A DNA stretch of 64,000 nucleotides from Lachnospiraceae bacterium (GTDB taxonomy: Bacteria > Bacillota > Clostridia > Lachnospirales > Lachnospiraceae). Shown piece by piece: positions 1-64,000 of this stretch. A model generated the notes under the pieces. It was not told the DNA's origin. It ran no database searches and saw only the letters and a program-made list of their open reading frames with translations. Position 1 is the first letter of the stretch; each line of letters opens with the position of its first letter. Location: assembly GCA_017439675.1 (NCBI GenBank), contig JAFSIQ010000039.1, positions 1-64,000 on the forward strand, in the 5' to 3' direction. A program made the translations under genes and the position numbers.

Positions 1-73
1 TCTTACCAGCATCAATATGTGCCATAATACCGATATTTCTAGTTCTCTCTAATGGATATTCTCTTCCAGCCAA
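1..73 (-). CDS. fusA: Elongation factor G (5' end only)
   Basis: Translation GTPase that drives ribosome translocation; only the first 24 codons lie in the window and the gene runs off the left edge. The minus strand reads [19 protein letters not shown] followed by IDAGK, the EF-G amino terminus leading into the G1 loop. The start is a TTG at 73, chosen because GGAGG lies 8 nt upstream and no in-frame ATG fits. It is the third gene of the str operon after rpsL and rpsG, the standard bacterial order. Confidence 0.93.
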
Positions 74-169
74 GATTTTTTCCTCCTTGATTTAGTCTAA
101 CTAGTTATGCAAATATAATTTCTACACTGCCATGTCCACAACGAAAACACGTTGTTAAAACATCTGCAA

Positions 170-640
170 TTAGAATCTGTAGTGAGCAAAAGCCTTGTTT
201 GCTTCCGCCATCTTGTGCATATCTTCTTTCTTCTTTACTGATGCACCTGTGTTATTCATAGCATCAAGTAACTCTTTAGCCAATCTCTCTTCCATAGTCT
301 TCTCAGATCTGTTACGAGAGTATGTTGTCAACCAACGAAGTGCTAAAGCCTGTCTTCTATCAGGTCTTACATCGATAGGCACCTGATATGTTGCACCACC
401 GATACGTCTTGCCTTAACCTCAAGAACTGGCATGATGTTGTTAAGAGCCTCTTCGAATACTTCTAAAGCAGGCTTGCCTGTCTCTGCAGCAACACGCTCG
501 AATGCGCCATAAACGATCTTCTGGGCTACACCCTTCTTACCATCTAACATAATGTTGTTGATAAGCTTTGTAACCACTTTACTATTATAAATTGGATCCG
601 CTAATACGTCTCTCTTCTGAATATGTCCTTTACGTGGCAC
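170..640 (-). CDS. rpsG: 30S ribosomal protein S7
   Basis: Primary 16S rRNA-binding protein that nucleates assembly of the 30S head and lies near the E site. The 156 residues match the usual bacterial S7 length. It begins [20 protein letters not shown] and carries the conserved [20 protein letters not shown] and [19 protein letters not shown] segments. An AGGAGG-type ribosome binding site precedes the ATG. It is the second gene of the str operon. The spacer to rpsL is unusually long (335 bp) and repeat-bearing, while fusA follows after 96 bp. Confidence 0.98.
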
Positions 641-975
641 GGTACTTCCCTCCTATTAATATTTTTTGATAAAACCGATATCCAATCGATTTAAAGGTAC
701 TCATGTTCCGCTTGGTAATCCATCATGGATTCGCTTGGGGAACCTGTTCGTGCAGGTTTTGCATATCTTTTCTATTTGTACAAATGAAAACATAGCCATT
801 ACCAGCACTATTAATTTTTGTTCGACTTACTGTTTCTAAGATTTCACTAACCTAATGCTCCCATCCATTCAACTAAGTTCGGGATTCGCTTCGCTCTTTC
901 TCACTAAGTTTCAGGATGAACTTTCGCACTAACTTCGTACTTCGCTTCCGCTTATACTCACTAAGTGCTCAATGC
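641..975 (-). other. Long structured rpsL-rpsG spacer
   Basis: No gene is visible. The spacer holds a hairpin with arms AACCTG/CAGGTT (741-758), a second with arms AATCCAT/ATGGATT (717-731), and two degenerate ~40 bp direct repeats (870-909 and 926-966). The str operon is normally tightly packed, so a 335 bp spacer is long. It could hold a processing site, an attenuator or an extra promoter; I could not identify a convincing one. Confidence 0.6.
870..966. repeat. Two degenerate ~40 bp direct repeats
   Basis: Unit 1 (870-909) and unit 2 (926-966) both begin with a CACTAA/AACTAA-like block, share a TTCGCTT-rich middle and end in TCACTAAGT, at roughly three-quarters identity by eye. A related CACTAA motif occurs again near 845. 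They lie between rpsL and rpsG and may be remnants of an interspersed repeat family. Confidence 0.55.
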
Positions 976-1395
976 TTATTTTGCATCCTTAGGTCTCTTA
1001 GCACCGTACTTAGAACGAGCCTGGCGTCTCTTAGCAACACCTGCTGTATCCAAAGTACCACGGATGATGTGATATCTAGTACCTGGTAAGTCCTTTACTC
1101 TACCACCACGGATAAGAACAACGCTGTGCTCCTGAAGGTTGTGGCCTTCACCTGGGATGTAGCTAGTAACCTCGATACCGTTAGATAAACGTACTCTGGC
1201 AATCTTTCTAAGAGCTGAGTTAGGCTTCTTAGGAGTAGCTGTCTTAACTGCTGTACAAACACCTCTCTTCTGTGGAGAAGATGTGTTAGTTGGCTTCTTG
1301 TGCAAAGAGTTAAAACCCTTCTGAAGAGCTGGTGCAGTAGACTTCTTCTCTACAGTCTGTCTTCCTTTTCTAACTAACTGGTTAAATGTTGGCAT
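976..1395 (-). CDS. rpsL: 30S ribosomal protein S12
   Basis: Ribosomal decoding-centre protein, site of classical streptomycin-resistance changes. The 139 residues start [13 protein letters not shown] and contain the conserved [20 protein letters not shown] and the [20 protein letters not shown] loop. The lysines at the usual streptomycin positions read as wild type (KKPNS). A clear AGGAGGTG ribosome binding site precedes the ATG. First gene of the str operon, with a consensus promoter about 65 bp upstream. Confidence 0.98.
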
Positions 1396-1460
1396 GTTTT
1401 CACCTCCTGTTTGTCATATTTTGGGCGCACGAATCCTCTAAAATCCACGCACACCATGTC

Positions 1461-1489
1461 ATTATAGCCAAGTAGATAATCACTGTCAA
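1461..1489 (-). promoter_or_regulatory. Consensus promoter of the str operon
   Basis: On the minus strand TTGACA (1484-1489), a 17 bp spacer and TATAAT (1461-1466) form a perfect sigma-A promoter. Transcription would start near 1455, leaving about a 60 nt leader before rpsL. Confidence 0.9.
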
Positions 1490-1639
1490 GCATTTTTATC
1501 AAATTTTTTCACCACAAAAAACATTGCTTCAAGCCTTATGTTTTCTACATTTTTCGACACTTGCCATCTATTGATTTCTTCTATATAAATGACCACAATA
1601 TGTTGTAGACAAAAAAATAACCGGTACATTTTTTATCAT

Positions 1640-1668
1640 TTGACTTTCTTACCATTTTCGTCTACATT
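1640..1668 (+). promoter_or_regulatory. Likely promoter of the dihydrouridine synthase gene
   Basis: TTGACT (1640-1645), a 17 bp spacer and TACATT (1663-1668) make a plausible sigma-A promoter. It ends directly at the left target duplication of a MITE-like element, so the element separates this promoter from the gene at 1841. The rest of the 1396-1840 gap is the str promoter plus AT-rich sequence with no gene. Confidence 0.55.
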
Positions 1669-1676
1669 GAACCTAG

Positions 1677-1809
1677 GTAACTGTTCAGTATAGGTCGAAG
1701 CACTTGCTGCTGAGACCGTGAGAAAGTGATTCAGGCGTGAGCAAATCCATCAGCGTAGCTGATTTTCATGGATTTGCGAATCGTAACTATGAGGGTACTG
1801 AATAGTTAC
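1677..1809 (+). mobile_element. MITE-like element, copy 1 (133 bp, IS66-like ends)
   Basis: The element begins GTAACTGTTCAGTA and ends TACTGAATAGTTAC, which are terminal inverted repeats matching at 13 of 14 positions. It is flanked by a perfect 8 bp direct repeat, GAACCTAG, at 1669-1676 and 1810-1817. The interior has a nested hairpin (arms CAAATCCAT/ATGGATTTG around CAGC/GCTG) and no coding capacity. GTAA ends with 8 bp target duplications are typical of the IS66 family, so a non-autonomous IS66 derivative is the best guess. A second copy lies at 6019-6152 in the opposite orientation, with about ten substitutions and one indel by my reading. Confidence 0.85.
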
Positions 1810-1840
1810 GAACCTAGAATAATAACACAGGAGAAAAACC

Positions 1841-2782
1841 ATGAAATATTACTTAGCTCCAATGCAAAGTTTAACCGGATTTGTATTCCGTCATGCATAT
1901 AATAAGCATTTTCATAATATCGATAAATATTTCACCCCGTTTTTGGCGGATAGACGATTGAATAATAAGGATAAAAATGAAGTCTTGCCTAAACACAACA
2001 AAGGGATGCATGTAATCCCTCAGATTATGGCAAATGATGTAGAAGTGTTTTTAGAGATTGTGCAACAACTAGAACAGTATGGTTACAAAGAAGTCAACTT
2101 AAATCTTGGCTGTCCCTCCGGAACCGTGGTTCCAAAAAAGCGTGGAGCCGGATTGCTTGCTGACCTTGATATGTTAGACCGTTTCTTGGAGGGCATCTAT
2201 GATAAGTCTCCTCTCCCAATCTCCATCAAAACAAGAATCGGAATGAAAAGTCCAACGGAATGGGAAGACATTCAGACAATTTATCAAAAGTATCCCATTA
2301 AGGAACTGATCATTCATCCACGCCTACAACAGGACCAGTACAAGAACCATCCAAACTTGAAAGTGTTTGAAGAAGCATTGAACAGCCTCACTTATCCAAT
2401 CTGCTACAATGGGGATTTACATTCCGCGGAACAACTCAATCATTTCACCGGGCAATTCCCACAGGTAGAGATGGTTATGCTTGGACGCGGAATTTTGAAA
2501 AATCCGGGTTTAATCGGTGAAACGAAAGGCAAAGCACCAGTGACCAAGGAAATCCTCCTCGCATTTCATAACGACGTATTAGAAGGTTATAAAGCACACA
2601 TCCCCGGTGATATCAATGTCTTATATAAGATGAAGGAATGGTGGTGCTACTTAGGAGAATCTTACAAGGGGTCTAATTCTGCCAAAAAGCTAATCAAGAA
2701 AATTATGAAAAGTAAAGCCTTAACGGAATATCACGCCTTGGCTAGACAGATTATTATAGAAGAAAAATTTCAGTCTCGATAG
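1841..2782 (+). CDS. tRNA-dihydrouridine synthase family protein
   Basis: FMN-dependent enzyme expected to reduce uridine to dihydrouridine in the D-loop of tRNA. The protein is 313 residues, near the family norm. It starts with the FMN-barrel motif YYLAPMQSLTG, carries the catalytic-cysteine segment NLNLGCPSGTVVPKKRGAG near residue 90, and has the barrel motifs ISIKTRIGM and VMLGRGILKNPGL. The start has AGGAG 8 nt upstream. The 5' untranslated region contains a MITE-like element lying between the probable promoter and the gene. Which Dus subfamily it belongs to is not certain. Confidence 0.9.
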   Translation: MKYYLAPMQSLTGFVFRHAYNKHFHNIDKYFTPFLADRRLNNKDKNEVLPKHNKGMHVIPQIMANDVEVFLEIVQQLEQYGYKEVNLNLGCPSGTVVPKKRGAGLLADLDMLDRFLEGIYDKSPLPISIKTRIGMKSPTEWEDIQTIYQKYPIKELIIHPRLQQDQYKNHPNLKVFEEALNSLTYPICYNGDLHSAEQLNHFTGQFPQVEMVMLGRGILKNPGLIGETKGKAPVTKEILLAFHNDVLEGYKAHIPGDINVLYKMKEWWCYLGESYKGSNSAKKLIKKIMKSKALTEYHALARQIIIEEKFQSR

Positions 2783-2858
2783 CAAAACTCAAATTTATTT
2801 TTTATAGAAGAAACTCTACTCTTTTATACAAAACAAAAAGATGCTATATGACAACATA

Positions 2859-2922
2859 ACAGCGATATACTTTACATCGAAACCAACCATCTAGAAAGTT
2901 TCCGCACAAAGTATACCGCTGT
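2859..2922. terminator. Inverted repeat between convergent genes
   Basis: Arms ACAGCGATATACTTT (2859-2873) and AAAGTATACCGCTGT (2908-2922) pair at 14 of 15 positions around a 34 nt loop. The repeat lies between two convergent genes, so it probably serves as a bidirectional terminator, although the following T-run is weak. Confidence 0.5.
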
Positions 2923-2933
2923 GTTTATTTCAT

Positions 2934-4517
2934 TTATCCAATTGGTATCTCCTGTATTGTAAAATTATTATAGGAATCCATCAATAATTCCTCCACATCC
3001 TCTTCTGAAATCCCTTGCAATTCCTCTAGCGGAACAGTCTGCCATTTCCATATCATCTGCATTTCCTGCAACCCTGAAAATTTCTTCTTCGCTAGTGTAT
3101 CGAACTCTTCTTCTGTTATCACATTCCCTTCTGCATCCTCGTAAGTGATTGTCCATTCGCCATACACATCCTCTGTGTCATGTTGCCTACTGCCCAAATA
3201 CTCCTCTTTCACCGCTTCATTCTCAATCCACAAACCACATAACGAATACCGAAACGAGGTCGGTGTTCCTCTAACACCTGTGCCTTGAATGGAATAGTAC
3301 CGAGTATTGTCAACATCATAATAAACTGGCGCAGCAATCACTCCATCCTCGGATGGATAATAGGTACTGAGATAAAGACCAAAACGCTCTTCCTGTTCCA
3401 AAGCTTTCATGCTTCCATTCGTGTCTACTACATAATATTCATTATAAGCAAATCGACCGCTACCCTGAATGGAATCTGTAATCAGTTCTAGTTGATTATC
3501 CATATTCATATCCGCAACAGCAAACCATATTGTCTGATCGCCGTTATTACTCCACTGCTCTACTCCTTTTGCAAAGATGTCTATCTGCTCTTCCACAGAC
3601 ATTTCGGTACCACTTCCTGACCCTGTCGCTTCATCCGCCCGAATCGCTTCATCCGCCCGAGTCGCTTCATCATCTTGAGTCTCATCGTGATTCTCTGTAG
3701 TTACATCCTCCTGAATCATTTCATCCATTTCCGTAGTTGCCATATTTTCATCCGCAACCTTGGCGTCTTCTTCTGTCAACGTAACCCGGTCAGCAGTTAT
3801 CGCGCCTGCATTATCTAAATGGCTATAATACCAAAAATAGTATGTTGCCCCAAAGCTTTCATATTCTACAATTTCATCCGGTGCCTTTCCATCAATCCGA
3901 AGATTATAGATGCTCTCATCTTCGGCAAAGTACACTTCCAAAACATTACCATATACAACCATTCTATCATTCTCTGAGTTATCAACTTTACTTTCACCTA
4001 CAGAATTAATAAAACTCATAGTCGCAATCTGTATATCAGCTACAATCACATCTGCAGCAGAAATATCCGCCTTCTTTGCAATTCGCTCATTAAAATTCGT
4101 TGATTTTTCATCATGGGTGGCAACCGAAACCGATGCACATGCATATTTTTCTTTACCTTCACGTTCCATAATTCGAAGATTTGCCATCACAAATGATTCC
4201 TCATCTTCTTTCGTAGCACGATAATAGATGCACATGCGGTCGCCTTTTCTCATCCGAAAAAGTTCCTCATCTATCTTTTGCTGATACGTTGTCAACGCAC
4301 ACTGACCCACTAACGCCTCTTCTATAGTGTCCTTGTAATCTGCTTCCTTTATATTATCACCATCAACATATGAGCTTATATTTGCAAAGAGCTTCGGTGC
4401 AGCATCTTGAACGAACCATTTTGTCAGCAGGGCAACAGCCAAAAACGTCAAACACAATATACATAAAACGCCAATAACTTTTACCCCTTTTCCTTTTTTC
4501 GATTGCAACTTTTTCAT
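2934..4517 (-). CDS. Membrane-anchored acidic protein of unknown function
   Basis: I do not recognise this family. The start at 4517 (MKKLQSKKGKG) is chosen because AAGGGGGG lies 9 nt upstream; an upstream ORF extension has no ribosome binding site. A lysine-rich cytoplasmic start is followed by one hydrophobic segment at about residues 14-34, suggesting an extracellular body held by an amino-terminal anchor. After an extracellular domain comes an acidic linker with ADEAxR repeats at roughly residues 285-310, encoded by an 18 bp tandem repeat. A carboxy-terminal domain of about 220 residues follows, with a WFAVADMNMDNQLELITDS segment that resembles VCBS/EF-hand-like repeats. The gene ends the minus-strand group that follows the ABC exporter operon. 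Confidence 0.75.
   Translation of the reverse strand: MKKLQSKKGKGVKVIGVLCILCLTFLAVALLTKWFVQDAAPKLFANISSYVDGDNIKEADYKDTIEEALVGQCALTTYQQKIDEELFRMRKGDRMCIYYRATKEDEESFVMANLRIMEREGKEKYACASVSVATHDEKSTNFNERIAKKADISAADVIVADIQIATMSFINSVGESKVDNSENDRMVVYGNVLEVYFAEDESIYNLRIDGKAPDEIVEYESFGATYYFWYYSHLDNAGAITADRVTLTEEDAKVADENMATTEMDEMIQEDVTTENHDETQDDEATRADEAIRADEATGSGSGTEMSVEEQIDIFAKGVEQWSNNGDQTIWFAVADMNMDNQLELITDSIQGSGRFAYNEYYVVDTNGSMKALEQEERFGLYLSTYYPSEDGVIAAPVYYDVDNTRYYSIQGTGVRGTPTSFRYSLCGLWIENEAVKEEYLGSRQHDTEDVYGEWTITYEDAEGNVITEEEFDTLAKKKFSGLQEMQMIWKWQTVPLEELQGISEEDVEELLMDSYNNFTIQEIPIG
3626..3673. repeat. 18 bp coding tandem repeat
   Basis: About 2.7 copies of TCGCTTCATCCGCCCGAR occur head to tail inside the gene at 2934-4517, encoding six-residue ADEAxR units in an acidic linker. 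Copy number may vary among strains. Confidence 0.8.
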
Positions 4518-4647
4518 AGCTGTCATCCCCCCCTTAATCACATTGAAGCTCCATTCCTTGGCTCTAGTTTTCACATTGCACTTAACATTCAATTGCAACA
4601 CCATATCCCTTCCTGCCATTAATATCATCTTACCCTATAAATACACG

Positions 4648-4749
4648 AAAAGCCATACAAAATGTATGACTTTCCGAAAATATATTATTCATTTTGTATA
4701 GTGTGCTTTGTTCTTGCAATCCATAAGCAAACTCTCATTTACAAAGCAC
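4648..4749 (-). terminator. Hairpins downstream of the ABC permease
   Basis: A 9 bp perfect inverted repeat, GTGCTTTGT (4703-4711) with ACAAAGCAC (4741-4749), overlaps the permease stop codon. A second hairpin, CATACA/TGTATG near 4650-4672, is followed on the minus strand by TTTT. Together they probably end the exporter transcript. Confidence 0.55.
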
Positions 4750-5987
4750 TAATTCTGTCTCAACGCTTCTATCGGACTAAGCTTTGCGGCCTTTCTCGCC
4801 GGATAGATTCCAAAGAACAATCCAACTCCCGAAGAAAACAGAGATGCAATCAAAATGGTGCCAATGCTAAGTGCCGGTGCAAATTGCATAGTTGGAACCA
4901 TCATTCCAATAAATTTTGCAATTACCCACGCACCACCAACGCCAAGCAGGATTCCAATCAACCCACCAATTAAGGTAATAAATGCAGACTCCGCCAAGAA
5001 CTGCACCGTAATAGAACCAGTCTTTGCACCCAACGCCTTACGGATACCAATCTCCCTAGTTCGCTCTGTAACCGATACCAGCATGATATTCATAACACCG
5101 ATACCACCTACCAATAAGGATACCGAAGCAACAAATGCTACAAATGTGGTAATCAGGTTGATAACAGAATTCACCGTTGCCATAACATCATCAAAGCTCT
5201 GATACAAATATACATCCCCTCCGTCACAGTAGTGCGTTTTTCCAAGGTATTCTATAATCGCATCACACAACGCCTGCGCATCCGCATCATCTTCCTTCAA
5301 TACATAAAATTCCGTAATCTCTTGTTGGATATCCAATCCTGTCACCTTAGTCATCGCTTCTGGTGGAATAATCACCTGTACAGATTGTGTAGCAGTTAAA
5401 GCAGCTACCATATTACTGCTTTCTTCTGACTCTGCAACACCAATTATCGTAACCGGTATTTCAAACCATTCTGACACTGTAATGGTAAATTCCATACCAA
5501 CTACATTGGTAGAACCATACATTTTCATAGCATCATCTTCTGTGATGACACAATATGCTTTGCCCGCATCCGCCTCCTGTTCCGTATAAGCGCGACCGCT
5601 GGCAAAATCATACTCTAGAATCGTAAAACCATCTGCATTGATAGCCACCAAATCCACTTTAAACTCATCTTTTTTGGTGGATGTAGTACCTTCAAAAAAC
5701 GTCTGCGTTGCCACCGCTTTAACTCCATCCATCTCCCGGATATCGTCTATTTGTTCCTCTGTTATATAATATTTCTCCTGCCAATCCATCAACATAAAAG
5801 CAATTTGACCTTTGCCAAGACTACCAAGCTCGCTACTAATCATCTCCGTAGCACCATTACCAACGGAAATAATCAAGATAACAGATGAAATACCAATGAT
5901 GATACCCAGCATGGTAAGCAAGGTTCGTACTTTATTGGCCCATATGTTTTTCATGGCCATTTTCACATATTCACCTAATTGTCTCAT
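4749..5987 (-). CDS. MacB-like ABC transporter permease
   Basis: Transmembrane subunit of a MacB/FtsX-type ABC exporter in the cytoplasmic membrane. The 412 residues show the classic layout: a short cytoplasmic start (KMAMKNIWANKVRTLLTMLG), one membrane helix at about 22-42, a large extracytoplasmic MacB-type domain up to about 265, then three helices. The coupling segment SVTERTREIGIRKALGA lies between them. It is the last gene of a three-gene operon with an ATPase and a HlyD-type adaptor. A MITE-like element lies in the 177 bp gap just upstream of it and may affect its expression. The cargo (peptide, lipid or drug) cannot be told. Confidence 0.93.
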   Translation of the reverse strand: MRQLGEYVKMAMKNIWANKVRTLLTMLGIIIGISSVILIISVGNGATEMISSELGSLGKGQIAFMLMDWQEKYYITEEQIDDIREMDGVKAVATQTFFEGTTSTKKDEFKVDLVAINADGFTILEYDFASGRAYTEQEADAGKAYCVITEDDAMKMYGSTNVVGMEFTITVSEWFEIPVTIIGVAESEESSNMVAALTATQSVQVIIPPEAMTKVTGLDIQQEITEFYVLKEDDADAQALCDAIIEYLGKTHYCDGGDVYLYQSFDDVMATVNSVINLITTFVAFVASVSLLVGGIGVMNIMLVSVTERTREIGIRKALGAKTGSITVQFLAESAFITLIGGLIGILLGVGGAWVIAKFIGMMVPTMQFAPALSIGTILIASLFSSGVGLFFGIYPARKAAKLSPIEALRQN

Positions 5988-6018
5988 GACTGTCTCCTTT
6001 CCTGACTATTGTCATCCT

Positions 6019-6152
6019 GTAACTATTCAGTACCTTCATAGTTACAATTCGCAAATCCATGAAAATCAGCTACGCTGATGGGATTTGCTCACACCCGAAT
6101 CACGTTCTTACAGTCTCAGCAGCAAGTGCTTCGACCTGTACTAAACAATTAC
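6019..6152 (-). mobile_element. MITE-like element, copy 2 (134 bp), inside the ABC operon
   Basis: The second copy of the element at 1677-1809, in inverse orientation. Ends are GTAACTATTCAGTA and TACTAAACAATTAC, and the flanks are a perfect 8 bp duplication GTCATCCT at 6011-6018 and 6153-6160. The internal nested hairpin is kept. The left end still matches the family consensus well while the right end has drifted. It lies between the adaptor and permease genes of one operon. Confidence 0.85.
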
Positions 6153-6164
6153 GTCATCCTTTTC

Positions 6165-7622
6165 TTAATACATAGTCATTCCAGGTGCAGCCATAGATGG
6201 AACATACTCATCCCCAGGCTTCATATTTTTGGTTACCTCTGTAATAACCTTATCGCCTTCTGCCAATCCTTCTAACACTTCATAGTAATCACCAGAATAC
6301 AAACCTACTGTAATATCCTTACGCTCAATAATGTTGTTATCATTTACTACGAGTACATAGTCTCCATCTACATCTGTACAAAGCGCAGAATATGGAACTG
6401 CTAACGCTCCAACAGACTCACCGATGAAAATGTATGCTTTCGCAGAAACACCAACAAAAATATTCTCATCTGGATTGTCTAATTCAATTCTACCCTTAAT
6501 GCTACCGCCAGAAGAAGACGTTCCAAGTGCATTAGCGTCCATAGTTGCCACACGACTTACAAATACCACTTTTCCTGTATATTCCTTATCAGCAATTACC
6601 ACACGAGCCTTCTGCCCCTCCGTTACCGCTGTCAAGTCATCCTTCGAAATAGAAAACTCCACACCAATCTTGTCTGCATTGATAATAGTCATTAACGTCT
6701 GTGTCTCATTTGCATAGGTGCCCTTTACAATCTCAACAGACTCCACTATGCCATCTGCCAAAGCAACAATTCCTGCTTCCGCTGTATCCACCTGCTCCTG
6801 TGCCTCATTGACATTCATATCCGACAACTGGTTAGAAACACTAATTTGGGTAGCTTCACTCCCAGAAACCTTCACGCCTTCATTCGCTTCCACAATCGCT
6901 TCCTGCTTTGCAAGTTCTTCCTGCTTAGACGCAAGGCTTTTGTTCTTCTTTTCCAAATTAGACACTGCCTTGTTGTACTGCTTTAATTCCTTTGCAGTAA
7001 GACCTGCTGTAGGGTCATATTCTTCCTCTGACTTTCCTGCATTTGCCACCTTAATCTTTGCCTCATAGGTAGAAATTGTATTGGTCAACTCTTTAATCTC
7101 TTTGTTCAGTGCTTTGATATCACTCTTTAAATCCTTAATCTCCGCCTTTGCATCCTTCACCTTTCCTGATGCTTCATTTACCGCTTCATATGCAGCATTT
7201 CCCGCTGCACGCTCCGACTTTGCCTGTAACTGGACCTTTGCAAGGTTATCACCCAGATCTGTTGTATCATAGACAAGTAAAACATCACCCTTCTTTACGA
7301 GCTGCCCTGCCTCAACTGGAACATCAGCAACCAACGCTGTCACTGGTGATGTATAAGCATTCTTTTCCAAGCCAATTACACTGCCTGATGTTGTAATCTC
7401 TTGCTTTACATCCACTTTTTCCACCGTATAAAGAGCATCGTCCTCTCCGGCCATCATACTCATTGCTTCTTCCATACTTGCAGTCATACTCTTGATAACG
7501 CTAACACCCACAATGCCAACACCAATCAAAGCAACCACTACAACCGCCACAATGATAATTACCTTTTTCTTTGACTTCTTCTTTCCATTGCTTGTCACAT
7601 TCATTTCCTTATTATCCGCCAC
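6165..7622 (-). CDS. HlyD/MacA-like adaptor protein of an ABC exporter
   Basis: Periplasmic-adaptor-type protein that in Gram-positives probably works outside the membrane with MacB-like exporters. It has a lysine-rich start, one membrane helix at about residues 20-40, a biotinyl-lipoyl-like half-motif (PVEAGQLVKKGDVLLVYD), and a long coiled coil at about 130-265. The second lipoyl half (GIVESVEIVKGTYANETQTL) and beta-barrel domains follow. The start is uncertain: GTG at 7622 has GGAGG 8 nt upstream, whereas the ATG at 7637 has AAGGAA with no spacing. It lies between the ATPase and permease genes. Confidence 0.9.
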   Translation of the reverse strand: MADNKEMNVTSNGKKKSKKKVIIIVAVVVVALIGVGIVGVSVIKSMTASMEEAMSMMAGEDDALYTVEKVDVKQEITTSGSVIGLEKNAYTSPVTALVADVPVEAGQLVKKGDVLLVYDTTDLGDNLAKVQLQAKSERAAGNAAYEAVNEASGKVKDAKAEIKDLKSDIKALNKEIKELTNTISTYEAKIKVANAGKSEEEYDPTAGLTAKELKQYNKAVSNLEKKNKSLASKQEELAKQEAIVEANEGVKVSGSEATQISVSNQLSDMNVNEAQEQVDTAEAGIVALADGIVESVEIVKGTYANETQTLMTIINADKIGVEFSISKDDLTAVTEGQKARVVIADKEYTGKVVFVSRVATMDANALGTSSSGGSIKGRIELDNPDENIFVGVSAKAYIFIGESVGALAVPYSALCTDVDGDYVLVVNDNNIIERKDITVGLYSGDYYEVLEGLAEGDKVITEVTKNMKPGDEYVPSMAAPGMTMY

Positions 7623-7729
7623 AAATCTGTCCTCCATTTCCTTTTATCTTTCACTTATTTCTTTTTACTTGTTACTCATTTCCTTTATTTATAAACTCAA
7701 TTCCACAATTCCTTAATTCTATGCGTCCT

Positions 7730-8521
7730 TTAGCCTTCTACGCTGTAATCCTCAACCACGCCAGAAACCTGTTCCAACTCTACAGCCATCTCGGCTGGTT
7801 CTATATCTCGCTCGTAATAATCCGCTTCACTCATGGTTCTTTTCACAGTATCCGACTCAATCTGTCCATCCAAAATACGAACCACACGCTTTGCATTTTC
7901 CGCAATTCCATCATCATGGGTAATAAGTACAATGGTGTTTCCCTGTTCATTCAATTCATTCAAAATTGCCATAATATCCTTCGTGGACTTAGAGTCTAAG
8001 TTACCAGTTGGCTCATCTGCCAAAATAAGTGGTGGGGTTGCCGCTATGGCTCTTGCAATTGCCACCCTTTGCTGCTGACCACCGGACATTTCCGATGGTT
8101 TGTGCTTCATTCGGTTTTCCAAGCCAACCTTTTTCAGTGCTTCTCTCGCCAATTCCCTGCGCTTACTCTTTTCCACATTGCGGTAAATAAGTGGCAATTC
8201 TACATTCTCTATTGCATTCAAATTCGGAATCAGGTTAAATCCTTGAAAGATAAAACCAATATCTAAGTTTCTAACCTCAGATAATTCATTATCCGACATT
8301 CGCGAAACATCTCTTCCATTCAATATGTAGGTTCCACTGGTTGGTACATCGAGACAACCTAGCATGTTCATCAGTGTGGATTTACCGGAACCGGAATGTC
8401 CTACAATTGCCACAAACTCGCCCTCGGTTATGTCCAAGCTCACACCATCCAGTGCGCGGACTTCATTTTCACCGGGATTATATATCTTATACATGTCCCG
8501 GACACTAATTAACGTATCCAT
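7730..8521 (-). CDS. ABC transporter ATP-binding protein (MacB/LolD type)
   Basis: Cytoplasmic ATPase that powers the adjacent exporter. All nucleotide-binding motifs are visible: Walker A GHSGSGKST at about residue 41, Q-loop FIFQGFNLIPNL, signature MSGGQQQRVAIARA, Walker B LILADEPTGNLDS and H-loop ITHD. The amino terminus (ALDGVSLDITEGEFVAIVG) is typical of the MacB/LolD group. The last ~40 residues form an acidic tail beyond the usual 220-230 residues. AAGGAGAG precedes the ATG. First gene of the operon, with 92-108 bp to the adaptor gene. Confidence 0.96.
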   Translation of the reverse strand: MDTLISVRDMYKIYNPGENEVRALDGVSLDITEGEFVAIVGHSGSGKSTLMNMLGCLDVPTSGTYILNGRDVSRMSDNELSEVRNLDIGFIFQGFNLIPNLNAIENVELPLIYRNVEKSKRRELAREALKKVGLENRMKHKPSEMSGGQQQRVAIARAIAATPPLILADEPTGNLDSKSTKDIMAILNELNEQGNTIVLITHDDGIAENAKRVVRILDGQIESDTVKRTMSEADYYERDIEPAEMAVELEQVSGVVEDYSVEG

Positions 8522-8790
8522 CTATTCTCTCCTTTCGAGATTATTCTATACTAATAAGACTCATCACTTCGTGTTGTGTTACAACTTTTCATATAACATA
8601 CAGCGAAAACTTCACTTATGCGAATCCCTATACTATCGCAATGATACAACATTATGACGTAATTTACCTTATATTTTTTCTTAAAATTTTATGAAGTGCT
8701 TTTTCTTTTAATATAATAACGGCCTCGCATTGTAATTGTCTCCTTTTTTCATACAACAAATGGTGGCTCATTTCGACAAAAAAACAATCC

Positions 8791-9012
8791 CTATTCACCC
8801 TGTGCGTTCTTGTCATATTCAAGAATGTCACCTGGCTGACAGTCTAGCACCTCACATATTGCCTCCAAAGTAGAAAAGCGAATCGCACTAATTTTTCCTG
8901 TTTTCATCTTTGATAGATTCACATTAGACACTCCAACCTTCTCCGACAATTCATTCAAGCTCATTTTTCGGTCGGCCATGACACGGTCTAACCTTAATAT
9001 TATCTTTCCCAT
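8791..9012 (-). CDS. Small XRE-family regulator (YozG-like)
   Basis: A 73-residue DNA-binding protein consisting almost only of a helix-turn-helix domain: MGKIILRLDRVMADRKMSLN, then a recognition helix region VGVSNVNLSKMKTGKISAIR. The start at 9012 is preferred over an upstream codon because AGGAGA lies 7 nt upstream. It follows a DUF2975 gene by 61 bp, a pairing known from Bacillus yoaS-yozG. It probably represses the shared promoter at 9932-9960, where palindromes cover the start of transcription. Confidence 0.88.
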   Translation of the reverse strand: MGKIILRLDRVMADRKMSLNELSEKVGVSNVNLSKMKTGKISAIRFSTLEAICEVLDCQPGDILEYDKNAQGE

Positions 9013-9073
9013 ATAACTTCTCCTATTCTTTGACATTCATCTGATGATTAAATCGCAACTACTTCTCATCAAA

Positions 9074-9775
9074 TTATAATGTTTCATCAGATTCCTTCTG
9101 TAGCATAGCACCATATTTGAAAATATGTACTAATACAAACACAACAAGCACAATCATAATCACACCTAAATCAACCGTAAAATTCACGGATACTTTATTT
9201 TGCAACAAACTATTTGCAACAGAATTCGTAACAGTAGAAAATACCGCCCATGGTATCAATGAATACGCTAAGTTACTCATCTTCTTTACTACATTCTCCT
9301 CAAACGGAGATTCACAATCTCGAAACGCCTTGCAAAGAGCAGATATAAAGCATAATGTTACCATAATCATTGTTACGTTCAACGCCAAAATAACCATAAG
9401 CCATGCCAAGTCTCTAATTGTGAAGGAATAAGTAGGCACCACACTTTTAGCCTGTAGCTTGTTGTCTGTAATAACAATCTCTTCCAACTGTACATCTTCT
9501 CCTGCTGCTTCTACCTCAAATGATTCCTCAAATTCCTTCCTCATCTCTTCCGCATCTTCATCCGTCAATGTTTCACCAAAAGTGCCTGCATCCAAAATAA
9601 AACCTACTTTTTCATCTAGCGTGATTGTCATAAGCTCCTCTGGTGCAAGGAAACATACAGTTGCTGATAACAACAACAGTACCATAGATATTCCCAATAC
9701 AATCTTACCAATCAATGCAAATACACTACTTACTTTACCAATCTTGTTAATCTTCTTAATCGCTTCTTCCTTCAT
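9074..9775 (-). CDS. DUF2975 family membrane protein
   Basis: A 233-residue integral membrane protein of unknown function with four predicted helices (about residues 15-40, 125-150, 165-185 and 200-222). An extracytoplasmic loop between helices 1 and 2 is rich in acidic residues. The layout fits the DUF2975 family (B. subtilis YoaS). AGAGGGAAAG precedes the ATG. It is co-transcribed with the small XRE regulator downstream, as is usual for the family. The protein may sense a membrane or extracellular state for the regulator; that is inference. Confidence 0.8.
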   Translation of the reverse strand: MKEEAIKKINKIGKVSSVFALIGKIVLGISMVLLLLSATVCFLAPEELMTITLDEKVGFILDAGTFGETLTDEDAEEMRKEFEESFEVEAAGEDVQLEEIVITDNKLQAKSVVPTYSFTIRDLAWLMVILALNVTMIMVTLCFISALCKAFRDCESPFEENVVKKMSNLAYSLIPWAVFSTVTNSVANSLLQNKVSVNFTVDLGVIMIVLVVFVLVHIFKYGAMLQKESDETL

Positions 9776-9897
9776 AGTTCTTTCCCTCTTTCTTATCCTC
9801 TTTCATTTGGCATTTTCATAATATTTTGTTGCAAGCCAAATGAGTTTCGCGTTCTTTCCCAATAGTTACTAATCACTCTTGCAAGAAAACAAACGGT

Positions 9898-9927
9898 AAA
9901 CGTTAATCATTTAACGTTTTTCGTTAA
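9898..9927 (-). promoter_or_regulatory. Palindromic operator of the DUF2975-XRE operon
   Basis: Two overlapping palindromes: AAACGTTAA and TTAACGTTT separated by 4 bp (9898-9919), and TTAACG and CGTTAA separated by 5 bp (9911-9927). They cover about +1 to +30 of the promoter at 9932-9960, the expected place for a repressor to block transcription. The downstream XRE protein is the obvious candidate. Confidence 0.75.
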
Positions 9928-9931
9928 ATGC

Positions 9932-9960
9932 ACTATAACACCACTTTTTATACTTGTCAA
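9932..9960 (-). promoter_or_regulatory. Consensus promoter of the DUF2975-XRE operon
   Basis: On the minus strand TTGACA (9955-9960), 17 bp, TATAGT (9932-9937). The transcript would begin near 9925 with about a 150 nt leader before the DUF2975 start codon. Confidence 0.85.
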
Positions 9961-10012
9961 CAACTTTTTATCGAAAAACATTAAATTTTTATCATTTTGT
10001 GATTTTTGACAC

Positions 10013-10050
10013 AAAAAAATGCCACCCCTGCCCGTGCAGGGATGACGCAG
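10013..10050 (-). terminator. Terminator of the endonuclease IV gene
   Basis: On the minus strand a CCCTGC/GCAGGG stem-loop with ACGG loop lies within 10022-10050, extended by weaker outer pairs, and is followed by a seven-base T-run (10013-10019). Confidence 0.85.
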
Positions 10051-10058
10051 AAAAATGG

Positions 10059-10967
10059 TTATTTATTTACCTGTTGCAAGATTTCTTCCTGCATCTTCGG
10101 GTTAAACCTACCTTCTCGAATCATAGCAATCTCATGCTTGTATGGCTCATAGGATTTCTTCTTATCATTCGGGTCCTTCACATAAGGTGATTCCAAAATC
10201 TTTGGTACATGCATAAAGTCCGGATGCTTCATGATATACATTAACGCCTCAAATCCAATATGACCAAACCCGAAATTCTCGTGTCTGTCCTTCCCGCTAC
10301 CGGGTACATTTTTACTGTCATTCATGTGAAAGACCGCAATCTGCTCCTTTCCAATCAACTTGTCGAAATGATTCATCACCCCATCAAAATCATGAATAAT
10401 GTCATAGCCCGCATCACTGACATGACATGTATCAAAGCACACGCGAAGCTTGTCATTATAAACTACTTTATCATAAATCATAGCAAGCTCCTCAAAGCTT
10501 CGACCAATCTCACTCCCTTTACCAGCCATAGTTTCTAGAGCAACGTTAACCTTTGTATCTTTCGTCAGCACCGAATTGATGCCCTTTGCAATCTGGTTCA
10601 CACCTGCTTCTATCCCTTCCCCTACATGAGAACCCGGATGAAGCACCAACGTTGTGGAACCCATCGTCTCCGTTCTTGCAAGCTCTAATTCCAAAAATTC
10701 CACTGCAATATCGAAGGTTTCCTGCTTCACACAATTTGCCAGATTGATAATATATGGTGCATGCACCACAAACTCTTCTATATCATATTCCTGCATTAAG
10801 GCTCTCGCCTCTTCGATTCTTAACTCCGATAGTTCCTTGCGCTTCGTATTCTGTGGTGCGCCAGTATATAGCATAAATGTGTTAGCACCGACACGAATAG
10901 CATCCTTCACCGAACCTAACATCATTTCTTTTCCACTCATCCCTACATGACAGCCCAGTTTTAACAT
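10059..10967 (-). CDS. nfo: Deoxyribonuclease IV (endonuclease IV)
   Basis: AP endonuclease of base excision repair, a zinc-dependent TIM barrel that cuts 5' of abasic sites. The 302-residue protein starts [15 protein letters not shown] and has the metal-binding motifs [45 protein letters not shown] and KILESPYV. The start at 10967 has AGGAGG 6 nt upstream and matches the family start; the longer ORF does not. It appears monocistronic with its own terminator and is followed by the divergent-function DUF2975 operon. Confidence 0.96.
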
Positions 10968-10991
10968 CTGAATCCTCCTCGTATAAAGCAA

Positions 10992-11045
10992 ATAATGAGA
11001 TAGTCACCTGATCACTCAGACAGCTATCTCATTATAACATTATTT
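10992..11045 (-). terminator. 12 bp perfect inverted repeat
   Basis: ATAATGAGATAG (10992-11003) pairs with CTATCTCATTAT (11034-11045). It follows the gene at 11069-12115 on the minus strand and precedes nfo. The T-run is poor, so it may be a weak terminator or a leader hairpin of nfo. Confidence 0.5.
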
Positions 11046-11068
11046 TTCTATGGTTACACTGTTAAAAA

Positions 11069-12115
11069 TTAATAAGTGTATGTATAGTACGACTCATACG
11101 TTCCCGACTTAATTGTCTTACCTCCAACCTTTGCGTTGGTCACCACTCTAAATGCATAATCTGTAGCGTATGTATTAATACGCTTACCCTTAAGCTTTGT
11201 AAGCTTGTAGGATGTCTTGGATGTAGTCTTAATCTTCACCCATTTCTTTGCATTTTTCTTCTTTGCGTAAACCGTATAATTCTTTGCACCGGTTACCTTT
11301 TTCCACTTAATGGTAATAGAATTCTTTTTAATATGCTTCTTTGTACTAGTAACCTTTGGCTGTGAAACAAAGTACTTCTTCGCTGACCAAGAAGAATACA
11401 CATCATTATAGTTACTATCATATCCCACCACACGACATATTGCATAATACACCTTTCGGCCATTAAAGCTATAAATGTATGTATCCGTTGAGTAGGAATC
11501 ATCTGTGGCTACACATTTACCTGTCTTCTTATCATAAACCTGCCATTCTATCTTATATGCATTGGAGTCAACATTAGAAGCCAACAATGCCAATGTTCCA
11601 TCACCTAATTCTGCCTTGCTCACCGTTGGGGTTGTCAAGCTCACAGTTGCAGACGGAGTTGGACTTGGTGTAGGGGTTGGAGTCGGAGCAGGACTTGGGG
11701 TCACTGTACCATTATCCTGTCCACCATCATTTATATTTGCATTATCTCCTGTTTCAAAATAATCAAATGTATAATACTGCTCGCTATATCCATATATATC
11801 TACATAATTTACATACACAAAGATAAAATGCATTGTTCCTGATGCAATGCTTGGCAAATGAACAGATGTACCCGAACCTGTAGAAACAAGCGTCTCGCCC
11901 AAATACACATCGTAACCGGTAATCCTCGCGCCAGGTGACAATGTATTTGCCACATAGCTACCAACACCACTCCAATCAATTGTAGCAGAAGTATAAGTCA
12001 GATTTGTCACTGTAATGCCGTCATCCATAATATAAGCACTGGCATTCCCTTTTACACAGAACACGCACAATAACATCAATAAAAGCATTGTAAGATTTCT
12101 TTTTCCTTGTCTCAT
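11069..12115 (-). CDS. Secreted protein with fibronectin type III-like domains
   Basis: A 348-residue exported protein. The start at 12115 has AGGAGG 8 nt upstream. A signal peptide (RKxLTMLLLMLLCVFC-like core) ends near residue 25-28. An amino-terminal Fn3-like domain (residues ~33-125) is followed by a PTPTPTPSPTPS linker at ~135-155. Two more beta-sandwich segments follow; the last one (ITIKWKKVTGAKNYTVYAKK) is clearly Fn3-like and lysine-rich. No catalytic domain is visible, so a structural or adhesive role outside the cell is likely. It has its own promoter at 12189-12217. Confidence 0.82.
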   Translation of the reverse strand: MRQGKRNLTMLLLMLLCVFCVKGNASAYIMDDGITVTNLTYTSATIDWSGVGSYVANTLSPGARITGYDVYLGETLVSTGSGTSVHLPSIASGTMHFIFVYVNYVDIYGYSEQYYTFDYFETGDNANINDGGQDNGTVTPSPAPTPTPTPSPTPSATVSLTTPTVSKAELGDGTLALLASNVDSNAYKIEWQVYDKKTGKCVATDDSYSTDTYIYSFNGRKVYYAICRVVGYDSNYNDVYSSWSAKKYFVSQPKVTSTKKHIKKNSITIKWKKVTGAKNYTVYAKKKNAKKWVKIKTTSKTSYKLTKLKGKRINTYATDYAFRVVTNAKVGGKTIKSGTYESYYTYTY

Positions 12116-12188
12116 TATTTGCCTCCTAAAATCATAATTTACAATTTTCAAAAAACAATTTTTAAGGCCTCAAAATTGCGTTGCGGTA

Positions 12189-12217
12189 ATATTAGCGAAT
12201 AAATTTTTCACATGCAA
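12189..12217 (-). promoter_or_regulatory. Promoter of the Fn3-like protein gene
   Basis: TTGCAT (12212-12217), 17 bp, TAATAT (12189-12194) on the minus strand, about 70 bp before the start codon. Confidence 0.65.
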
Positions 12218-12343
12218 TAGGTTTTTTTCAATTAATATTTTTTCAGCGTTTTTGATAATTGGCATTATGAATTTAGACGGACACACAAGTTTACAAACCC
12301 AGTAAAATCAAGCAACTTCGAGTTGCAATCTCATAGTTTTATT

Positions 12344-12374
12344 AAAAAAGGACATATCCATAAAAGATATGTCC
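12344..12374 (-). terminator. Terminator of the exonuclease III gene
   Basis: Arms GGACATATC (12350-12358) and GATATGTCC (12366-12374) pair perfectly and are followed on the minus strand by six T (12344-12349). Confidence 0.92.
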
Positions 12375-12390
12375 CATTTAAAGTCTTTGC

Positions 12391-13146
12391 TTATAATTCT
12401 ATATCTAGTTCTATCGGACAGTGGTCAGAGCCTAAAACATCGGTCAATATGTTCGCGTCTTGCAAAGCATCCTTTAAGCCTTCCGACACAAGAAAATAGT
12501 CAATACGCCATCCCGCATTTTTCGCTCTTGCCTGAAAACGGTAAGACCACCAGGAATAGATACCCTCTTTATCCGGGTAAAAATGACGGAAGGTGTCTAC
12601 AAATCCACTCTCCAACAAAATGCTGAACTTCTCACGCTCTTCATCAGTAAATCCAGCATTCTTACGATTGGTCTTTGGATTCTTAAGATCAATCTCCTTG
12701 TGTGCCACATTCATGTCTCCGCAAACCACAACTGGATGCTTTTCCTCTAACTTCTTAAGATAAGCAAGAAATGCATCCTCCCATGTCATTCTGTAATCAA
12801 GGCGAGCCAGTTCATTTTGAGAATTCGGAGTATAAACTGTCACCATATAAAAGTCCTCAAACTCTAACGTAATAACTCGACCTTCCTTATCATGTTCCTC
12901 TATACCAATTCCATTTACCACTGACAATGGTTTCTTCTTGGTAAAAATTGCAGTTCCAGAATATCCCTTCTTCTCTGCATAATTCCAATACTGATGATAC
13001 CCCGGCAGTTCTAATTCCAACTGCCCTTCCTGCATCTTAGATTCTTGAATGCAGAAAATGTCCGCATCCACCTCTTTAAAAAATTCCATAAACCCTTTGC
13101 CCACGCAGGCACGAATACCATTTACATTCCAAGAGATTAGTTTCAT
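12391..13146 (-). CDS. exoA: Exodeoxyribonuclease III
   Basis: Magnesium-dependent AP endonuclease and 3'-5' exonuclease of the Xth/ExoA family; 251 residues is typical. Visible motifs are [15 protein letters not shown], the catalytic-glutamate segment FCIQESKM, the TVYTPNSQ strand, [15 protein letters not shown] with catalytic Asp/Asn, WRIDYFLVS, and the terminal [13 protein letters not shown] histidine motif. GGAGGTAAGAT precedes the ATG. It stands near nfo, giving two AP endonucleases of different folds within 3 kb. Confidence 0.97.
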
Positions 13147-13261
13147 ATCTTACCTCCAAATATTATGATATGAATATCAAAAGTAACTTTTGTCACTTAC
13201 TAATATAGCCAAATAGGCTAACTTCCACTCCCTTCTACCTATATCCAACAATAGGCAACAA

Positions 13262-15553
13262 CTACTTCCGCGTCGCTGTCAACAAATAGATAAGCGGCGA
13301 GTTCCAGTAAATAGTAATCTCATTTGCTGAATATGCCTGTGCATTATCCTCATAACATTTTGCTGCCGGATAATCTACAAATACTGCCTTTGCATATGGA
13401 TCCTCCAAACCACTGTTCGGGCCACCCACCAACATACCAGGCATGCACTTTTCCAAAACCTCCGAAGGTCTATGGTGAGGATGCTCCGGATATAAAGTAC
13501 CCACACCGGTTACGAAACAATAACCAGTTGCATTCACGCCATAGAGATAATTGAGATGTGCGTTCGCATAAGCAATGTATTCTTCGTTTGATTTAAGATT
13601 ATTGGCAAGATAGAACATCATACCCGTGTTTGCAATAGATAGGTTAGAACCCCACTCATATGAATCTTCTTTGTTAATCATATAAGGATTTGCCTTACTT
13701 GTGACAAGCGCCGCATCTACTGCTCCAAAGAAATTCTTCTCAATCTCAGAGTAAAACGCTGCATCATCACTTGACAGCTTGTCAGAGGTCAGCGCTGCAT
13801 ACTCTGCATATCCAGATATGTTAGCCCATCCAAAACCGCCAAAGCTCTTAACCTTTGCATAAGCTTCCTTTGTCTCTGCCAAGTAGCTTGTATCACCGGT
13901 TGCCTTGTAAAGCTCGATACCTGCCCAGAAATATTCATCGTTACTGTTGGTATCTGGATACTCACCAGTTACAATATCAGAAGGATTACGATATCCCTTC
14001 GCTTTTTTATTGCCAAGTGCAAAAGTCCAAGCCTTCTTTGCTGCCTCAATACACTTGTTACCAAATTCTGCGTCACCGTTTTCACTGTATATACGTCCTG
14101 CATATGCCATAATTGCAGCAAAACTTGCTGTGGCTGTCTTAGAAATAGGTGCACAGATTAACTCTTCCACCTCATCCTGTGGCATTACCGTTTCAGGAAA
14201 TACATCACAGGTTACCTTGTGATATACACCACCTGTTGGGTCCTGCATCTTGAGCATCCACTCTAATTCATATCGCGCCTCATCTAGTGCATCGTTAATA
14301 CCGTTACCACTCTCTGGAATTCCGCAGTTATCACCAAATGCCTCCGGGTTCTCCTCAAATGCTAACAACAAATCTGCAATCGTCTTTGCCGCAGGAACTA
14401 CATAGCGACCATAGTCACCAGCATCATGCCAGCCACCACTCACATCAACCTTGGTATCTGTTCCGTATACAACTGCTTCTGTATTATGACAAACCGGATG
14501 TGCGAAATCTCCTGCCAAATCCTCTGTCAACTCACAACCACAACGCTGTAAATATAACATCTTAACCACACTATTGTAGCTTTTTGCATATACATCACCA
14601 CCGATGGTAAACTCATAGGATTCCTCACCACCACCAGTCACTACCTTGTAAGTACCTGCCTTTGTCAACCCAGAGAAATCACCCTTGCTGTTCTTCTCGC
14701 CAGCAGAAGCATTCTCCACTGGTGTTGTGATGTCACCCTCAAATGCCACATCACCAGACTTAGCATCTACCACAGTAAATGTGGTATCGTCCTCTGCCAA
14801 ATCTGAGAACACAGCAATCTTGTCTGCCTCTGTCTCATATCCTACTTGATTCACTTTAACCTTAGGAACGTCCACTTCTACCTTGTCATTCACAATACCA
14901 CTGGCATCCACTACCTCCAAGGATACATTGTCAATCCAAACAGTGTGTTCTTCCATATCTACAAAGCTAAGACCTGCTTCTTCCATTGCATCTACATATC
15001 CCATATTAAAACAAAGTCGAGGTGCCGGGTCAGATGCCTCTGTCATCTCAAACTCGTAACTTACATGCTGCATTTCCGTCGTTGCGGTAATAGTCTGACT
15101 TGCATAAGCATGGTAATCCCCTCCATTAATCTGAAGTCTCCAGTCAAAATCACGCTCCATAGTACAACGCACATCAAACTCAAATCGATATTTAACACCA
15201 TTGTCCAATGCAAAACCATCTTGATAAATCTGAACACCATGTTCTACTCCGCCGATCTTTGCAATATCCACCTGAAGCTCTTCATTCTTCACGTTAGAGG
15301 TACAAATACCACCATTGGTATAAACGGACCACTTGCTGTTACCTCCTGCGAAGTCACCATTTTGAATCAGGTTACCCATTGCCTCTAGGTCAACCTCCTC
15401 TGTGGTTGCCTCCTCTGTTGCCTCAGTTGCCGCTTCAGTTGCTTCTGTCACCATCTCCGTAGTGGCTTCCTCGCCCTTTCCACCGCAACCGGCAAGACTT
15501 AGCACCATTACTGATGCTAATAATAAACTAGTTAATCTCTTGAATCTGCGCAT
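13262..15553 (-). CDS. Glycoside hydrolase family 9 lipoprotein with CBM
   Basis: Probable endo-acting beta-glucanase displayed on the cell surface. The 763 residues show: a signal peptide with lipobox LAGC (Cys23); a Thr/Glu-rich linker to ~55; a CBM4/9-type carbohydrate-binding module at ~60-215; a CelD-type Ig-like domain at ~230-318 (KVNQVGYETEADKIAVF); and a GH9 catalytic domain from ~325 to the end. GH9 signatures are GGWHDAGDYGRYVVPAA near 373 and the terminal NEITIYWNSPLIYLL containing the proton-donor glutamate. AAGGAGGAG precedes the ATG. It appears monocistronic. Substrate (cellulose, xyloglucan or mixed-linkage glucan) cannot be told. Confidence 0.94.
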   Translation of the reverse strand: MRRFKRLTSLLLASVMVLSLAGCGGKGEEATTEMVTEATEAATEATEEATTEEVDLEAMGNLIQNGDFAGGNSKWSVYTNGGICTSNVKNEELQVDIAKIGGVEHGVQIYQDGFALDNGVKYRFEFDVRCTMERDFDWRLQINGGDYHAYASQTITATTEMQHVSYEFEMTEASDPAPRLCFNMGYVDAMEEAGLSFVDMEEHTVWIDNVSLEVVDASGIVNDKVEVDVPKVKVNQVGYETEADKIAVFSDLAEDDTTFTVVDAKSGDVAFEGDITTPVENASAGEKNSKGDFSGLTKAGTYKVVTGGGEESYEFTIGGDVYAKSYNSVVKMLYLQRCGCELTEDLAGDFAHPVCHNTEAVVYGTDTKVDVSGGWHDAGDYGRYVVPAAKTIADLLLAFEENPEAFGDNCGIPESGNGINDALDEARYELEWMLKMQDPTGGVYHKVTCDVFPETVMPQDEVEELICAPISKTATASFAAIMAYAGRIYSENGDAEFGNKCIEAAKKAWTFALGNKKAKGYRNPSDIVTGEYPDTNSNDEYFWAGIELYKATGDTSYLAETKEAYAKVKSFGGFGWANISGYAEYAALTSDKLSSDDAAFYSEIEKNFFGAVDAALVTSKANPYMINKEDSYEWGSNLSIANTGMMFYLANNLKSNEEYIAYANAHLNYLYGVNATGYCFVTGVGTLYPEHPHHRPSEVLEKCMPGMLVGGPNSGLEDPYAKAVFVDYPAAKCYEDNAQAYSANEITIYWNSPLIYLLTATRK

Positions 15554-15644
15554 TGTTCTCCTCCTTCATTCATATAGTATCACGCTTATTCTTTCGCATT
15601 TCTCTCATGATTAAAACACTTGCATCCTACGTCAAATCATAACT

Positions 15645-16349
15645 CTATCCTGCGGTTACAATATCTACCGTAGCAGAAGTACCAAGTCTATCTGCTCCCG
15701 CCTCTATCATTTTCTTCGCTGTTTCTACATCCCGTATTCCACCAGAGGCCTTCACCTTTACACGGTTTCTGGTGAGTCCAGTTTCCTTTTCCATAGCGTT
15801 GGTCTTAGCATCCACTGTCCTTCGCATCAAAGCCACATCCTCTACAGTTGCACCACCGGTGCTAAATCCGGTAGAGGTTTTTACAAAATCAGCTCCGGCT
15901 TCCACCGACACCTCACATGCTTGTATCTTCTCTTCCCCGGTAAGCAGACAGGTTTCGATAATCACCTTAAGTACCACATCTCGTCCCATGGTATTATTGG
16001 CACAAACCTCCTTTATCTCTTCGATATCCTTCTTTACAAAATCCCAGTCACCATCCTTCACAGCTCCCACATTGATTACCATATCAATCTCTGTAGCGCC
16101 ATCTTCAATAGCAGTTAAGGTTTCCAACTTCTTCGCCATGGTACTCATGGCACCAAGCGGAAATCCAATTACGGTGCACACATCAATATCTGTATCTAGC
16201 AACAGATTTGCCACTTGTCTGGTGCGACAACTATTCACACACACAGAAGCAAAATTGTACTTGATTGCTTCTAAGCAAATGTTATTCACATCCTCTTCAC
16301 TAGCATCCGCCTTCAAAATCGTATGGTCAAAATACTTGCTAAATTCCAT
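15645..16349 (-). CDS. deoC: Deoxyribose-phosphate aldolase
   Basis: Class I aldolase that splits 2-deoxyribose 5-phosphate into glyceraldehyde 3-phosphate and acetaldehyde during deoxynucleoside breakdown. Motifs are [16 protein letters not shown] at the start, [27 protein letters not shown], the Schiff-base lysine in DFVKTSTGF, and [20 protein letters not shown]. The start at 16349 ([12 protein letters not shown]) fits the family start and gives 234 residues, although AGGGAAG is very close to the ATG; an upstream ATG at 16394 would add 15 residues. No other deo genes are adjacent. Confidence 0.94.
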
Positions 16350-16410
16350 CTTCCCTATTCTCACTTTCTGTCTCTCATATATTACATTCCTCATCCAACG
16401 AATCCTATAA

Positions 16411-16437
16411 ATGTACAGGTTCTCCGTGGATGTACAT
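16411..16437 (-). terminator. Hairpin between RNase H and deoC genes
   Basis: ATGTACA (16411-16417) and TGTACAT (16431-16437) form a 7 bp stem just after the RNase H stop codon. A T-run is lacking, so termination is only possible. Confidence 0.35.
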
Positions 16438-16447
16438 CACAAAACTC

Positions 16448-17146
16448 TCAGATTCCGAGCGCTTCTTTTGCCAGCTTGTCCGCCATCTCATTATACTTCA
16501 CACCAGTATGCGCTGCCACCTTCTGAAAATGAATTTCTATCCGATTGCGCTGTTCTACTACAAACTCCTTGTAACGCTGCGTTCCAATCTTATTGGCTTT
16601 CCATATCCCATTAGCCCACTTTTCAATCCCCTCGTAGTCATAGTAAATGGTAATCCGCTTATATCCGTGTTCAATTGCCCACAAAATCGCCTGTTCACTT
16701 CCCTTGATTTCTCCTGCTACATTACGCATAGAAACATAATCCGCATGGTTATCACTTCCATTCAGGGTAACCTCGCCTTCCGGCAACACCAAAACGCATC
16801 CATAGGCATACCGGAGCTGACTGTGGTCATAACTGCCATCCACGTAGGCAACCAAATGAGCTTCATCACTAACCGGTTCTGCATGGTTCATTTTTTCAAA
16901 ATCCAATTGCACTGATTCCTCTTGTCCTTTGAGAAAATTTGCAATGTCCATTTGTCTAGTACCCTTCGTCTTATCTACAGCATTATCACCAAGCACACTC
17001 TCTATGTAGCTTTCCGCTTCCAGTAAGGTTGCAAACCCTTTATAGACTGCACCAGAAAAATTCTCCACTTGTGCTTTACAATCTGCCCATGTAAAGTAAA
17101 TCCCTGGTGTCTTCCCTTTGGCAACCGCATAATATTTCTTCGCCAT
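16448..17146 (-). CDS. rnhA: Ribonuclease HI with amino-terminal hybrid-binding domain
   Basis: Cleaves the RNA strand of RNA:DNA hybrids. The 232 residues combine two domains. The first ~55 residues (KYYAVAKGKTPGIYFTWADC, GFATLLEAESYI) form the hybrid-binding (viroplasmin-like) module found in eukaryotic RNase H1 and some Firmicutes. RNase HI follows from ~90, with VAYVDGSYD (first catalytic Asp), the glutamate in VAGEIKGSEQAI, and a YYDYEGIEKWANG segment with the third acidic residue. VAAHTGVKYNEMADKLAK supplies the His and last Asp. GGAGTGAAAT precedes the ATG. Confidence 0.93.
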   Translation of the reverse strand: MAKKYYAVAKGKTPGIYFTWADCKAQVENFSGAVYKGFATLLEAESYIESVLGDNAVDKTKGTRQMDIANFLKGQEESVQLDFEKMNHAEPVSDEAHLVAYVDGSYDHSQLRYAYGCVLVLPEGEVTLNGSDNHADYVSMRNVAGEIKGSEQAILWAIEHGYKRITIYYDYEGIEKWANGIWKANKIGTQRYKEFVVEQRNRIEIHFQKVAAHTGVKYNEMADKLAKEALGI

Positions 17147-17363
17147 ATTTCACTCCGTTCATGTGAAAAACACCCTCTTGCAGGACCATTTTCACGAGTC
17201 ATTTTCCAATCCATTTCAGTTTATCAATAAACGCATTTTTTGTAAATATTATCATTGTATTTTCTTGTAACTTTCATTACAATAAGGTAAATACAAAGCA
17301 TTTTCAAGTGAGGCTGTGAACAGCTCACTGTGATAAACATAATACACGAGAGGAATATCGCAT

Positions 17364-18299
17364 ATGGAACGAGGCAAACTGATTATCGACAAGAATTTAT
17401 CTGAAACAATTATATACAACTCGCCTACCACCCAGATTAAGGCAGCGGATGCTTTTCTATCCGATTTTCCCAACGGTATTACGCCATGCCACTGGCACAA
17501 AGAGTTGGAGTGTATCGTTATGCTTTCCGGTTCCATGAATTACTATGTGAACAACGAAACCTACACCCTGTATCCAGGCGATGGAATCATTGTCAATGCC
17601 AACCGGCTACATCTCTGCGGTCCGGTAACAGATGGCGATGCAGAACATTTAGAAACCATTACCATCGATGACAGTAACGACGCCCATTATCTCGTCTTGT
17701 TATTACATCCTGACACGTTACGTTTTAATCACAAGATGGAAGATTTGTATATCAATCCGCTCCTTTACGACAGCGCAAGCAATGTATTCTTTTTAGACCA
17801 CGAGGTGGAATGGCAGCGGGAGGCTTCTTCCATAATCTCCCACATTCATGAAGTTATGATGGAGAAACCGGTGTGCTATGAATTAGTTGCCCAAAGTGAC
17901 TTTTTCCGCCTTTGGACACTGCTCTACCGAAACACCATTGCCATGAACGGCTATGAGTTAGAAGAAATGGATCCAATGAGTCCGCTGAAAACTATGATTT
18001 CCTATATCCAACACCATTATCAGGAAAAGATTACATTAAGCGACGTGGCAGAGGCTGGCATGATGTGCCAATCCAAATGTTGCCGTCTATTCCGGGATGC
18101 ATTGAGACAATCCCCCATCGAATATCTTCAACATCATCGAATCACAAAAGCAACCTATTTGCTTGAACATACCAACATGAGTATCACCGAAATTGCTTTG
18201 GAATGCGGTTTCCATGGTGCCAGCTATTTCACGGAAACTTTCCGCAAAATCAACGGCATCACACCAAAGGATTACCGCAAACAATATGCAAAGAAATAA
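17364..18299 (+). CDS. AraC-family transcriptional regulator
   Basis: A 311-residue regulator with an amino-terminal cupin sensor domain (PCHWHKELECIVMLSGSMNY, LYPGDGIIVNANRLH at ~40-90) and two carboxy-terminal helix-turn-helix motifs from ~205. The AraC signature LECGFHGASYFTETFRKING with TPKDYRKQYAKK closes the protein. AGAGGAATATCGC precedes the ATG. It is divergent from rnhA across 217 bp that contains the small inverted repeat TTGTAA-N6-TTACAA (17265-17282), a possible binding site. No sugar operon lies next to it, so its target is unknown. Confidence 0.93.
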   Translation: MERGKLIIDKNLSETIIYNSPTTQIKAADAFLSDFPNGITPCHWHKELECIVMLSGSMNYYVNNETYTLYPGDGIIVNANRLHLCGPVTDGDAEHLETITIDDSNDAHYLVLLLHPDTLRFNHKMEDLYINPLLYDSASNVFFLDHEVEWQREASSIISHIHEVMMEKPVCYELVAQSDFFRLWTLLYRNTIAMNGYELEEMDPMSPLKTMISYIQHHYQEKITLSDVAEAGMMCQSKCCRLFRDALRQSPIEYLQHHRITKATYLLEHTNMSITEIALECGFHGASYFTETFRKINGITPKDYRKQYAKK

Positions 18300-18301
18300 G
18301 A

Positions 18302-18643
18302 CTAATGCTTGGCTCGCACCTGTTCCCATTCGTCGAATCGCTCTTGGTACTGGGTGTTGAGCCATTCTATCATTTGCTCCTTTCCCTCCATATCAAATGG
18401 AAAGGTAGCTGTGGTTTTCTGTTCCTCCGGGGTGTTTTCAAACGAAAATGGTTCCGGCCAGATAATAATCTCAAACAGGGCATCCCCCTTCTTGTCTGCC
18501 GGCTTTAACGCCACATCCTCCATAGGATTTCTGGCAATTCGAAAGCGCATCCCCCTATGACTGCCAAAGTACGGCTGGGCATGCTCATACCATGTAATTC
18601 CGTAAGAATCTTTATTCTCTATCTTAACTATCTTTTTGTCCAT
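18302..18643 (-). CDS. Conserved-looking hypothetical protein, 113 residues
   Basis: I do not recognise this protein. It begins MDKKIVKIENKDSYGITWYE, is rich in aromatic and charged residues, has no signal or membrane segment, and ends in a charged helix (EWLNTQYQERFDEWEQVRAK). The start at 18643 has AGGTG five bases upstream. Its stop lies 2 bp from the stop of the convergent AraC gene. Confidence 0.65.
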   Translation of the reverse strand: MDKKIVKIENKDSYGITWYEHAQPYFGSHRGMRFRIARNPMEDVALKPADKKGDALFEIIIWPEPFSFENTPEEQKTTATFPFDMEGKEQMIEWLNTQYQERFDEWEQVRAKH

Positions 18644-18726
18644 ACCTATCACCTAAATCTCTAATCATCTCTGCTGAATCAAGTTTAATCTCTCATTATG
18701 TTTTTCATCACAAAAATTCTACAATA

Positions 18727-18915
18727 TTAACAATCAAAGTTCTTAACTGTTCCTTTCGCCCACGGACTTCCCACATCGCATCTACCATGGTGATACACCT
18801 CTTTGACCGTATCTGCATTTTCTTCCTCCGACATCTGAATCTTAATCCGGCTTGCCCCAGCCTCTACCTTTCCATCCAACATGTCAATAATATTCTGAAT
18901 GTCCTGCTCTGTCAT
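18727..18915 (-). CDS. Small hypothetical protein, 62 residues
   Basis: Starts MTEQDIQNIIDMLDGKVEAG after a strong AGGAGG, which supports it as a true gene despite its size. It has an amphipathic amino-terminal helix and a Gly/Cys/His-containing tail (YHHGRCDVGSPWAKG) ending in Cys. No family recognised. It could be a small metal-binding or redox-active protein, but two cysteines are not enough to claim that. Confidence 0.65.
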   Translation of the reverse strand: MTEQDIQNIIDMLDGKVEAGASRIKIQMSEEENADTVKEVYHHGRCDVGSPWAKGTVKNFDC

Positions 18916-18945
18916 TTTTCATCCTCCTGTAATCTCAATTCCTAG

Positions 18946-18995
18946 AAAAACACATACCTTGTGCTACTCCATTGTGAACGACATAAAGCGTATGT
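18946..18995 (-). terminator. Terminator of the HAD phosphatase gene
   Basis: On the minus strand ACATAC plus CTT (with a one-base bulge; 18986-18995) pairs with AAG plus GTATGT (18952-18960), and five T follow after one base (18946-18950). The stem abuts the stop codon. Confidence 0.6.
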
Positions 18996-19649
18996 TTACA
19001 ATCCTCTCATATATTCAATCACATGTAGGAGAGATGGCAAAATGACCTCTGACAGTTCCTTCATCTCAGCCGTGGGTTCTGCCATATCTGGAACCATAAT
19101 CGGTTTCATATTAGCTGCATAAGCTGCGCGAATTCCATTGTAGGAATCCTCGATTGCAAATGTCTCTGCCGGCACTACCTGCAACTGTTCACAGGCTTTC
19201 AAAAATATCTCTGGATGAGGTTTGCTATTGGTCACCATATCTCCACATACAATCTTTTCGAAGTAATCAATGATACCTGCCTGGGTCAATTGCCATGTTA
19301 CCACCTGTTCTCGTGTAGAGGATGCCAGTGCAACCTTCACACCCCCCTCCTTCAAAAAGGACAACAATTCCACCACACCAAGTTTCATACAAAGAGCACC
19401 TTCTCTTGCCCTCTTATGGTAAAGGTCTGACATTTCCTGTTTGTACGCATCATATGGGAAGTCTGCCCCATAACGCAACAACCATTTCTCCTTTGATGCC
19501 TGACGATTCAACCCTAGACATTCCTTACAGGCTTCTTCCACACCCTTTATACCGTATTTGTTCGCTGTTTCTTTCCAACAGTCCACCACAAGGCGTTCCG
19601 AGTCAAATATTACACCATCCATATCAAACACAACTGCATTGATGTTCAT
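18996..19649 (-). CDS. HAD-superfamily phosphatase/phosphomutase
   Basis: A 217-residue haloacid dehalogenase-like hydrolase of the beta-phosphoglucomutase/GPH group. Motif I is VVFDMDGVIFDSE with the nucleophile Asp, motif II VALASSTRE, motif III the lysine in VTNSKPHPEIFLKA, and motif IV FAIEDSYNGIRAAYAA. The cap domain lies between residues ~18 and 80. The start at 19649 (MNINAVVFDMDG) has AGGAGG 10 nt upstream and fits the family. The substrate cannot be told from sequence; a sugar phosphate is likely. Confidence 0.93.
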   Translation of the reverse strand: MNINAVVFDMDGVIFDSERLVVDCWKETANKYGIKGVEEACKECLGLNRQASKEKWLLRYGADFPYDAYKQEMSDLYHKRAREGALCMKLGVVELLSFLKEGGVKVALASSTREQVVTWQLTQAGIIDYFEKIVCGDMVTNSKPHPEIFLKACEQLQVVPAETFAIEDSYNGIRAAYAANMKPIMVPDMAEPTAEMKELSEVILPSLLHVIEYMRGL

Positions 19650-19747
19650 AGTTGTCCATCCTCCTAAGGTCATCGAAATTCTTCCATCACTTTGCCAAAC
19701 CATATTGCCAACAATATTTCACAACAAAGTCTGCCGTCTACAAATCA

Positions 19748-20590
19748 TCAAATCCCAAGATATTGCTTCAAAGCTTCTATACTCCTGTTGCAATCCTCCA
19801 CACCCAAATCGTACATTTCCTGAAGCTTATTCTCATCTCTTTCAATGCGCTTAATATCAACTGTCCGAGATGGTCGAATCACAAAGATTTCCTTGTTATT
19901 TTCCATATCAATAATCTTTTCCACCGTATCGTTATAATTCTGATAGCGATTACACAACGTTTCTACAAAATCTGGATACTTTCCATATGCCAACTGATAC
20001 AACAAACGATTGGACGGTTTCTTGCGATACTCAAGTGGTCTAGTCAGCACTACAATAATCTTATCATATCCAAGTGCCTTACATTTCTCTACCGGAATAC
20101 TATCTGCTAGTCCACCATCCAAATATTTCTTTCCATCCAATTCCACCATTTTAGAAACCAAAGGCATAGCAGATGTAGCACGCAACACCTCCATCTCATC
20201 AAAGAGATTGGAGAGCTTTCGATACTCCACCTGTCCTGTCTCCACGTTGGTAATGGTAGCATAAAAATCTGTACCTGATTTCTCAAATGCTTCCTGGTCA
20301 AACACATCTAACTTCTGTGGCACTGTATAAAAGGAAAATTCCTTATTGATAATATTACCCGTGGTTAAAAATGAGCGAAGACCCATATATCTTGGGTCTT
20401 TTGCATATTTCTTATTATATCGAATAACACGTCCTCGCTGTCTTGACGGATAATTCACTCCGAACAACACACCTGCCGACGACCCCACGATTCCGTCCAC
20501 GGGAATATCGTGATCCATAAAAATGTCCAACACACCTGCGGTGTACATGCCACGCATAGCACCACCCTCTAATACTAATCCGACACTCAT
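19748..20590 (-). CDS. Patatin-like phospholipase
   Basis: Predicted serine lipase with a Ser-Asp dyad, 280 residues. The oxyanion motif LVLEGGAMRGMYTAGVLD is at the start, the nucleophile motif GSSAG at ~37, and the catalytic Asp in YLDGGLADSIP at ~158. It resembles the YjjU-type bacterial patatins. AAAGGGGAAG precedes the ATG. Only 28 bp separate it from the upstream membrane coiled-coil gene, so it is probably the last gene of the 20.6-27.8 kb operon, where a membrane lipid substrate would make sense. Confidence 0.92.
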   Translation of the reverse strand: MSVGLVLEGGAMRGMYTAGVLDIFMDHDIPVDGIVGSSAGVLFGVNYPSRQRGRVIRYNKKYAKDPRYMGLRSFLTTGNIINKEFSFYTVPQKLDVFDQEAFEKSGTDFYATITNVETGQVEYRKLSNLFDEMEVLRATSAMPLVSKMVELDGKKYLDGGLADSIPVEKCKALGYDKIIVVLTRPLEYRKKPSNRLLYQLAYGKYPDFVETLCNRYQNYNDTVEKIIDMENNKEIFVIRPSRTVDIKRIERDENKLQEMYDLGVEDCNRSIEALKQYLGI

Positions 20591-20618
20591 AACACTTCCC
20601 CTTTTTACTTGTTATCTA

Positions 20619-21797
20619 TTATTGCAAATTGATATGATAGATTTCCAATTCTCTCTTTACCTGTTCCCGAAGTCCTGGATTTGCCTTTAACATCTCCCTG
20701 ATATCTTTTAAACCGGACAGTCTTAATTCTTCGTTATATGCGATTTGCTCACGCAGTTTCTGTCTTCTCACATTCAAGGAGTGTTTCACCTCAACCATCT
20801 CTCTACTGTCAATCAATGCCACAGATTGTTTGGTCCAAATATCTGGATCCTTCACCCCATAGGTAAACAACAGCTTCGTTAATGCCTCAGATAATTCTCG
20901 CAAATCACCGGTGGTACGCTGATATTTGCGAACCTCATCCACCATAATCAAATACTGCTCATACAAATATTCCATTTCTCTTAAGCTTTTAATCTTATAC
21001 TTACCATATAAATATTCCAACGTAGATGTATTGTTAATATACTTAATCTTCACCTTATTCATCAATCCAATAGCCCGATTCTCTCTCGCCTCTGACATTT
21101 TGAACTCGTAGGAAAGATTGCGATACGTCACCACGATAAGTGCCGTCATAGCAACCACCACAAGAATAATCAGTAACACTGGAACCAGCATACTATTCTC
21201 TGTTAACAAGCCAACGACCGCTAGAGTTACGATTAACAACACCGAAACTGTTCCAAACACCGTGAGAAAAAGACGAAGCCTACTTTGACGGTCCTCAATG
21301 GAACGTTGCAAATACTCTTGAGTATTCTTCTCTGCTTCCAAATGCTTCATATCTCTCTTAATTTTCATATCCATATCTTCTAGGTCTTTCAATCTTCCAA
21401 AAATCTCAGTAAGTTCCTTTTCCACCCCCTGAATCATTCGGAAATTCTCATCGCTGATGCGGTCATCTGAATGCAGAAACTGTGTAGTTTCATTTTCTAA
21501 AAATGCAATCTTCTTAGCAATATCCGTAATTTCCTGACGAACATTCTGAGGAAGTTCTTCTATGGTCTGAATATCCGTAAAGTAGGATGTTACCATTTCA
21601 TACTCCACACGTAAATCCTCCATCTGATAGGTCGCATCCACAATCTGGTCGCACTTGTACACCACATCGTCACCCGGACCTTCCTCTTCCTGCCCTTGCC
21701 GTTTAGCCAAGAAGCTGTCTATACTCTCATATTCAAATGATTCCTCTGTCACCTCAGTCTTAGTAAAAATATCCTTGACTGTGTCAAATAACTTCAT
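20619..21797 (-). CDS. Membrane protein with coiled coils, unknown function
   Basis: A 392-residue protein I do not recognise. The first ~175 residues are charged and helical with coiled-coil character (IAKKIAFLENETTQFLHSDD, VEKELTEIFGRLKDLED). Two adjacent hydrophobic segments follow at ~182-202 and ~205-225, then a second long helical region to the end with no enzyme motif. The hairpin topology suggests both halves lie in the cytoplasm. AAGGAGCTATTAG precedes the ATG. It sits 50 bp after the TPR gene and 28 bp before the patatin gene, so it may anchor a complex to the membrane. Confidence 0.8.
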   Translation of the reverse strand: MKLFDTVKDIFTKTEVTEESFEYESIDSFLAKRQGQEEEGPGDDVVYKCDQIVDATYQMEDLRVEYEMVTSYFTDIQTIEELPQNVRQEITDIAKKIAFLENETTQFLHSDDRISDENFRMIQGVEKELTEIFGRLKDLEDMDMKIKRDMKHLEAEKNTQEYLQRSIEDRQSRLRLFLTVFGTVSVLLIVTLAVVGLLTENSMLVPVLLIILVVVAMTALIVVTYRNLSYEFKMSEARENRAIGLMNKVKIKYINNTSTLEYLYGKYKIKSLREMEYLYEQYLIMVDEVRKYQRTTGDLRELSEALTKLLFTYGVKDPDIWTKQSVALIDSREMVEVKHSLNVRRQKLREQIAYNEELRLSGLKDIREMLKANPGLREQVKRELEIYHINLQ

Positions 21798-21847
21798 AAC
21801 TAATAGCTCCTTAACTTAAGACTCATCCACAAGCATTCTGCATAAAT

Positions 21848-22681
21848 CTATATCATCTGTTCCCTAAATTCCTTCTTTAACTTTTCTACCACCGTATCCA
21901 TCCGCTTGTTAAAATCAGTCAGATTATTCTTCTGGTAGTGGAAAATCGCCTTTTCCATGCGGTGATAAAGTGGAGAACCAGTTACATCCCTTTCACCATT
22001 ATCAATAGCCTCATAGATGTCCGGCAACATGCTTTCTGCATCATAATACTTAGCAAGCACCTCCACCTCAGACTTATCCTTCATAGTGGCAAGCAACAGC
22101 AAGCATTGATATACAGACTGCTTGTCATTCCGTAATTCGTATGCCTTCTGATAAGACTTGATTGCTTCCTCTAATTCAAAATTATTGGCAAGTGCCACCC
22201 CACGGTTATGGTAAACGGCACCTAGCAGCTTGTCATTGTTCATATCCTTATACTGCTCTATTATCTCGTCATAAATGCCGGCCGCCTTCACATACTTGCG
22301 ATACCGCAAGAATCCGTCAGCCTGTTTCTTCCGAAACTGTGGTGGTGTCAACCCCTTCATCCGTTCCACCTGCAAAATAAACTCCTTCACCTCAGGAATG
22401 GTATAAAATTCCTTATGCGTGAGTATGGTAGTCAGAAGATCTGTCAAATCTGTTGTTTCCTTTTCCTTTACTACACGAAGCTTCAATGCAAGCTCTGGCA
22501 TATTAATTTCCTTCTCTATCCAAGAAAATAATTTCTTGTCGATATGCTCCTCAGAAATCAGTGCAATATTATTGTACACATAGTAGCAAAGCTCCTCATA
22601 GGAAAACACTTCTATCTTGGTGTTGGGAAAAATGTATGAAGTTTTCGCTGTCGGTGTGTCACACAATATTACTCTTGCCAT
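21848..22681 (-). CDS. TPR-containing protein of the 20-28 kb operon
   Basis: A 277-residue soluble protein. The first ~110 residues form an unrecognised domain (MARVILCDTPTAKTSYIFPN). Residues ~120-205 contain tetratricopeptide repeats, for instance ADGFLRYRKYVKAAGIYDEI and NRGVALANNFELEEAIKSYQ, and the tail is helical and charged. AAAGGAAATGTT precedes the ATG. It is 76 bp downstream of the actin/Hsp70-like gene. TPR domains usually bind peptides or partners, so it may bridge the ATPase-like protein and the other components. Confidence 0.85.
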   Translation of the reverse strand: MARVILCDTPTAKTSYIFPNTKIEVFSYEELCYYVYNNIALISEEHIDKKLFSWIEKEINMPELALKLRVVKEKETTDLTDLLTTILTHKEFYTIPEVKEFILQVERMKGLTPPQFRKKQADGFLRYRKYVKAAGIYDEIIEQYKDMNNDKLLGAVYHNRGVALANNFELEEAIKSYQKAYELRNDKQSVYQCLLLLATMKDKSEVEVLAKYYDAESMLPDIYEAIDNGERDVTGSPLYHRMEKAIFHYQKNNLTDFNKRMDTVVEKLKKEFREQMI

Positions 22682-22757
22682 AACATTTCCTTTCTGTAAC
22701 TGTTCCTCCTAATCTGTTCGGGGTAAATCCCTGTCCAGACTTTTCTATTCCCTCACA

Positions 22758-24014
22758 TCAGCCAATGGAAAAATCCTTTCGGTATATCTTGTTGGTAGTT
22801 GGATATATCTTTCCAAATCCCATATCCCGTATAATAATTGCACCCATTTTCTCATCGTACATTTCCACCTCCAAGCAAAGCTTTGTCGTTTTCGGTGGAC
22901 GCTTCGGCAATCCATGAACCTCAATAATTTCCTTCACGATATCCTTGGATATCTTATCGCGATAAATCATCTCCACTCGGTTGGTATCATCCAAAAATAC
23001 AGTAACCTTACCATTCATGTTGTACCATTCTTTGCCCCCAATAGCAATCGGGCAAAACCGATTCCGACCTTCTACTTCTCCTACATTGACCCCAATATCA
23101 AAAGGAATGCTTCCTTCTGTACATAAAATATAGTCCCTGTCCTCTTCGTAGGCTCCAAGTCTCGCATGATAACAGGCTCCCTTTGTATAGATATTCTGTC
23201 CCATAAAGACACGTCTGCCATCACAGAGAACCTTGGTGGCTTCCTCTATCCACTGGTCATTAAAACCGGGACCTGTTAAGTAAACCGTAGAAATATAGGT
23301 TTCCCGCATCCTTTCTCTTGCAAGTTCGGCGAAATGCTTATCCAACTGCTCCACGTCCTGAAATAGCATGGTATACGGCATATCACTTCGCATATCGTCA
23401 TGCTTCAAGGTAAAAATTCTGGTATTGCCCTGATGCTTCTTATCGATGCGATAATATTCCATTCCGTCTGTTCCATACTCGAACATGGCAATGCTGTTGG
23501 TTCGAAGCTTCTCATCCTGCCGCATCACATATTGGAAAAATGCATTCTCATGACTCATGACATAAAATGCTTCCTTGGACAGTTTCAACTCTTCCCGTAA
23601 CTGACAAAGCACCTTATAAATAGTCGGGTGGTAGGTTTCTAACGTCACCGTTAACCCCTTTAGCTGATACTCCTCGGAGCGCGCCATGAAATCCTCTACA
23701 TGGGTTCTCAGCAAAATGAGTAACAACACTTCATAGGTATAGGACGCACCATCCACCACCACGTGATTCGGTGAATCTATGTTATGGACAATGTCCTCTA
23801 CAATAATTCCTTCCTGCTGAAACCGGATGGTACTCACATTGTTGCCTACATACCACTTCTTCTCCTCTAACGAATAGAACATGACATTAGGAAGCTGATA
23901 GGTCTCCGAATTATTCAATTGATATATGGACTCCGGCTCTTTCTTATCTTCCCGAAAGAACGAAAGCTGAAGATTCTTCTTGCACAAATCCAGTCCAATA
24001 TAGATATCCTTCAT
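22758..24014 (-). CDS. Divergent actin/Hsp70-fold protein (DUF5716-like)
   Basis: A 418-residue protein whose motifs fit the ASKHA (actin/Hsp70) nucleotide-binding fold. Residues 4-20 (IYIGLDLCKKNLQLSFF) resemble phosphate loop 1. Residues ~174-190 (SIAMFEYGTDGMEYYRI) resemble phosphate loop 2 with an unusual Glu-Tyr-Gly-Thr. Residues ~243-285 (VYLTGPGFNDQW, then KGACYHA) resemble the adenosine motif. From ~300 on there is a distinct beta-rich domain. The length suits an isolated nucleotide-binding domain plus a small extra domain rather than a DnaK chaperone. I associate it with DUF5716 from memory only. AAAGGAG precedes the ATG. Confidence 0.8.
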   Translation of the reverse strand: MKDIYIGLDLCKKNLQLSFFREDKKEPESIYQLNNSETYQLPNVMFYSLEEKKWYVGNNVSTIRFQQEGIIVEDIVHNIDSPNHVVVDGASYTYEVLLLILLRTHVEDFMARSEEYQLKGLTVTLETYHPTIYKVLCQLREELKLSKEAFYVMSHENAFFQYVMRQDEKLRTNSIAMFEYGTDGMEYYRIDKKHQGNTRIFTLKHDDMRSDMPYTMLFQDVEQLDKHFAELARERMRETYISTVYLTGPGFNDQWIEEATKVLCDGRRVFMGQNIYTKGACYHARLGAYEEDRDYILCTEGSIPFDIGVNVGEVEGRNRFCPIAIGGKEWYNMNGKVTVFLDDTNRVEMIYRDKISKDIVKEIIEVHGLPKRPPKTTKLCLEVEMYDEKMGAIIIRDMGFGKIYPTTNKIYRKDFSIG

Positions 24015-24046
24015 GTTCTACTCCTTTCTATTAACCATCAAGTATT

Positions 24047-24124
24047 TGCGAAACTCTCAAGTAAATGTCACAAGTTGGTTTGTTTACTTTGTCTAACTTT
24101 CATACAAATCATTAGAGTTTCGCA
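24047..24124 (-). other. 11 bp perfect inverted repeat inside the operon
   Basis: TGCGAAACTCT (24047-24057) pairs with AGAGTTTCGCA (24114-24124) around a 56 nt loop that itself holds shorter pairings. It fills most of the 155 bp gap between the first and second genes. There is no T-run, so RNA processing, differential stability or regulation is more likely than termination. Confidence 0.5.
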
Positions 24125-24169
24125 ATCATCTAAACCAAGCACTTAAGAAATGTGACACATTTCGTTCCT

Positions 24170-27100
24170 CTACTCCATCAACTGTAGATTCTCCTCCACA
24201 ATGCTTGATAGCTTCAAATATTTGTCAATTTTGTTAATTAGGGTCTGATTCTCCCCAATCTCTTGGTTCACTAGCATAGAATTCAGCATTTCAAAGCGGT
24301 TCTCATAGGCCTCCGTCTCGCCCTTCGCTTTCATCCCTTCGCTTTCATATACCTTGGTAAAGCCTGCCATGCCCTCTGGCATCTGATAGAGAAGATTCTC
24401 CCCATGGAATAACACGAATTCCTTCACATAATATCCAGGAACCACCTCCATCATTCTAGCAACCTTATTACATTCTGGTTTCTCTACACCGGCTTGTATA
24501 CCATAGGTAAAGGTAATCTGCTTTCCAGCCTTTCCCCTTGTCACCACATAGGTCATTAAGAACAAGTCCTTCGGCAGCTTCATATATTCCTTGAAACCTC
24601 TGAAAAACGGTAGCATAATTCCACGCTTCATAAATGCTTCCACCTGCTGTTTCGCCCATGCAATCTCCCGTTCCTCTAACTTGGTCTTACGACTTAAAAA
24701 CAACAACAGTGCCACCTCGCACATGTCGTCTCTCCATTCATCTGTCACCATTTGTGTATACAGTGTATGGAAAAAGTCCTCTGGCATTTCTTTCTCCTCC
24801 ACAAGGTACGCAAAGGACGCTCTCTTTAGAAACGCCTTAATTACCATTCCATGTCTCTTCTTCTTGGTGTAAGAAGCAAACACCTTGAAAATATCACCGT
24901 GCCACTGTTCAGTATAAAGGGTTGCACAGATAATATTTTCCTCCATCAAATCCAATCTAGAAAGTCTTCCATTGGCACGCTTCCAAAGCTTTATCATGTC
25001 ATGCAGACTACTCTGATAGTAATCCACCAAATATCCTAAAATCTCAGGGGTGTCCTGTCCCAACCGGTAAAGATAAACAGCCATAGAGACCAAAACCTCT
25101 TCTTTTTCGTATTGTGGAATGGTTATCATTTTCTCCACCAACTGCACCATGTTCTCCGGCGTCACTCCCTGATATCCAAATCGCTTCACCGCCTCATAAG
25201 CCTTGTCATAAAGCTTACAAAAAATCAGATAGGTGATATATTCCACGCCATTCTTTGCCGATACATACGCTGCATCTACACGGCTTACATAGCTTCTTAA
25301 AATCTCCATATCCTGCTGCTCATAGTAGTACCGCACAATGCCATATATCGCCTGTTGCTTTGTCTCGGTACTCACCACCGGAAACGCCAACATATCTCTG
25401 GCGATATTCACCTCCCGCGCCTTGGTTGCCTCAAAGGCACGAAGTGCTTCATACTGATATAATACATATCGATAATCATCACTGGCGTAACGGCTCAAAA
25501 TATCCATGTATTCCTCTTCATCCACCAGCTTCTGAAGCTTATACGGAATGGTGCTGACGTAACGGTTCTTATCCTTGCCAACCAAGGAAATCACAGCAGA
25601 TTCCGTAATCATATCCACATATGCCACATGGTTGATAACCGGAACAACCTCTTCCTTCTCTAACTCCTTGTGTGCCACTACCACTGCAATGATGTTGTCA
25701 TTCAACACAGTCAGCTTGCGCTTAAAGATAACATTGACAATACTTGCTGCAAAGTGTGGTGTAACTGCCTGCGGTTTCAAAAACTCACTGTAGAGCACAG
25801 ACAAATCATCACTCATGTTGCCCTTGATAATCTGACCTTCCATAAATGCGGTCATATTCGGCAAATAATTCTCATACTGCCCCAAATAATGACGCTTATT
25901 GTGCACCACATTAGCATAGAGGTACGCGTACTCCTTATCCGTCAGGGTACTCTTATAATTGAAGTATCGAAGCACAGAATCCGGCATTAGCCCGTAATTA
26001 CTCTTATCCATACTGCGCAGATAATTTTCCTGAATACCCACAATCTTAAATCCGCATTTGATACCCTCAAGGTAATACGGATGATAAAAATGTTCCAGCT
26101 TATTACCACGAATCAACAAGCTACATATAATCCGAATCACATCTGGCTTTTTCTTCACGTCATAAATCATGGCAAGCAGCGAAAATACCCTCTTTGAAAA
26201 TTCCTTTTCCCTTGCAGCTAACTGCAAAAATTCTTCCTCTGCCTCTTTGCTCAAATAATGATTCTTAAGTCCAAATTTAACCGCGGATAATTCCACCGAT
26301 GACAATTTCTTCATCAACAATGGATCCTGGTTAATAATATCACAGACCTCAATTGCTAGAATTGGGCTCTCGTAGCCACCCATGTATAAGCCTTCTATCT
26401 GGGTAAACAGCCATTGCTTGTCCTTCTGGTATCTCTCATCCAAATAAATCAAAAGCCAAAAATAAAACAGTTTATCTGATTCTGTCTCCAAGGCCTTCTC
26501 AATCTCCTGACACGCCTTGACAATCAGTCTCACATCCTTTGACAACAACGCCTTTAAATACATGGTATAGCAACGTTCTCTTTTACCATCCATAGATGGA
26601 TCCATATCCGCTTCCATGCGACGAATTTCCTGTCTCGCATTCTCCTCCTGACCGGACAAAATGCTCATGTGAATCAATCCAAGCTTATATACACCCACAC
26701 ACGGCTCAAAGCCAATCAGCTTCTGCAACGCCTCTCTCGTTTTCTCCACAAAGCCCATAAGTGGAAGCAAACCAATCCTGTAATCCAAATAATTATGAAT
26801 CAAGGCTGCCACTTCTAGCTTGTGTAGCTTGCGGTCATGATTCCGATGCACCAACACACGGGAACTCTCCTCCGGCTTGCGTATTACAATATGTACTGCT
26901 ATCTTTTGATAGGTATTTTCCAAATAAATGACACCAGTGGTGGTCTCATTCTCATCTAACTGTTCCGGGTCTAAGGTGTAGTGCACAAGACAGGTATCTC
27001 CAGAAAAGTCCATACTACAAACTCTGCCTTGCTCCAAACCGATGAACTTGGCATCGGTGGATACCTTCATATCACAGTAGCCCCATGTATTCTTTCTAAG

Positions 27101-27742
27101 CACCAGCTCATGCTGTTCCTTCATTTTCGGAAAATGGTAGTAAAAACGGTCATGCTCCACCTGCAACGTCATAGCACGCTTCTTGTGGGTATAGACCAAA
27201 AATTCCTCTAAGGCAAGGTTCTTATCCGGCGATACCTTGAGGCTTCTGTAAGCACGAATATAATCCTCATTACCTGATAACAAGGTGCTCTCAAATTCAT
27301 CGGAACAGAATATCTCCAATGCTTTCTCCCAGTTTTCCTCAGCCAAAGCAGAGAACTTCATCAAATCCTCCAAGGCAATTCCATTGGCATCAATAAATGG
27401 TGCCACAATCTCGATGTTGTATGGAATCTTCTTCTCCACACCATTACCAATCAAGTGAAGTGCCCCCTCATAGGTACTTCCCTTTTTCTTTGCATTTCCA
27501 TCAAACTGAAAATGAATCTCTCCCTTTCTGCCAATAACGCTATGGTCACTTAAACACAACAAATAGGCATCGTCATATACCATCATTTTCATTGGCACAT
27601 CATTGTCAGATGTAATGGAAATGCTACCGGTATATACGCTGCCCGCTTCTATCTTAAGTTGTAAGTAGCTTTTTGAAATTGTTATCTCAGGATATTCTAC
27701 GCAGAAATCTCCCTTTGCATACTGTTCAACTTTGCTCTTCAT
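24170..27742 (-). CDS. Large helical-repeat protein with Ig-like N-terminus (DUF5717-like)
   Basis: A 1190-residue protein with no signal peptide or membrane segment. The start at 27742 (MKSKVEQYAKGDFCVEYPE) has GGAG 5 nt upstream; a longer TTG-initiated form would have no site. Two beta-sandwich-like domains occupy about residues 10-115 and 200-305. A long alpha-solenoid with degenerate TPR-like helix pairs spans ~310-1060, and a beta-rich carboxy-terminal domain (VVTRGKAGKQITFTYGIQAG) follows. No catalytic motif is visible. I associate it with DUF5717 from memory. As first gene of the operon it is probably the scaffold for the actin/Hsp70-like and TPR partners. Confidence 0.82.
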   Translation of the reverse strand: MKSKVEQYAKGDFCVEYPEITISKSYLQLKIEAGSVYTGSISITSDNDVPMKMMVYDDAYLLCLSDHSVIGRKGEIHFQFDGNAKKKGSTYEGALHLIGNGVEKKIPYNIEIVAPFIDANGIALEDLMKFSALAEENWEKALEIFCSDEFESTLLSGNEDYIRAYRSLKVSPDKNLALEEFLVYTHKKRAMTLQVEHDRFYYHFPKMKEQHELVLRKNTWGYCDMKVSTDAKFIGLEQGRVCSMDFSGDTCLVHYTLDPEQLDENETTTGVIYLENTYQKIAVHIVIRKPEESSRVLVHRNHDRKLHKLEVAALIHNYLDYRIGLLPLMGFVEKTREALQKLIGFEPCVGVYKLGLIHMSILSGQEENARQEIRRMEADMDPSMDGKRERCYTMYLKALLSKDVRLIVKACQEIEKALETESDKLFYFWLLIYLDERYQKDKQWLFTQIEGLYMGGYESPILAIEVCDIINQDPLLMKKLSSVELSAVKFGLKNHYLSKEAEEEFLQLAAREKEFSKRVFSLLAMIYDVKKKPDVIRIICSLLIRGNKLEHFYHPYYLEGIKCGFKIVGIQENYLRSMDKSNYGLMPDSVLRYFNYKSTLTDKEYAYLYANVVHNKRHYLGQYENYLPNMTAFMEGQIIKGNMSDDLSVLYSEFLKPQAVTPHFAASIVNVIFKRKLTVLNDNIIAVVVAHKELEKEEVVPVINHVAYVDMITESAVISLVGKDKNRYVSTIPYKLQKLVDEEEYMDILSRYASDDYRYVLYQYEALRAFEATKAREVNIARDMLAFPVVSTETKQQAIYGIVRYYYEQQDMEILRSYVSRVDAAYVSAKNGVEYITYLIFCKLYDKAYEAVKRFGYQGVTPENMVQLVEKMITIPQYEKEEVLVSMAVYLYRLGQDTPEILGYLVDYYQSSLHDMIKLWKRANGRLSRLDLMEENIICATLYTEQWHGDIFKVFASYTKKKRHGMVIKAFLKRASFAYLVEEKEMPEDFFHTLYTQMVTDEWRDDMCEVALLLFLSRKTKLEEREIAWAKQQVEAFMKRGIMLPFFRGFKEYMKLPKDLFLMTYVVTRGKAGKQITFTYGIQAGVEKPECNKVARMMEVVPGYYVKEFVLFHGENLLYQMPEGMAGFTKVYESEGMKAKGETEAYENRFEMLNSMLVNQEIGENQTLINKIDKYLKLSSIVEENLQLME

Positions 27743-27755
27743 AGATTCTCCATTC

Positions 27756-27783
27756 AATCGAGTAGTTTCACACCTACTCGATT
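27756..27783 (-). promoter_or_regulatory. Leader hairpin of the DUF5717-like gene
   Basis: AATCGAGTAG (27756-27765) and CTACTCGATT (27774-27783) form a perfect 10 bp stem with an 8 nt loop. It ends only 4 bp before the GGAG site of the 1190-residue gene, so it may modulate translation, stabilise the messenger or be an operator. Confidence 0.55.
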
Positions 27784-27795
27784 ATGTGATTTGTC

Positions 27796-27825
27796 TTGAT
27801 GTTTGTCATCAATCAGTGGTATAAT
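27796..27825 (+). promoter_or_regulatory. Promoter of the PLP aminotransferase gene
   Basis: TTGATG (27796-27801), 18 bp, TATAAT (27820-27825); the start codon follows about 80 bp later. Confidence 0.65.
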
Positions 27826-27903
27826 GATGTTCATATAATAACTCTTTGATTATATCAAATTTTATTACATAATGAAAGAAAAAATGGAAAGAAGGTTATT
27901 TTT

Positions 27904-28995
27904 ATGGGCAATGTAAAAGAATCTTTTCACGGAAGTGATATCGAAGTCATTGCTGAACGTTATCAGATTGGCAAGGACACTATTATCCCTTATGCCTCCA
28001 ATGTGAATCCGTTGGGATTCTCACCTAAGGCAAGACAGGCTCTGTTAGATGGCATTGATGCCATTAGTTCTTATCCAGAAAGAGACTATGCCTCTTTACG
28101 TGGCTCCATTTCCAAGTACTGTGGTTGCTTGCCTGAGCAATTGATATTGGGGAACGGTACTTCGGACTTAATTCGTCTTACATTAGAGACCTTGAAGCCT
28201 GCAAAAACCATGATTGTAGGTCCAACCTATTCAGAATATGCAAGAACTGCCACCATGTTTGGCAGTGAAATAGAAACCTACATGTTGAAAAACTTAGATG
28301 ATTTTGAAATGGATGTGGATATGTTCTTGAAAGCACTGAACGAATCCATCGAACTGTTAGTTATTTGCAATCCGAACAACCCAACAGGAAAAGCTCTTAC
28401 AAAAGAGCAGATGGACACCATTTTAGCTCGTTGTATGGAGCTTGAGATTTTTGTAATGGTGGATGAAACCTATGTTGAATTTGTAAGGGATATAGATTCC
28501 ATATCCTCCGCCACCTTGACAAGGAAATACGATAACCTTGTGGTGCTTCGTAGCGTGTCTAAGTTCTTCGCAGCACCAGGTATCCGTTTAGGTTATGCTA
28601 TTACCAACAACGATGATTTCTTAGAGTCTACCTCTAACAACAAGATTCCCTGGAACATCAATTCTTATGCCTGTGTTGCCGGCGTGATGTTCGAGGATGA
28701 GAAGTACATCAACCTAACAAAAAGTCTGATTCAGACTGAGCGAAACCTTATCTACTCTGCTCTAAGCAGCCGTAAGACCATCAAAGTATTCAAGCCCGAG
28801 GCAAACTTTGTACTGATTAAGTTGCTAAAGGAAGGACAGACTGCCGGAGAGGTATTCGACTACTGTTTGAAGAAAGGCTTTATGATTCGCGACTGTACAG
28901 ACTATGAAGGTCTAGGCGACCAATATGTTCGTTTCTGCTTTATGAAACCGGAGCAGAATGACAACATGGTAAATACCATTTTAGAAATTGTGTAA
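27904..28995 (+). CDS. PLP-dependent aminotransferase, class I/II (HisC/CobD type)
   Basis: A 363-residue fold-type I enzyme. It shows the HisC/CobD amino-terminal pattern SNVNPLGFSPKARQAL and YPERDYASLRGSISKY, the cofactor-binding ICNPNNPTGK and VMVDETYVEFV, and the Schiff-base lysine in RSVSKFFAAPGIRLGYAI. These fit both histidinol-phosphate aminotransferases and threonine-phosphate decarboxylases. No histidine or cobalamin genes are adjacent, so the substrate stays open. AGAAGG precedes the ATG, and it is divergent from the DUF5717-like operon. Confidence 0.9.
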   Translation: MGNVKESFHGSDIEVIAERYQIGKDTIIPYASNVNPLGFSPKARQALLDGIDAISSYPERDYASLRGSISKYCGCLPEQLILGNGTSDLIRLTLETLKPAKTMIVGPTYSEYARTATMFGSEIETYMLKNLDDFEMDVDMFLKALNESIELLVICNPNNPTGKALTKEQMDTILARCMELEIFVMVDETYVEFVRDIDSISSATLTRKYDNLVVLRSVSKFFAAPGIRLGYAITNNDDFLESTSNNKIPWNINSYACVAGVMFEDEKYINLTKSLIQTERNLIYSALSSRKTIKVFKPEANFVLIKLLKEGQTAGEVFDYCLKKGFMIRDCTDYEGLGDQYVRFCFMKPEQNDNMVNTILEIV

Positions 28996-29000
28996 ACCGC

Positions 29001-29028
29001 AAAAAGGAACCGCATTTGGTTCCTTTTT
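29001..29028. terminator. Bidirectional terminator
   Basis: AAAAAGGAACC (29001-29011) and GGTTCCTTTTT (29018-29028) form a perfect 11 bp stem with A and T runs on both sides, between the convergent aminotransferase and phosphoglucomutase genes. Confidence 0.92.
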
Positions 29029-29040
29029 GTATATTGAATC

Positions 29041-30777
29041 TTATAACATCTTATTAATCATTGCAAGTACATCCTTGCCGAACTCATCCGACATCTGCTG
29101 TGCTTCTTCCAAAGAAGTTCCCTTTACTCCATAGTAGAACTTCACCTTTGGTTCTGTTCCGGATGGCCTTACACACAACCATGCAGAATCGCTCAAGTCA
29201 TAGTAAAGCACGTTAGAGTTTGGAAGACCTGTTGTTGTCACTTCACCAGTCTTTAAGTTCTTAATTACATCCTTGCGGTAATCTCTTGCCGACAACACTT
29301 CATACTTACCAAATTTCTCAGGTGTCTTCTTGCGAAGTGTCTCCATAATCTCCTGAATCTTAGCAAGCCCCTCAATACCCTTTAAGGATACCGACTGAAT
29401 TGCATCGATGCAGTAGCCGTACTTGTCGTACATATCCACCATTGCATCCCACAAAGTCTTACCCTTGCTCTTATAGTATGCAGCAGCCTCACAAAGTGCC
29501 ATAGTCGCAACAATGGCATCCTTATCTCTTGCATGAGTACCAATCAAGCAACCATAACTCTCCTCAAAACCAAAGAGATACTTGCCCTTTCCGCTTGTCT
29601 CAAAACCAAGAATCTGCTGTCCAATATACTTAAATCCTGTTAACACTTCAATCAAACGAATGTCGTAATGTTTTGCAATCTCATCTGCCAAATTCGAAGT
29701 AACGATAGTCTTAATCAATGCTCCATCCTCTGGAAGGGAACCATTGAGTTCTTTCATCTGACCGATTTCATAGTCTGCCAACAAGCAACCTGACATGTTA
29801 CCAGTCAATGTAATATATTCACCGGTCTTGCTATCCTTCACATACACGCCTAAACGGTCTGCATCTGGGTCAGTTGCGAGAACCAAATCTGCATCCTTTT
29901 CCTTAGCAAGCTTAAGTGCCAACTCAAATGCTTCCTCTGCCTCCGGATTCGGATAGCTAACGGTTGGAAACTCTCCATCTGGTAATTCTTGCTCTGGCAC
30001 TACATACACATTCTCAAAACCAATCTCTTCAAGCACTCTTCTTGCTGGAATATTACCAGTACCATGGAGTGGTGTATATACAATCTTAATATCCTTACCA
30101 TACTTATCAATACAATCCTGGTGAAGAACTAGCTTCTTAAGCTCTGCAATATAAGCATCGTCCACCTCTGCACCAACGGTCACATAAAGACCAGCCTTGA
30201 TTGCCTCTTCCTTATCCATAGTCTTACAGATAGACAAATCTGCAATATCCTTTACCTCAGCCATAATTCCGGTATCGTGTGGCGGTGTAATCTGTGCACC
30301 ATCCTCCCAATACACCTTATATCCGTTATACTCAGGTGGATTGTGACTTGCAGTTACATTGATACCTGCAATACATCCCAAATGACGAACTGCAAAGGAC
30401 AACTCTGGTGTCGGACGAAGGGACTCAAAACGATATGCCTTGATTCCATTTGCCGCCAAACAAAGTGCCGCCTCCTCCGAAAATTCTGGTGACATTCTAC
30501 GAGAATCATAGGCAATCACAACACCCTTATTCTCTCCACCCTGTTTCTTTATATAATTTGCAAGACCCTGTGTCGCACGGCGAACCACATAAATGTTCAT
30601 ACGGTTAATACCTGCACCGATAATTCCTCTTAATCCTGCTGTACCAAACACTAAGTCTGCATAAAATCTCTCTTCAATCTCTTTGTCATTATCCGCAATT
30701 GCTGCAAGTTCTTTCTTGGTTTCCTCATCGAAATAAGGATTGGTCATCCACTCCTTATAAATCTGTTTGTAATCCAT
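29041..30777 (-). CDS. pgcA: Phosphoglucomutase/phosphomannomutase
   Basis: Interconverts glucose 1-phosphate and glucose 6-phosphate; links to UDP-glucose and to the glycogen genes (glgC, glgD) elsewhere in the window. The 578-residue protein matches the large PgcA class. Visible are the catalytic serine loop VTASHNPPEYNGYK, the metal loop ATDPDADRLGV, the sugar-binding FGFEESYG and the phosphate-binding RPSGTEPKVKFY. The start at 30777 (MDYKQIYKEWM) has AGGAAAGGAG upstream. An 81 bp gap follows the PEGA lipoprotein gene, so the two may be co-transcribed. Confidence 0.95.
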   Translation of the reverse strand: MDYKQIYKEWMTNPYFDEETKKELAAIADNDKEIEERFYADLVFGTAGLRGIIGAGINRMNIYVVRRATQGLANYIKKQGGENKGVVIAYDSRRMSPEFSEEAALCLAANGIKAYRFESLRPTPELSFAVRHLGCIAGINVTASHNPPEYNGYKVYWEDGAQITPPHDTGIMAEVKDIADLSICKTMDKEEAIKAGLYVTVGAEVDDAYIAELKKLVLHQDCIDKYGKDIKIVYTPLHGTGNIPARRVLEEIGFENVYVVPEQELPDGEFPTVSYPNPEAEEAFELALKLAKEKDADLVLATDPDADRLGVYVKDSKTGEYITLTGNMSGCLLADYEIGQMKELNGSLPEDGALIKTIVTSNLADEIAKHYDIRLIEVLTGFKYIGQQILGFETSGKGKYLFGFEESYGCLIGTHARDKDAIVATMALCEAAAYYKSKGKTLWDAMVDMYDKYGYCIDAIQSVSLKGIEGLAKIQEIMETLRKKTPEKFGKYEVLSARDYRKDVIKNLKTGEVTTTGLPNSNVLYYDLSDSAWLCVRPSGTEPKVKFYYGVKGTSLEEAQQMSDEFGKDVLAMINKML

Positions 30778-30858
30778 GACAAACTCCTTTCCTAACAATC
30801 CTGTATATAATGATGCCCCACCGGCCTTCCGTTCTCCTCCCAACAATCGAAAGGCACA

Positions 30859-32283
30859 TTACTCTATTAAACTTGAGATTGATACCAAATCATCATAGCT
30901 TAGAGTCACATCTTCTCCGTCATCTGTAAAGTTAACCGTGTAACTTTGTGATAAATAGCCCGTTTGGCTAAACGTTATTATATGACTTCCCGTCACTTTT
31001 GTAAAGGAAATCGGTGCAATTCCCAAATATTCACCATCAAAATAGACGCTGACACCCATCGGTGCACTGAGAATTACTTTGTTAGAAGTCTTAACACCTA
31101 CTGTGGTGGACACATCCTTCACGTTTGAATCTTGTGTAGTCGTTTCCTCCTTAGTAGAACCATTTGATTGGGTTGAATCATCTGCCGTAGTTCCACTCTC
31201 TGTCGCGGTTGAGGAGTCGGAATCATTTTGTGCTGTCGTACTTGTGGTGCTACCCTCTTCCCCCTCTGCCACTAGGGTGTATTTCTTCACTTTATATGCA
31301 TAGTTCACCTTAAAGGTTGCACTATAACTTTCAAATCCATCTGCAATAATGGAAATGGTATGCTTTCCGTAGGTGAGCTCTATTGCCCCTTCCGTATTCA
31401 CCCTTTTTCCATCAATATATACCTTAGCATCCGCCGGCGTCACATCAAACAGAACAGAACCGGTTTGCTTTGGTTGAATCGCAAGGTCTGCAAGAGACAA
31501 GGTGACCTCCTGATTCTTAATCACCTGCACCTGCTTCATTCCCACATCGCCATCTTTGGCAATGCGCAAAGTATAAGTTCCCTCGCGAACCGTCAATAAC
31601 ATATTCTCCGTCACAGGGACGATAACGTCGTATCCAATCTCCACCATGCCGCCAATATAACCAGCGTAATCGGTAAGCTTTACATACCCATGTCCCAACT
31701 CCACATAAAAGGTGTATATCTTATTGTTATACATCCATATGGTAAGCTGATCCTCTGAACAAATCTCATTAATTCCAATCTGCACATTATCTGAAAATGC
31801 TGCCACATGATCACTCATAGGATATGTAGTACCGTTAATTCTCACCGTGTTTTTCACATAGTCAATCTGTGCTCCAGAAACCTCCCTTACCACAGAGACC
31901 ATTTCTTCATCACTGATATATATAGAAAGTAGCTTATCCCTGTTAGCATCATAGACCACTTCTACAATACTTCCAAGCTCCACATCAGACATAGGTATAA
32001 TGTCACCATACTTATCCCTCACATCTGCGCCTACCGTATAATACAATTCCTTTTCCGTCTCATAATCCATACTGCGCAAAGTGATATGTTCATTCACCTC
32101 ATCCAAACCACTTACAATGGCCAATATGGAAATCTCCTCTGCCGGTGCCACCTCTTCATCAAAAACTGGTGTATCTATCTTCTGATTACAGGCTGTGGTC
32201 AGTCCGCCCACCAGCACCACCATACACAAGCAAAGGAAGCGCAAAAACAATATTTTCTTGCGGTTTGTCTTTTGTACTTTCAT
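30859..32283 (-). CDS. PEGA-domain lipoprotein
   Basis: A 474-residue exported lipoprotein. The signal peptide ends in LTTAC with the lipobox Cys near residue 32. The body has beta-rich segments, a PEGA domain at ~265-335 (GSVLFDVTPADAKVYIDGKR), a Ser/Thr-rich linker at ~340-400 and a second PEGA unit at the end (SAPMGVSVYFDGEYLGIAPI). PEGA domains are common in surface proteins and are thought to mediate protein or wall contacts. The ATG follows a weak AGGAGG-like site. The role is unknown. Confidence 0.88.
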   Translation of the reverse strand: MKVQKTNRKKILFLRFLCLCMVVLVGGLTTACNQKIDTPVFDEEVAPAEEISILAIVSGLDEVNEHITLRSMDYETEKELYYTVGADVRDKYGDIIPMSDVELGSIVEVVYDANRDKLLSIYISDEEMVSVVREVSGAQIDYVKNTVRINGTTYPMSDHVAAFSDNVQIGINEICSEDQLTIWMYNNKIYTFYVELGHGYVKLTDYAGYIGGMVEIGYDVIVPVTENMLLTVREGTYTLRIAKDGDVGMKQVQVIKNQEVTLSLADLAIQPKQTGSVLFDVTPADAKVYIDGKRVNTEGAIELTYGKHTISIIADGFESYSATFKVNYAYKVKKYTLVAEGEEGSTTSTTAQNDSDSSTATESGTTADDSTQSNGSTKEETTTQDSNVKDVSTTVGVKTSNKVILSAPMGVSVYFDGEYLGIAPISFTKVTGSHIITFSQTGYLSQSYTVNFTDDGEDVTLSYDDLVSISSLIE

Positions 32284-32372
32284 ATGTCCTCCTATGGACG
32301 AACCATTTCGAACCAGTTCTTTGCCCTATTATCGACAGTAACGCTTTACACACGGAGTTATTATACTAGGTT

Positions 32373-33635
32373 TTAACTCAAATGAAAAGAATAAAATTCA
32401 TCCAACATTTCACTTTTTTCTTTTTCCTGCAAAATCACCATCTCTAATTTTTCCAAATATTTTGGTGACAAAAAGGTTTTTTTTGAATTATAATACCCAT
32501 TTGCAATCTTCCAGAATTTCTCAGGATAGGTAAACAACACGTACATATAACGATAATCCTCTTGAGACAGAGTAATTTTCCTCCCATAGGTATTCAACAA
32601 AACATCTAGAATCTCATAGTCAAAATGATTCTTCTCCATTGCCTTTCTTGCAAATTGATACAAATCCTCTAATTGATTCCCTCTAGAAAACCGCTCAAAA
32701 TGCACAATAGCCTCACAATTATTTCCTAATATTACATTATGCTGGTTAAAACTTCCATGGCAAATTCCATAGTGACGAAGCACATTTTCCCTACCAAGAG
32801 GTGTTCCACCTTCCTTCATTACTGCCAAAAAATTTTCTTCGCACTGTAATCCCTTCCTATGATAATCGGAAAACACCTGCAAAAAACGCTTTTCAAAATC
32901 ATTTCGTCTCTTCACCTTTAACACATATTTTTGAATCTTAAGAAGTTCCCGATTTCTTCTACGAAAGAGATGGGAAATACATTCCCCCATGTCAATTTCC
33001 GGACTATGCAACATCCAAATTTCCTCACAGGCAGCACTTTTCCCTGCCTGAAGACTTCCCTTTTGCATCCCCTCACAGGCTTTCTCTGCATCGAATCCTG
33101 TTTCCTCCTTCTCTTTCAAAATTTCCTCTAACACTCTTTGGTGAATCCCATAAATCTGAGCGATACGTTCTATTTCTTCCCCATCCTCTAGTGCCTGTTT
33201 TATTTCCCGAATCTGGCGCTGTTCTTTTTCCCGCTTTGTCTGTTCCCAACAGGAATGAAAACGTCTTGCAACATTTTGACCACATATATGAAAATCTGCC
33301 AGTTTATCCACAGCACGCACCATATCCGCTAAGTTGCGCATGTCACACTCTTCCCCAACGAAATATTTCTTCATTACATAAGGCTGCCGATACCGGTCAT
33401 TGGTAATCAATTCCCCGTTCACATTTGGGATAATCGTGTCCAAGTCTGAAAAACCCTCTTCCTCAAACAGTGCTTTTAACACATGTTCCTGTTCCAAACG
33501 AACTACACTTCCCTTAAATGGCTCCAATATCCGCAAGCCATCCGTTATAGTAAGAATGGTTGCACCTCTTCCCCTTCTTGTATTTGTAATTTCCATGTCA
33601 TACTTTTCGTAGACTTCTGCAAGTTTTTCAGACAT
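32373..33635 (-). CDS. CotS-like protein of the aminoglycoside phosphotransferase fold
   Basis: A 420-residue kinase-fold protein resembling the CotS/YutH spore-coat group. The amino-terminal lobe ends around residue 120 with AVDKLADFHI. The Brenner-like loop reads YGICHGSFNQHNVILGN at ~288, in which the usual catalytic Asp of HGD is Ser, and AIVHFERFSRGNQLEDLYQF takes the DFG-like place. The central insertion (~135-200) is unusually rich in Glu and Lys. The substitution suggests weak or no kinase activity. The GGAGGGG ribosome binding site lies in the arm of a 10 bp hairpin. It follows cca by 60 bp. Confidence 0.8.
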   Translation of the reverse strand: MSEKLAEVYEKYDMEITNTRRGRGATILTITDGLRILEPFKGSVVRLEQEHVLKALFEEEGFSDLDTIIPNVNGELITNDRYRQPYVMKKYFVGEECDMRNLADMVRAVDKLADFHICGQNVARRFHSCWEQTKREKEQRQIREIKQALEDGEEIERIAQIYGIHQRVLEEILKEKEETGFDAEKACEGMQKGSLQAGKSAACEEIWMLHSPEIDMGECISHLFRRRNRELLKIQKYVLKVKRRNDFEKRFLQVFSDYHRKGLQCEENFLAVMKEGGTPLGRENVLRHYGICHGSFNQHNVILGNNCEAIVHFERFSRGNQLEDLYQFARKAMEKNHFDYEILDVLLNTYGRKITLSQEDYRYMYVLFTYPEKFWKIANGYYNSKKTFLSPKYLEKLEMVILQEKEKSEMLDEFYSFHLS

Positions 33636-33681
33636 AAAAATATCCCCTCCTTTTCTCTTTCATCTTATGAGGGAGGGGATA
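33636..33681 (-). promoter_or_regulatory. Hairpin burying the ribosome binding site of the CotS-like gene
   Basis: On the minus strand TATCCCCTCC (33672-33681) pairs perfectly with GGAGGGGATA (33641-33650) around a 21 nt loop, followed by TTTTT and then ATG. The 3' arm contains the Shine-Dalgarno sequence. It can be read as a terminator for cca or as a switch that hides the ribosome binding site of the next gene. Confidence 0.75.
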
Positions 33682-33695
33682 AAACTATGACATTT

Positions 33696-35027
33696 TCAAA
33701 TCTTTTTTCGGGCCATATCAAGAAGGATATCTCGCTCATTACACTCCGGTTCTTCTAGCACCTGTTCTAACAGGTATTGTAATACCACACCCAATTCCTT
33801 ACCTGGTTTCATTCCAATTTCAATCAAGTCCTTACCAGTAACCGCTAGGTCCTTCAGTGACAAACATTGCTGTTGTTCCTGAATCACATTATAGTATTCC
33901 TTCAGTTGCTCCAAATTCGCAAGCTTTTCTTCACGCTTATAATCACTTTGAGCAAGGGTATCCGCACGCTTAATATAAGTGTAATCCTCAAACAAATCTG
34001 CACCCATCTTACTCAAGGATTTACGGAAGGAACGAAGGGAAGGTTTTTTCCCCATTCCATAATCGTGCCACTGCACAAGACGTTTCACCCTGGCAATCGT
34101 TGCGTTGTCAAACTTTAACCGCTGTAAAATCTCCTCAGACATATCCATACCAGCTACATTATGCAGATAAAAATGGTCCCCCGCCTCGTCACTGGACTTA
34201 CACACCGGTTTTGCCACATCATGTAAAAGGGCAGCCCACCGCATAGTCTCCGTAGCCGGAACCTCTTGTACCACACGCAAAGTATGTTCTCCGACATTAT
34301 ACATATGATGCTTATTATTCTGCTCCGTCTCCATCATAGCATCAAACTCTGGCAACACAATTTTGGTCACCCCAAGCTCATAGGCTGTCCGAAGTCGTTC
34401 TGGGTGCTTCGAGGTAATCAGCTTGGTAAGCTCCACATGTATTCGTTCTGCACTGATATCATGCAAAAATACTGCTTGGTTGCGAATAGCTTCCTTTGTC
34501 TTTTCCTCTATTGTGAAATCTAATTGCGCAGAAAAACGAAGGGCGCGAAGAATACGAAGCGCATCTTCGTCAAAACGTTCCTTCGGCTCACCGACACAAC
34601 GAATCACTTTCTTCGCCAAATCCGCCATTCCACCAAAATGATCAATGACACCTTCTGTCTCATTATACGCCATGGCGTTAATGGTAAAATCTCTGCGTCT
34701 CATATCCTCAAGGAGACTAGCAGTAAATGTCACCGAGGTTGGTCTTCTGTGATCCTCATACTTACCATCCACCCGATAGGTAGTAACCTCATAACCTTCC
34801 TTGTCCATCATAACCGTTACCGTTCCGTGTTCGATCCCTGTATCTATGGTTCTGTGAAACAAAGCCTTCACCTGTTCTGGTTTTGCAGAGGTGGTAATAT
34901 CCCAATCTCCAGGAGTTCTTCCGAGAATGGCATCACGAACACAGCCACCTACAATATAAGCCTCATAGCCTGCATTTTGTAATGTATAAATAATCCGGTT
35001 TGCATTGTCCGGCATGATAATTTTCAT
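33696..35027 (-). CDS. cca: CCA tRNA nucleotidyltransferase
   Basis: Adds or repairs the CCA end of tRNA; needed here because the tRNA-Leu gene in this window does not encode CCA. The 443-residue class II enzyme has the nucleotidyltransferase motif VGGCVRDAILGRTPGDWDIT, the RRDFTINAMAYN segment, the EDALRILRALRFSAQLDF neck, and an HD domain (WAALLHDVAKP). The start at 35027 (MKIIMPDNANRI) has AGAGGAG upstream. It could instead be an A-adding enzyme of a split pair, but no second copy is seen. Confidence 0.94.
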   Translation of the reverse strand: MKIIMPDNANRIIYTLQNAGYEAYIVGGCVRDAILGRTPGDWDITTSAKPEQVKALFHRTIDTGIEHGTVTVMMDKEGYEVTTYRVDGKYEDHRRPTSVTFTASLLEDMRRRDFTINAMAYNETEGVIDHFGGMADLAKKVIRCVGEPKERFDEDALRILRALRFSAQLDFTIEEKTKEAIRNQAVFLHDISAERIHVELTKLITSKHPERLRTAYELGVTKIVLPEFDAMMETEQNNKHHMYNVGEHTLRVVQEVPATETMRWAALLHDVAKPVCKSSDEAGDHFYLHNVAGMDMSEEILQRLKFDNATIARVKRLVQWHDYGMGKKPSLRSFRKSLSKMGADLFEDYTYIKRADTLAQSDYKREEKLANLEQLKEYYNVIQEQQQCLSLKDLAVTGKDLIEIGMKPGKELGVVLQYLLEQVLEEPECNERDILLDMARKKI

Positions 35028-35158
35028 AATGTTCAACTCCTCTTTGCAGACCTTGGTGTATCTGAGTCCGCACCTTATATCTATAATTTTCACACTATTC
35101 TAAACAAGTATTCCTTGCTTACGAATCTCATTTTCTTCGCTAGTATAACATAAAACAG

Positions 35159-35197
35159 AAAAAAATGGCAATGCTACCACAGGTATACATTGCCATT
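35159..35197 (-). terminator. Terminator of the GntR/ABC operon
   Basis: AATGGCAATG (35164-35173) and CATTGCCATT (35188-35197) form a perfect 10 bp stem, followed on the minus strand by a T-run. Confidence 0.9.
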
Positions 35198-35247
35198 CTA
35201 TATACGTTCAGATTGCCATAACAATTTCCATCACAATCGGCTTATCG

Positions 35248-35907
35248 TTACGACTGTTCCATACGGAGCTTCGCACCCATGGCCCACTTCGACATACTCT
35301 TGCGATAGAGTAGTCTTCGAATTCCATGGCCAAGCACAATTCCAATTGCTACTTCTGCAAGGAACACCACTATCGCAAAAGCAGTTTTGCCAACCAGCAC
35401 GCTATCAAAGGCTGCTGTAAATGCACTTCCAGCAATATTCATCACAGAGAAAAATGAAACAAAAAAGATTATCATTCCAACCCACATCATCTTAAAGGAC
35501 ATACACATATAGCAGTATAAAATAATGGTCATCCATCCGCCAATCACCAGATTGGTCTCCATGGAAGGTCCCTCTGATGGCAAATTTCTAGTTAAAAATG
35601 CTGTGATAATCGTGGCTGCTGATGCAACGATTCCACCCATCACATTCAAAATATCAATATAGCGAAGCTCCACCTTCGCACGTTTTGGTGATGCTCCTAT
35701 AAAATCTGAATAGATTGCCATATACATGGATTGCACCACAAACAAAATCGCCAAAAAGAAGTACACAACGCTAAGCGTAAACTGTTCATGACCAATTACC
35801 GAAAAGGCAATTCCCATTAGAAAAAACAGTACTGCACAGACCATGTTTGTCTTAATCTGATATCCATATTTAAGTAGTTTGAAGCAATTCTTTATATCCT
35901 TCATCAT
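35248..35907 (-). CDS. ABC transporter membrane protein, second permease
   Basis: A 219-residue protein with about five or six membrane helices and no soluble domain. It starts MMKDIKNCFKLLKYGYQIKT and ends with a basic tail (RRLLYRKSMSKWAMGAKLRM). It is the last gene of a YtrA-type operon and overlaps the upstream permease gene by 38 bp, which suggests translational coupling. GAGGGAGCTTCT precedes the ATG. It probably pairs with the preceding permease in one transporter. Confidence 0.82.
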   Translation of the reverse strand: MMKDIKNCFKLLKYGYQIKTNMVCAVLFFLMGIAFSVIGHEQFTLSVVYFFLAILFVVQSMYMAIYSDFIGASPKRAKVELRYIDILNVMGGIVASAATIITAFLTRNLPSEGPSMETNLVIGGWMTIILYCYMCMSFKMMWVGMIIFFVSFFSVMNIAGSAFTAAFDSVLVGKTAFAIVVFLAEVAIGIVLGHGIRRLLYRKSMSKWAMGAKLRMEQS

Positions 35908-36586
35908 AGAAGCTCTCCCTCACTTTCTTCACCAACACTTTACGGCTTAGCACCATAACAATTATTAACAGGATTACAGATAAACCTACGGATAGGCTAG
36001 ATGTATATTCCGCTGCAACCATAGCCAACGGACAGGCTATCGCTGACATCACATATAGTACTAATATGTTCGCTAACACATTTTTCGACCTACGTGTAAT
36101 AAGCATCCCCAACTCTACAAAAAGCACCGCTATCAAACCGCATTGCAAGTAAATCAACGCGGATGGGTGACTTACAATCTCCCCATTGATTTCTAAAATA
36201 GTTTCTCCTGCATCCTTTTCAAAAGCCATCCTTGTAGCCCAATACAAACCCGTCATAATCAATCCCGTCGTCAGAATTCTTCGAATTCCATCCACAAGGA
36301 ACGCCCGCTGTAACAAATCAATGCCCTTCCCGGAGGATTTCACATATTCCAACGCCTTATAATCCTTTGCAACAATGCCATGAAACATATAGGTATCCAA
36401 AAGATATTCTATAGTAATAACACCTGCTGTACTCATCATCAAGCTCATCACCGTACCTGCAAGCAAGAACAATTTTAAGCACAAAGAACATATCAACGGG
36501 ACTACAATCGGATACAAAATGTAGGTGAACCACATAAAGCATTTGCGTGGGAAGAATATGTTATACATTCTGATTGTATTCTTCAT
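35870..36586 (-). CDS. ABC transporter membrane protein, first permease
   Basis: A 238-residue protein with six predicted membrane helices. The start at 36586 (MKNTIRMYNIFFPRKCFMWF) has GAGGTGAATGGA directly upstream; the longer ORF start would overlap the ATPase gene and has no site. It follows the ATPase stop by 14 bp. With the GntR regulator, ATPase and second permease it forms a YtrABC-like set, typical of clostridial antibiotic-stress transporters. Confidence 0.85.
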   Translation of the reverse strand: MKNTIRMYNIFFPRKCFMWFTYILYPIVVPLICSLCLKLFLLAGTVMSLMMSTAGVITIEYLLDTYMFHGIVAKDYKALEYVKSSGKGIDLLQRAFLVDGIRRILTTGLIMTGLYWATRMAFEKDAGETILEINGEIVSHPSALIYLQCGLIAVLFVELGMLITRRSKNVLANILVLYVMSAIACPLAMVAAEYTSSLSVGLSVILLIIVMVLSRKVLVKKVRESFYDEGYKELLQTT

Positions 36587-36600
36587 TCCATTCACCTCAC

Positions 36601-37485
36601 TCACACAGCCTTCTTTAGCTTTGAATACTGCTTCATCACTGCCACACAAATCTGGGATAGATTTGGTGTCTCTGTCGCCACATCAAACCCTGCCAATTGA
36701 TTCAAATTCTCCGAAAGACACAAACCCTCACATCCATAGGAATTCTTTTGAAAGCCAACCAAGATACCTTGCAGCTTATCCGCATCTTCTTTTTCTCCTT
36801 TAACAAGAATGTACTTCGCCTTCAAATCTTCCACAAAGCCCTGCTCTACAATCTTACCCTGCTCCATAATCATGGCATAGTCTGTTACATTTTCCATATC
36901 CGCTACATTATGCGTAGAAAAGAATACTGTCTTATCGCCATCACCCTCGTCGATATAATTGCGAATCATGGAGCAAAGTTCATCCCTCATCAAAGGGTCT
37001 AATGGTGAAGCCGGCTCATCCAACAATAGCATATTGGTTTCTCTTGCAAATACACTAGCAAGCATGGTTTTCATCTTCATACCATCGGAAAGCTTACTGA
37101 CACTCTTTTTCTTGCTTTCCCAAATACCTAAGTCTTTACATAAGCTCTCATATTTTCCCTTGTCAAAATTTTCAAATAATAATTCATTCAATTCTGCAAC
37201 TGCCTCCACAGTCCAATGCGGCAAAAAATAATTGCTAGCTGCCACATATCCATTGACTTCCCTTACTTCCTCATCTGTAAGACTTCCATTGTAATATGTA
37301 ACCTCACCCTTGTAGTCTAATCTCACCCCTGCAAGAATGTTTAGTAATGTACTCTTTCCGGCACCATTTTCACCAATGAGTGCGGTGGCAAACCCTTTCG
37401 GAATTTCCAACTCTCGAATATCTAATTCAAATCCCTTAAACCGCTTTTTCAAATCCTTGATTTTCACAACTGCCTTCGTCTTCAT
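36601..37485 (-). CDS. ABC transporter ATP-binding protein (YtrB type)
   Basis: A 294-residue ATPase. Walker A is IGENGAGKSTLLN, the signature is the degenerate VSKLSDGMKMKTMLAS (SDG in place of SGG), Walker B is MLLLDEPASPLDPLMRD and the H-loop is FFSTHNVADME. The SDGMK form is typical of the YtrB/BcrA-like group. The carboxy-terminal ~75 residues form a regulatory extension. Start at 37485 chosen for AAAGGAAATGCGT spacing. It follows the GntR gene by 20 bp. Confidence 0.95.
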   Translation of the reverse strand: MKTKAVVKIKDLKKRFKGFELDIRELEIPKGFATALIGENGAGKSTLLNILAGVRLDYKGEVTYYNGSLTDEEVREVNGYVAASNYFLPHWTVEAVAELNELLFENFDKGKYESLCKDLGIWESKKKSVSKLSDGMKMKTMLASVFARETNMLLLDEPASPLDPLMRDELCSMIRNYIDEGDGDKTVFFSTHNVADMENVTDYAMIMEQGKIVEQGFVEDLKAKYILVKGEKEDADKLQGILVGFQKNSYGCEGLCLSENLNQLAGFDVATETPNLSQICVAVMKQYSKLKKAV

Positions 37486-37505
37486 ACGCATTTCCTTTCT
37501 TTTCT

Positions 37506-37889
37506 CTAATTGGTCATGTCATCCAGTGTATTCAGTAATATCCGCAAGGTTCCAACCAACTCGCTATCGGATACGCCTGCAATCCTTGCTGCCGATATCG
37601 CATTGGTCAAATGCTCTTCCATCTTTCGCATATGCTGTTCCTTTAGCATTTCACTATCCTGTGCATTGACGTAGTACCCTTTGCCCTGCACTGCTGTAAT
37701 TAGACCCTGTTGCTCCAACTCCTCGTAAGCTTTCATAGTGGTAATCACGCTGATTCGCAAATCCTTCGCCAGACCACGTATAGAAGGAAGGTACTCTCCT
37801 TGCTTCATCTTGCCTGCCAGAATATCTGCCTTAAACTGTTCTGCTATCTGTTGATAAATTGGAACTCCTGAATTTTGTAATATTTTCAT
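37506..37889 (-). CDS. GntR-family regulator, YtrA subfamily
   Basis: A 127-residue repressor with a winged helix at ~10-75 (YQQIAEQFKADILAGKMKQG, LPSIRGLAKDLRISVITTMK, GLITAVQGKGYYV) and a short helical dimerisation tail, the layout of the YtrA subfamily. It is the first clear gene of the ABC operon and probably represses it by binding the 13 bp inverted repeat at 38231-38272. AGGTGAAAAA precedes the ATG. Confidence 0.93.
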   Translation of the reverse strand: MKILQNSGVPIYQQIAEQFKADILAGKMKQGEYLPSIRGLAKDLRISVITTMKAYEELEQQGLITAVQGKGYYVNAQDSEMLKEQHMRKMEEHLTNAISAARIAGVSDSELVGTLRILLNTLDDMTN

Positions 37890-37944
37890 TTTTTCACCTG
37901 CCTATTGTGTTTCCCATCCTATTTTTTTCATACTTCTTTACACA

Positions 37945-38115
37945 TTATCCCTTCTTGCTGTCTAAAAGCTTTTCCATCAGTTGTTCGCTGTGGTTGAAGC
38001 AACCATCACAACTGTTAGCGTTGCGAGCATCGCAGTATATTCTGCAATAATGGTTGCACCATCCCATACGAATCCCTTGTCCAAAGCATTCTTGTTTTCC
38101 ACAAACAACTGGCAT
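37945..38115 (-). CDS. Possible small cysteine-rich ORF (56 residues)
   Basis: This frame reads MPVVCGKQECFGQGIRMGWC, then CNHYCRIYCDARNANSCDGC, then FNHSEQLMEKLLDSKKG. It has nine cysteines and a protein-like charged tail. It overlaps a different small frame at 37977-38138 that has the better ribosome binding site. The tail looks more like real protein than the end of the other frame. Either two overlapping genes, one gene and a shadow, or one frameshifted gene is possible. Confidence 0.4.
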   Translation of the reverse strand: MPVVCGKQECFGQGIRMGWCNHYCRIYCDARNANSCDGCFNHSEQLMEKLLDSKKG

Positions 38116-38138
38116 TTTGCTAGTAATTCCTGATTCAT
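37977..38138 (-). CDS. Possible small ORF (53 residues), maybe frameshifted
   Basis: Begins MNQELLAKCQLFVENKNALD with GAGGTAAGGAAT just upstream of the ATG, then a hydrophobic end without charge (TVVMVASTTANN). The first ~35 residues resemble the start of a cytosolic protein. The ending looks unnatural, and a plausible continuation lies in another frame (see the entry at 37945-38115). It is the first frame after the operator-promoter region of the GntR/ABC operon. Confidence 0.45.
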   Translation of the reverse strand: MNQELLAKCQLFVENKNALDKGFVWDGATIIAEYTAMLATLTVVMVASTTANN

Positions 38139-38230
38139 ATTCCTTACCTCTCTTTTCCTAAGTGTATATTGATTGTTTCTTTTTGCAATTGCTTACTCAT
38201 TCCGAAACAGCCATGTGTTTATATCATCGC

Positions 38231-38278
38231 CCCTACTGTTTATATGTTATATATACAGCATAAACAGTAGGGTGTCAA
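38231..38278 (-). promoter_or_regulatory. Promoter and inverted-repeat operator of the GntR/ABC operon
   Basis: On the minus strand TTGACA (38273-38278), 17 bp, TATATA (38250-38255). A perfect 13 bp inverted repeat, CCCTACTGTTTAT (38231-38243) and ATAAACAGTAGGG (38260-38272), covers the promoter, with one arm filling the -35/-10 spacer and the -10 lying between the arms. This is the layout of a repressor operator and the YtrA-type regulator downstream is the natural ligand. The remainder of 38139-38493 holds a terminator and no gene. Confidence 0.85.
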
Positions 38279-38305
38279 CAAGAAATTACTTAAGTTTTTG
38301 TGAAG

Positions 38306-38333
38306 AAAAAAATAAGACAGCTTTTGCTGCCTT
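38306..38333 (-). terminator. Terminator of the EF-hand-like protein gene
   Basis: AAGGCAGC and GCTGTCTT (arms at 38326-38333 and 38314-38321, one G-T pair) with an AAAA loop, followed on the minus strand by a T-run interrupted by one A. Confidence 0.75.
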
Positions 38334-38493
38334 TTGTAATACACCGACCACCTATATATGTGCAGCGTTTCCGTCCATGCAATTAACGAAAACGCTACAC
38401 GAATATGGTAGTCCATCAGTTACTATTTCAAGGGGTGTGTCTTCCCTTGTGATTCAATTTTTCGCGGTGAAAACATTTCCTTCACCTCTTGCA

Positions 38494-39729
38494 TTACACT
38501 GCCAAGTCCAAATGCTGTACCGTTCCAACCGAACCGCTCTCTTTTAGGAACACACCAGTCTTTTGGATCACACCATTTGTCTTGTTACTAGCATCATTTA
38601 AATGAAACTGGGTGTTGGCACTTCCAAGATAGATAGCACCTACATCCGCACTCTTCAAATCCATTAGCTTGTCCTTTCCTTCTGAATCCTTTGTCCAAAC
38701 CTTCAAATCGTTAAAAATCCGGTCATTTTCATCAATCCAACCATTACCGTCCTCATCGTACTTTGCAAGATCTGCAAAGCCATCTCCAGACTTGGTTCCA
38801 AACAATTCCGAACCATCGTTGATTGTTCCATCTCCATTCTTATCAAAGGCAAGGAAACCACTGCCCTGACCAAGCGAGGATATCTCTTCTTTTTTTCCAT
38901 CTGCGTCCAAATCAAAGAAGAATTTCTGGTCGGAAACGGATGCCGTTCCTGCATCCAAATTGATAACCAACGGGTCGGTTAATACAACATCCTCCGTCGA
39001 AGATTCGAAAAAGGAACCCGCAAAACCTCTAGACATTTCTAAGTCCACACCAAAGTTAATCTCTCTGCCATCTGCGGTTTTTACAATTCCAGTAGCAGAA
39101 AACGAAACACTCTCCTGTTCCATCATAAAACCACTCTTCTCCACATGGCGAACCCATGCCGTTGCACCATTTGCTGCTGTAGCACCTGAATTGGTAACTA
39201 TAGCCGAAGATAGAGAAGTTGCAGAAGCACTGCGAAGATCGATTACATTGACATTCTGTGATAGACCAAATGTCTTACCCCCTCGCTTAACACTGGCACC
39301 AAAGTGCTGGTCTTCTTCCATAATGTCCTCCACCTTCATACTGCGAAGCTTACCAAGATAGGACAAGCCATCGCCATTGCGAATTGCCTTTAGCATTTCC
39401 AAAATACGGCGAAGTGTCTTAATCATGTGATCTTCTTCCGGAACCACCTGTGGAACTTCTGGTTGCACTTCGGAAGACTTATGCAACATATTAGCCAATG
39501 CAAATTGCTCTCCTCGGTCCTTTTGCGCTTGCCTTTCTTCCTTCTTCAATTGTTCCAATAACGATTGGGATTCCTTCGAGATAGATACCTCGGCAGAATT
39601 ATCCCCCAAGGCTTCCTGTAACTCATTCCACTTAGACGCACTCATGGTAACGGCTGAAACCTGGGTTTGTTGAAATAGGCTGTAGTGTCGCTTTCCCGAC
39701 ATTGCCACAGCACTCTCGCTGATTTTCAT
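38494..39729 (-). CDS. EF-hand/VCBS-like calcium-binding protein, unknown role
   Basis: A 411-residue protein without an obvious signal peptide. The start at 39729 (MKISESAVAMSGKRHYSLFQ) has AAAGGAG 9 nt upstream. The amino-terminal 130 residues are helical with a coiled-coil stretch. The carboxy-terminal half carries Asp-rich loops: FFDLDADGKKEEI, FLAFDKNGDGTINDGSELFG, KYDEDGNGWIDENDRIF. This block is widespread in RTX-like and cell-surface proteins of Gram-negatives and occurs in Lachnospiraceae. A non-classical export route or a cytosolic role must be assumed. It appears monocistronic. Confidence 0.78.
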   Translation of the reverse strand: MKISESAVAMSGKRHYSLFQQTQVSAVTMSASKWNELQEALGDNSAEVSISKESQSLLEQLKKEERQAQKDRGEQFALANMLHKSSEVQPEVPQVVPEEDHMIKTLRRILEMLKAIRNGDGLSYLGKLRSMKVEDIMEEDQHFGASVKRGGKTFGLSQNVNVIDLRSASATSLSSAIVTNSGATAANGATAWVRHVEKSGFMMEQESVSFSATGIVKTADGREINFGVDLEMSRGFAGSFFESSTEDVVLTDPLVINLDAGTASVSDQKFFFDLDADGKKEEISSLGQGSGFLAFDKNGDGTINDGSELFGTKSGDGFADLAKYDEDGNGWIDENDRIFNDLKVWTKDSEGKDKLMDLKSADVGAIYLGSANTQFHLNDASNKTNGVIQKTGVFLKESGSVGTVQHLDLAV

Positions 39730-39954
39730 GGTACTCAACTCCTTTCTTTTCCATGAAATATGTAGATATGTAAAAGAGTTTTTAAATGAAAATCCATTCC
39801 ATGCATACATACCTTTGTAAACCTCTTGTACGTAAGCATTGGTAGCATTTTCAAGTAAAAAAAGAAGTGACAGAGCATCCATGTTCCGCCACTTCACCCT
39901 TTCATATTATGTATCGGCAATACATTCTGAAAAGTTAATAGTTATTTGATATTT

Positions 39955-40437
39955 TTAATTCACAATCACATGTTCCAAGCTTCCATTTACCACCTTCACC
40001 AAGTCTAGCGGATTCAACAGAATCTGTACCCCAAGCTTGCCACCGCTAATGATAATCTCATCAAACCCCTTGGCACTCTCTTCAATTACTGTAGGATATA
40101 GCTTCTTCATGCCAAGAGGCGTACAACCGCCACGAATATAACCGGTGACCGCATTGATATTCTTTACCGGAATCATTTCCACCGACTTTTCTCCCACAAT
40201 CTTAGCGGCCTTTTTGAAATCAATTTCCTTGTCTACCGGAATGACAAACACATAATATCCGCCACTCTTCCCTACTGTCACCAGAGTCTTAAAGGATTGC
40301 TCATAAGCCTGCCCATTTTTGTCAGCTATCTGCATACCATCCACAAACTCATCACACTCATAGTTGTTCACCCTATATGAAATCTTATTCTTATCCAATA
40401 TGCGCATTGCATTGGTTTTTGCCTCTTTTTTTGCCAT
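39955..40437 (-). CDS. ybaK: Cys-tRNA(Pro)/Cys-tRNA(Cys) deacylase
   Basis: Hydrolyses cysteine mischarged onto tRNA-Pro in trans. The 160-residue single-domain protein begins AKKEAKTNAMRILDKNKISY and has the YbaK/EbsC features QSFKTLVTVGKSGGYYVFVI, the lysine-containing KKAAKIVGEKSVEMIP, YIRGGCTPLGMKK and IIISGGKLGVQILLNPLDLV. AAAGGTAATGGAAG precedes the ATG. Upstream on the minus strand lie remnants of a mobile region. Confidence 0.95.
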   Translation of the reverse strand: MAKKEAKTNAMRILDKNKISYRVNNYECDEFVDGMQIADKNGQAYEQSFKTLVTVGKSGGYYVFVIPVDKEIDFKKAAKIVGEKSVEMIPVKNINAVTGYIRGGCTPLGMKKLYPTVIEESAKGFDEIIISGGKLGVQILLNPLDLVKVVNGSLEHVIVN

Positions 40438-40475
40438 CTTCCATTACCTTTCTTTTTAATAGCTTCAAACATTAA

Positions 40476-40566
40476 TTTTAGATTTTTCTTTTGAAAAAAT
40501 TTTCTTTCTCCAAAGATTCCCTATTCCAATACCACAGATGGAAACGATAACGCCTACCACCATATA
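40476..40566 (-). repeat. 91 bp direct repeat, orphan copy (3' end of an XRE gene)
   Basis: Matches 42210-42300 with one difference by eye. In frame it encodes YMVVGVIVSICGIGIGNLWR and then KKIFSKEKSKINV and a stop, the last residues of the intact membrane XRE protein (which end KKNFSKEKSKNNV). Homology stops abruptly at TATATGG on one side and fades past the stop codon on the other. It is a truncated gene end. Confidence 0.88.
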
Positions 40567-40657
40567 GATAAAGCTTCTTTATATCATCATCTGAAATTGA
40601 CAACAACTCACAATAATATGTCCATGATTATTTTTCATTCACTGACTGGAAAATCCT

Positions 40658-40693
40658 TTACCTAGTTGAAACCCTTGCATATCCTACTAACAT
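40658..40693 (-). pseudogene. Amino-terminal remnant of a serine recombinase
   Basis: The minus strand reads AGAAGG, ATGAT, then ATG and the peptide MLVGYARVSTR followed by a stop. GYARVST with the catalytic serine is the hallmark start of resolvase/invertase-type serine recombinases. Only 11 codons remain, with a proper ribosome binding site, so the gene was cut by deletion or rearrangement. Confidence 0.7.
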
Positions 40694-40893
40694 ATCATCC
40701 TTCTTCTTTTCTTGAATCAAGTACATTGTATCAAAAACGTTTCAATTTGTAGATAGTTTTTGACACGTTTTATGAATTATTTTTAAATCTAAAATGTTAT
40801 ATTTTCAGGCACAAATGAAAATGTGCCAAAAACAATCGTTTTCGACACACTTCCATTTTGCTTTATATTAATAGCAAATTATAAACCTTACTC

Positions 40894-41328
40894 TTAATTT
40901 CTTTTAGCCTCATATTCGACAGTAAACATTCCATCCATAACATACACAATTGTTATTGTACTCTTTTTTGTTGTCCAAATCTTTTCATATGATTTATCCT
41001 CGTACTCTCCATATAATTCTGAAAACATTTCCGTCAAACCCTCATATAGCATTTCATCTGTATAGTTACTATCGTTCTTATTACTAAGCATTAAACATAC
41101 AGATTCCAATTCTTTTACATAATTACATTTATAAATAACAATTGCATTGACACCTTCAAATCCTTGATAGTTTTCAGTAAAATCATATACAATGGTTTCT
41201 TCCTCATTAACTGTAACTTCGTCTTCTGAATGTTTCTCTACCATTTCTTTTATTTCATCAAAACTTGTTCCCCATGCTATATTTTTGTAGGAACTATCAG
41301 CTAATCTTTTCAGTAATCTTCCTTTCAT
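40894..41328 (-). CDS. Hypothetical protein, partner of the DUF3800 protein
   Basis: A 144-residue acidic, soluble protein I do not recognise (MKGRLLKRLADSSYKNIAWG, then VYDFTENYQGFEGVNAIVIY and IWTTKKSTITIVYVMDGMFT). The fold looks alpha/beta, reminiscent of small immunity or cystatin-like proteins but without a diagnostic motif. It starts 13 bp after the DUF3800 stop and has no strong ribosome binding site. A tiny reading frame whose ATG overlaps the DUF3800 stop ends on a TGA overlapping this ATG, so translation may be coupled. Confidence 0.65.
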   Translation of the reverse strand: MKGRLLKRLADSSYKNIAWGTSFDEIKEMVEKHSEDEVTVNEEETIVYDFTENYQGFEGVNAIVIYKCNYVKELESVCLMLSNKNDSNYTDEMLYEGLTEMFSELYGEYEDKSYEKIWTTKKSTITIVYVMDGMFTVEYEAKRN

Positions 41329-41341
41329 CGTACTATTTTTA

Positions 41342-42022
41342 TCATTTTCCTAGCCGTTTCTTATCAACAGTTTTAAAGAAACTCTTTTTCAATTCCTGTG
41401 GCTTGTAAAAAAATTGCTTTTCAGATTTACTTAATCTATTTTCACTTTTCTTGATTTTCAATAACTCCATACTACAAATAAAATCAGCAGCCTGTAGCAA
41501 ACGATATTTTTGTGGTTCTGCTTTCCGAAATTCCACATTAGAAAAATGGATTGAAAATACTGTGTTCAGTATTGCTCCAAGCTCAATTTGACCATTGTCG
41601 TAGTAAACAATTATTTTATCAAAACTATCAAAAAAGGGTTTGTGTTTTACTATCACATTCGAAATTTCACGTCCCAGCCTACCAGAAAGAGAAATCTTAT
41701 CTGGTGCTTCCTTACGATTTACCACAGCCATTTCATATACAATAGGGCTACTTGCAATAAAGTTTAACATTTTAAAAAGCAACTTTCTGCGCTCATCTAT
41801 GGATAATCTGGAAAATACATCTTCACGTCTGATAACCGGTCCCGTATGTATATACTCAAAATCAAATCCCGAATTCATGATACTATCCTCAAGTCTTTTA
41901 ACATTTGAAGCAATTTCATTCTTCTGATCATGGAACAAAAGTGTTACCAGATAGTATGCCGGTCGCTCTGTAATTTCTCCGAAGTCTCCTGATTCATCTA
42001 TAAATACACTAAGTTCTTTCAT
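41342..42022 (-). CDS. DUF3800 domain protein, possible nuclease
   Basis: A 226-residue protein with the DUF3800 layout: LSVFIDESGDFGEITERPAY at the start (acidic pair in the first strand), YLVTLLFHDQ, a central IVYYDNGQIELG strand, and LLQAADFICSMELL near the end. DUF3800 is proposed to have an RNase H-like fold with acidic active-site residues, and such genes are frequent in prophages and defence islands. The start at 42022 has GGAGG 5 nt upstream; a longer ORF would run through the leader hairpins. It is enclosed by a 91 bp direct repeat together with its partner gene. Confidence 0.88.
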   Translation of the reverse strand: MKELSVFIDESGDFGEITERPAYYLVTLLFHDQKNEIASNVKRLEDSIMNSGFDFEYIHTGPVIRREDVFSRLSIDERRKLLFKMLNFIASSPIVYEMAVVNRKEAPDKISLSGRLGREISNVIVKHKPFFDSFDKIIVYYDNGQIELGAILNTVFSIHFSNVEFRKAEPQKYRLLQAADFICSMELLKIKKSENRLSKSEKQFFYKPQELKKSFFKTVDKKRLGK

Positions 42023-42127
42023 TAACTCCTCCAAAACTTTCACAATAGTAAAAATGGCGGGAAATTCTTCCCGCCTACGGTGGTCCAAAGAGCTTTCGCC
42101 CAGACCAAAACTGTAACGCATTACAGT
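42023..42127 (-). promoter_or_regulatory. Structured leader of the DUF3800 gene
   Basis: Within ~100 nt before the start codon the minus strand has: ACTGTAA/TTACAGT with a 4 nt loop (42110-42127); a GGTC/GACC stem enclosing GGGC-GAAA-GCTC with a GNRA tetraloop (around 42080-42107); and a perfect GGCGGGAA/TTCCCGCC stem (42056-42075) followed by ATTTTT. The last looks like a terminator placed ahead of the gene, so an attenuator or switch is possible. Confidence 0.6.
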
Positions 42128-42141
42128 TATATCCTATACAT

Positions 42142-42170
42142 ATAATACCATAAGTATTCCTTTTTTCCAA
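42142..42170 (-). promoter_or_regulatory. Possible promoter of the DUF3800 cassette
   Basis: TTGGAA (42165-42170), 17 bp, TATTAT (42142-42147) on the minus strand, just upstream of the structured leader. Confidence 0.5.
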
Positions 42171-42198
42171 TAGAATTTTAAAATATTTTCAGTATACC

Positions 42199-42858
42199 CT
42201 AAACGTTATTTTTAGATTTTTCTTTTGAAAAATTTTTCTTTCTCCAAAGATTCCCTATTCCAATACCACAGATGGAAACGATAACGCCTACCACCATATA
42301 CGTAAAATTAGGAAAGCGGAAAGTGAAAGTTGCCGTTCCCATTTCCTCTACAAATTCCGTATATGGAACGGTAAGGAACGTTATTGCTGCAGCAATAATA
42401 CAAAACCAGTTTCCTTTTCCCCAGTAATCATTCTTTGCCACTATTACTGTTGACACAAGTAAAAAGAGCGGTAATAATATCCACTTAAAAATAATATCTA
42501 GTCCCGCTGTCATAGGTCCTCTCGTTTGCCAAACAGCAATCATTGCTACAACCCATATAATAAAGTATGTAGAAATCAATATAATTTCCCCTAAATTTCT
42601 TTTTGCCTTTACCGTGTTTGTACTCTCTTCCAAAAATTCTTGATAAGTCTGCTTCATTGATTTTTCCTCCTTAAGCAGGTGGTCAAGACTTACAGAATAG
42701 ATATCGCTCATTTTTATGACACTGATGATATCAGGGTAAGACTTATTATTTTCCCAATTCGAGATAGTCTGTCTACTAACATCAAGTAACTCGGCCGCAT
42801 GTTCTTGAGTGATTCCCTTTTCCTTTCGTGCATTTTTGAGTTTGCTTCCTATTTCCAT
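42199..42858 (-). CDS. XRE-family regulator with membrane domain
   Basis: A 219-residue protein: helix-turn-helix at residues 1-65 (SKLKNARKEKGITQEHAAEL, VSRQTISNWENNKSYPDI), then a short linker and about four membrane helices from ~90 to ~205, and a basic tail. Such membrane-tethered XRE proteins are common in Firmicutes and may respond to the envelope state. Its last 91 bp are duplicated at 40476-40566, which suggests that the 3' end was an insertion point. Direct repeats upstream may be its own operator. Confidence 0.9.
   Translation of the reverse strand: MEIGSKLKNARKEKGITQEHAAELLDVSRQTISNWENNKSYPDIISVIKMSDIYSVSLDHLLKEEKSMKQTYQEFLEESTNTVKAKRNLGEIILISTYFIIWVVAMIAVWQTRGPMTAGLDIIFKWILLPLFLLVSTVIVAKNDYWGKGNWFCIIAAAITFLTVPYTEFVEEMGTATFTFRFPNFTYMVVGVIVSICGIGIGNLWRKKNFSKEKSKNNV
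42210..42300 (-). repeat. 91 bp direct repeat, copy within the XRE gene
   Basis: The intact-gene copy of the repeat at 40476-40566. Together they bracket about 1.64 kb with the DUF3800 gene, its partner and the recombinase remnant. Confidence 0.88.
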
Positions 42859-43122
42859 ATTCTATCCACCTCGTTTTGTTTTTTGCCTCCATTCGAAGCA
42901 TACTCAACATACAAAATTTCCGAATGTTTTTCTATCAATTTGCTTTTACATTACCAAAAATGTATGTAAAAATCCTTTTACAATTCCTTAAAAATAGCAT
43001 TTTCTATCCAAACGTATGTAAATTTTCCCTCTGCTATATTTGTCTCTAAGAAGATAATACCACAGCTAACTTTAATTTTAAACCAAAACAACTCGCAATC
43101 AACGGGGTGAGACAGAATCAGA
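42859..43122. other. AT-rich upstream region of the XRE gene
   Basis: No gene is visible. Two direct copies of a CCAAA-NNGTATGTAAA-like motif lie at 42954-42970 and 43008-43022, 54 bp apart (about five helical turns), and may be regulator binding sites. The rest is featureless AT-rich DNA. Confidence 0.5.
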
Positions 43123-43144
43123 AAAAAGGTCAGTGAACCTTTTT
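43122..43144 (-). terminator. Terminator after the structured RNA region
   Basis: AAAAAGGT (43123-43130) pairs with ACCTTTTT (43137-43144) around a 6 nt loop; the minus strand ends in six T. It would end a transcript running from the tRNA-Leu gene through the 43174-43218 hairpin. Confidence 0.75.
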
Positions 43145-43173
43145 CCCGTCAAACCGACCGACGAGACATTTAT

Positions 43174-43218
43174 GTCGAGGAGACCTTGAACCCTTGGGTT
43201 CAAGGTAGGCTCCGCGAC
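43174..43218 (-). ncRNA. Long imperfect hairpin, candidate small RNA
   Basis: An 11 bp core ACCTTGAACCC/GGGTTCAAGGT (43183-43193, 43196-43206) with a 2 nt loop is extended by GGAG/CTCC and GTCG/CGAC across small bulges, giving about 19 paired bases. It lies between the tRNA-Leu terminator and a second strong terminator, so it may be a separately processed RNA. No RNA family recognised. Confidence 0.4.
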
Positions 43219-43226
43219 CATAATAG

Positions 43227-43254
43227 AAAAGACAGGTCTCACGACCTGCCTTTT
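43227..43254 (-). terminator. Terminator of the tRNA-Leu gene
   Basis: Twelve-base arms AAAAGACAGGTC (43227-43238) and GACCTGCCTTTT (43243-43254), one wobble position, 4 nt loop, with TTTT at the 3' side on the minus strand. Confidence 0.8.
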
Positions 43255-43264
43255 CTGTCATGCC

Positions 43265-43347
43265 TGCAGTCAATGGGACTTGAACCCACACGCCCTTGCG
43301 GGCACCAGAACCTGAATCTGGCGCGTCTGCCATTCCGCCATGACTGC
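43265..43347 (-). tRNA. tRNA-Leu(CAG)
   Basis: The acceptor stem GCAGTCA/TGACTGC, the D arm beginning GGCGGAATGGCAGACGCG, the anticodon stem CCAGA/TCTGG with loop TTCAGGT (anticodon CAG), a long variable arm TGCCCGCAAGGGCG and the T arm GGGTTCAAGTCCC are all present. The class II form with long variable arm fits leucine. CCA is not encoded. Confidence 0.95.
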
Positions 43348-43430
43348 CTACGTTTTATTTTGACGACTGTTATATAGTATCTCATTTTTTACAAAAAATC
43401 AAGAAAGAGTTCTCACTAGATAAAAACACA

Positions 43431-43925
43431 TCACAAAAAGTCATTTAACATATCAAATCCGTGGGCAAGCAACAGATAATTGCGCACCACACAAAAAACA
43501 AGCACAATCACTACATACAAAACAGGTGGCCAAAGCTTCTTCGTATAGTATCGCTTTCCATTACGCTTTTTCAAAGTAACTGCAATTCCAATTTCATAGT
43601 ATAATACCAAAATAAGACCAAGCAAAACTGCTGGATTACAATAGAGCGAATGCAAAATCTTTCCTTGCAAGAGGGTAAACAATGCTCTAGTTCCGCCACA
43701 TCCAGGGCAATACATACGAAACATATCGTGAAACAGACAGGTAGAATTAGGAAGGACATCCACCTTCTGTAACACCATATAAATAAACATAATGAAGAAA
43801 ACAATCCCCATCACCAAATTTACCAGAATCCAATCCGTTTTTAATTGTTCATAATATATCGGCTTCTCTTTCCTTACTTCCATTTCTTCATCCTTGTCTG
43901 ACAAAGTATTCTGGCATTTTTTCAT
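43431..43925 (-). CDS. DUF2752 membrane protein
   Basis: A 164-residue membrane protein with three or four helices and the DUF2752 hallmark YCPGCGGTRALFTLLQGK at about residue 83. Start at 43925 (MKKCQNTLSDKDEEME) has AGGGTG 8 nt upstream; M15 (MEVRKEKPIYYEQ) is an alternative. It lies divergently to the DUF4190-like gene; both families often occur together in Firmicutes. The function is unknown. Confidence 0.88.
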   Translation of the reverse strand: MKKCQNTLSDKDEEMEVRKEKPIYYEQLKTDWILVNLVMGIVFFIMFIYMVLQKVDVLPNSTCLFHDMFRMYCPGCGGTRALFTLLQGKILHSLYCNPAVLLGLILVLYYEIGIAVTLKKRNGKRYYTKKLWPPVLYVVIVLVFCVVRNYLLLAHGFDMLNDFL

Positions 43926-44118
43926 TGTCAATTCACCCTGTCTCTACATCACTTTGCCTACAGATAAACATTTTTATCTATACCTCAATACAATAGCACT
44001 TTTTCAAAATAAATACCACCCATTTGCAATAGATTTTTCTTCCATCCTGACATTTCCCAAAAGTCACGTCTTACTACATTAAATTTATATGAAATTAGAA
44101 ATTTATTTTATATAATTC

Positions 44119-44148
44119 TTTACACCACCTACCAAAAAATGCTATAGT
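44119..44148 (+). promoter_or_regulatory. Promoter of the DUF4190-like gene
   Basis: TTTACA (44119-44124), 18 bp, TATAGT (44143-44148); the ATG follows about 40 bp later with AAAGGAG. Confidence 0.6.
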
Positions 44149-44190
44149 ACTTTATAACTCATTAAATATTACAAATAAAGGAGAATTACT

Positions 44191-44760
44191 ATGGACGAGA
44201 ATAATATTACATCAACAGATTACACAATCGGAGGTTCATCAGACACCCCTGCAGAGGAAAACGGAACAGTAGCTTCAACATCTGAAACCGTTGCAGAAAC
44301 TACTGAAAGCTCAACAGCGGCTACAACAACCGAAGCTGTGACAAAAACCGCAGCATCTGAGCCTATTGCAACCGAAACTGTTGCAACAGAGGAGAAGCCT
44401 GCATACACATTAGACGAGAACACATACTCTGCTCCTACCTATACAACACCGGTAGATTACACAGAAACATACTCTTCTTCTGCTGTATACGGCGAACCAG
44501 TTTCCACAACAAAGGCAACTATCTCATTAGTGTGTGGTATTTTAAGTATTGTATTAAGCTGTTGTTGTTGCGGTAACATTTTATTCAGTATTGCAGGTAT
44601 TATTTGCGGTTGCATGCAACAGCCAACTGAGAACGGGAAGAAGCCTGGTACCGCAACTGCTGGTATTATCACCTCTATTATCGGTATTGTAATTACTGTA
44701 ATTTCTTTCATTGCAGGATTTGCGATAGGCTTTACCGACGCCATGGAATCTTACTACTAA
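44191..44760 (+). CDS. Thr-rich membrane protein, DUF4190-like
   Basis: A 189-residue protein. The first ~105 residues are a low-complexity Thr/Glu/Ala-rich region. Two membrane segments follow, with SLVCGILSIVLSCCCCGNIL and FSIAGIICGCM first and ITSIIGIVITVISFIAGFAI near the end. The repeating LGIxSIV/AxIxGxI pattern and GKKPGTATAGIITS loop match DUF4190. A run of four cysteines borders the first helix. The function is unknown; a membrane sensor or scaffold is possible. Confidence 0.82.
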   Translation: MDENNITSTDYTIGGSSDTPAEENGTVASTSETVAETTESSTAATTTEAVTKTAASEPIATETVATEEKPAYTLDENTYSAPTYTTPVDYTETYSSSAVYGEPVSTTKATISLVCGILSIVLSCCCCGNILFSIAGIICGCMQQPTENGKKPGTATAGIITSIIGIVITVISFIAGFAIGFTDAMESYY

Positions 44761-44830
44761 GATATCGAATGTTTTTCTTTACGATTAACAACAGTAAGGT
44801 AGGTCAACTCCTACTCATATAGGCTAACAC

Positions 44831-44868
44831 AAATACCGGATAGCAAGCTTCCTTGCCATCCGGTATTT
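44831..44868. terminator. Strong bidirectional terminator
   Basis: AAATACCGGATAGCAAG (44831-44847) and CTTGCCATCCGGTATTT (44852-44868) pair over 17 positions with one mismatch around a 4 nt loop, with T on the plus side, between convergent genes. Confidence 0.92.
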
Positions 44869-44889
44869 TTACTCTATCTTATTCAAATC

Positions 44890-45915
44890 TTATACATCGG
44901 AAAATGGAAACATGTTTGCCAATTCCATATTCACATCCTCTTGATAATTAAATCGAGAATCATATTTCTTAGACCATTCCTCAAACACACCATTGAAATA
45001 TTCCTTTTGCATCTGCTCGATGATTTCTTCCTTGTTCTTCTTGGTTAATTCCTCATCCTTAGACTGTAACATTTTGAAAATATGATATCCATACTCGCTT
45101 TCAATCACTACGCTGACCTCACCATCCGCTAAGGACAATATCTTACTTGTAGTAGATTCGCCATACTCCTCTATCAACTCTGTGCGCGACATGGTATAAG
45201 TAGCTGCATACTCCAAATCATACTTGTCCACAATCATCTCATAGGTCATCTCTTCATCTGTTGCCAAGGTTGCCAATGCCTCATTTGCCTTTTCTAGCTG
45301 AGTCGCTTTTTTTTCATCGGTATACTCTTCCACAGAACCATCCTGCTTCACGCTATAGCATTCAAATACCATATCGCAAAATGTAGTCATGCGGGCTTCT
45401 TCTTCAGAAATCTCAAACTCGTGCTCCGCTAACACCTGCTGGTACACTTCCTCTGCAAGCATATTTTCCTCTACAACCTGATAAACAATCTCTGGTGTAA
45501 TTTCCGTCTTCTCAATATCCTTTTCCGTCAAACCTGCATAGAACGTATCCGCAACATTCTTTGCTTCCGTTCTCTCCTTATCACTCAAAGAAATTTCCAT
45601 ATCTTCCGCTTGTGCAACCAACACTTTAACACGATTGATATTATAAATGATATCCTGGATGGTTACATTGTCCACCCGACTTTTACCTTCATCCGTAGAA
45701 ACCTCCAAGCTCCAAATTCCACTGCCATAGGTTTCTTCGTAATCCTCTTGTACTGTTCTGGCATATATATAATACTCACCAAAGGTAATGACTTCATCAC
45801 CATATTCATACACCACCTGTGCCGAATCCACTTCTTCCCTCTTATCACATCCCATAGCACACAGCAGACACACTACACTCAACACAAGTGCTGTCATTCT
45901 CTTTGCGATTTGCAT
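44890..45915 (-). CDS. PrsA/PpiC-like foldase lipoprotein
   Basis: Predicted extracytoplasmic peptidyl-prolyl isomerase or chaperone, 341 residues. The signal peptide ends in LCAMGC (lipobox). A SurA-N-like helical domain spans ~35-170, and a parvulin-like segment at ~185-300 closes with VSVVIESEYGYHIFKMLQS, the conserved end of PpiC domains. The start at 45915 has GGAGGAAAAGGAT upstream. It lies 15 bp after a paralog, and both follow mfd, as prsA-like genes often do in Clostridia. Confidence 0.88.
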   Translation of the reverse strand: MQIAKRMTALVLSVVCLLCAMGCDKREEVDSAQVVYEYGDEVITFGEYYIYARTVQEDYEETYGSGIWSLEVSTDEGKSRVDNVTIQDIIYNINRVKVLVAQAEDMEISLSDKERTEAKNVADTFYAGLTEKDIEKTEITPEIVYQVVEENMLAEEVYQQVLAEHEFEISEEEARMTTFCDMVFECYSVKQDGSVEEYTDEKKATQLEKANEALATLATDEEMTYEMIVDKYDLEYAATYTMSRTELIEEYGESTTSKILSLADGEVSVVIESEYGYHIFKMLQSKDEELTKKNKEEIIEQMQKEYFNGVFEEWSKKYDSRFNYQEDVNMELANMFPFSDV

Positions 45916-45930
45916 ATCCTTTTCCTCCAT

Positions 45931-47037
45931 CTACTGCAAGTAATTATATAGATTCACTGATGACCAAGCCTTTCCTGCATATTCCGGTTCCTCACCGACA
46001 CCAACCTGCTCATACCACAATGCTCGTTGCTCATCCAATGCTTCCTGCATTTTATCTGCCTCATAATATTCCACAATCTGTTCTGCCATTTCCTCATTGT
46101 TCTCAGTAATCATTTTCACAATAGCATAACAGCTTTCTAACTCAATCACTGGACTACATTCCTCCGCCTTTAATGTGGTGGTATATTTCGTAAACACCTC
46201 ATCAAAACTAGTAGATATGTTGCTCTCTTGTCCAGAATAGCTTTCCACGCCATATGTCTTAGCGACCTCATCCGGGTCTGTACCTGCCTTCAATTCTGCA
46301 AGTGCCGCATCTGCATCCGCTTTTGCTTGTTCTATCTCACTGTCAGAGAGCATAATCGGTGTCTCACCATCTTCTTCCGTAGCGTAACTGCCATCCGCTG
46401 TCATCTCCACCTTCGGAAACAACATAAAATATACGGTACAATACTGATATTCTCCTACCTCTACCCCATCGGTGATAGTAGTCTCTAGCTTGTGAGCTAG
46501 ATAGCGTTGCTCATATACCTCTTGAATCATACTCTTTTCAATCCCCCATTGATTCAAAAGTCTGGCATCCACCTTGCTCAAATAATCAGCCACATCTAGC
46601 TTCACATCCTCTAACTCTTCTGCAGTAAGCTCCATGCCCCGTTCCTTTGCCACCAGATAAGCCACTTTATAATCCATGATTACTTCTAACATCTCTTCTT
46701 TGTAAACAGTAGCCGCATCCACTTTATTTTCCGAAGAAACACGATCCAAACTCTCAACAGTCATACCAGTACTCTGTATATTCTGTAAGATAACCAAATT
46801 CACTTCATCCATATACACTTCTTCTGTTCCCACTGTAAATGCTAGCGTATTGGACGGCTTATCATCCTCTCCTGAGAGCTTCCACAATCCGAAAACAACC
46901 ACCACAAGCATCAACACACCCACCAATGCAGTAATTACTATCTCCTTGACTTTGTTCGTTGTCTCTTGCCTATTCTCCTTTGGTGCTCCGTTTTCATTAT
47001 TCTTTTGTTCGTCACGATTGGTTTTCTTCTTTCCCAT
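45931..47037 (-). CDS. PrsA/SurA-like membrane-anchored protein
   Basis: A 368-residue paralog of the next gene. The basic start (MGKKKTNRDEQKNNENG) is followed by one membrane helix at ~30-52 and no lipobox, so it is anchored by an uncleaved segment. The SurA-N-like helical domain is followed by a degenerate PpiC region (SPVIELESCYAIVKMITENN), where the usual GYH motif is SCYAI. It may be a chaperone without isomerase activity. AGGATGATT precedes the ATG. It lies 137 bp downstream of mfd. Confidence 0.85.
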   Translation of the reverse strand: MGKKKTNRDEQKNNENGAPKENRQETTNKVKEIVITALVGVLMLVVVVFGLWKLSGEDDKPSNTLAFTVGTEEVYMDEVNLVILQNIQSTGMTVESLDRVSSENKVDAATVYKEEMLEVIMDYKVAYLVAKERGMELTAEELEDVKLDVADYLSKVDARLLNQWGIEKSMIQEVYEQRYLAHKLETTITDGVEVGEYQYCTVYFMLFPKVEMTADGSYATEEDGETPIMLSDSEIEQAKADADAALAELKAGTDPDEVAKTYGVESYSGQESNISTSFDEVFTKYTTTLKAEECSPVIELESCYAIVKMITENNEEMAEQIVEYYEADKMQEALDEQRALWYEQVGVGEEPEYAGKAWSSVNLYNYLQ

Positions 47038-47174
47038 AATCATCCTCATTTTGTGAAATCATATCGCCATATTACTTACTTCATAAGTAACCCGCTCAGA
47101 AGTTTCATCCTTGCAAGCAAGTGAAACTGCTAATCTTCATATTACAAGCTCCGCTTGACGAGTATTATACTACA

Positions 47175-50100
47175 TCATTCGCGTTCTATCAACTCATTGA
47201 TATCCTGTATAATGGTATCCAAGTCCTTCATAAAATTCTTAATACTCTTCTTTTCCAAGTCAATGACAAAGCCCGGATTACTACCTGTCACCACACGAAT
47301 GTTGTTGAGATATTTATCTAAAAAGTCATTCAATAACTCCATCTTCACCCGAATACCTGGTGCCATCTCCAAATGCACCTGTTTGTTTTTATAAGTGATT
47401 GTAGTAATAAATGCTTCATGTGCCTTCGCCTTTATCTTCGCCACCTGCAATAGATTCATAACCTCATATCCCGGCTCACCAAACCGATCCGTTAATTCAT
47501 CTAGCATATCCTCATAGTCTTCATCTGTCCATACACCAGATATTCGTTTGTATAGCTCTAGCTTCGTCGTCTCATTCTTCACATAGGTAGAAGGTATATA
47601 GGCATCGATGGGAAGTTCAATGGTAGTTGTAAAGTCTTCCTTGGTCTGTTCTCCCCTTTGTTGCAAAATAGCATCATTTAGCATCTTACAGTACAGGTCA
47701 TATCCCACTGCTTCCATATGACCGGATTGGTCTGCACCTAGCAGATTGCCCGCTCCACGAATTTCCAAATCCCGCATAGCAATCTTAAATCCAGAACCCA
47801 AATCTGTAAACTCGCGAATAGCCTTTAGTCGCTTCTCTGCCGTTTCCTTCAACATTTTATCCCTCTTATACATCAAAAATGCATAAGCATTTCTGTCGGA
47901 ACGTCCCACACGGCCACGAAGCTGATAGAGCTGGGAAAGTCCGAAATTCTCAGCATCATGAATAATCATGGTGTTGGCATTAGAGATATCTAGACCTGTC
48001 TCAATAATAGTGGTTGTTACCAACACATCAATCTCCTTGCTAATAAATGCGTACATAACATCCTCTAATTCTTTTTCCCGCATCTGTCCATGGGCAAAGG
48101 CAACTCGTACATCCGGCATCAGCTTAGCTAAATCCGCCGCCACATCCGCAATGGTATTCACCCGGTTATACACATAGTATACCTGCCCTCCCCGGGCAAG
48201 CTCTCTGGAAATTGCCTCTTTCACTAATTCTGGATTGTATTCTAACACATAAGTCTGTATCGCCTTTCGATCCACTGGTGGTTCCTCCAACAAACTCATA
48301 TCACGAATACCAATAAGACTCATGTGTAGAGTTCTAGGAATCGGAGTAGCCGTTAAGGTCAACACATCCACATCCTTCTTCATCTGTTTAATTTTCTCTT
48401 TGTGCGTCACACCAAAACGTTGCTCCTCATCAATAATCAAAAGTCCTAGATTACTGTAATCCAAATCCTTTGAAAGTAGACGATGGGTTCCGATAATAAT
48501 GTCCACCTGTCCCTTTTTCAAATCGTCCAATGTCTTCCTCTGTTCCTTTGCTGATAAGAAACGGGACAGCATCCCTACATTCACCGGAAAGTCCTGCATT
48601 CTCTCCTTAAAGGTAGTGTAATGCTGCTGCGCCAATATAGTGGTAGGCACCAGATAAGCAACCTGTTTCCCATCCTGCACCGCCTTAAATGCTGCCCGAA
48701 TAGCAATCTCCGTCTTACCATATCCCACATCACCACACACCAATCGGTCCATAATCTTACGGCTCTCCATGTCCGCCTTGGTGTCCTCGATGGCTTTTAA
48801 CTGATCCTCAGTCTCCTCATAAGGAAACAACTCCTCAAACTCCTTTTGCCACACTGTATCCTGCGAAAATGCATACCCTTCCTTGGATTGACGAATCGCA
48901 TACAATTCCACAAGCTCTTTGGCAATCTCCTGCACCTTCCCACGAACTTTGGATTTGGTCTTTTCCCATTCCTGTCCGCCGAGTTTGTTCAACTTCGGTC
49001 TCTTGCCATCCTTTGATGCATACTTTTGAATCAGGTCTAGCTGGGAGGCTAAGATGAACAGCTTAGAACCTCCACTATATTCAATAGCGATATAGTCCTT
49101 CGCCACCTGATCCACCTCTATCTTCTCAATCCCCAGATAAATGCCCAAGCCATGTTTTTCATGCACCACATAATCGCCAACATTTAAGTCATCAAAGCTC
49201 TTAATCTTTTCACCGGAATAAAGTGGTTTCCGCTTCATGCGATGCTTCGACTTCTTCTGACCAAACAAATCTCCCTCTGTCAAAACAACCAATTTGATTT
49301 CAGGAACAGAGAAGCCCATACGAAGGCGGCCATTGGTTATCATCATTTCCGAAGCCGAAAGAATACGGCTCTTATCGCCCGAGAAAAAGCAATTCACCTC
49401 CTGCTCTTGCAAATCCTTTGCAAGGCGTTCTCCTCTTGTCGTGGATGGTGAAAATAATATAATCCTATACCCTTCCTTTTTCCAATGCCGAATATCCTTC
49501 AACAGCATTTCAAAATTATGATGATAGGTCGGCACCATTCTGGTCTCAAAATCCACATAGGTCTGTACCTCAAACAGAGACTCTTTTTTACTCAAAATAC
49601 TGAACAAAATGGTATTCGCATTTATCAACCTCGCCACAATTTCTTTATAATCAAACAATACATCTGTCTGTCCCGGAAGCATATACCCCCCTTCCAAGCG
49701 GTTCACCATACTCTCCCGAAACTCAACCTGACAAGCCTCTGCTCTGGCAATCACCTTATCTGGTTCATCCACCAATACCAAGGTATCCTTTGGCATATAG
49801 GAAAGAAAGCTTTCTAGCTGCTCGTAGAAATACCCAATGCAACCATCCACGCCCATGGCACTATGAAAGTAGGAAAGCTCCTCCTTTAAGGCTGCAACTT
49901 CTCTATTGATTCTGGCATATTCCTCCGTCTTAAATGATTCCTTCAACTGCTTTGCATATGCCTTATGCTCCTTATCAATCTTCTTAATTCCCGCTGCCAC
50001 ACGATCCTCATCTAATATCATTTCTGCAGCCGGATATACCGAAAGAGCGTCCACATTTTCAATACTTCTCTGACTTTCCACATCAAAGCTTCGGATGCTG

Positions 50101-50693
50101 TCAACATCCTCCCCCCACAATTCAACACGAAAAGGGCACTCACTGCTCATTGGGAAGATATCCAAAATACCTCCTCGAATGGCGAACTGCCCTACTCCAT
50201 CTACCCAGTCATTTCTCTCATAACCGAGAGACACCAAAGTCTTCTTTACCTCATCCAAATCTAGTGTCTGTCCTAGTGTAAATGTCACAATATTCTCTTT
50301 TAATTCCCGAAGAGGCACCACCTTGTTCAACAAGGCATCAATAGACAACACAACTGTCGTAATGCTACCTTCTACAATCCCCCGAATAACCTCCATACGC
50401 TGACGAAGTATGGTATGTCCATGAATATCCGCACTATAAAACAATGCATCCTTTGCCGGATAATAGCAGATATTTCGGTCAAAAAAGCTATATCCATCCA
50501 AAATATCCTTTGCCCTGTCCTCATCGTAGGTGACAATCAGCTTAACCTTGTCCTTTCCCAGACAATCCATGGTATAATATCTAGCGTATCCATCTGTACC
50601 ACTGATTTCCATCGGAGTCTTTTTCTTCTCTCTTGCCTCTTCCCACTTTTCTCCCAATTCGCTTAACCGAAATGGAGCTAATAAGGTTTCCAT
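47175..50693 (-). CDS. mfd: Transcription-repair coupling factor
   Basis: Removes RNA polymerase stalled at DNA damage and recruits UvrA; 1172 residues is standard. The domains in order are: UvrB-like amino-terminal module (~1-340), CarD-like RNA polymerase interaction domain (~490-560, with NVGDYVVHEKHGLGIYLGIE), helicase motor (~610-960) and TRCF carboxy-terminal domain. The motor shows Walker A GDVGYGKTEIAIRAAF, motif II DEEQRFGVTHKEKIK, TLTATPIPRTLHMSL and QLRGRVGRSDRNAYAFL. The start at 50693 has AAGGGAAAAAG upstream. It follows pth by 13 bp. Confidence 0.97.
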   Translation of the reverse strand: METLLAPFRLSELGEKWEEAREKKKTPMEISGTDGYARYYTMDCLGKDKVKLIVTYDEDRAKDILDGYSFFDRNICYYPAKDALFYSADIHGHTILRQRMEVIRGIVEGSITTVVLSIDALLNKVVPLRELKENIVTFTLGQTLDLDEVKKTLVSLGYERNDWVDGVGQFAIRGGILDIFPMSSECPFRVELWGEDVDSIRSFDVESQRSIENVDALSVYPAAEMILDEDRVAAGIKKIDKEHKAYAKQLKESFKTEEYARINREVAALKEELSYFHSAMGVDGCIGYFYEQLESFLSYMPKDTLVLVDEPDKVIARAEACQVEFRESMVNRLEGGYMLPGQTDVLFDYKEIVARLINANTILFSILSKKESLFEVQTYVDFETRMVPTYHHNFEMLLKDIRHWKKEGYRIILFSPSTTRGERLAKDLQEQEVNCFFSGDKSRILSASEMMITNGRLRMGFSVPEIKLVVLTEGDLFGQKKSKHRMKRKPLYSGEKIKSFDDLNVGDYVVHEKHGLGIYLGIEKIEVDQVAKDYIAIEYSGGSKLFILASQLDLIQKYASKDGKRPKLNKLGGQEWEKTKSKVRGKVQEIAKELVELYAIRQSKEGYAFSQDTVWQKEFEELFPYEETEDQLKAIEDTKADMESRKIMDRLVCGDVGYGKTEIAIRAAFKAVQDGKQVAYLVPTTILAQQHYTTFKERMQDFPVNVGMLSRFLSAKEQRKTLDDLKKGQVDIIIGTHRLLSKDLDYSNLGLLIIDEEQRFGVTHKEKIKQMKKDVDVLTLTATPIPRTLHMSLIGIRDMSLLEEPPVDRKAIQTYVLEYNPELVKEAISRELARGGQVYYVYNRVNTIADVAADLAKLMPDVRVAFAHGQMREKELEDVMYAFISKEIDVLVTTTIIETGLDISNANTMIIHDAENFGLSQLYQLRGRVGRSDRNAYAFLMYKRDKMLKETAEKRLKAIREFTDLGSGFKIAMRDLEIRGAGNLLGADQSGHMEAVGYDLYCKMLNDAILQQRGEQTKEDFTTTIELPIDAYIPSTYVKNETTKLELYKRISGVWTDEDYEDMLDELTDRFGEPGYEVMNLLQVAKIKAKAHEAFITTITYKNKQVHLEMAPGIRVKMELLNDFLDKYLNNIRVVTGSNPGFVIDLEKKSIKNFMKDLDTIIQDINELIERE

Positions 50694-50706
50694 GCTTTTT
50701 CCCTTT

Positions 50707-51270
50707 TCATTTTCCGTTATAATCATTCATGGCCTTCGGGATATCGTCCAGCACCATAAGGGCAATCGCCTTACATGCTTTGTCATATCCCTCATCCATC
50801 ATCACTTGTTCTTCCTTGGTAAAATGGGACAACACATAATCCGCTAAATCCATCTTTGGCGGTTTCATACCCACTCCTACCCGTACTCTCGGAAAGGCAT
50901 CCGTATTTAAATGAGCAATAATATTCTTGATACCATTGTGCCCACCGGCGCTTCCTTTTTCTCGAATTCGCAGACGTCCCACGTCTAAATTAATGTCATC
51001 GTAAACCACAATGATGTCCGACGCATCCACCTTGAAATAATTGGAAACCGCAATCACGCTTTCCCCGCTTAGATTCATATAGGTCATTGGTTTCAACAGA
51101 ATAACACTTTGTCCCTCTATCTTACCCTTTCCATAGAATCCCTTATGTTTTGCCGTATCCACTGCTATATTATATTCATCTGCTAGTCTGTCTATTACCT
51201 CAAATCCCACATTATGCCTAGTTTTATCATACTTTGCAGTAGGATTTCCCAAGCCTACAATTAACTTCAT
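50707..51270 (-). CDS. pth: Peptidyl-tRNA hydrolase
   Basis: Recycles peptidyl-tRNA dropped by ribosomes. The 187-residue protein has MKLIVGLGNPTAKYDKTRHN with the catalytic His and Asn, LLKPMTYMNLSGESV, VVYDDINLDVGRLRIREKGS with catalytic Asp, and GGHNGIKNI. The start at 51270 is the family start and has AGAGGTCGG upstream. The neighbours glmU-like and mfd match the conserved Firmicutes order spoVG-glmU-(prs)-pth-mfd. Confidence 0.97.
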   Translation of the reverse strand: MKLIVGLGNPTAKYDKTRHNVGFEVIDRLADEYNIAVDTAKHKGFYGKGKIEGQSVILLKPMTYMNLSGESVIAVSNYFKVDASDIIVVYDDINLDVGRLRIREKGSAGGHNGIKNIIAHLNTDAFPRVRVGVGMKPPKMDLADYVLSHFTKEEQVMMDEGYDKACKAIALMVLDDIPKAMNDYNGK

Positions 51271-51350
51271 ATTTCCGACCTCTTGTACTTCTCTTCTAAA
51301 AAGATGAAACATGCTCGACTATCCATCCTCTCGCTCCACAATTATGATTC

Positions 51351-52091
51351 TTACTTTCTCTTTTTGAGGATGTTCTCTGCTTCCTGTAGCTGTTCCGGTG
51401 AATTAACACCTTTAATCTCATCCACATTCTGCACCACCACCGTGGCGACTTCTCCCCATCCTTCTGATTTTACAATCTCAATAGTATCAGTAAGGTAATA
51501 CTCGCCCTGCGCATTGTCATTAGTAAGTTTCGCAAGTGCCTTACTTAGTATAACCGAATCAAAAAGATACATGCCAGAGTTAATCTCGTCCACTCTCTGT
51601 TCCTCTAAGGTTGCATCCTTCTGCTCTACAATCTTGACAAACTTGCCCCAGCTATCCGTAATAATGCGACCATATCCGGTAGGGTCATCCACTCTGGCTG
51701 TCAATACAGTTATGGCATTGCCCTCTGCTTCGTGAGCTTCCACCAACTTCTTCAATGTCTCACCAGTAATCAATGGAGTATCTCCGCAAAGCACCATGGT
51801 AAGGCCTTCCTCTCCGATGAATTCCTTAGCACACAAAACAGCATGACCAGTTCCTAACTGTTCTTCCTGCAACACATAGGAAACTTGATTTCCTACAGCT
51901 TCTTTTACCATTTCCGCCTTATGTCCTACCACAAGACAAATATCCTGCTCTGTGGCACCTGCTTCCATCGCTGCTTCTATAGAATATTTAACCATCTCTT
52001 TTCCCAAAGCCTTATGAATAACCTTTGGTAACTCCGACTTCATTCTGGTTCCTTTTCCTGCTGCCAATATCACTGCTTTCACTCTTGCCAT
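51351..52091 (-). CDS. Sugar-nucleotide transferase, GlmU N-terminal domain only
   Basis: A 246-residue nucleotidyltransferase with the GlmU pyrophosphorylase motifs VILAAGKGTRMKSELPKVIH, YVLQEEQLGTGHAVL, MVLCGDTPLI and IVEQKDATLEEQ. It sits between spoVG and pth, the standard place of glmU. The acetyltransferase left-handed beta-helix (~200 residues) is missing: the ORF ends in ENILKKRK and the pth start lies only 80 bp on. It can therefore make UDP-GlcNAc from GlcNAc-1-P, but acetylation of GlcN-1-P must be done by another protein. Confidence 0.9.
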   Translation of the reverse strand: MARVKAVILAAGKGTRMKSELPKVIHKALGKEMVKYSIEAAMEAGATEQDICLVVGHKAEMVKEAVGNQVSYVLQEEQLGTGHAVLCAKEFIGEEGLTMVLCGDTPLITGETLKKLVEAHEAEGNAITVLTARVDDPTGYGRIITDSWGKFVKIVEQKDATLEEQRVDEINSGMYLFDSVILSKALAKLTNDNAQGEYYLTDTIEIVKSEGWGEVATVVVQNVDEIKGVNSPEQLQEAENILKKRK

Positions 52092-52206
52092 GTTAATGAC
52101 CTCCTGTCGCTAATCTGTTTCTACTATTTTCTCCATAAATGTAGCTTTGCACATTGTACCATGTTTTTCTCATTTTACCAATAGAAAAAGATGCACAATA
52201 GAACGC

Positions 52207-52235
52207 AAGCCGGAGATAAAAATCCCCGGCTTGGC
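52207..52235 (-). terminator. Hairpin between spoVG and glmU-like genes
   Basis: CAAGCCGG and CCGGCTTG form an 8 bp GC-rich stem with a partly paired loop; the T-run is poor. It may partially stop transcripts after spoVG. Confidence 0.45.
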
Positions 52236-52299
52236 TTCCCCATAAATCATTGTGTTGTATGCCGTATAATTGCTTATCGACATCCCCCATAATTGTCTT

Positions 52300-52566
52300 C
52301 TATTCCTCTTCCTGAAGTGCCTTCTCATACTCAGCCAAAATCATAGACTGAATCCGTTCTCTTGCACTTTGATTAATCGGATGAGCAATATCTCTGTAAT
52401 CCCCATCTGCTGCTTTGCGGCTAGGCATTGCAATAAACAATCCCTTCTCACCTTCAATGACCTTAATGTCATGCACAGCAAACTCATTGTCCAAGGTAAT
52501 GGAAGCCACTGCTTTCATCTTACCTTCCTTTGTAACTTTCTTAAGTCTGATATCTGTAATATCCAT
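52300..52566 (-). CDS. spoVG: Regulatory protein SpoVG
   Basis: Small nucleic-acid-binding regulator, 88 residues. It begins [20 protein letters not shown] and has the conserved [20 protein letters not shown] and [20 protein letters not shown] motifs. GGGGTG precedes the ATG. SpoVG also occurs in non-sporulating Firmicutes and so does not prove sporulation. It follows glgD by 44 bp. Confidence 0.97.
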
Positions 52567-52610
52567 CGTAACACCCCTTCGTACTTTATTATCCTTCTTC
52601 CAAAAAGAAC

Positions 52611-53735
52611 TTATATGGTATAGCGGAAGTTTTTCTCCACTACAACTTTAATCTGACCCGGTTCTGCTGTATGAATGGTATTGGCACGTAATGTGTCTCT
52701 ACTCTCAATAATACAATTCTCAATGACTGAATTATCCCCAATATGAACGTCATTCAAAATAATAGAATTGCGAATCACACAATTATTACCGACATATACC
52801 TTCTTAAACAATACAGAATTCTCAACCGTACCATTAATAATACATCCGCTTGCAATCAAGCTATTATTCACCACTGCATCCCCATTATACTTTGCTGGTG
52901 GTAAATCTTCTACCTTAGAATACACATCTGGATACTGTCTGAAGAAATAATCTCTGATATCCTTTTTCAAGAAATCCATGTTAGTCTTGAAGTAGGATTC
53001 GATTGTTCCAATATTTCTCCAATAAGAATCCATCTTATACGCATATATCTTCTTCACATTCTTATAGCGGATTAAAATATCCTTAACAAAGTCTGTTCTT
53101 CCTTCCTTTGCGCAGGACTCCAAAAGCTCGATTAGCTGTCTTCTACGGATTACATATACACCGATGGATGCTGTTGAGGTCTGTGCCACAAGTGGCTTCT
53201 CCTCAAAATCTGTAACCTGCATATCCTCGTTGTACTTAACAACGCCGAATCTGCTCACATCATCCTCTTCTGGATTGATGTCCTTACAAACAATAGTAAT
53301 ATCTGCGCCCTTCTTGATGTGCTCTTCTAACACCTTGTTGTAGTCCAACTTATAAACACCATCACCACTTGCAATTACTACATATGGTTCGTGACTATCC
53401 TTCAAAAAATTGATATTCTGATAAAGTGCATCCGCTGTACCCTGATACCAATAGCTATTGGTTGTTGTTATGGTTGGGGTGAATACATATAATCCACCTT
53501 GCTTTCTACCAAAATCCCACCACTTAGAAGAATTCAAATGCTCGTTCAAAGAACGGGAATTGTACTGTGTAAATACAGCCACCTTCTGGATATGAGAATT
53601 GGTCATATTACTCAATGTAAAGTCAATTGCACGATAGCTTCCTGTTACTGGCATCGCTGCAACTGCACGCTTAGCAGACAACTCACCCATTCTGCTACTA
53701 TTACCACCTGCTAAAATTATACCGATTGCTCTCAT
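52611..53735 (-). CDS. glgD: Glucose-1-phosphate adenylyltransferase, GlgD subunit
   Basis: A 374-residue paralog of GlgC with the nucleotidyltransferase start [20 protein letters not shown] (the GGxGxRL loop is altered), the [13 protein letters not shown] region and a carboxy-terminal left-handed beta-helix ([20 protein letters not shown]). In Firmicutes GlgD is usually a regulatory, catalytically weak subunit pairing with GlgC for ADP-glucose synthesis. The start overlaps the glgC stop (ATGA), so translation is coupled. Confidence 0.95.
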
Positions 53736-55006
53736 GCTAAGTCACCTACCTTTATCAAACTAGAACCACTCTTTAACAATCCGTCCGGATACTCAGAAAG
53801 TTCGGTAGGACCATGAATTGCAGTATTCTTACCAACCTTAACGTTGTCCGGAATAGTAGAATTCTCACCGATTGTAACAAGACCAAAGGAATAAATCTGT
53901 GGCTTGTACTCGTTCTCAGCCTCTTCTCCTACACCTAATTCAACATTCTTTCCAACTGTAACATTCTCAGCAATAATCGCTTTGTTCACAATTGCACCTT
54001 CTGCAATTACAGTGTTATTCATAATAATGGAGTCCTTAACAACTGCACCCTTTCCGATAGTTACACCAGAACCAATCACACAATGGCTAACCTCTCCGTA
54101 AACCTCTGTTCCTTCACCTACAATACTCTCTGTGACAGTTCCTGACTCATCAATATACTGAGGAGGTAAAATATCACTCTTGGTATAGATTCTCCAGAAC
54201 TCTTCGTATAAATTGAATTCAGGAATAATATCAACCAATTCCATGTTAGCTTCCCAATAAGAACCAAGAGTTCCAACATCCTTCCAATAACCCTTAAAGT
54301 CATATGCCACAACCTTAGCACCATTCTCATGACAATGTGGAATAATGTGCTTACCGAAGTCACAGGATGGAACATCCTTAAGCTCCTGTAAAGCGTCTTT
54401 CAAAATACTCCACTTAAAGATGTAAATACCCATGGAAGCTTTATTACTTCTAGGTTTCTCTGGCTTTTCTTCAAACTCCTGAATCACACCATCACCATCT
54501 GTAATTACTACACCGAAACGGCTTGCTTCCTCCATCGGAACCTCGTATGTAGCGAGGGTAATATCTGCTCCCATTGTCTTGTGATGATCTAACATCACCT
54601 CATAATCCATCTTGTAGATGTGATCGCCGGATAAAATGAGAACATACTCCGGATTGTAGTAATCAATATACTCCAAATTCTGATAAATCGCATTTGCTGT
54701 ACCTGTATACCACTGACTATTGGTACTCTTCTCATAAGGCGGCAATACAGTCACACCACCAATACTACGATCCAAATCCCACGGAATACCAATTCCGATA
54801 TGCTGATTCAATCGAAGTGGTCTATACTGTGTCAAAACACCTACCGTATCGATACCTGAATTGATACAGTTACTGAGTGGGAAATCTATAATCTTATATT
54901 TTCCACCAAAGGCAACTGCCGGCTTCGCAAGATTCGATGTAAGCACTCCAAGTCTGCTGCCCTGTCCACCAGCCAATAGCATGGCTATCATTTCTTTCTT
55001 AATCAT
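53732..55006 (-). CDS. glgC: Glucose-1-phosphate adenylyltransferase, catalytic subunit
   Basis: Makes ADP-glucose for glycogen. The 424-residue protein has the catalytic loop [20 protein letters not shown], the substrate-binding GTANAIYQN and [10 protein letters not shown], the [10 protein letters not shown]-type [20 protein letters not shown] segment and a beta-helix domain ([20 protein letters not shown]). GGGGTGACACT precedes the ATG, and a TATAAT -10 lies at 55039-55044. It is followed by glgD with a 4 bp overlap, but other glg genes are not in the window. Confidence 0.96.
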
Positions 55007-55081
55007 AGTGTCACCCCTTTATGCAAGATATGTGTCTAATTATAACATTAAACTGCGAAAATTAAAAGATTTTTTAGTGAT

Positions 55082-55111
55082 TTTACCAAAAATTACACCA
55101 TTTTTGGTAAA
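55082..55111. promoter_or_regulatory. 12 bp palindrome upstream of glgC
   Basis: TTTACCAAAAAT (55082-55093) and ATTTTTGGTAAA (55100-55111) form a perfect inverted repeat with a 6 bp spacer about 40 bp upstream of the glgC -10 box. It could be an operator for glgCD or a weak terminator of the asparaginase gene, whose end is 100 bp away. Confidence 0.5.
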
Positions 55112-55211
55112 TTTTTCATCAAAATTTAACTTTTCGCGCATTCTCTTTTGTCTTTTTTATGCTTTTTCGTCAATTTTTTATCAATTTTGCACAATCCCAT
55201 TTTTTTACAAT

Positions 55212-56228
55212 TCAGTAAATCCAATCCTCCGCCACAGAATTTCGCATAATTTGACACATTTCCATACCATTACTTAACGTCAACCACAGCTTACAATACT
55301 GTGCTACCCATGCACTGGTATGCAAACATACAATGCCTAATTGTTGATATTCTTTGACCGTTTCATAGGCAATCTCTCCTGTCAACAGACCGGAAAGAAA
55401 AATTGGTATATTTCTTTGTTTTGCTTCTTCTGCAAAACACCTTAACTCCTCCCCGATACAAATTGTTCCAGAATGATAGCTTCCATGAAGAATGACCTTG
55501 GTATAATCTGATATCTTCGGGTAATGCATACCCACTTGTGGATGTATCACCATAATACCATCTGCCACATCTGAAAGATTGACCTTCTCCCCCTCTTCAA
55601 ACAGAGAAGGTCGTCCCTCTTTCACATCATATGCAGGGTTTGCAATATAATTACTATTTTCAAAACGACCATACCATGAATCCAACACACTTGCCACCTT
55701 GTCTGAATAAGGAATTGCCGGTTGTAATCTTGTAGCGCGATGAATAGTCGGATACTCTCCCCTATTGCAATAGCTTACAAACACACCCTTACCATGCTTT
55801 CCTCTGATAAATTCCACCGCATACTGAAAATTAATAAGTCCATTGGCTCGTTCATCCTCTAACACATAATTACTAGACACCACTACAATCGGTATCATTG
55901 CATTTCCAAACACATACCCTAGCACAGCAGAACCATACTGCAACGTGTCAGTTCCATGGGTCACAATAATACCACCTAATTTTTCTTCCTTTGCGCTCTC
56001 CAAAACCTCTTGTATTGTTTCAATAAGTAGACATAGATTCTTTGCCCCTAAATTCTCACTTAATATCCGATAAGGCTCTCTCACAGAAAATTCCACATCT
56101 GCGTCAAACTGTTCTTGATACAGCTTCAACACTCGAAATGCAGTTTCCCGCTTAGGACCAATATAGCCACTCGCATCTAGCGTACTCCCAATCGTCCCTC
56201 CGGTAAATATAGTACATATTTTCATCAT
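55212..56228 (-). CDS. ansA: L-asparaginase family protein
   Basis: Amidohydrolase expected to release ammonia from asparagine; 338 residues. Both catalytic threonine motifs are visible: KICTIFTGGTIGSTLDASGY at the start and GGIIVTHGTDTLQYGSAVLG at ~85. The carboxy-terminal dimerisation lobe (GSYHSGTICIGEEL) is present. There is no signal peptide, so a cytoplasmic type I enzyme is likely. The start could be either of two adjacent ATG codons; a GGAGGTG-like site precedes them. Confidence 0.92.
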   Translation of the reverse strand: MMKICTIFTGGTIGSTLDASGYIGPKRETAFRVLKLYQEQFDADVEFSVREPYRILSENLGAKNLCLLIETIQEVLESAKEEKLGGIIVTHGTDTLQYGSAVLGYVFGNAMIPIVVVSSNYVLEDERANGLINFQYAVEFIRGKHGKGVFVSYCNRGEYPTIHRATRLQPAIPYSDKVASVLDSWYGRFENSNYIANPAYDVKEGRPSLFEEGEKVNLSDVADGIMVIHPQVGMHYPKISDYTKVILHGSYHSGTICIGEELRCFAEEAKQRNIPIFLSGLLTGEIAYETVKEYQQLGIVCLHTSAWVAQYCKLWLTLSNGMEMCQIMRNSVAEDWIY

Positions 56229-56306
56229 CTATATGTTTCACCTCCCGCTTTTACAAAACAATAAAATCCCTTCTTAAAGCATTAAGATTCTTTCCATTGA
56301 TAGAAA

Positions 56307-56336
56307 GAAAGCCCCGAGCTTATCGCCGAGGCTTTC
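56307..56336 (-). terminator. Terminator of the chemoreceptor gene
   Basis: GAAAGCCCCG (56307-56316) pairs with CGAGGCTTTC (56327-56336), with one wobble or mismatch position, followed on the minus strand by TTTCT. Confidence 0.7.
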
Positions 56337-56395
56337 TTCATCTTACTATCTCTCAGATTACAAGGTTCACATCCTGTATCACATCTTATATTGGC

Positions 56396-58090
56396 TTACT
56401 CCAAACGAAAATTGCTCATAGTGCCTGCAATGTTATCCGCCAGCGCTTTCAATGATTCTGCAGCCTGCGTCACACCATTGAAGCTTTCTGCAACCTCTGT
56501 AGTAGCTGCTGAAGTTTCTTCCGTACTTGCTGCATTTTCCTCTGCCACAGCAGATAAGCTTTCTACCACTGCAATAATCTCATCCTTTGCCTGATTCAAC
56601 TGTACACTCTGCTGTTCAATAGAAGCAATTGCCTCTACTGAATTCTCTATTGCCTGAATCACCTGCTCTACTACTCTCTGAGTATCCTCTACGTTCTTGC
56701 TCTGTGAAAGCACAATCTCTCTAACACGAGCCATGGTCTCAACCGCCTGGTTAGAATCGTCAATCAACTCATTCACCATAGTGGCAATAGACTCAGTAGA
56801 CGCACCTGATTGTTCTGCCAAGTGCTGAATCTCGTTAGCAACAACGGCAAATCCTCTTCCCTGTTCTCCTGCTCTTGCTGCTTCGATCGAAGCGTTAAGC
56901 GACAGCAAATTCGTCTCATCGGAAATATTACTAATGATATTGGTAGCTGCGCGAATGCCCAAGGAAGACTCATTCGTGCGATTCGTCTGGTTATAAATCA
57001 ACTCAATGGCATCAATCACTTCTCGGTTGATATGCATTAATTCCTCTAGGGACTTAGTTGCCTTTTCACTAGATTCTCTCATAATGCGGGCATTGTCATT
57101 CAAATCATCAATGTTACGATTGGTTGCCTCTAACATATCACCCATAATTGTAACATTCTCAGAAGCACGAATTGCATCCTTTGCCTGTGCTGTAGCACCA
57201 TCCGCAATTTCATTCACTGCACGGTCAACACCATCTACTGTAACTAACGTCGCCTGTGCTGTATCATCCAAAGACACTGCTGAATTCAACAATTCACTGG
57301 CATGCCCATTGATATCTTCAATAATAAAGCGAAGTTCATTCTTCATCCCATCTACCGCTCTACAAAGTCCGCCAATTTCATCATTGCGATGCAAATAGCT
57401 ACTGTTCAACTCCACAGTCAGCTCACCAGCCGCAACCGCCTTAACAGCTCTTTCTGCCTCCTGTAACGCCATGGTAATGTTGCTCGAAGAAAAAATACCA
57501 ATAACTACTCCAATTACAATAACAATAACCGTAGTAATCAACAACACCTTCATAATTGCATTAAAGGTTGCTAATCCTTCATCATGCGGCAATCCTGCAA
57601 ACACCATACCGATCGCTTCATTCGTTCCCTCCTGGAACACCGGAACATAATATCCGTAAAAATCCAGTCCGTTAACCAATACATGTGTGGAAAACATCGT
57701 CTCACCTTTATTCAACACAGTTTCAATTACTTCATCGGACGCGTCAGTACCTACAATTCGTTCGCCCTTGTCATTCTTTACCGAAGTCATAAATCTAGTC
57801 TTTCCATAGAAGAAAGTAACATCTACTCCTCCGTCTGCCTTGATGGAATCTGCAATCGCCTCAGAGTGGGAAATATCATACTCACCTTTCCATACAGACC
57901 CATCTTCCTTCTGTTCATATGCACCTTCATTCTGTTCCAAGGCTGCCAAATAGGTATACACAACACCCTTCAAGGTGCGCTCTGTATCCTTATCGACGTC
58001 TGCTCGTATAACTGTAAGAGTCAAAACCATAATTGCAATTCCCATCAATAAAATCGGAGCAATCGCAATTCCCATAAGTCTTTTCTTCAT
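56396..58090 (-). CDS. Methyl-accepting chemotaxis protein
   Basis: A 564-residue transmembrane chemoreceptor: membrane helix ~8-28, extracytoplasmic sensor (sCache-like, with [20 protein letters not shown]) to ~182, helix ~185-206, HAMP at ~208-262, then the signalling hairpin. The tip reads [20 protein letters not shown] followed by [13 protein letters not shown], the highly conserved CheA/CheW-binding region. GGGGGG precedes the ATG by 7 nt, and a good promoter lies at 58166-58194. No other chemotaxis genes are near. The ligand is unknown. Confidence 0.96.
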
Positions 58091-58165
58091 TTGTTAACCC
58101 CCCTATTCTATCCTTTGTTTTTAATTCTTTCATCCATATTGTTCATCACAAACTATACTTCTTTC

Positions 58166-58201
58166 ATTATACCAATCTCATATACCTTTCGCAAGCGAAA
58201 T
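58166..58201 (-). promoter_or_regulatory. Promoter of the chemoreceptor gene with palindrome
   Basis: TTGCGA (58189-58194), 17 bp, TATAAT (58166-58171) on the minus strand. The perfect palindrome TTTCGC-AA-GCGAAA (about 58188-58201) overlaps the -35 box, which would suit a regulator, and sits directly downstream of ftsH. Confidence 0.7.
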
Positions 58202-58211
58202 ATATGAATAT

Positions 58212-60155
58212 TTAGGCTTCCGTCTCCTGTGTACTTTCCTCAGTTACATGTTCATTAGACTCTTCACTCTCTTCCTTGGCTTCTTTCAAGGTTTCTCCAG
58301 TAAGCTCCTTGTAAATCTTAATAAATTCTTTACCCGTAATATTTTCCTTCTCAATCAGGAACTGAGCCAATGCGTCCAGCACATCCTCCTTTTCCTTCAA
58401 CAGCTTATATGCCTTATCGTAGGATGCCTTAATAATCGCACGCACTTCATCATCTATTTTAGTTGCGGTTTCCTCCGAACAATTCAATGCCAGGCTACCG
58501 TCTAAATAACGGTTCTGTACGGATTCTAGCGCAACCATACCGAAAGTATCCGACATACCGTAAATGGTAATCATTCGTCTTGCCATATTGGTTGCCTGTT
58601 CGATATCATTGGACGCACCAGTAGTAACTGACGGGAACTTAATTGCTTCCGCTGCACGTCCTGCAAGAAATGTTACAATGTCCGCTTCCATCTCTGCCTT
58701 TGTACTCAAATATTTTTCTTCCTCTGGAACCTGCATAACATAACCAAGGGTTCCCATCGTTCTTGGAATAATAGTAATCTTTTGCACTGGCTCCGTATGC
58801 TTTTGCAATGCAACACAAAGCGCGTGACCAGTCTCATGATAAGCAACTACTTCCTTTTCCTTCTTACTTAAGATTCGGTCTTTCTTTTCTTTACCGGCAA
58901 ACACAACCTCCACTGATTCAAACAAATCAGCCTGGTTCACAAATTCTCTTCCTGCCTTTACCGCAGCCAACGCTGCCTCGTTAATAATATTGGCAAGGTC
59001 TGCGCCTACCGCACCGGATGTGGCCAAAGCCAATTCTTTAAAATCAACTGTTTCGTCCATCTTTACATTCTTAGAATGTACCTTTAACGTCTCGATTCTA
59101 CCTTTCAAATCTGGTTTTTCCACAATAACACGTCTGTCGAAACGTCCTGGACGTAACAAGGCCTTATCTAATACTTCTGGTCTGTTGGTGGCTGCAAGAA
59201 TCACGATACCCTTGGAGGTGTCAAATCCATCCATTTCTGATAACAACTGATTCAAGGTCTGCTCGCGTTCCGAATCACCACCACCGTACTTACTATCACG
59301 ACTTCTACCAATCGCATCAATCTCGTCAATGAAAATGATACAAGGAGCCATAGAACTTGCCTGCTTAAACAAATCTCTCACGCGGGAAGCTCCCACACCC
59401 ACATAAAGCTCTACAAAATCCGAACCAGACAATGAGAAAAATGGTACATTTGCCTCTCCTGCAACTGCCTTGGCAAGCAAAGTCTTACCGGTTCCTGGTG
59501 GGCCTACCAACAAAGCACCCTTCGGAAGTTTTGCACCAATGGCCAGATACTTCTTCGGGTTGTGAAGAAAGTCTACCATCTCTTTCAAAGACTCCTTGGA
59601 TTCTTCCTGACCCGCCACATCCGCAAAGGTCACACCGGTTTCTTTCTCTACATACATCTTGGCATTGCTTTTACCAACGCCCATCATTCCGCCACCCTTG
59701 CTCATAGAGCGCATAAATAGCCATATCACCAGATAAAACAAGCCAATCATAAGCACCCAGGATATAATATTCCCCAAAATAGCTGAATTGCTCTCATCAA
59801 TGGCGGTATAATCCAATTCACCTTTTTCCTTCGCCTCTTCTAGTCGGTCCACCAAATACAGGTCGGAAATTCTGGTACAGTAGTATACCGTCTCCCGCTT
59901 AGATTCACCTTCATCCTTCGCAATCACCTCAATGCTAGAACCGTAGATTTTCACCATTTCCACCGTTCCCTCATCTAACATATCCAAAAACTGACCATAG
60001 GATATCTCCTTGCGATTACTTTCCTGAATCCTGGTAAAGGTGTAGAAGAAAAGAAGGGTCAAACCTATTGATATAATTAACATTACAACAATATTACGGT
60101 TTGGTGCCTTCTTGTTATTCTGTTGGTTATTCTGCTGATTGTTATTCTCTTCCAA
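58212..60155 (-). CDS. ftsH: ATP-dependent zinc metalloprotease FtsH
   Basis: Membrane-bound AAA+ protease for membrane-protein quality control, 647 residues. After an Asn/Gln-rich start come two membrane helices at ~22-42 and ~128-148 around the small extracytoplasmic domain. Walker [19 protein letters not shown] lies at ~218, Walker [12 protein letters not shown], the [23 protein letters not shown] and the zinc site HETGH at ~435. The tail is Glu-rich. The promoter lies at 60264-60292. Confidence 0.97.
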
Positions 60156-60522
60156 AATACTTTCCTCCTAAAATAATCTATTTCTAATCCTTGCGGAAAA
60201 TTTGCAACTCTATACAGACAATATTCCTTCCATCTGTTTCTTCTTTATTGCACAACACTTGCTATTATATCGGCATTTCAATAAATAAGCAATTCCATTT
60301 TCGTGTAGATTGTGTGAATCCTTCTTTATATTAACCAACTGTTTAGAACTCCATTCGGAAATGCTTCGCATTTATTTCATACTTTCTCTCCAAATACTAT
60401 TATTATAAATTTTACTTTTTTTCACATACTAATTACTGAATTTATTGCGCCATTAAAACGAACTTTAAACACAACAAACAACGTATCACGCCAATGCACA
60501 AACTATATATGGAGGTTTTTTC
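60156..60522. other. Divergent intergenic region ftsH/DUF421
   Basis: No gene is visible in these 367 bp. They contain the ftsH promoter (60264-60292) and an AT-rich stretch leading to the DUF421 gene, for which I see no confident promoter. Confidence 0.6.
60264..60292 (-). promoter_or_regulatory. Promoter of ftsH
   Basis: TTGCTT (60287-60292), 17 bp, TATAAT (60264-60269) on the minus strand; a leader of about 100 nt precedes the ftsH start codon. Confidence 0.75.
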
Positions 60523-61230
60523 ATGGAATATATCACTATTTTTTGTCAGGCACTTTTTTCAGCTATAGCTCTGCTTCTACTCACCAAGCTTATGGGCGCA
60601 AGACAGGTTTCTCATCTCAGTATGTTTGATTACATTAACAGCATTACTATAGGTTCTATTGCCGCAGAAATGGCAACGAATTCAGAAGGGGATTATCTGA
60701 AAGCTCTGACTGCCATGGTCACCTACACTCTTTTTGTCATTTTTCTTTCCAAAATCAGTCAAAAATCTATTCCTCTTCGCCGCCTCATTAATGGAAAAGC
60801 CGTTGTTCTTTATATGCATGGTGAGCTTTACCGGGAAAACTTAAAAAAGGCAAAAATGGAAGTGGATGAATTTTTAACGGAATGCCGTATCAACGGATAT
60901 TTTGATCTATCGCAGGTAGAAGCCGTCATTCTAGAACCGAATGGAAAAATCAGCATTTTACCCGTCACAGAAAACAAGCCTGCCACAGCAAAGGACCTTG
61001 GCATTACTCCCACTCAGGAAGAAATGTTTGCCAATGTCATTGTGGATGGGCAAATATTAGACTATAACCTTACTCACATCGGATATGACCAAAAATGGCT
61101 TCAATCCCAACTTTCTGTCCATAACATCAAAGATATTGAGGATGTTTTTCTCGCAATCTGCGATAGACAAGGTCACTTCCATGCATACAAAAAAATAAAT
61201 CAGGCAATTGACAAGGACATACTAGGATAA
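60523..61230 (+). CDS. DUF421 membrane protein (YetF-like)
   Basis: A 235-residue protein with three membrane helices in the first ~80 residues and a soluble carboxy-terminal domain. Hallmarks are LLLTKLMGARQVSHLSMFDY, INSITIGSIAAEMA and the cytoplasmic segment LTECRINGYFDLSQVEAVIL, EPNGKISILP. The family includes B. subtilis YetF and YdfS; the function is unknown, possibly sporulation- or envelope-related. GGAGG precedes the ATG. Confidence 0.92.
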   Translation: MEYITIFCQALFSAIALLLLTKLMGARQVSHLSMFDYINSITIGSIAAEMATNSEGDYLKALTAMVTYTLFVIFLSKISQKSIPLRRLINGKAVVLYMHGELYRENLKKAKMEVDEFLTECRINGYFDLSQVEAVILEPNGKISILPVTENKPATAKDLGITPTQEEMFANVIVDGQILDYNLTHIGYDQKWLQSQLSVHNIKDIEDVFLAICDRQGHFHAYKKINQAIDKDILG

Positions 61231-61368
61231 TTTGAAGGGGTTTTTCTTGACAAATATAGAAAAAATAATAAACTATTGTATAGGTGTGTTTACACTATTA
61301 TATGTGGTATTGCAAACGACATTTGTGACCACTGCAATCCTAACACTATGGAAAGGAATATCAAAAAT

Positions 61369-62628
61369 ATGAAAACACCATTTGTCAACAAGGAACAGCT
61401 CGAGACAATCTGTAAGGAATATCCTACCCCATTCCATCTCTATGATGAGAAGGGAATTCGCGAAAATGCAAGAAATCTTCAGAAGGCATTTTCCTGGAAT
61501 CCAGGTTATAAAGAGTACTTTGCAGTAAAGGCAACGCCCAACCCAACCATTCTTCGCATTTTAAAGGAGGAGGGTTGCGGAACAGACTGTTCTTCTTATA
61601 CAGAATTGATGATGTCAGACCGCTGCGGTTTTTCTGGAGATAACATTATGTTTTCCTCCAACGAAACACCGGCAGAGGATTTCGTTTTGGCTGCAAAGCT
61701 TGGTGCAACTATCAACTTAGACGACATCACGCACATTGATTTTCTAAAAGAGACCATCGGCGAGATTCCAAAACGCATCAGTTGCCGTTACAATCCCGGT
61801 GGCAAATTTGCCGTTGCCAACACAATTATGGATAATCCGGGTGATGCCAAGTACGGACTTACCCGTCCTCAGATGACAGAGGCATTTAAGAAATTAAAGG
61901 AGCTTGGAGCAGAAGAATTCGGTATGCACGCATTTCTTGCCAGCAATACTGTAACCAACGACTACTATCCAACCCTTGCTAAGATTTTGTTTGAGACTGC
62001 CGTGGAATTGAAAAACGAAACCGGCGTTCACATTACATTTATCAACCTATCCGGGGGTATCGGTATTCCATACACCCCAGACAAGGAACCAAATGATATT
62101 CTTGCCATTGGCGAAGGCGTTCGCAAGGCATACGAAGAAGTCCTTGTACCTGCCGGCATGGGAGATGTTGCCATCTATACTGAGCTTGGACGTTTTATGC
62201 TTGCTCCATATGGACATTTAGTGACAAAAGCAATTCACGAAAAACACACACACAAAGAATACATCGGTGTGGATGCCTGTGCGGTAAATCTCATGCGTCC
62301 AGCTATGTATGGTGCTTATCATCACATCACAGTTATGGGAAAAGAGAATGCCCCTGCTACACATACATATGATGTAGTAGGTTCTCTCTGCGAAAACAAC
62401 GACAAATTCGCCATCGACCGCCAATTACCAGAAATTGAAAAGGGGGATTTGTTGGTAATTCACGATACCGGTGCCCACGGCTTTGCAATGGGCTACAGCT
62501 ACAATGGTAAGTTGAAGTCCTCCGAAATTCTTCTTCGTGAGGACGGAAGTACCACCATGATTCGACGTGCAGAGACACCAGAAGATTATTTTGCCACCTT
62601 GGAAAATTTTTGGGATGTGGAGTTATAA
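61369..62628 (+). CDS. lysA: Diaminopimelate decarboxylase
   Basis: PLP enzyme that forms lysine from meso-diaminopimelate. The 419-residue protein has the cofactor lysine in EYFAVKATPNPTILR, the GTDCSSYTELMMSDRCGFSG strand, the glycine loop NLSGGIGIPYTPDKEP, TELGRFMLAPYGHL and the catalytic cysteine in VVGSLCENNDKFA. The start at 61369 has GGAAAGGAA upstream; the longer ORF start at 61276 lacks a site and falls in the probable leader. The upstream gap has a TTGACA at 61249 but no clear -10, and no lysine riboswitch is evident. Confidence 0.95.
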   Translation: MKTPFVNKEQLETICKEYPTPFHLYDEKGIRENARNLQKAFSWNPGYKEYFAVKATPNPTILRILKEEGCGTDCSSYTELMMSDRCGFSGDNIMFSSNETPAEDFVLAAKLGATINLDDITHIDFLKETIGEIPKRISCRYNPGGKFAVANTIMDNPGDAKYGLTRPQMTEAFKKLKELGAEEFGMHAFLASNTVTNDYYPTLAKILFETAVELKNETGVHITFINLSGGIGIPYTPDKEPNDILAIGEGVRKAYEEVLVPAGMGDVAIYTELGRFMLAPYGHLVTKAIHEKHTHKEYIGVDACAVNLMRPAMYGAYHHITVMGKENAPATHTYDVVGSLCENNDKFAIDRQLPEIEKGDLLVIHDTGAHGFAMGYSYNGKLKSSEILLREDGSTTMIRRAETPEDYFATLENFWDVEL

Positions 62629-62702
62629 TATTATACTAATGAAAATATCGGTATTATAAGAGATTACGAATACCGACGAATATACTCTAGGAGGGATACA
62701 CA

Positions 62703-63428
62703 ATGGCAAAACGATTGATTTTAATGATGCTTCGCAACTTCTTTTATTTACCATATGTGTTTGTTAGTCTATTGCGCTATGCCAAGAACGACAACATCAG
62801 CGAAGAGAAGAAATATAAACTAATCCGATTAATTGGCAACCGCGGATGCAAATGCGGTAACGTGAATGTACATGGATATGGATTAGAGAACCTACCTAAG
62901 GAATCCGGATACATTATGTATCCAAATCACCAAGGGCTATTTGATGTAATGGGATGGGTACACCTCAATCCAACTCCATTTGCAGTTGTTATCAAAAAGG
63001 AAGCTTATAATGTATTTATGTTACGCCAGATTATTCAAACCATGGGCGGTTTATTTATGGACCGCGAGGACCCAAGAGAGGGATTGAAGGTTATCAATGA
63101 AGTGGCAGAACAGGTAAAAGCTGGTCGTAACTACTTAATTTTCCCAGAGGGAACCCGTTCAAAAATGGGAAACAAAATGGGAGAGTTCAAAAGTGGAAGC
63201 TTTAAAGCGGCCACTAAGGCAAAATGCCCAATCGTGCCAATGGCAATTATCGATTCTTACTTGCCATTTGACACCAATTCCATCCGCAAGGTAGATGTGC
63301 AAATTCACGTATTGCCACCAATCCCTTATGAGGAATACAAGGGCATGAAAACAGCAGAAATCGCAGATATGGTAAAGGCACACATCGAAAAGGTGATTGC
63401 AGAAAATGAACACAACTTTGAAAACTAG
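62703..63428 (+). CDS. plsC: 1-acyl-sn-glycerol-3-phosphate acyltransferase
   Basis: Forms phosphatidic acid in phospholipid synthesis. The 241-residue protein has a hydrophobic amino-terminal anchor, the HX4D motif in YPNHQGLFDVMGW, GGLFMDREDPREGL, FPEGTRSKMGN and VPMAIIDSY. AGGAGGGA precedes the ATG. The gene overlaps the next one (hydE) by 23 bp, so the two are probably translated together although their functions are unrelated. Confidence 0.95.
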   Translation: MAKRLILMMLRNFFYLPYVFVSLLRYAKNDNISEEKKYKLIRLIGNRGCKCGNVNVHGYGLENLPKESGYIMYPNHQGLFDVMGWVHLNPTPFAVVIKKEAYNVFMLRQIIQTMGGLFMDREDPREGLKVINEVAEQVKAGRNYLIFPEGTRSKMGNKMGEFKSGSFKAATKAKCPIVPMAIIDSYLPFDTNSIRKVDVQIHVLPPIPYEEYKGMKTAEIADMVKAHIEKVIAENEHNFEN

Positions 63429-64000
63429 CATTGACAAGTTAATCGGCCACAAGCTTCTTTCCAAAGAGGAGTTTGTGGCTTTATTGAATGAAAACTCTGA
63501 GGAATTGCGAACTTTTCTCGCTAGAGAAGCATTTGCAGTGAAACAACAACATTTTTCCAATCAGATTTACATCCGAGGGTTGATTGAATTTTCCAACTAC
63601 TGTAAAAACGATTGTTATTATTGTGGCATCCGCTGTAGCAATCGCACTCTTTCTCGTTACCGGCTTTCCAAAGAGCAAATTCTTTCCTGTTGCCATCAGG
63701 GCTACCACTTAGGATTCCGAACCTTTGTGCTACAGGGAGGTGAGGACGCTTATTACGACGATACATACATGACCGATATCGTCTCCACCATCCGTCAACA
63801 GTTTCCAGATTGCGCTATCACCCTTTCCTTGGGAGAACGCACCAAAGAAAGCTACGAACAGCTTTTCAAAGCTGGTGCCAACCGTTATCTGTTACGGCAC
63901 GAAACCGCAGATGCCATTCACTACAAAAAGCTGCATCCGCCGGGAATGTCCCACGAAAACCGCATGTCTTGTCTAAGGGAATTGAAAGCCATCGGTTACC
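63406..64000 (+). CDS. hydE: [FeFe] hydrogenase maturase HydE (5' part)
   Basis: Radical SAM enzyme in assembly of the H-cluster of [FeFe] hydrogenase; 198 codons are present and the gene continues past the window. The frame begins MNTTLKTSIDKLIGHKLLSK, and the cluster motif reads FSNYCKNDCYYCGIRCSN with CX3CX2C. LSRYRLSKEQIL and TFVLQGGEDAYY follow, typical of HydE rather than BioB. The start at 63406 overlaps the end of plsC by 23 bp and has AAGGTGA upstream. Presence of HydE implies a hydrogen-metabolising anaerobe. Confidence 0.92.
   Translation, partial: MNTTLKTSIDKLIGHKLLSKEEFVALLNENSEELRTFLAREAFAVKQQHFSNQIYIRGLIEFSNYCKNDCYYCGIRCSNRTLSRYRLSKEQILSCCHQGYHLGFRTFVLQGGEDAYYDDTYMTDIVSTIRQQFPDCAITLSLGERTKESYEQLFKAGANRYLLRHETADAIHYKKLHPPGMSHENRMSCLRELKAIGY

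Follow-up and report, generated by a model that had tools for sequence, protein, structure and literature searches.

This study identified four adjacent genes, A to D, in a Lachnospiraceae genome that on balance appear to encode a membrane-tethered, chaperone-derived complex; comparisons of sequence and structure models suggest that this complex was reduced from a dedicated Hsp70/GrpE machine and was vertically inherited. The window, a stretch of 64,000 nucleotides, carries five minus-strand genes separated by gaps of 28 to 155 bp, all of which are present as an earlier note on this DNA had claimed. Gene A (24170-27742, minus strand) starts at an ATG and encodes a DUF5717 scaffold of 1190 residues; the longest open reading frame of A begins at a TTG at 27757. 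Gene B (22758-24014, minus strand) encodes a DUF5716 protein of 418 residues, gene C (21848-22681, minus strand) a putative TPR adaptor whose N-terminal domain is conserved, and gene D (20619-21797, minus strand) a probable membrane anchor consisting of a hydrophobic hairpin between two coiled coils. Gene E (19748-20590, minus strand), encoding a patatin-like phospholipase with a DUF6363 domain, is a neighbor only and lies outside the core. The gaps in the window are 155 bp (A-B), 76 bp (B-C), 50 bp (C-D), and 28 bp (D-E). A divergent intergenic region (27743-27903) separates A from its usual upstream neighbor, a PLP aminotransferase gene (27904-28995, plus strand), and a divergent aminotransferase was located upstream in 61 of 77 Lachnospiraceae loci and in 13 of 30 other loci. 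An inverted repeat at 27756-27783 was considered as a shared operator and rejected, as it was absent among the 16 same-genus relatives listed.

The order A-B-C-D was kept in 70 of 78 related loci, and in a 71st (L089) it was broken by a gene pair between A and B. Five of the remaining seven loci (L094, L099, L112, L123, and L157) end at a contig end; in L102, three other genes lie between B and the contig end with no A in view, and in L118, B was not called. Across the 78 loci, A and B were successive in 71, B and C in 72, and C and D in 77; the respective median gaps, measured with the first possible start codon taken as the start, were 18, 6, and 12 bp, and overlaps were frequent. The patatin gene followed D in only 6 of the 78 loci, all from the genus of the window, with gaps of 48-171 bp. 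It was present in 7 of 21 maps of that genus when the window was counted, and two of these maps end before D. A to D are one conserved unit, and only four of the five genes that the earlier note had grouped form a module; its proposed survey of gene neighborhoods revealed the four in fixed order and the patatin seldom beside them. Because the patatin follows D in so few loci, all of one genus, it was rejected as a core member, and the effector role that had been proposed for it is not supported. E itself matched Patatin (7.9e-19) and DUF6363 (4e-24) in Pfam and gave weak generic phospholipase effector matches in PADLOC (1.7e-5 and 5.9e-4); with the NCBIfam model for the CBASS lipase it scored 21.3 bits versus a cut-off of 200.

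Protein A matched the Pfam families DUF5717_N (9.1e-246; 818.3 bits) and DUF5717 (4e-62; 210.6 bits) versus a cut-off of 25 bits. Its structure model contains two tandem N-terminal PapD/ASH-like beta-sandwiches followed by a long alpha-solenoid, which is split into two halves and carries a beta insert, and a C-terminal beta domain with helices. This model agrees with the earlier description of a large, scaffold-like helical-repeat protein with an Ig-like start. A search of the PDB with the sequence profile of A yielded one match at chance level (E 0.32).

Protein B matched DUF5716_C (7e-90; 301.4 bits versus a cut-off of 34.7), and the two family names that the earlier note had given were therefore right for B and A by Pfam, which gives neither family a function. 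The AlphaFold model of B (pLDDT 91) has an Hsp70 fold, and its best structural matches, Ssz1, DnaK, and Hsp110, were tied. The profile of the Lachnospiraceae B proteins matched DnaK 4rtf (1.9e-4), and by profile and fold the homology to Hsp70 spans both the nucleotide-binding domain (NBD), which is trimmed in B, and SBD-beta. The C-terminal SBD-alpha lid is absent; in sequence and model, the chain of 418 residues ends with SBD-beta. Of the actin/Hsp70-type fold proposed earlier, an actin-type protein was rejected because SBD-beta is present and the matches are to Hsp70s.

We then scored the catalytic positions in the Lachnospiraceae homologues of B, using for them the E. coli DnaK names K70, E171, phosphate-1 GTT, phosphate-2 GGT, and adenosine GGS. 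The K70 equivalent was found in 0 of 78 sequences and the E171 equivalent in 0 of 82. The phosphate-1 GTT positions were kept in 1 of 81 and 4 of 81 sequences (Ser allowed) and the leading phosphate-1 Asp in 66 of 81, whereas the Gly-3 and Thr of phosphate-2 GGT were kept in 0 of 82. In adenosine GGS, the Ser was found in 0 of 82 and the first Gly in 82 of 82. At least 90% conservation was observed at 26 positions (up to 82 sequences), many of them beside the old adenosine site, so B might still bind a ligand or nucleotide or have some unusual activity. These findings suggest that B is a pseudo-Hsp70, an Hsp70 by fold and descent that is not likely to be an ATPase as had been supposed. Three of 25 same-genus genomes had no B match, and their completeness was 77-80%.

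For protein C, Pfam gave TPR matches only, below the curated cut-offs, and the family profile matched TPR structures; within the N-terminal domain, E29, E30, and W54 were invariant in an alignment of 27 sequences. Protein D had no Pfam match above cut-off and only weak coiled-coil profile matches. A motif, (R/K)EMVEV(K/R/Q)HxLxxRR, is conserved in D, and E333, M334, V335, E336, V337, H339, L341, R344, R345, and R349 were invariant in an alignment of 10 sequences. The hydropathy scan revealed one merged hydrophobic segment (205-223) in the D of the window, in line with the membrane segment noticed earlier; in the D of 78 relatives it gave two segments in 51, three in 14, and one in 13. D is therefore a probable membrane anchor. 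With a D profile that may miss divergent copies, no D was found in the array of several expanded families (f11, f16, f24, and others), and membrane tethering may thus not be universal.

The expanded form is an ordered array that includes orthologues of A, B, and C; outside Lachnospiraceae, 13 families of the order Lachnospirales have it, complete in 10 and partial in 3. Its further members are three canonical Hsp70s, of which one carries a fused VWA domain, and a fusion of GrpE with a long helical domain; the dead Hsp70 is already part of it. For the canonical Hsp70 paralogues of one such array (L049), the match to the main DnaK model stopped at positions 483-493 of its 625. The compact A-B-C-D form was found in Lachnospiraceae and in one genome of another family, f8. 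The placing of two of the protein families mainly in Lachnospiraceae by the earlier note must accordingly be qualified, since in other families of the order a longer Hsp70/GrpE array includes a section that corresponds to the module. In trees that carried long-branch warnings, and between two of which the P sequences of family f22 changed place, the Lachnospiraceae B sequences were nested with a degenerate Hsp70 class, P, that shares the array with canonical Hsp70s. The P of family f4, in which the whole array is present, grouped with Lachnospiraceae B, and the f8 sequence grouped within Lachnospiraceae. The Hsp70-VWA gene was absent from the Lachnospiraceae genomes tested. At the level of sequence and model, these results demonstrate the common descent of the module and the larger array; by parsimony, the active Hsp70s and GrpE would have disappeared from Lachnospiraceae while the dead Hsp70 persisted there.

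In one order-wide sample, the module was present in 91 Lachnospiraceae genomes, and no member of the family was among the 20 listed of 128 misses. A wide scaffold (A) profile gave 8 matches in 249 genomes of the phylum, 4 of them strong and in Lachnospiraceae and 4 outside it and marginal (E 2.7e-4 to 8.8e-4). PF18984 gave 13 matches over cut-off in 293 genomes of the class, all in Lachnospiraceae, and one marginal match in family f62 that was not repeated with the A1 profile. A spread of A beyond the order was rejected, as the sample contained no clear relative outside it. With an Hsp70-VWA profile in 243 genomes of the class (up to 4 candidates scored per genome), none of the matches listed reached the VWA part, and all ended by position 502. 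No description of the larger array was found in the open-licence literature searched, including the accessible text of PMC8195603, and a search of that literature for DUF5716, DUF5717, and their Pfam accessions returned no relevant paper. Papers found there for Hsp70 with Lachnospirales concern gut communities and feeding; in the main text of PMC11019930, on DnaK duplication, 'Clostridia' and 'Lachnospir' occur 0 times. It is the present analysis that connects DUF5716 and DUF5717 with Hsp70 and the larger array.

Among the closest known parallels is Ssz1 of the yeast ribosome-associated complex (RAC), described in PMC7083937 as an Hsp70 that consists of NBD and SBD-beta, lacks the lid, does not hydrolyze ATP, and functions in association with a partner. 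B is likewise lidless with NBD and SBD-beta, and Ssz1 is among its tied top structural matches. However, RAC is eukaryotic, and Ssz1 pairs there with Zuo1, a ribosome-bound J protein, whereas B has a trimmed NBD, unrelated partners, and a predicted membrane anchor; the Pfam matches listed for A-E and for the ten proteins of L049 include no J domain. Another degenerate bacterial Hsp70-like NBD/SBD protein is CnuD of CoCoNuT systems, for which PMC11090510 predicts poor ATP hydrolysis at best. In contrast to B, CnuD belongs to McrBC-type restriction systems, and McrB, McrC, and nuclease gave no match among the module proteins scanned (A-E and the ten from L049).

The earlier note had suggested an ATP-driven, membrane-bound assembly machine, perhaps acting on the envelope, in which the patatin would serve as lipase effector. 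The conserved unit, the ASKHA fold of B, the scaffold, and the hydrophobic segment of D stood, and in the window the patatin lies 28 bp after D; the ATPase and the patatin did not stand. As the catalytic Lys, Glu, and phosphate-2 residues are gone in all B homologues scored, such a machine is unlikely in Lachnospiraceae, and with the patatin confined to a few loci of one genus we regard this reading as highly improbable. A conflict or defence system is also improbable. The expanded array shares several Hsp70s, GrpE, a beta-sandwich/solenoid protein, TPR, and VWA with the GAP1-N2 theme, for which PMC7159879 describes operons with HSP70 and GrpE, partly with a second HSP70, and FNIII fused to DnaJ/TPR. 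That second HSP70 lacks a peptide-binding domain according to the same paper, whereas the dead Hsp70 here keeps SBD-beta. GAP1-N2 (PF20013) matched in 0 of 9 genomes, the control search finding Corynebacterium glutamicum among 14 control genomes; PADLOC gave no match for A-D, and its effector matches to E were weak. Defence genes are usually patchy in distribution, but the module seems to have the spread of a core-genome element, with frequent synteny with the divergent aminotransferase.

There is little probability that compact A-B-C-D is ancestral and that the larger array arose from it through gain of Hsp70s and GrpE. Room for this direction is left by the gene tree of A, which has no outside root because the sample contained no clear relative of A beyond the order. 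The nesting of B with a degenerate class that shares its array with canonical Hsp70s argues against it, as do the whole array in f4, the 13 families with the large form or its parts versus Lachnospiraceae and one f8 genome, and the position of the f8 sequence. It is unlikely that B is a sensor switch with unusual ligand or nucleotide binding rather than a passive holder; conserved residues adjacent to the old adenosine site (G248, G250, F251, W255, C264, G266, R268, F270, G272, N274, and G279-C281) are consistent with such a switch, but the same conservation could mark a protein-protein interface.

The reading that we prefer, a reduced chaperone complex, would start from an Hsp70/GrpE machine and arrive at A-D by loss, not gain, of active subunits. 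The tandem PapD/ASH-like domains and solenoid of A would scaffold the complex, C would act as the adaptor, and the hairpin of D would hold it at the inner face of the membrane. Like Ssz1 in yeast RAC, B may bind its client or partner in a static way that involves no ATP cycle, and clients might perhaps be passed on to the housekeeping DnaK.

We would give an even chance to the wider proposal that the order possesses a multi-Hsp70 machine of its own, comprising three active lidless Hsp70s, a dead Hsp70, a GrpE fusion, and a scaffold, and that Lachnospiraceae, having lost every active ATPase of this machine, retained the dead Hsp70 at the centre of a core-genome membrane complex. If this is true, B would be the equivalent of Ssz1 in bacteria, and an entire machine would have become a pseudoenzyme scaffold. 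The Lachnospiraceae belong to the dominant bacteria of the human gut. Linking DUF5716 with Hsp70, and DUF5717 with the scaffold of that Hsp70, would provide a testable frame for a widespread module, and the families, with full, scattered, and reduced forms, would offer a natural series in which to study the role of a pseudo-Hsp70 whose partners are gone.

All five genes A-E of the earlier note were found in the window as described. Pfam searches confirmed the family names it had given, A (the scaffold) matching DUF5717 and B (the Hsp70-like protein) DUF5716; the TPR matches of C were all below the cut-off, the membrane coiled-coil protein D had no match over the cut-off, and E matched Patatin and DUF6363. 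The window is a section of contig C26, which belongs to a MAG of 70% completeness.

Gene neighborhoods were compared in the best 78 loci of 535 relatives, obtained by a D-profile scan with one genome per species. The results revealed that A and B were successive members in 71 of these loci (median gap, 18 bp), B and C in 72 (6 bp), and C and D in 77 (12 bp), and neighbors overlapped in many of them. The 71 include L089, where two genes intervene between A and B. Of the seven other loci, five were interrupted by a contig end; in L102, B was followed by three other genes up to the contig end with A not in sight, and in L118 the B gene was not called. This survey, proposed in the earlier note, upheld the A-B-C-D order but not the membership of the patatin E, which followed D in only 6 of the best 78 loci, all of the window's genus; E may be co-transcribed with A-D in the window species. 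A 116-aa hypothetical protein is encoded at 18302-18652; in loci of the same genus, D or E is often immediately followed by a protein of this size.

The A profile matched 166 of 294 sampled genomes of the order Lachnospirales; 91 of the 166 were Lachnospiraceae, and no Lachnospiraceae genome was among the 20 listed of the 128 misses. The B query had no match in 3 of 25 same-genus genomes (completeness, 77-80%). A divergent PLP aminotransferase gene lay upstream of A in 61 of 77 Lachnospiraceae loci and 13 of 30 others. A-D thus appears to have been inherited vertically as a unit and does not resemble an island. The records of the best 78 loci were mostly titled as Lachnospiraceae, genera, or loosely named Clostridia MAGs. 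Two of the 78, the MAG records of L087 and L110, bear the titles Bacteroidales and Bacteroides and are probably mislabelled.

On the A-sense strand of the A/aminotransferase intergenic region, ACATCAAG (approximately 27780-27860) lies downstream of the promoter-like TTTGATATAATC. This arrangement, counted by eye, recurs in 11 of 16 listed relatives from the same genus, and ACATCAAG is possibly an operator or leader element. A perfect 10-bp inverted repeat (AATCGAGTAG / CTACTCGATT; 27756-27783) closely upstream of the A start codon was not seen among these 16 relatives.

The earlier note had placed DUF5716 and DUF5717 mainly in Lachnospiraceae. A-D is indeed widespread there, but elsewhere in the order the same genes are part of a longer array, arranged A1, A2, H, G, P, K, V, C, with D present in some cases. 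A1 (approximately 400 aa) and A2 (approximately 900 aa) together correspond to A, H and K are canonical Hsp70s, G a GrpE fusion, P the B orthologue, and V an Hsp70-VWA protein. At locus L049, Pfam assigned DUF5717 to both A1 and A2, HSP70 to H (1.8e-77), K (2.5e-57), and V (2.5e-95, also with VWA), HSP70 (1.9e-16) and DUF5716_C (1.8e-25) to P, a C-terminal GrpE match to G (1.4e-14), and TPRs to C. GrpE was likewise present in G of families f22 and f4, and the G profile matched the solved GrpE structure 4ani (3.8e-5). Among 36 loci in 34 genomes, 24 showed the H-G-P-K-V order when unlabelled ORFs were skipped; these 24 span 10 families (f4, f5, f7, f11, f16, f19, f22, f23, f24, and f25); loci without it were mostly scattered or ended at contig ends. 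The array was partial in f9, f12, and f18 and mostly scattered in f5 (L173, L174, and L175), where all six genomes checked carried a full-length V on a contig different from that of A. In several expanded families, a profile that could miss divergent copies detected no D within the array. A1 and A2 were fused, as in Lachnospiraceae, at L163 and L168 of f24 (1326 and 1329 aa) and L183-L188 of f22 (931-1006 aa). At L038 (G038, f4), V and the TPR gene each appeared as two ORFs and the GrpE protein was short (279 aa), possibly through decay or assembly error. L181 (G447, assigned to f8) is a compact A-P-C locus that groups inside Lachnospiraceae, a placement that may reflect binning error, transfer, or taxonomy.

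Five single-contig Lachnospiraceae genomes had 2-6 HSP70 matches each, whereas each of five expanded genomes had 8. Hsp70-VWA matches in three Lachnospiraceae genomes and one f8 genome all stopped short of the VWA part. The two other Hsp70s of the window genome, DnaK and an HscC-like protein, branched separately from the clades of H, K, and V in the tree. One single-contig Lachnospiraceae genome contains a 953-aa ORF (G594:C1:31888-33033) with partial HSP70 matches (6.3e-24 and 7.2e-10).

In profile comparisons, Lachnospiraceae DUF5716 could be aligned to 422 columns of P (E = 2e-57) and 400 columns of canonical K (E = 1.6e-26); its NBD shows a large internal deletion, and it lacks a lid. A 60-row tree separated Lachnospiraceae B and P from H, K, V, and DnaK (support, 100/100) and clustered B with P of f4, where the whole array is still present (100/99); a quick 85-row tree supported the latter grouping at 99. 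Both trees carried long-branch warnings, and f22 P sequences differed in position between them. The following motif residues, in DnaK numbering, were absent from Lachnospiraceae B and almost entirely from P: the K70 equivalent (0/78 and 0/30, respectively), the E171 equivalent (0/82 and 3/31), the phosphate-2 Gly-3 and Thr (each 0/82 and 0/30), and the adenosine-motif Ser (0/82 and 0/31). The first adenosine Gly is still present in B (82/82), and the leading phosphate-1 Asp in most rows (66/81). H, K, and V had the residues missing from B in every row scored (25-30 each), except that the adenosine Ser was present in 28/30 rows of H and 25/26 of V; the phosphate-1 Asn occurred in 24/28 rows of K. 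These counts argue against B being the ATPase that the earlier note had proposed. Because P shares the motif losses, it was degenerate already in the large array, and the shared loss and descent indicate that the degenerate Hsp70 is the one kept by Lachnospiraceae. On this sequence evidence, B is the dead Hsp70 of the large array. Descent and motif decay, like gene order and fold, are shown by sequence and models; the direction of loss is suggested by gene trees and parsimony.

Across 10 expanded loci, mean pairwise identity was 76%, 76%, and 73% for the Hsp70s H, V, and K, compared with 37% (37.5) for P; C reached 33%, G 26%, and A2 25% (nine loci, one of which has A1 and A2 fused). Sequence is strongly conserved in the canonical Hsp70s, whereas the dead Hsp70, the TPR protein, the GrpE fusion, and the scaffold are drifting. 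Such a pattern would be compatible with a slowly evolving chaperone core surrounded by partners that evolve fast.

In the yeast ribosome-associated complex, Ssz1 binds ATP without hydrolysis, has no lid, and uses its SBD to bind nascent chains (PMC7083937). The proposed role of B as a non-cycling Hsp70 is modelled on Ssz1. In the large array, the active Hsp70s would work on a scaffold together with an Hsp70 that does not cycle and an exchange factor of their own. For Lachnospiraceae, we infer that A-D would assemble at the membrane into a static complex with a holding or recruiting function, which would perhaps pass clients on to the housekeeping DnaK.
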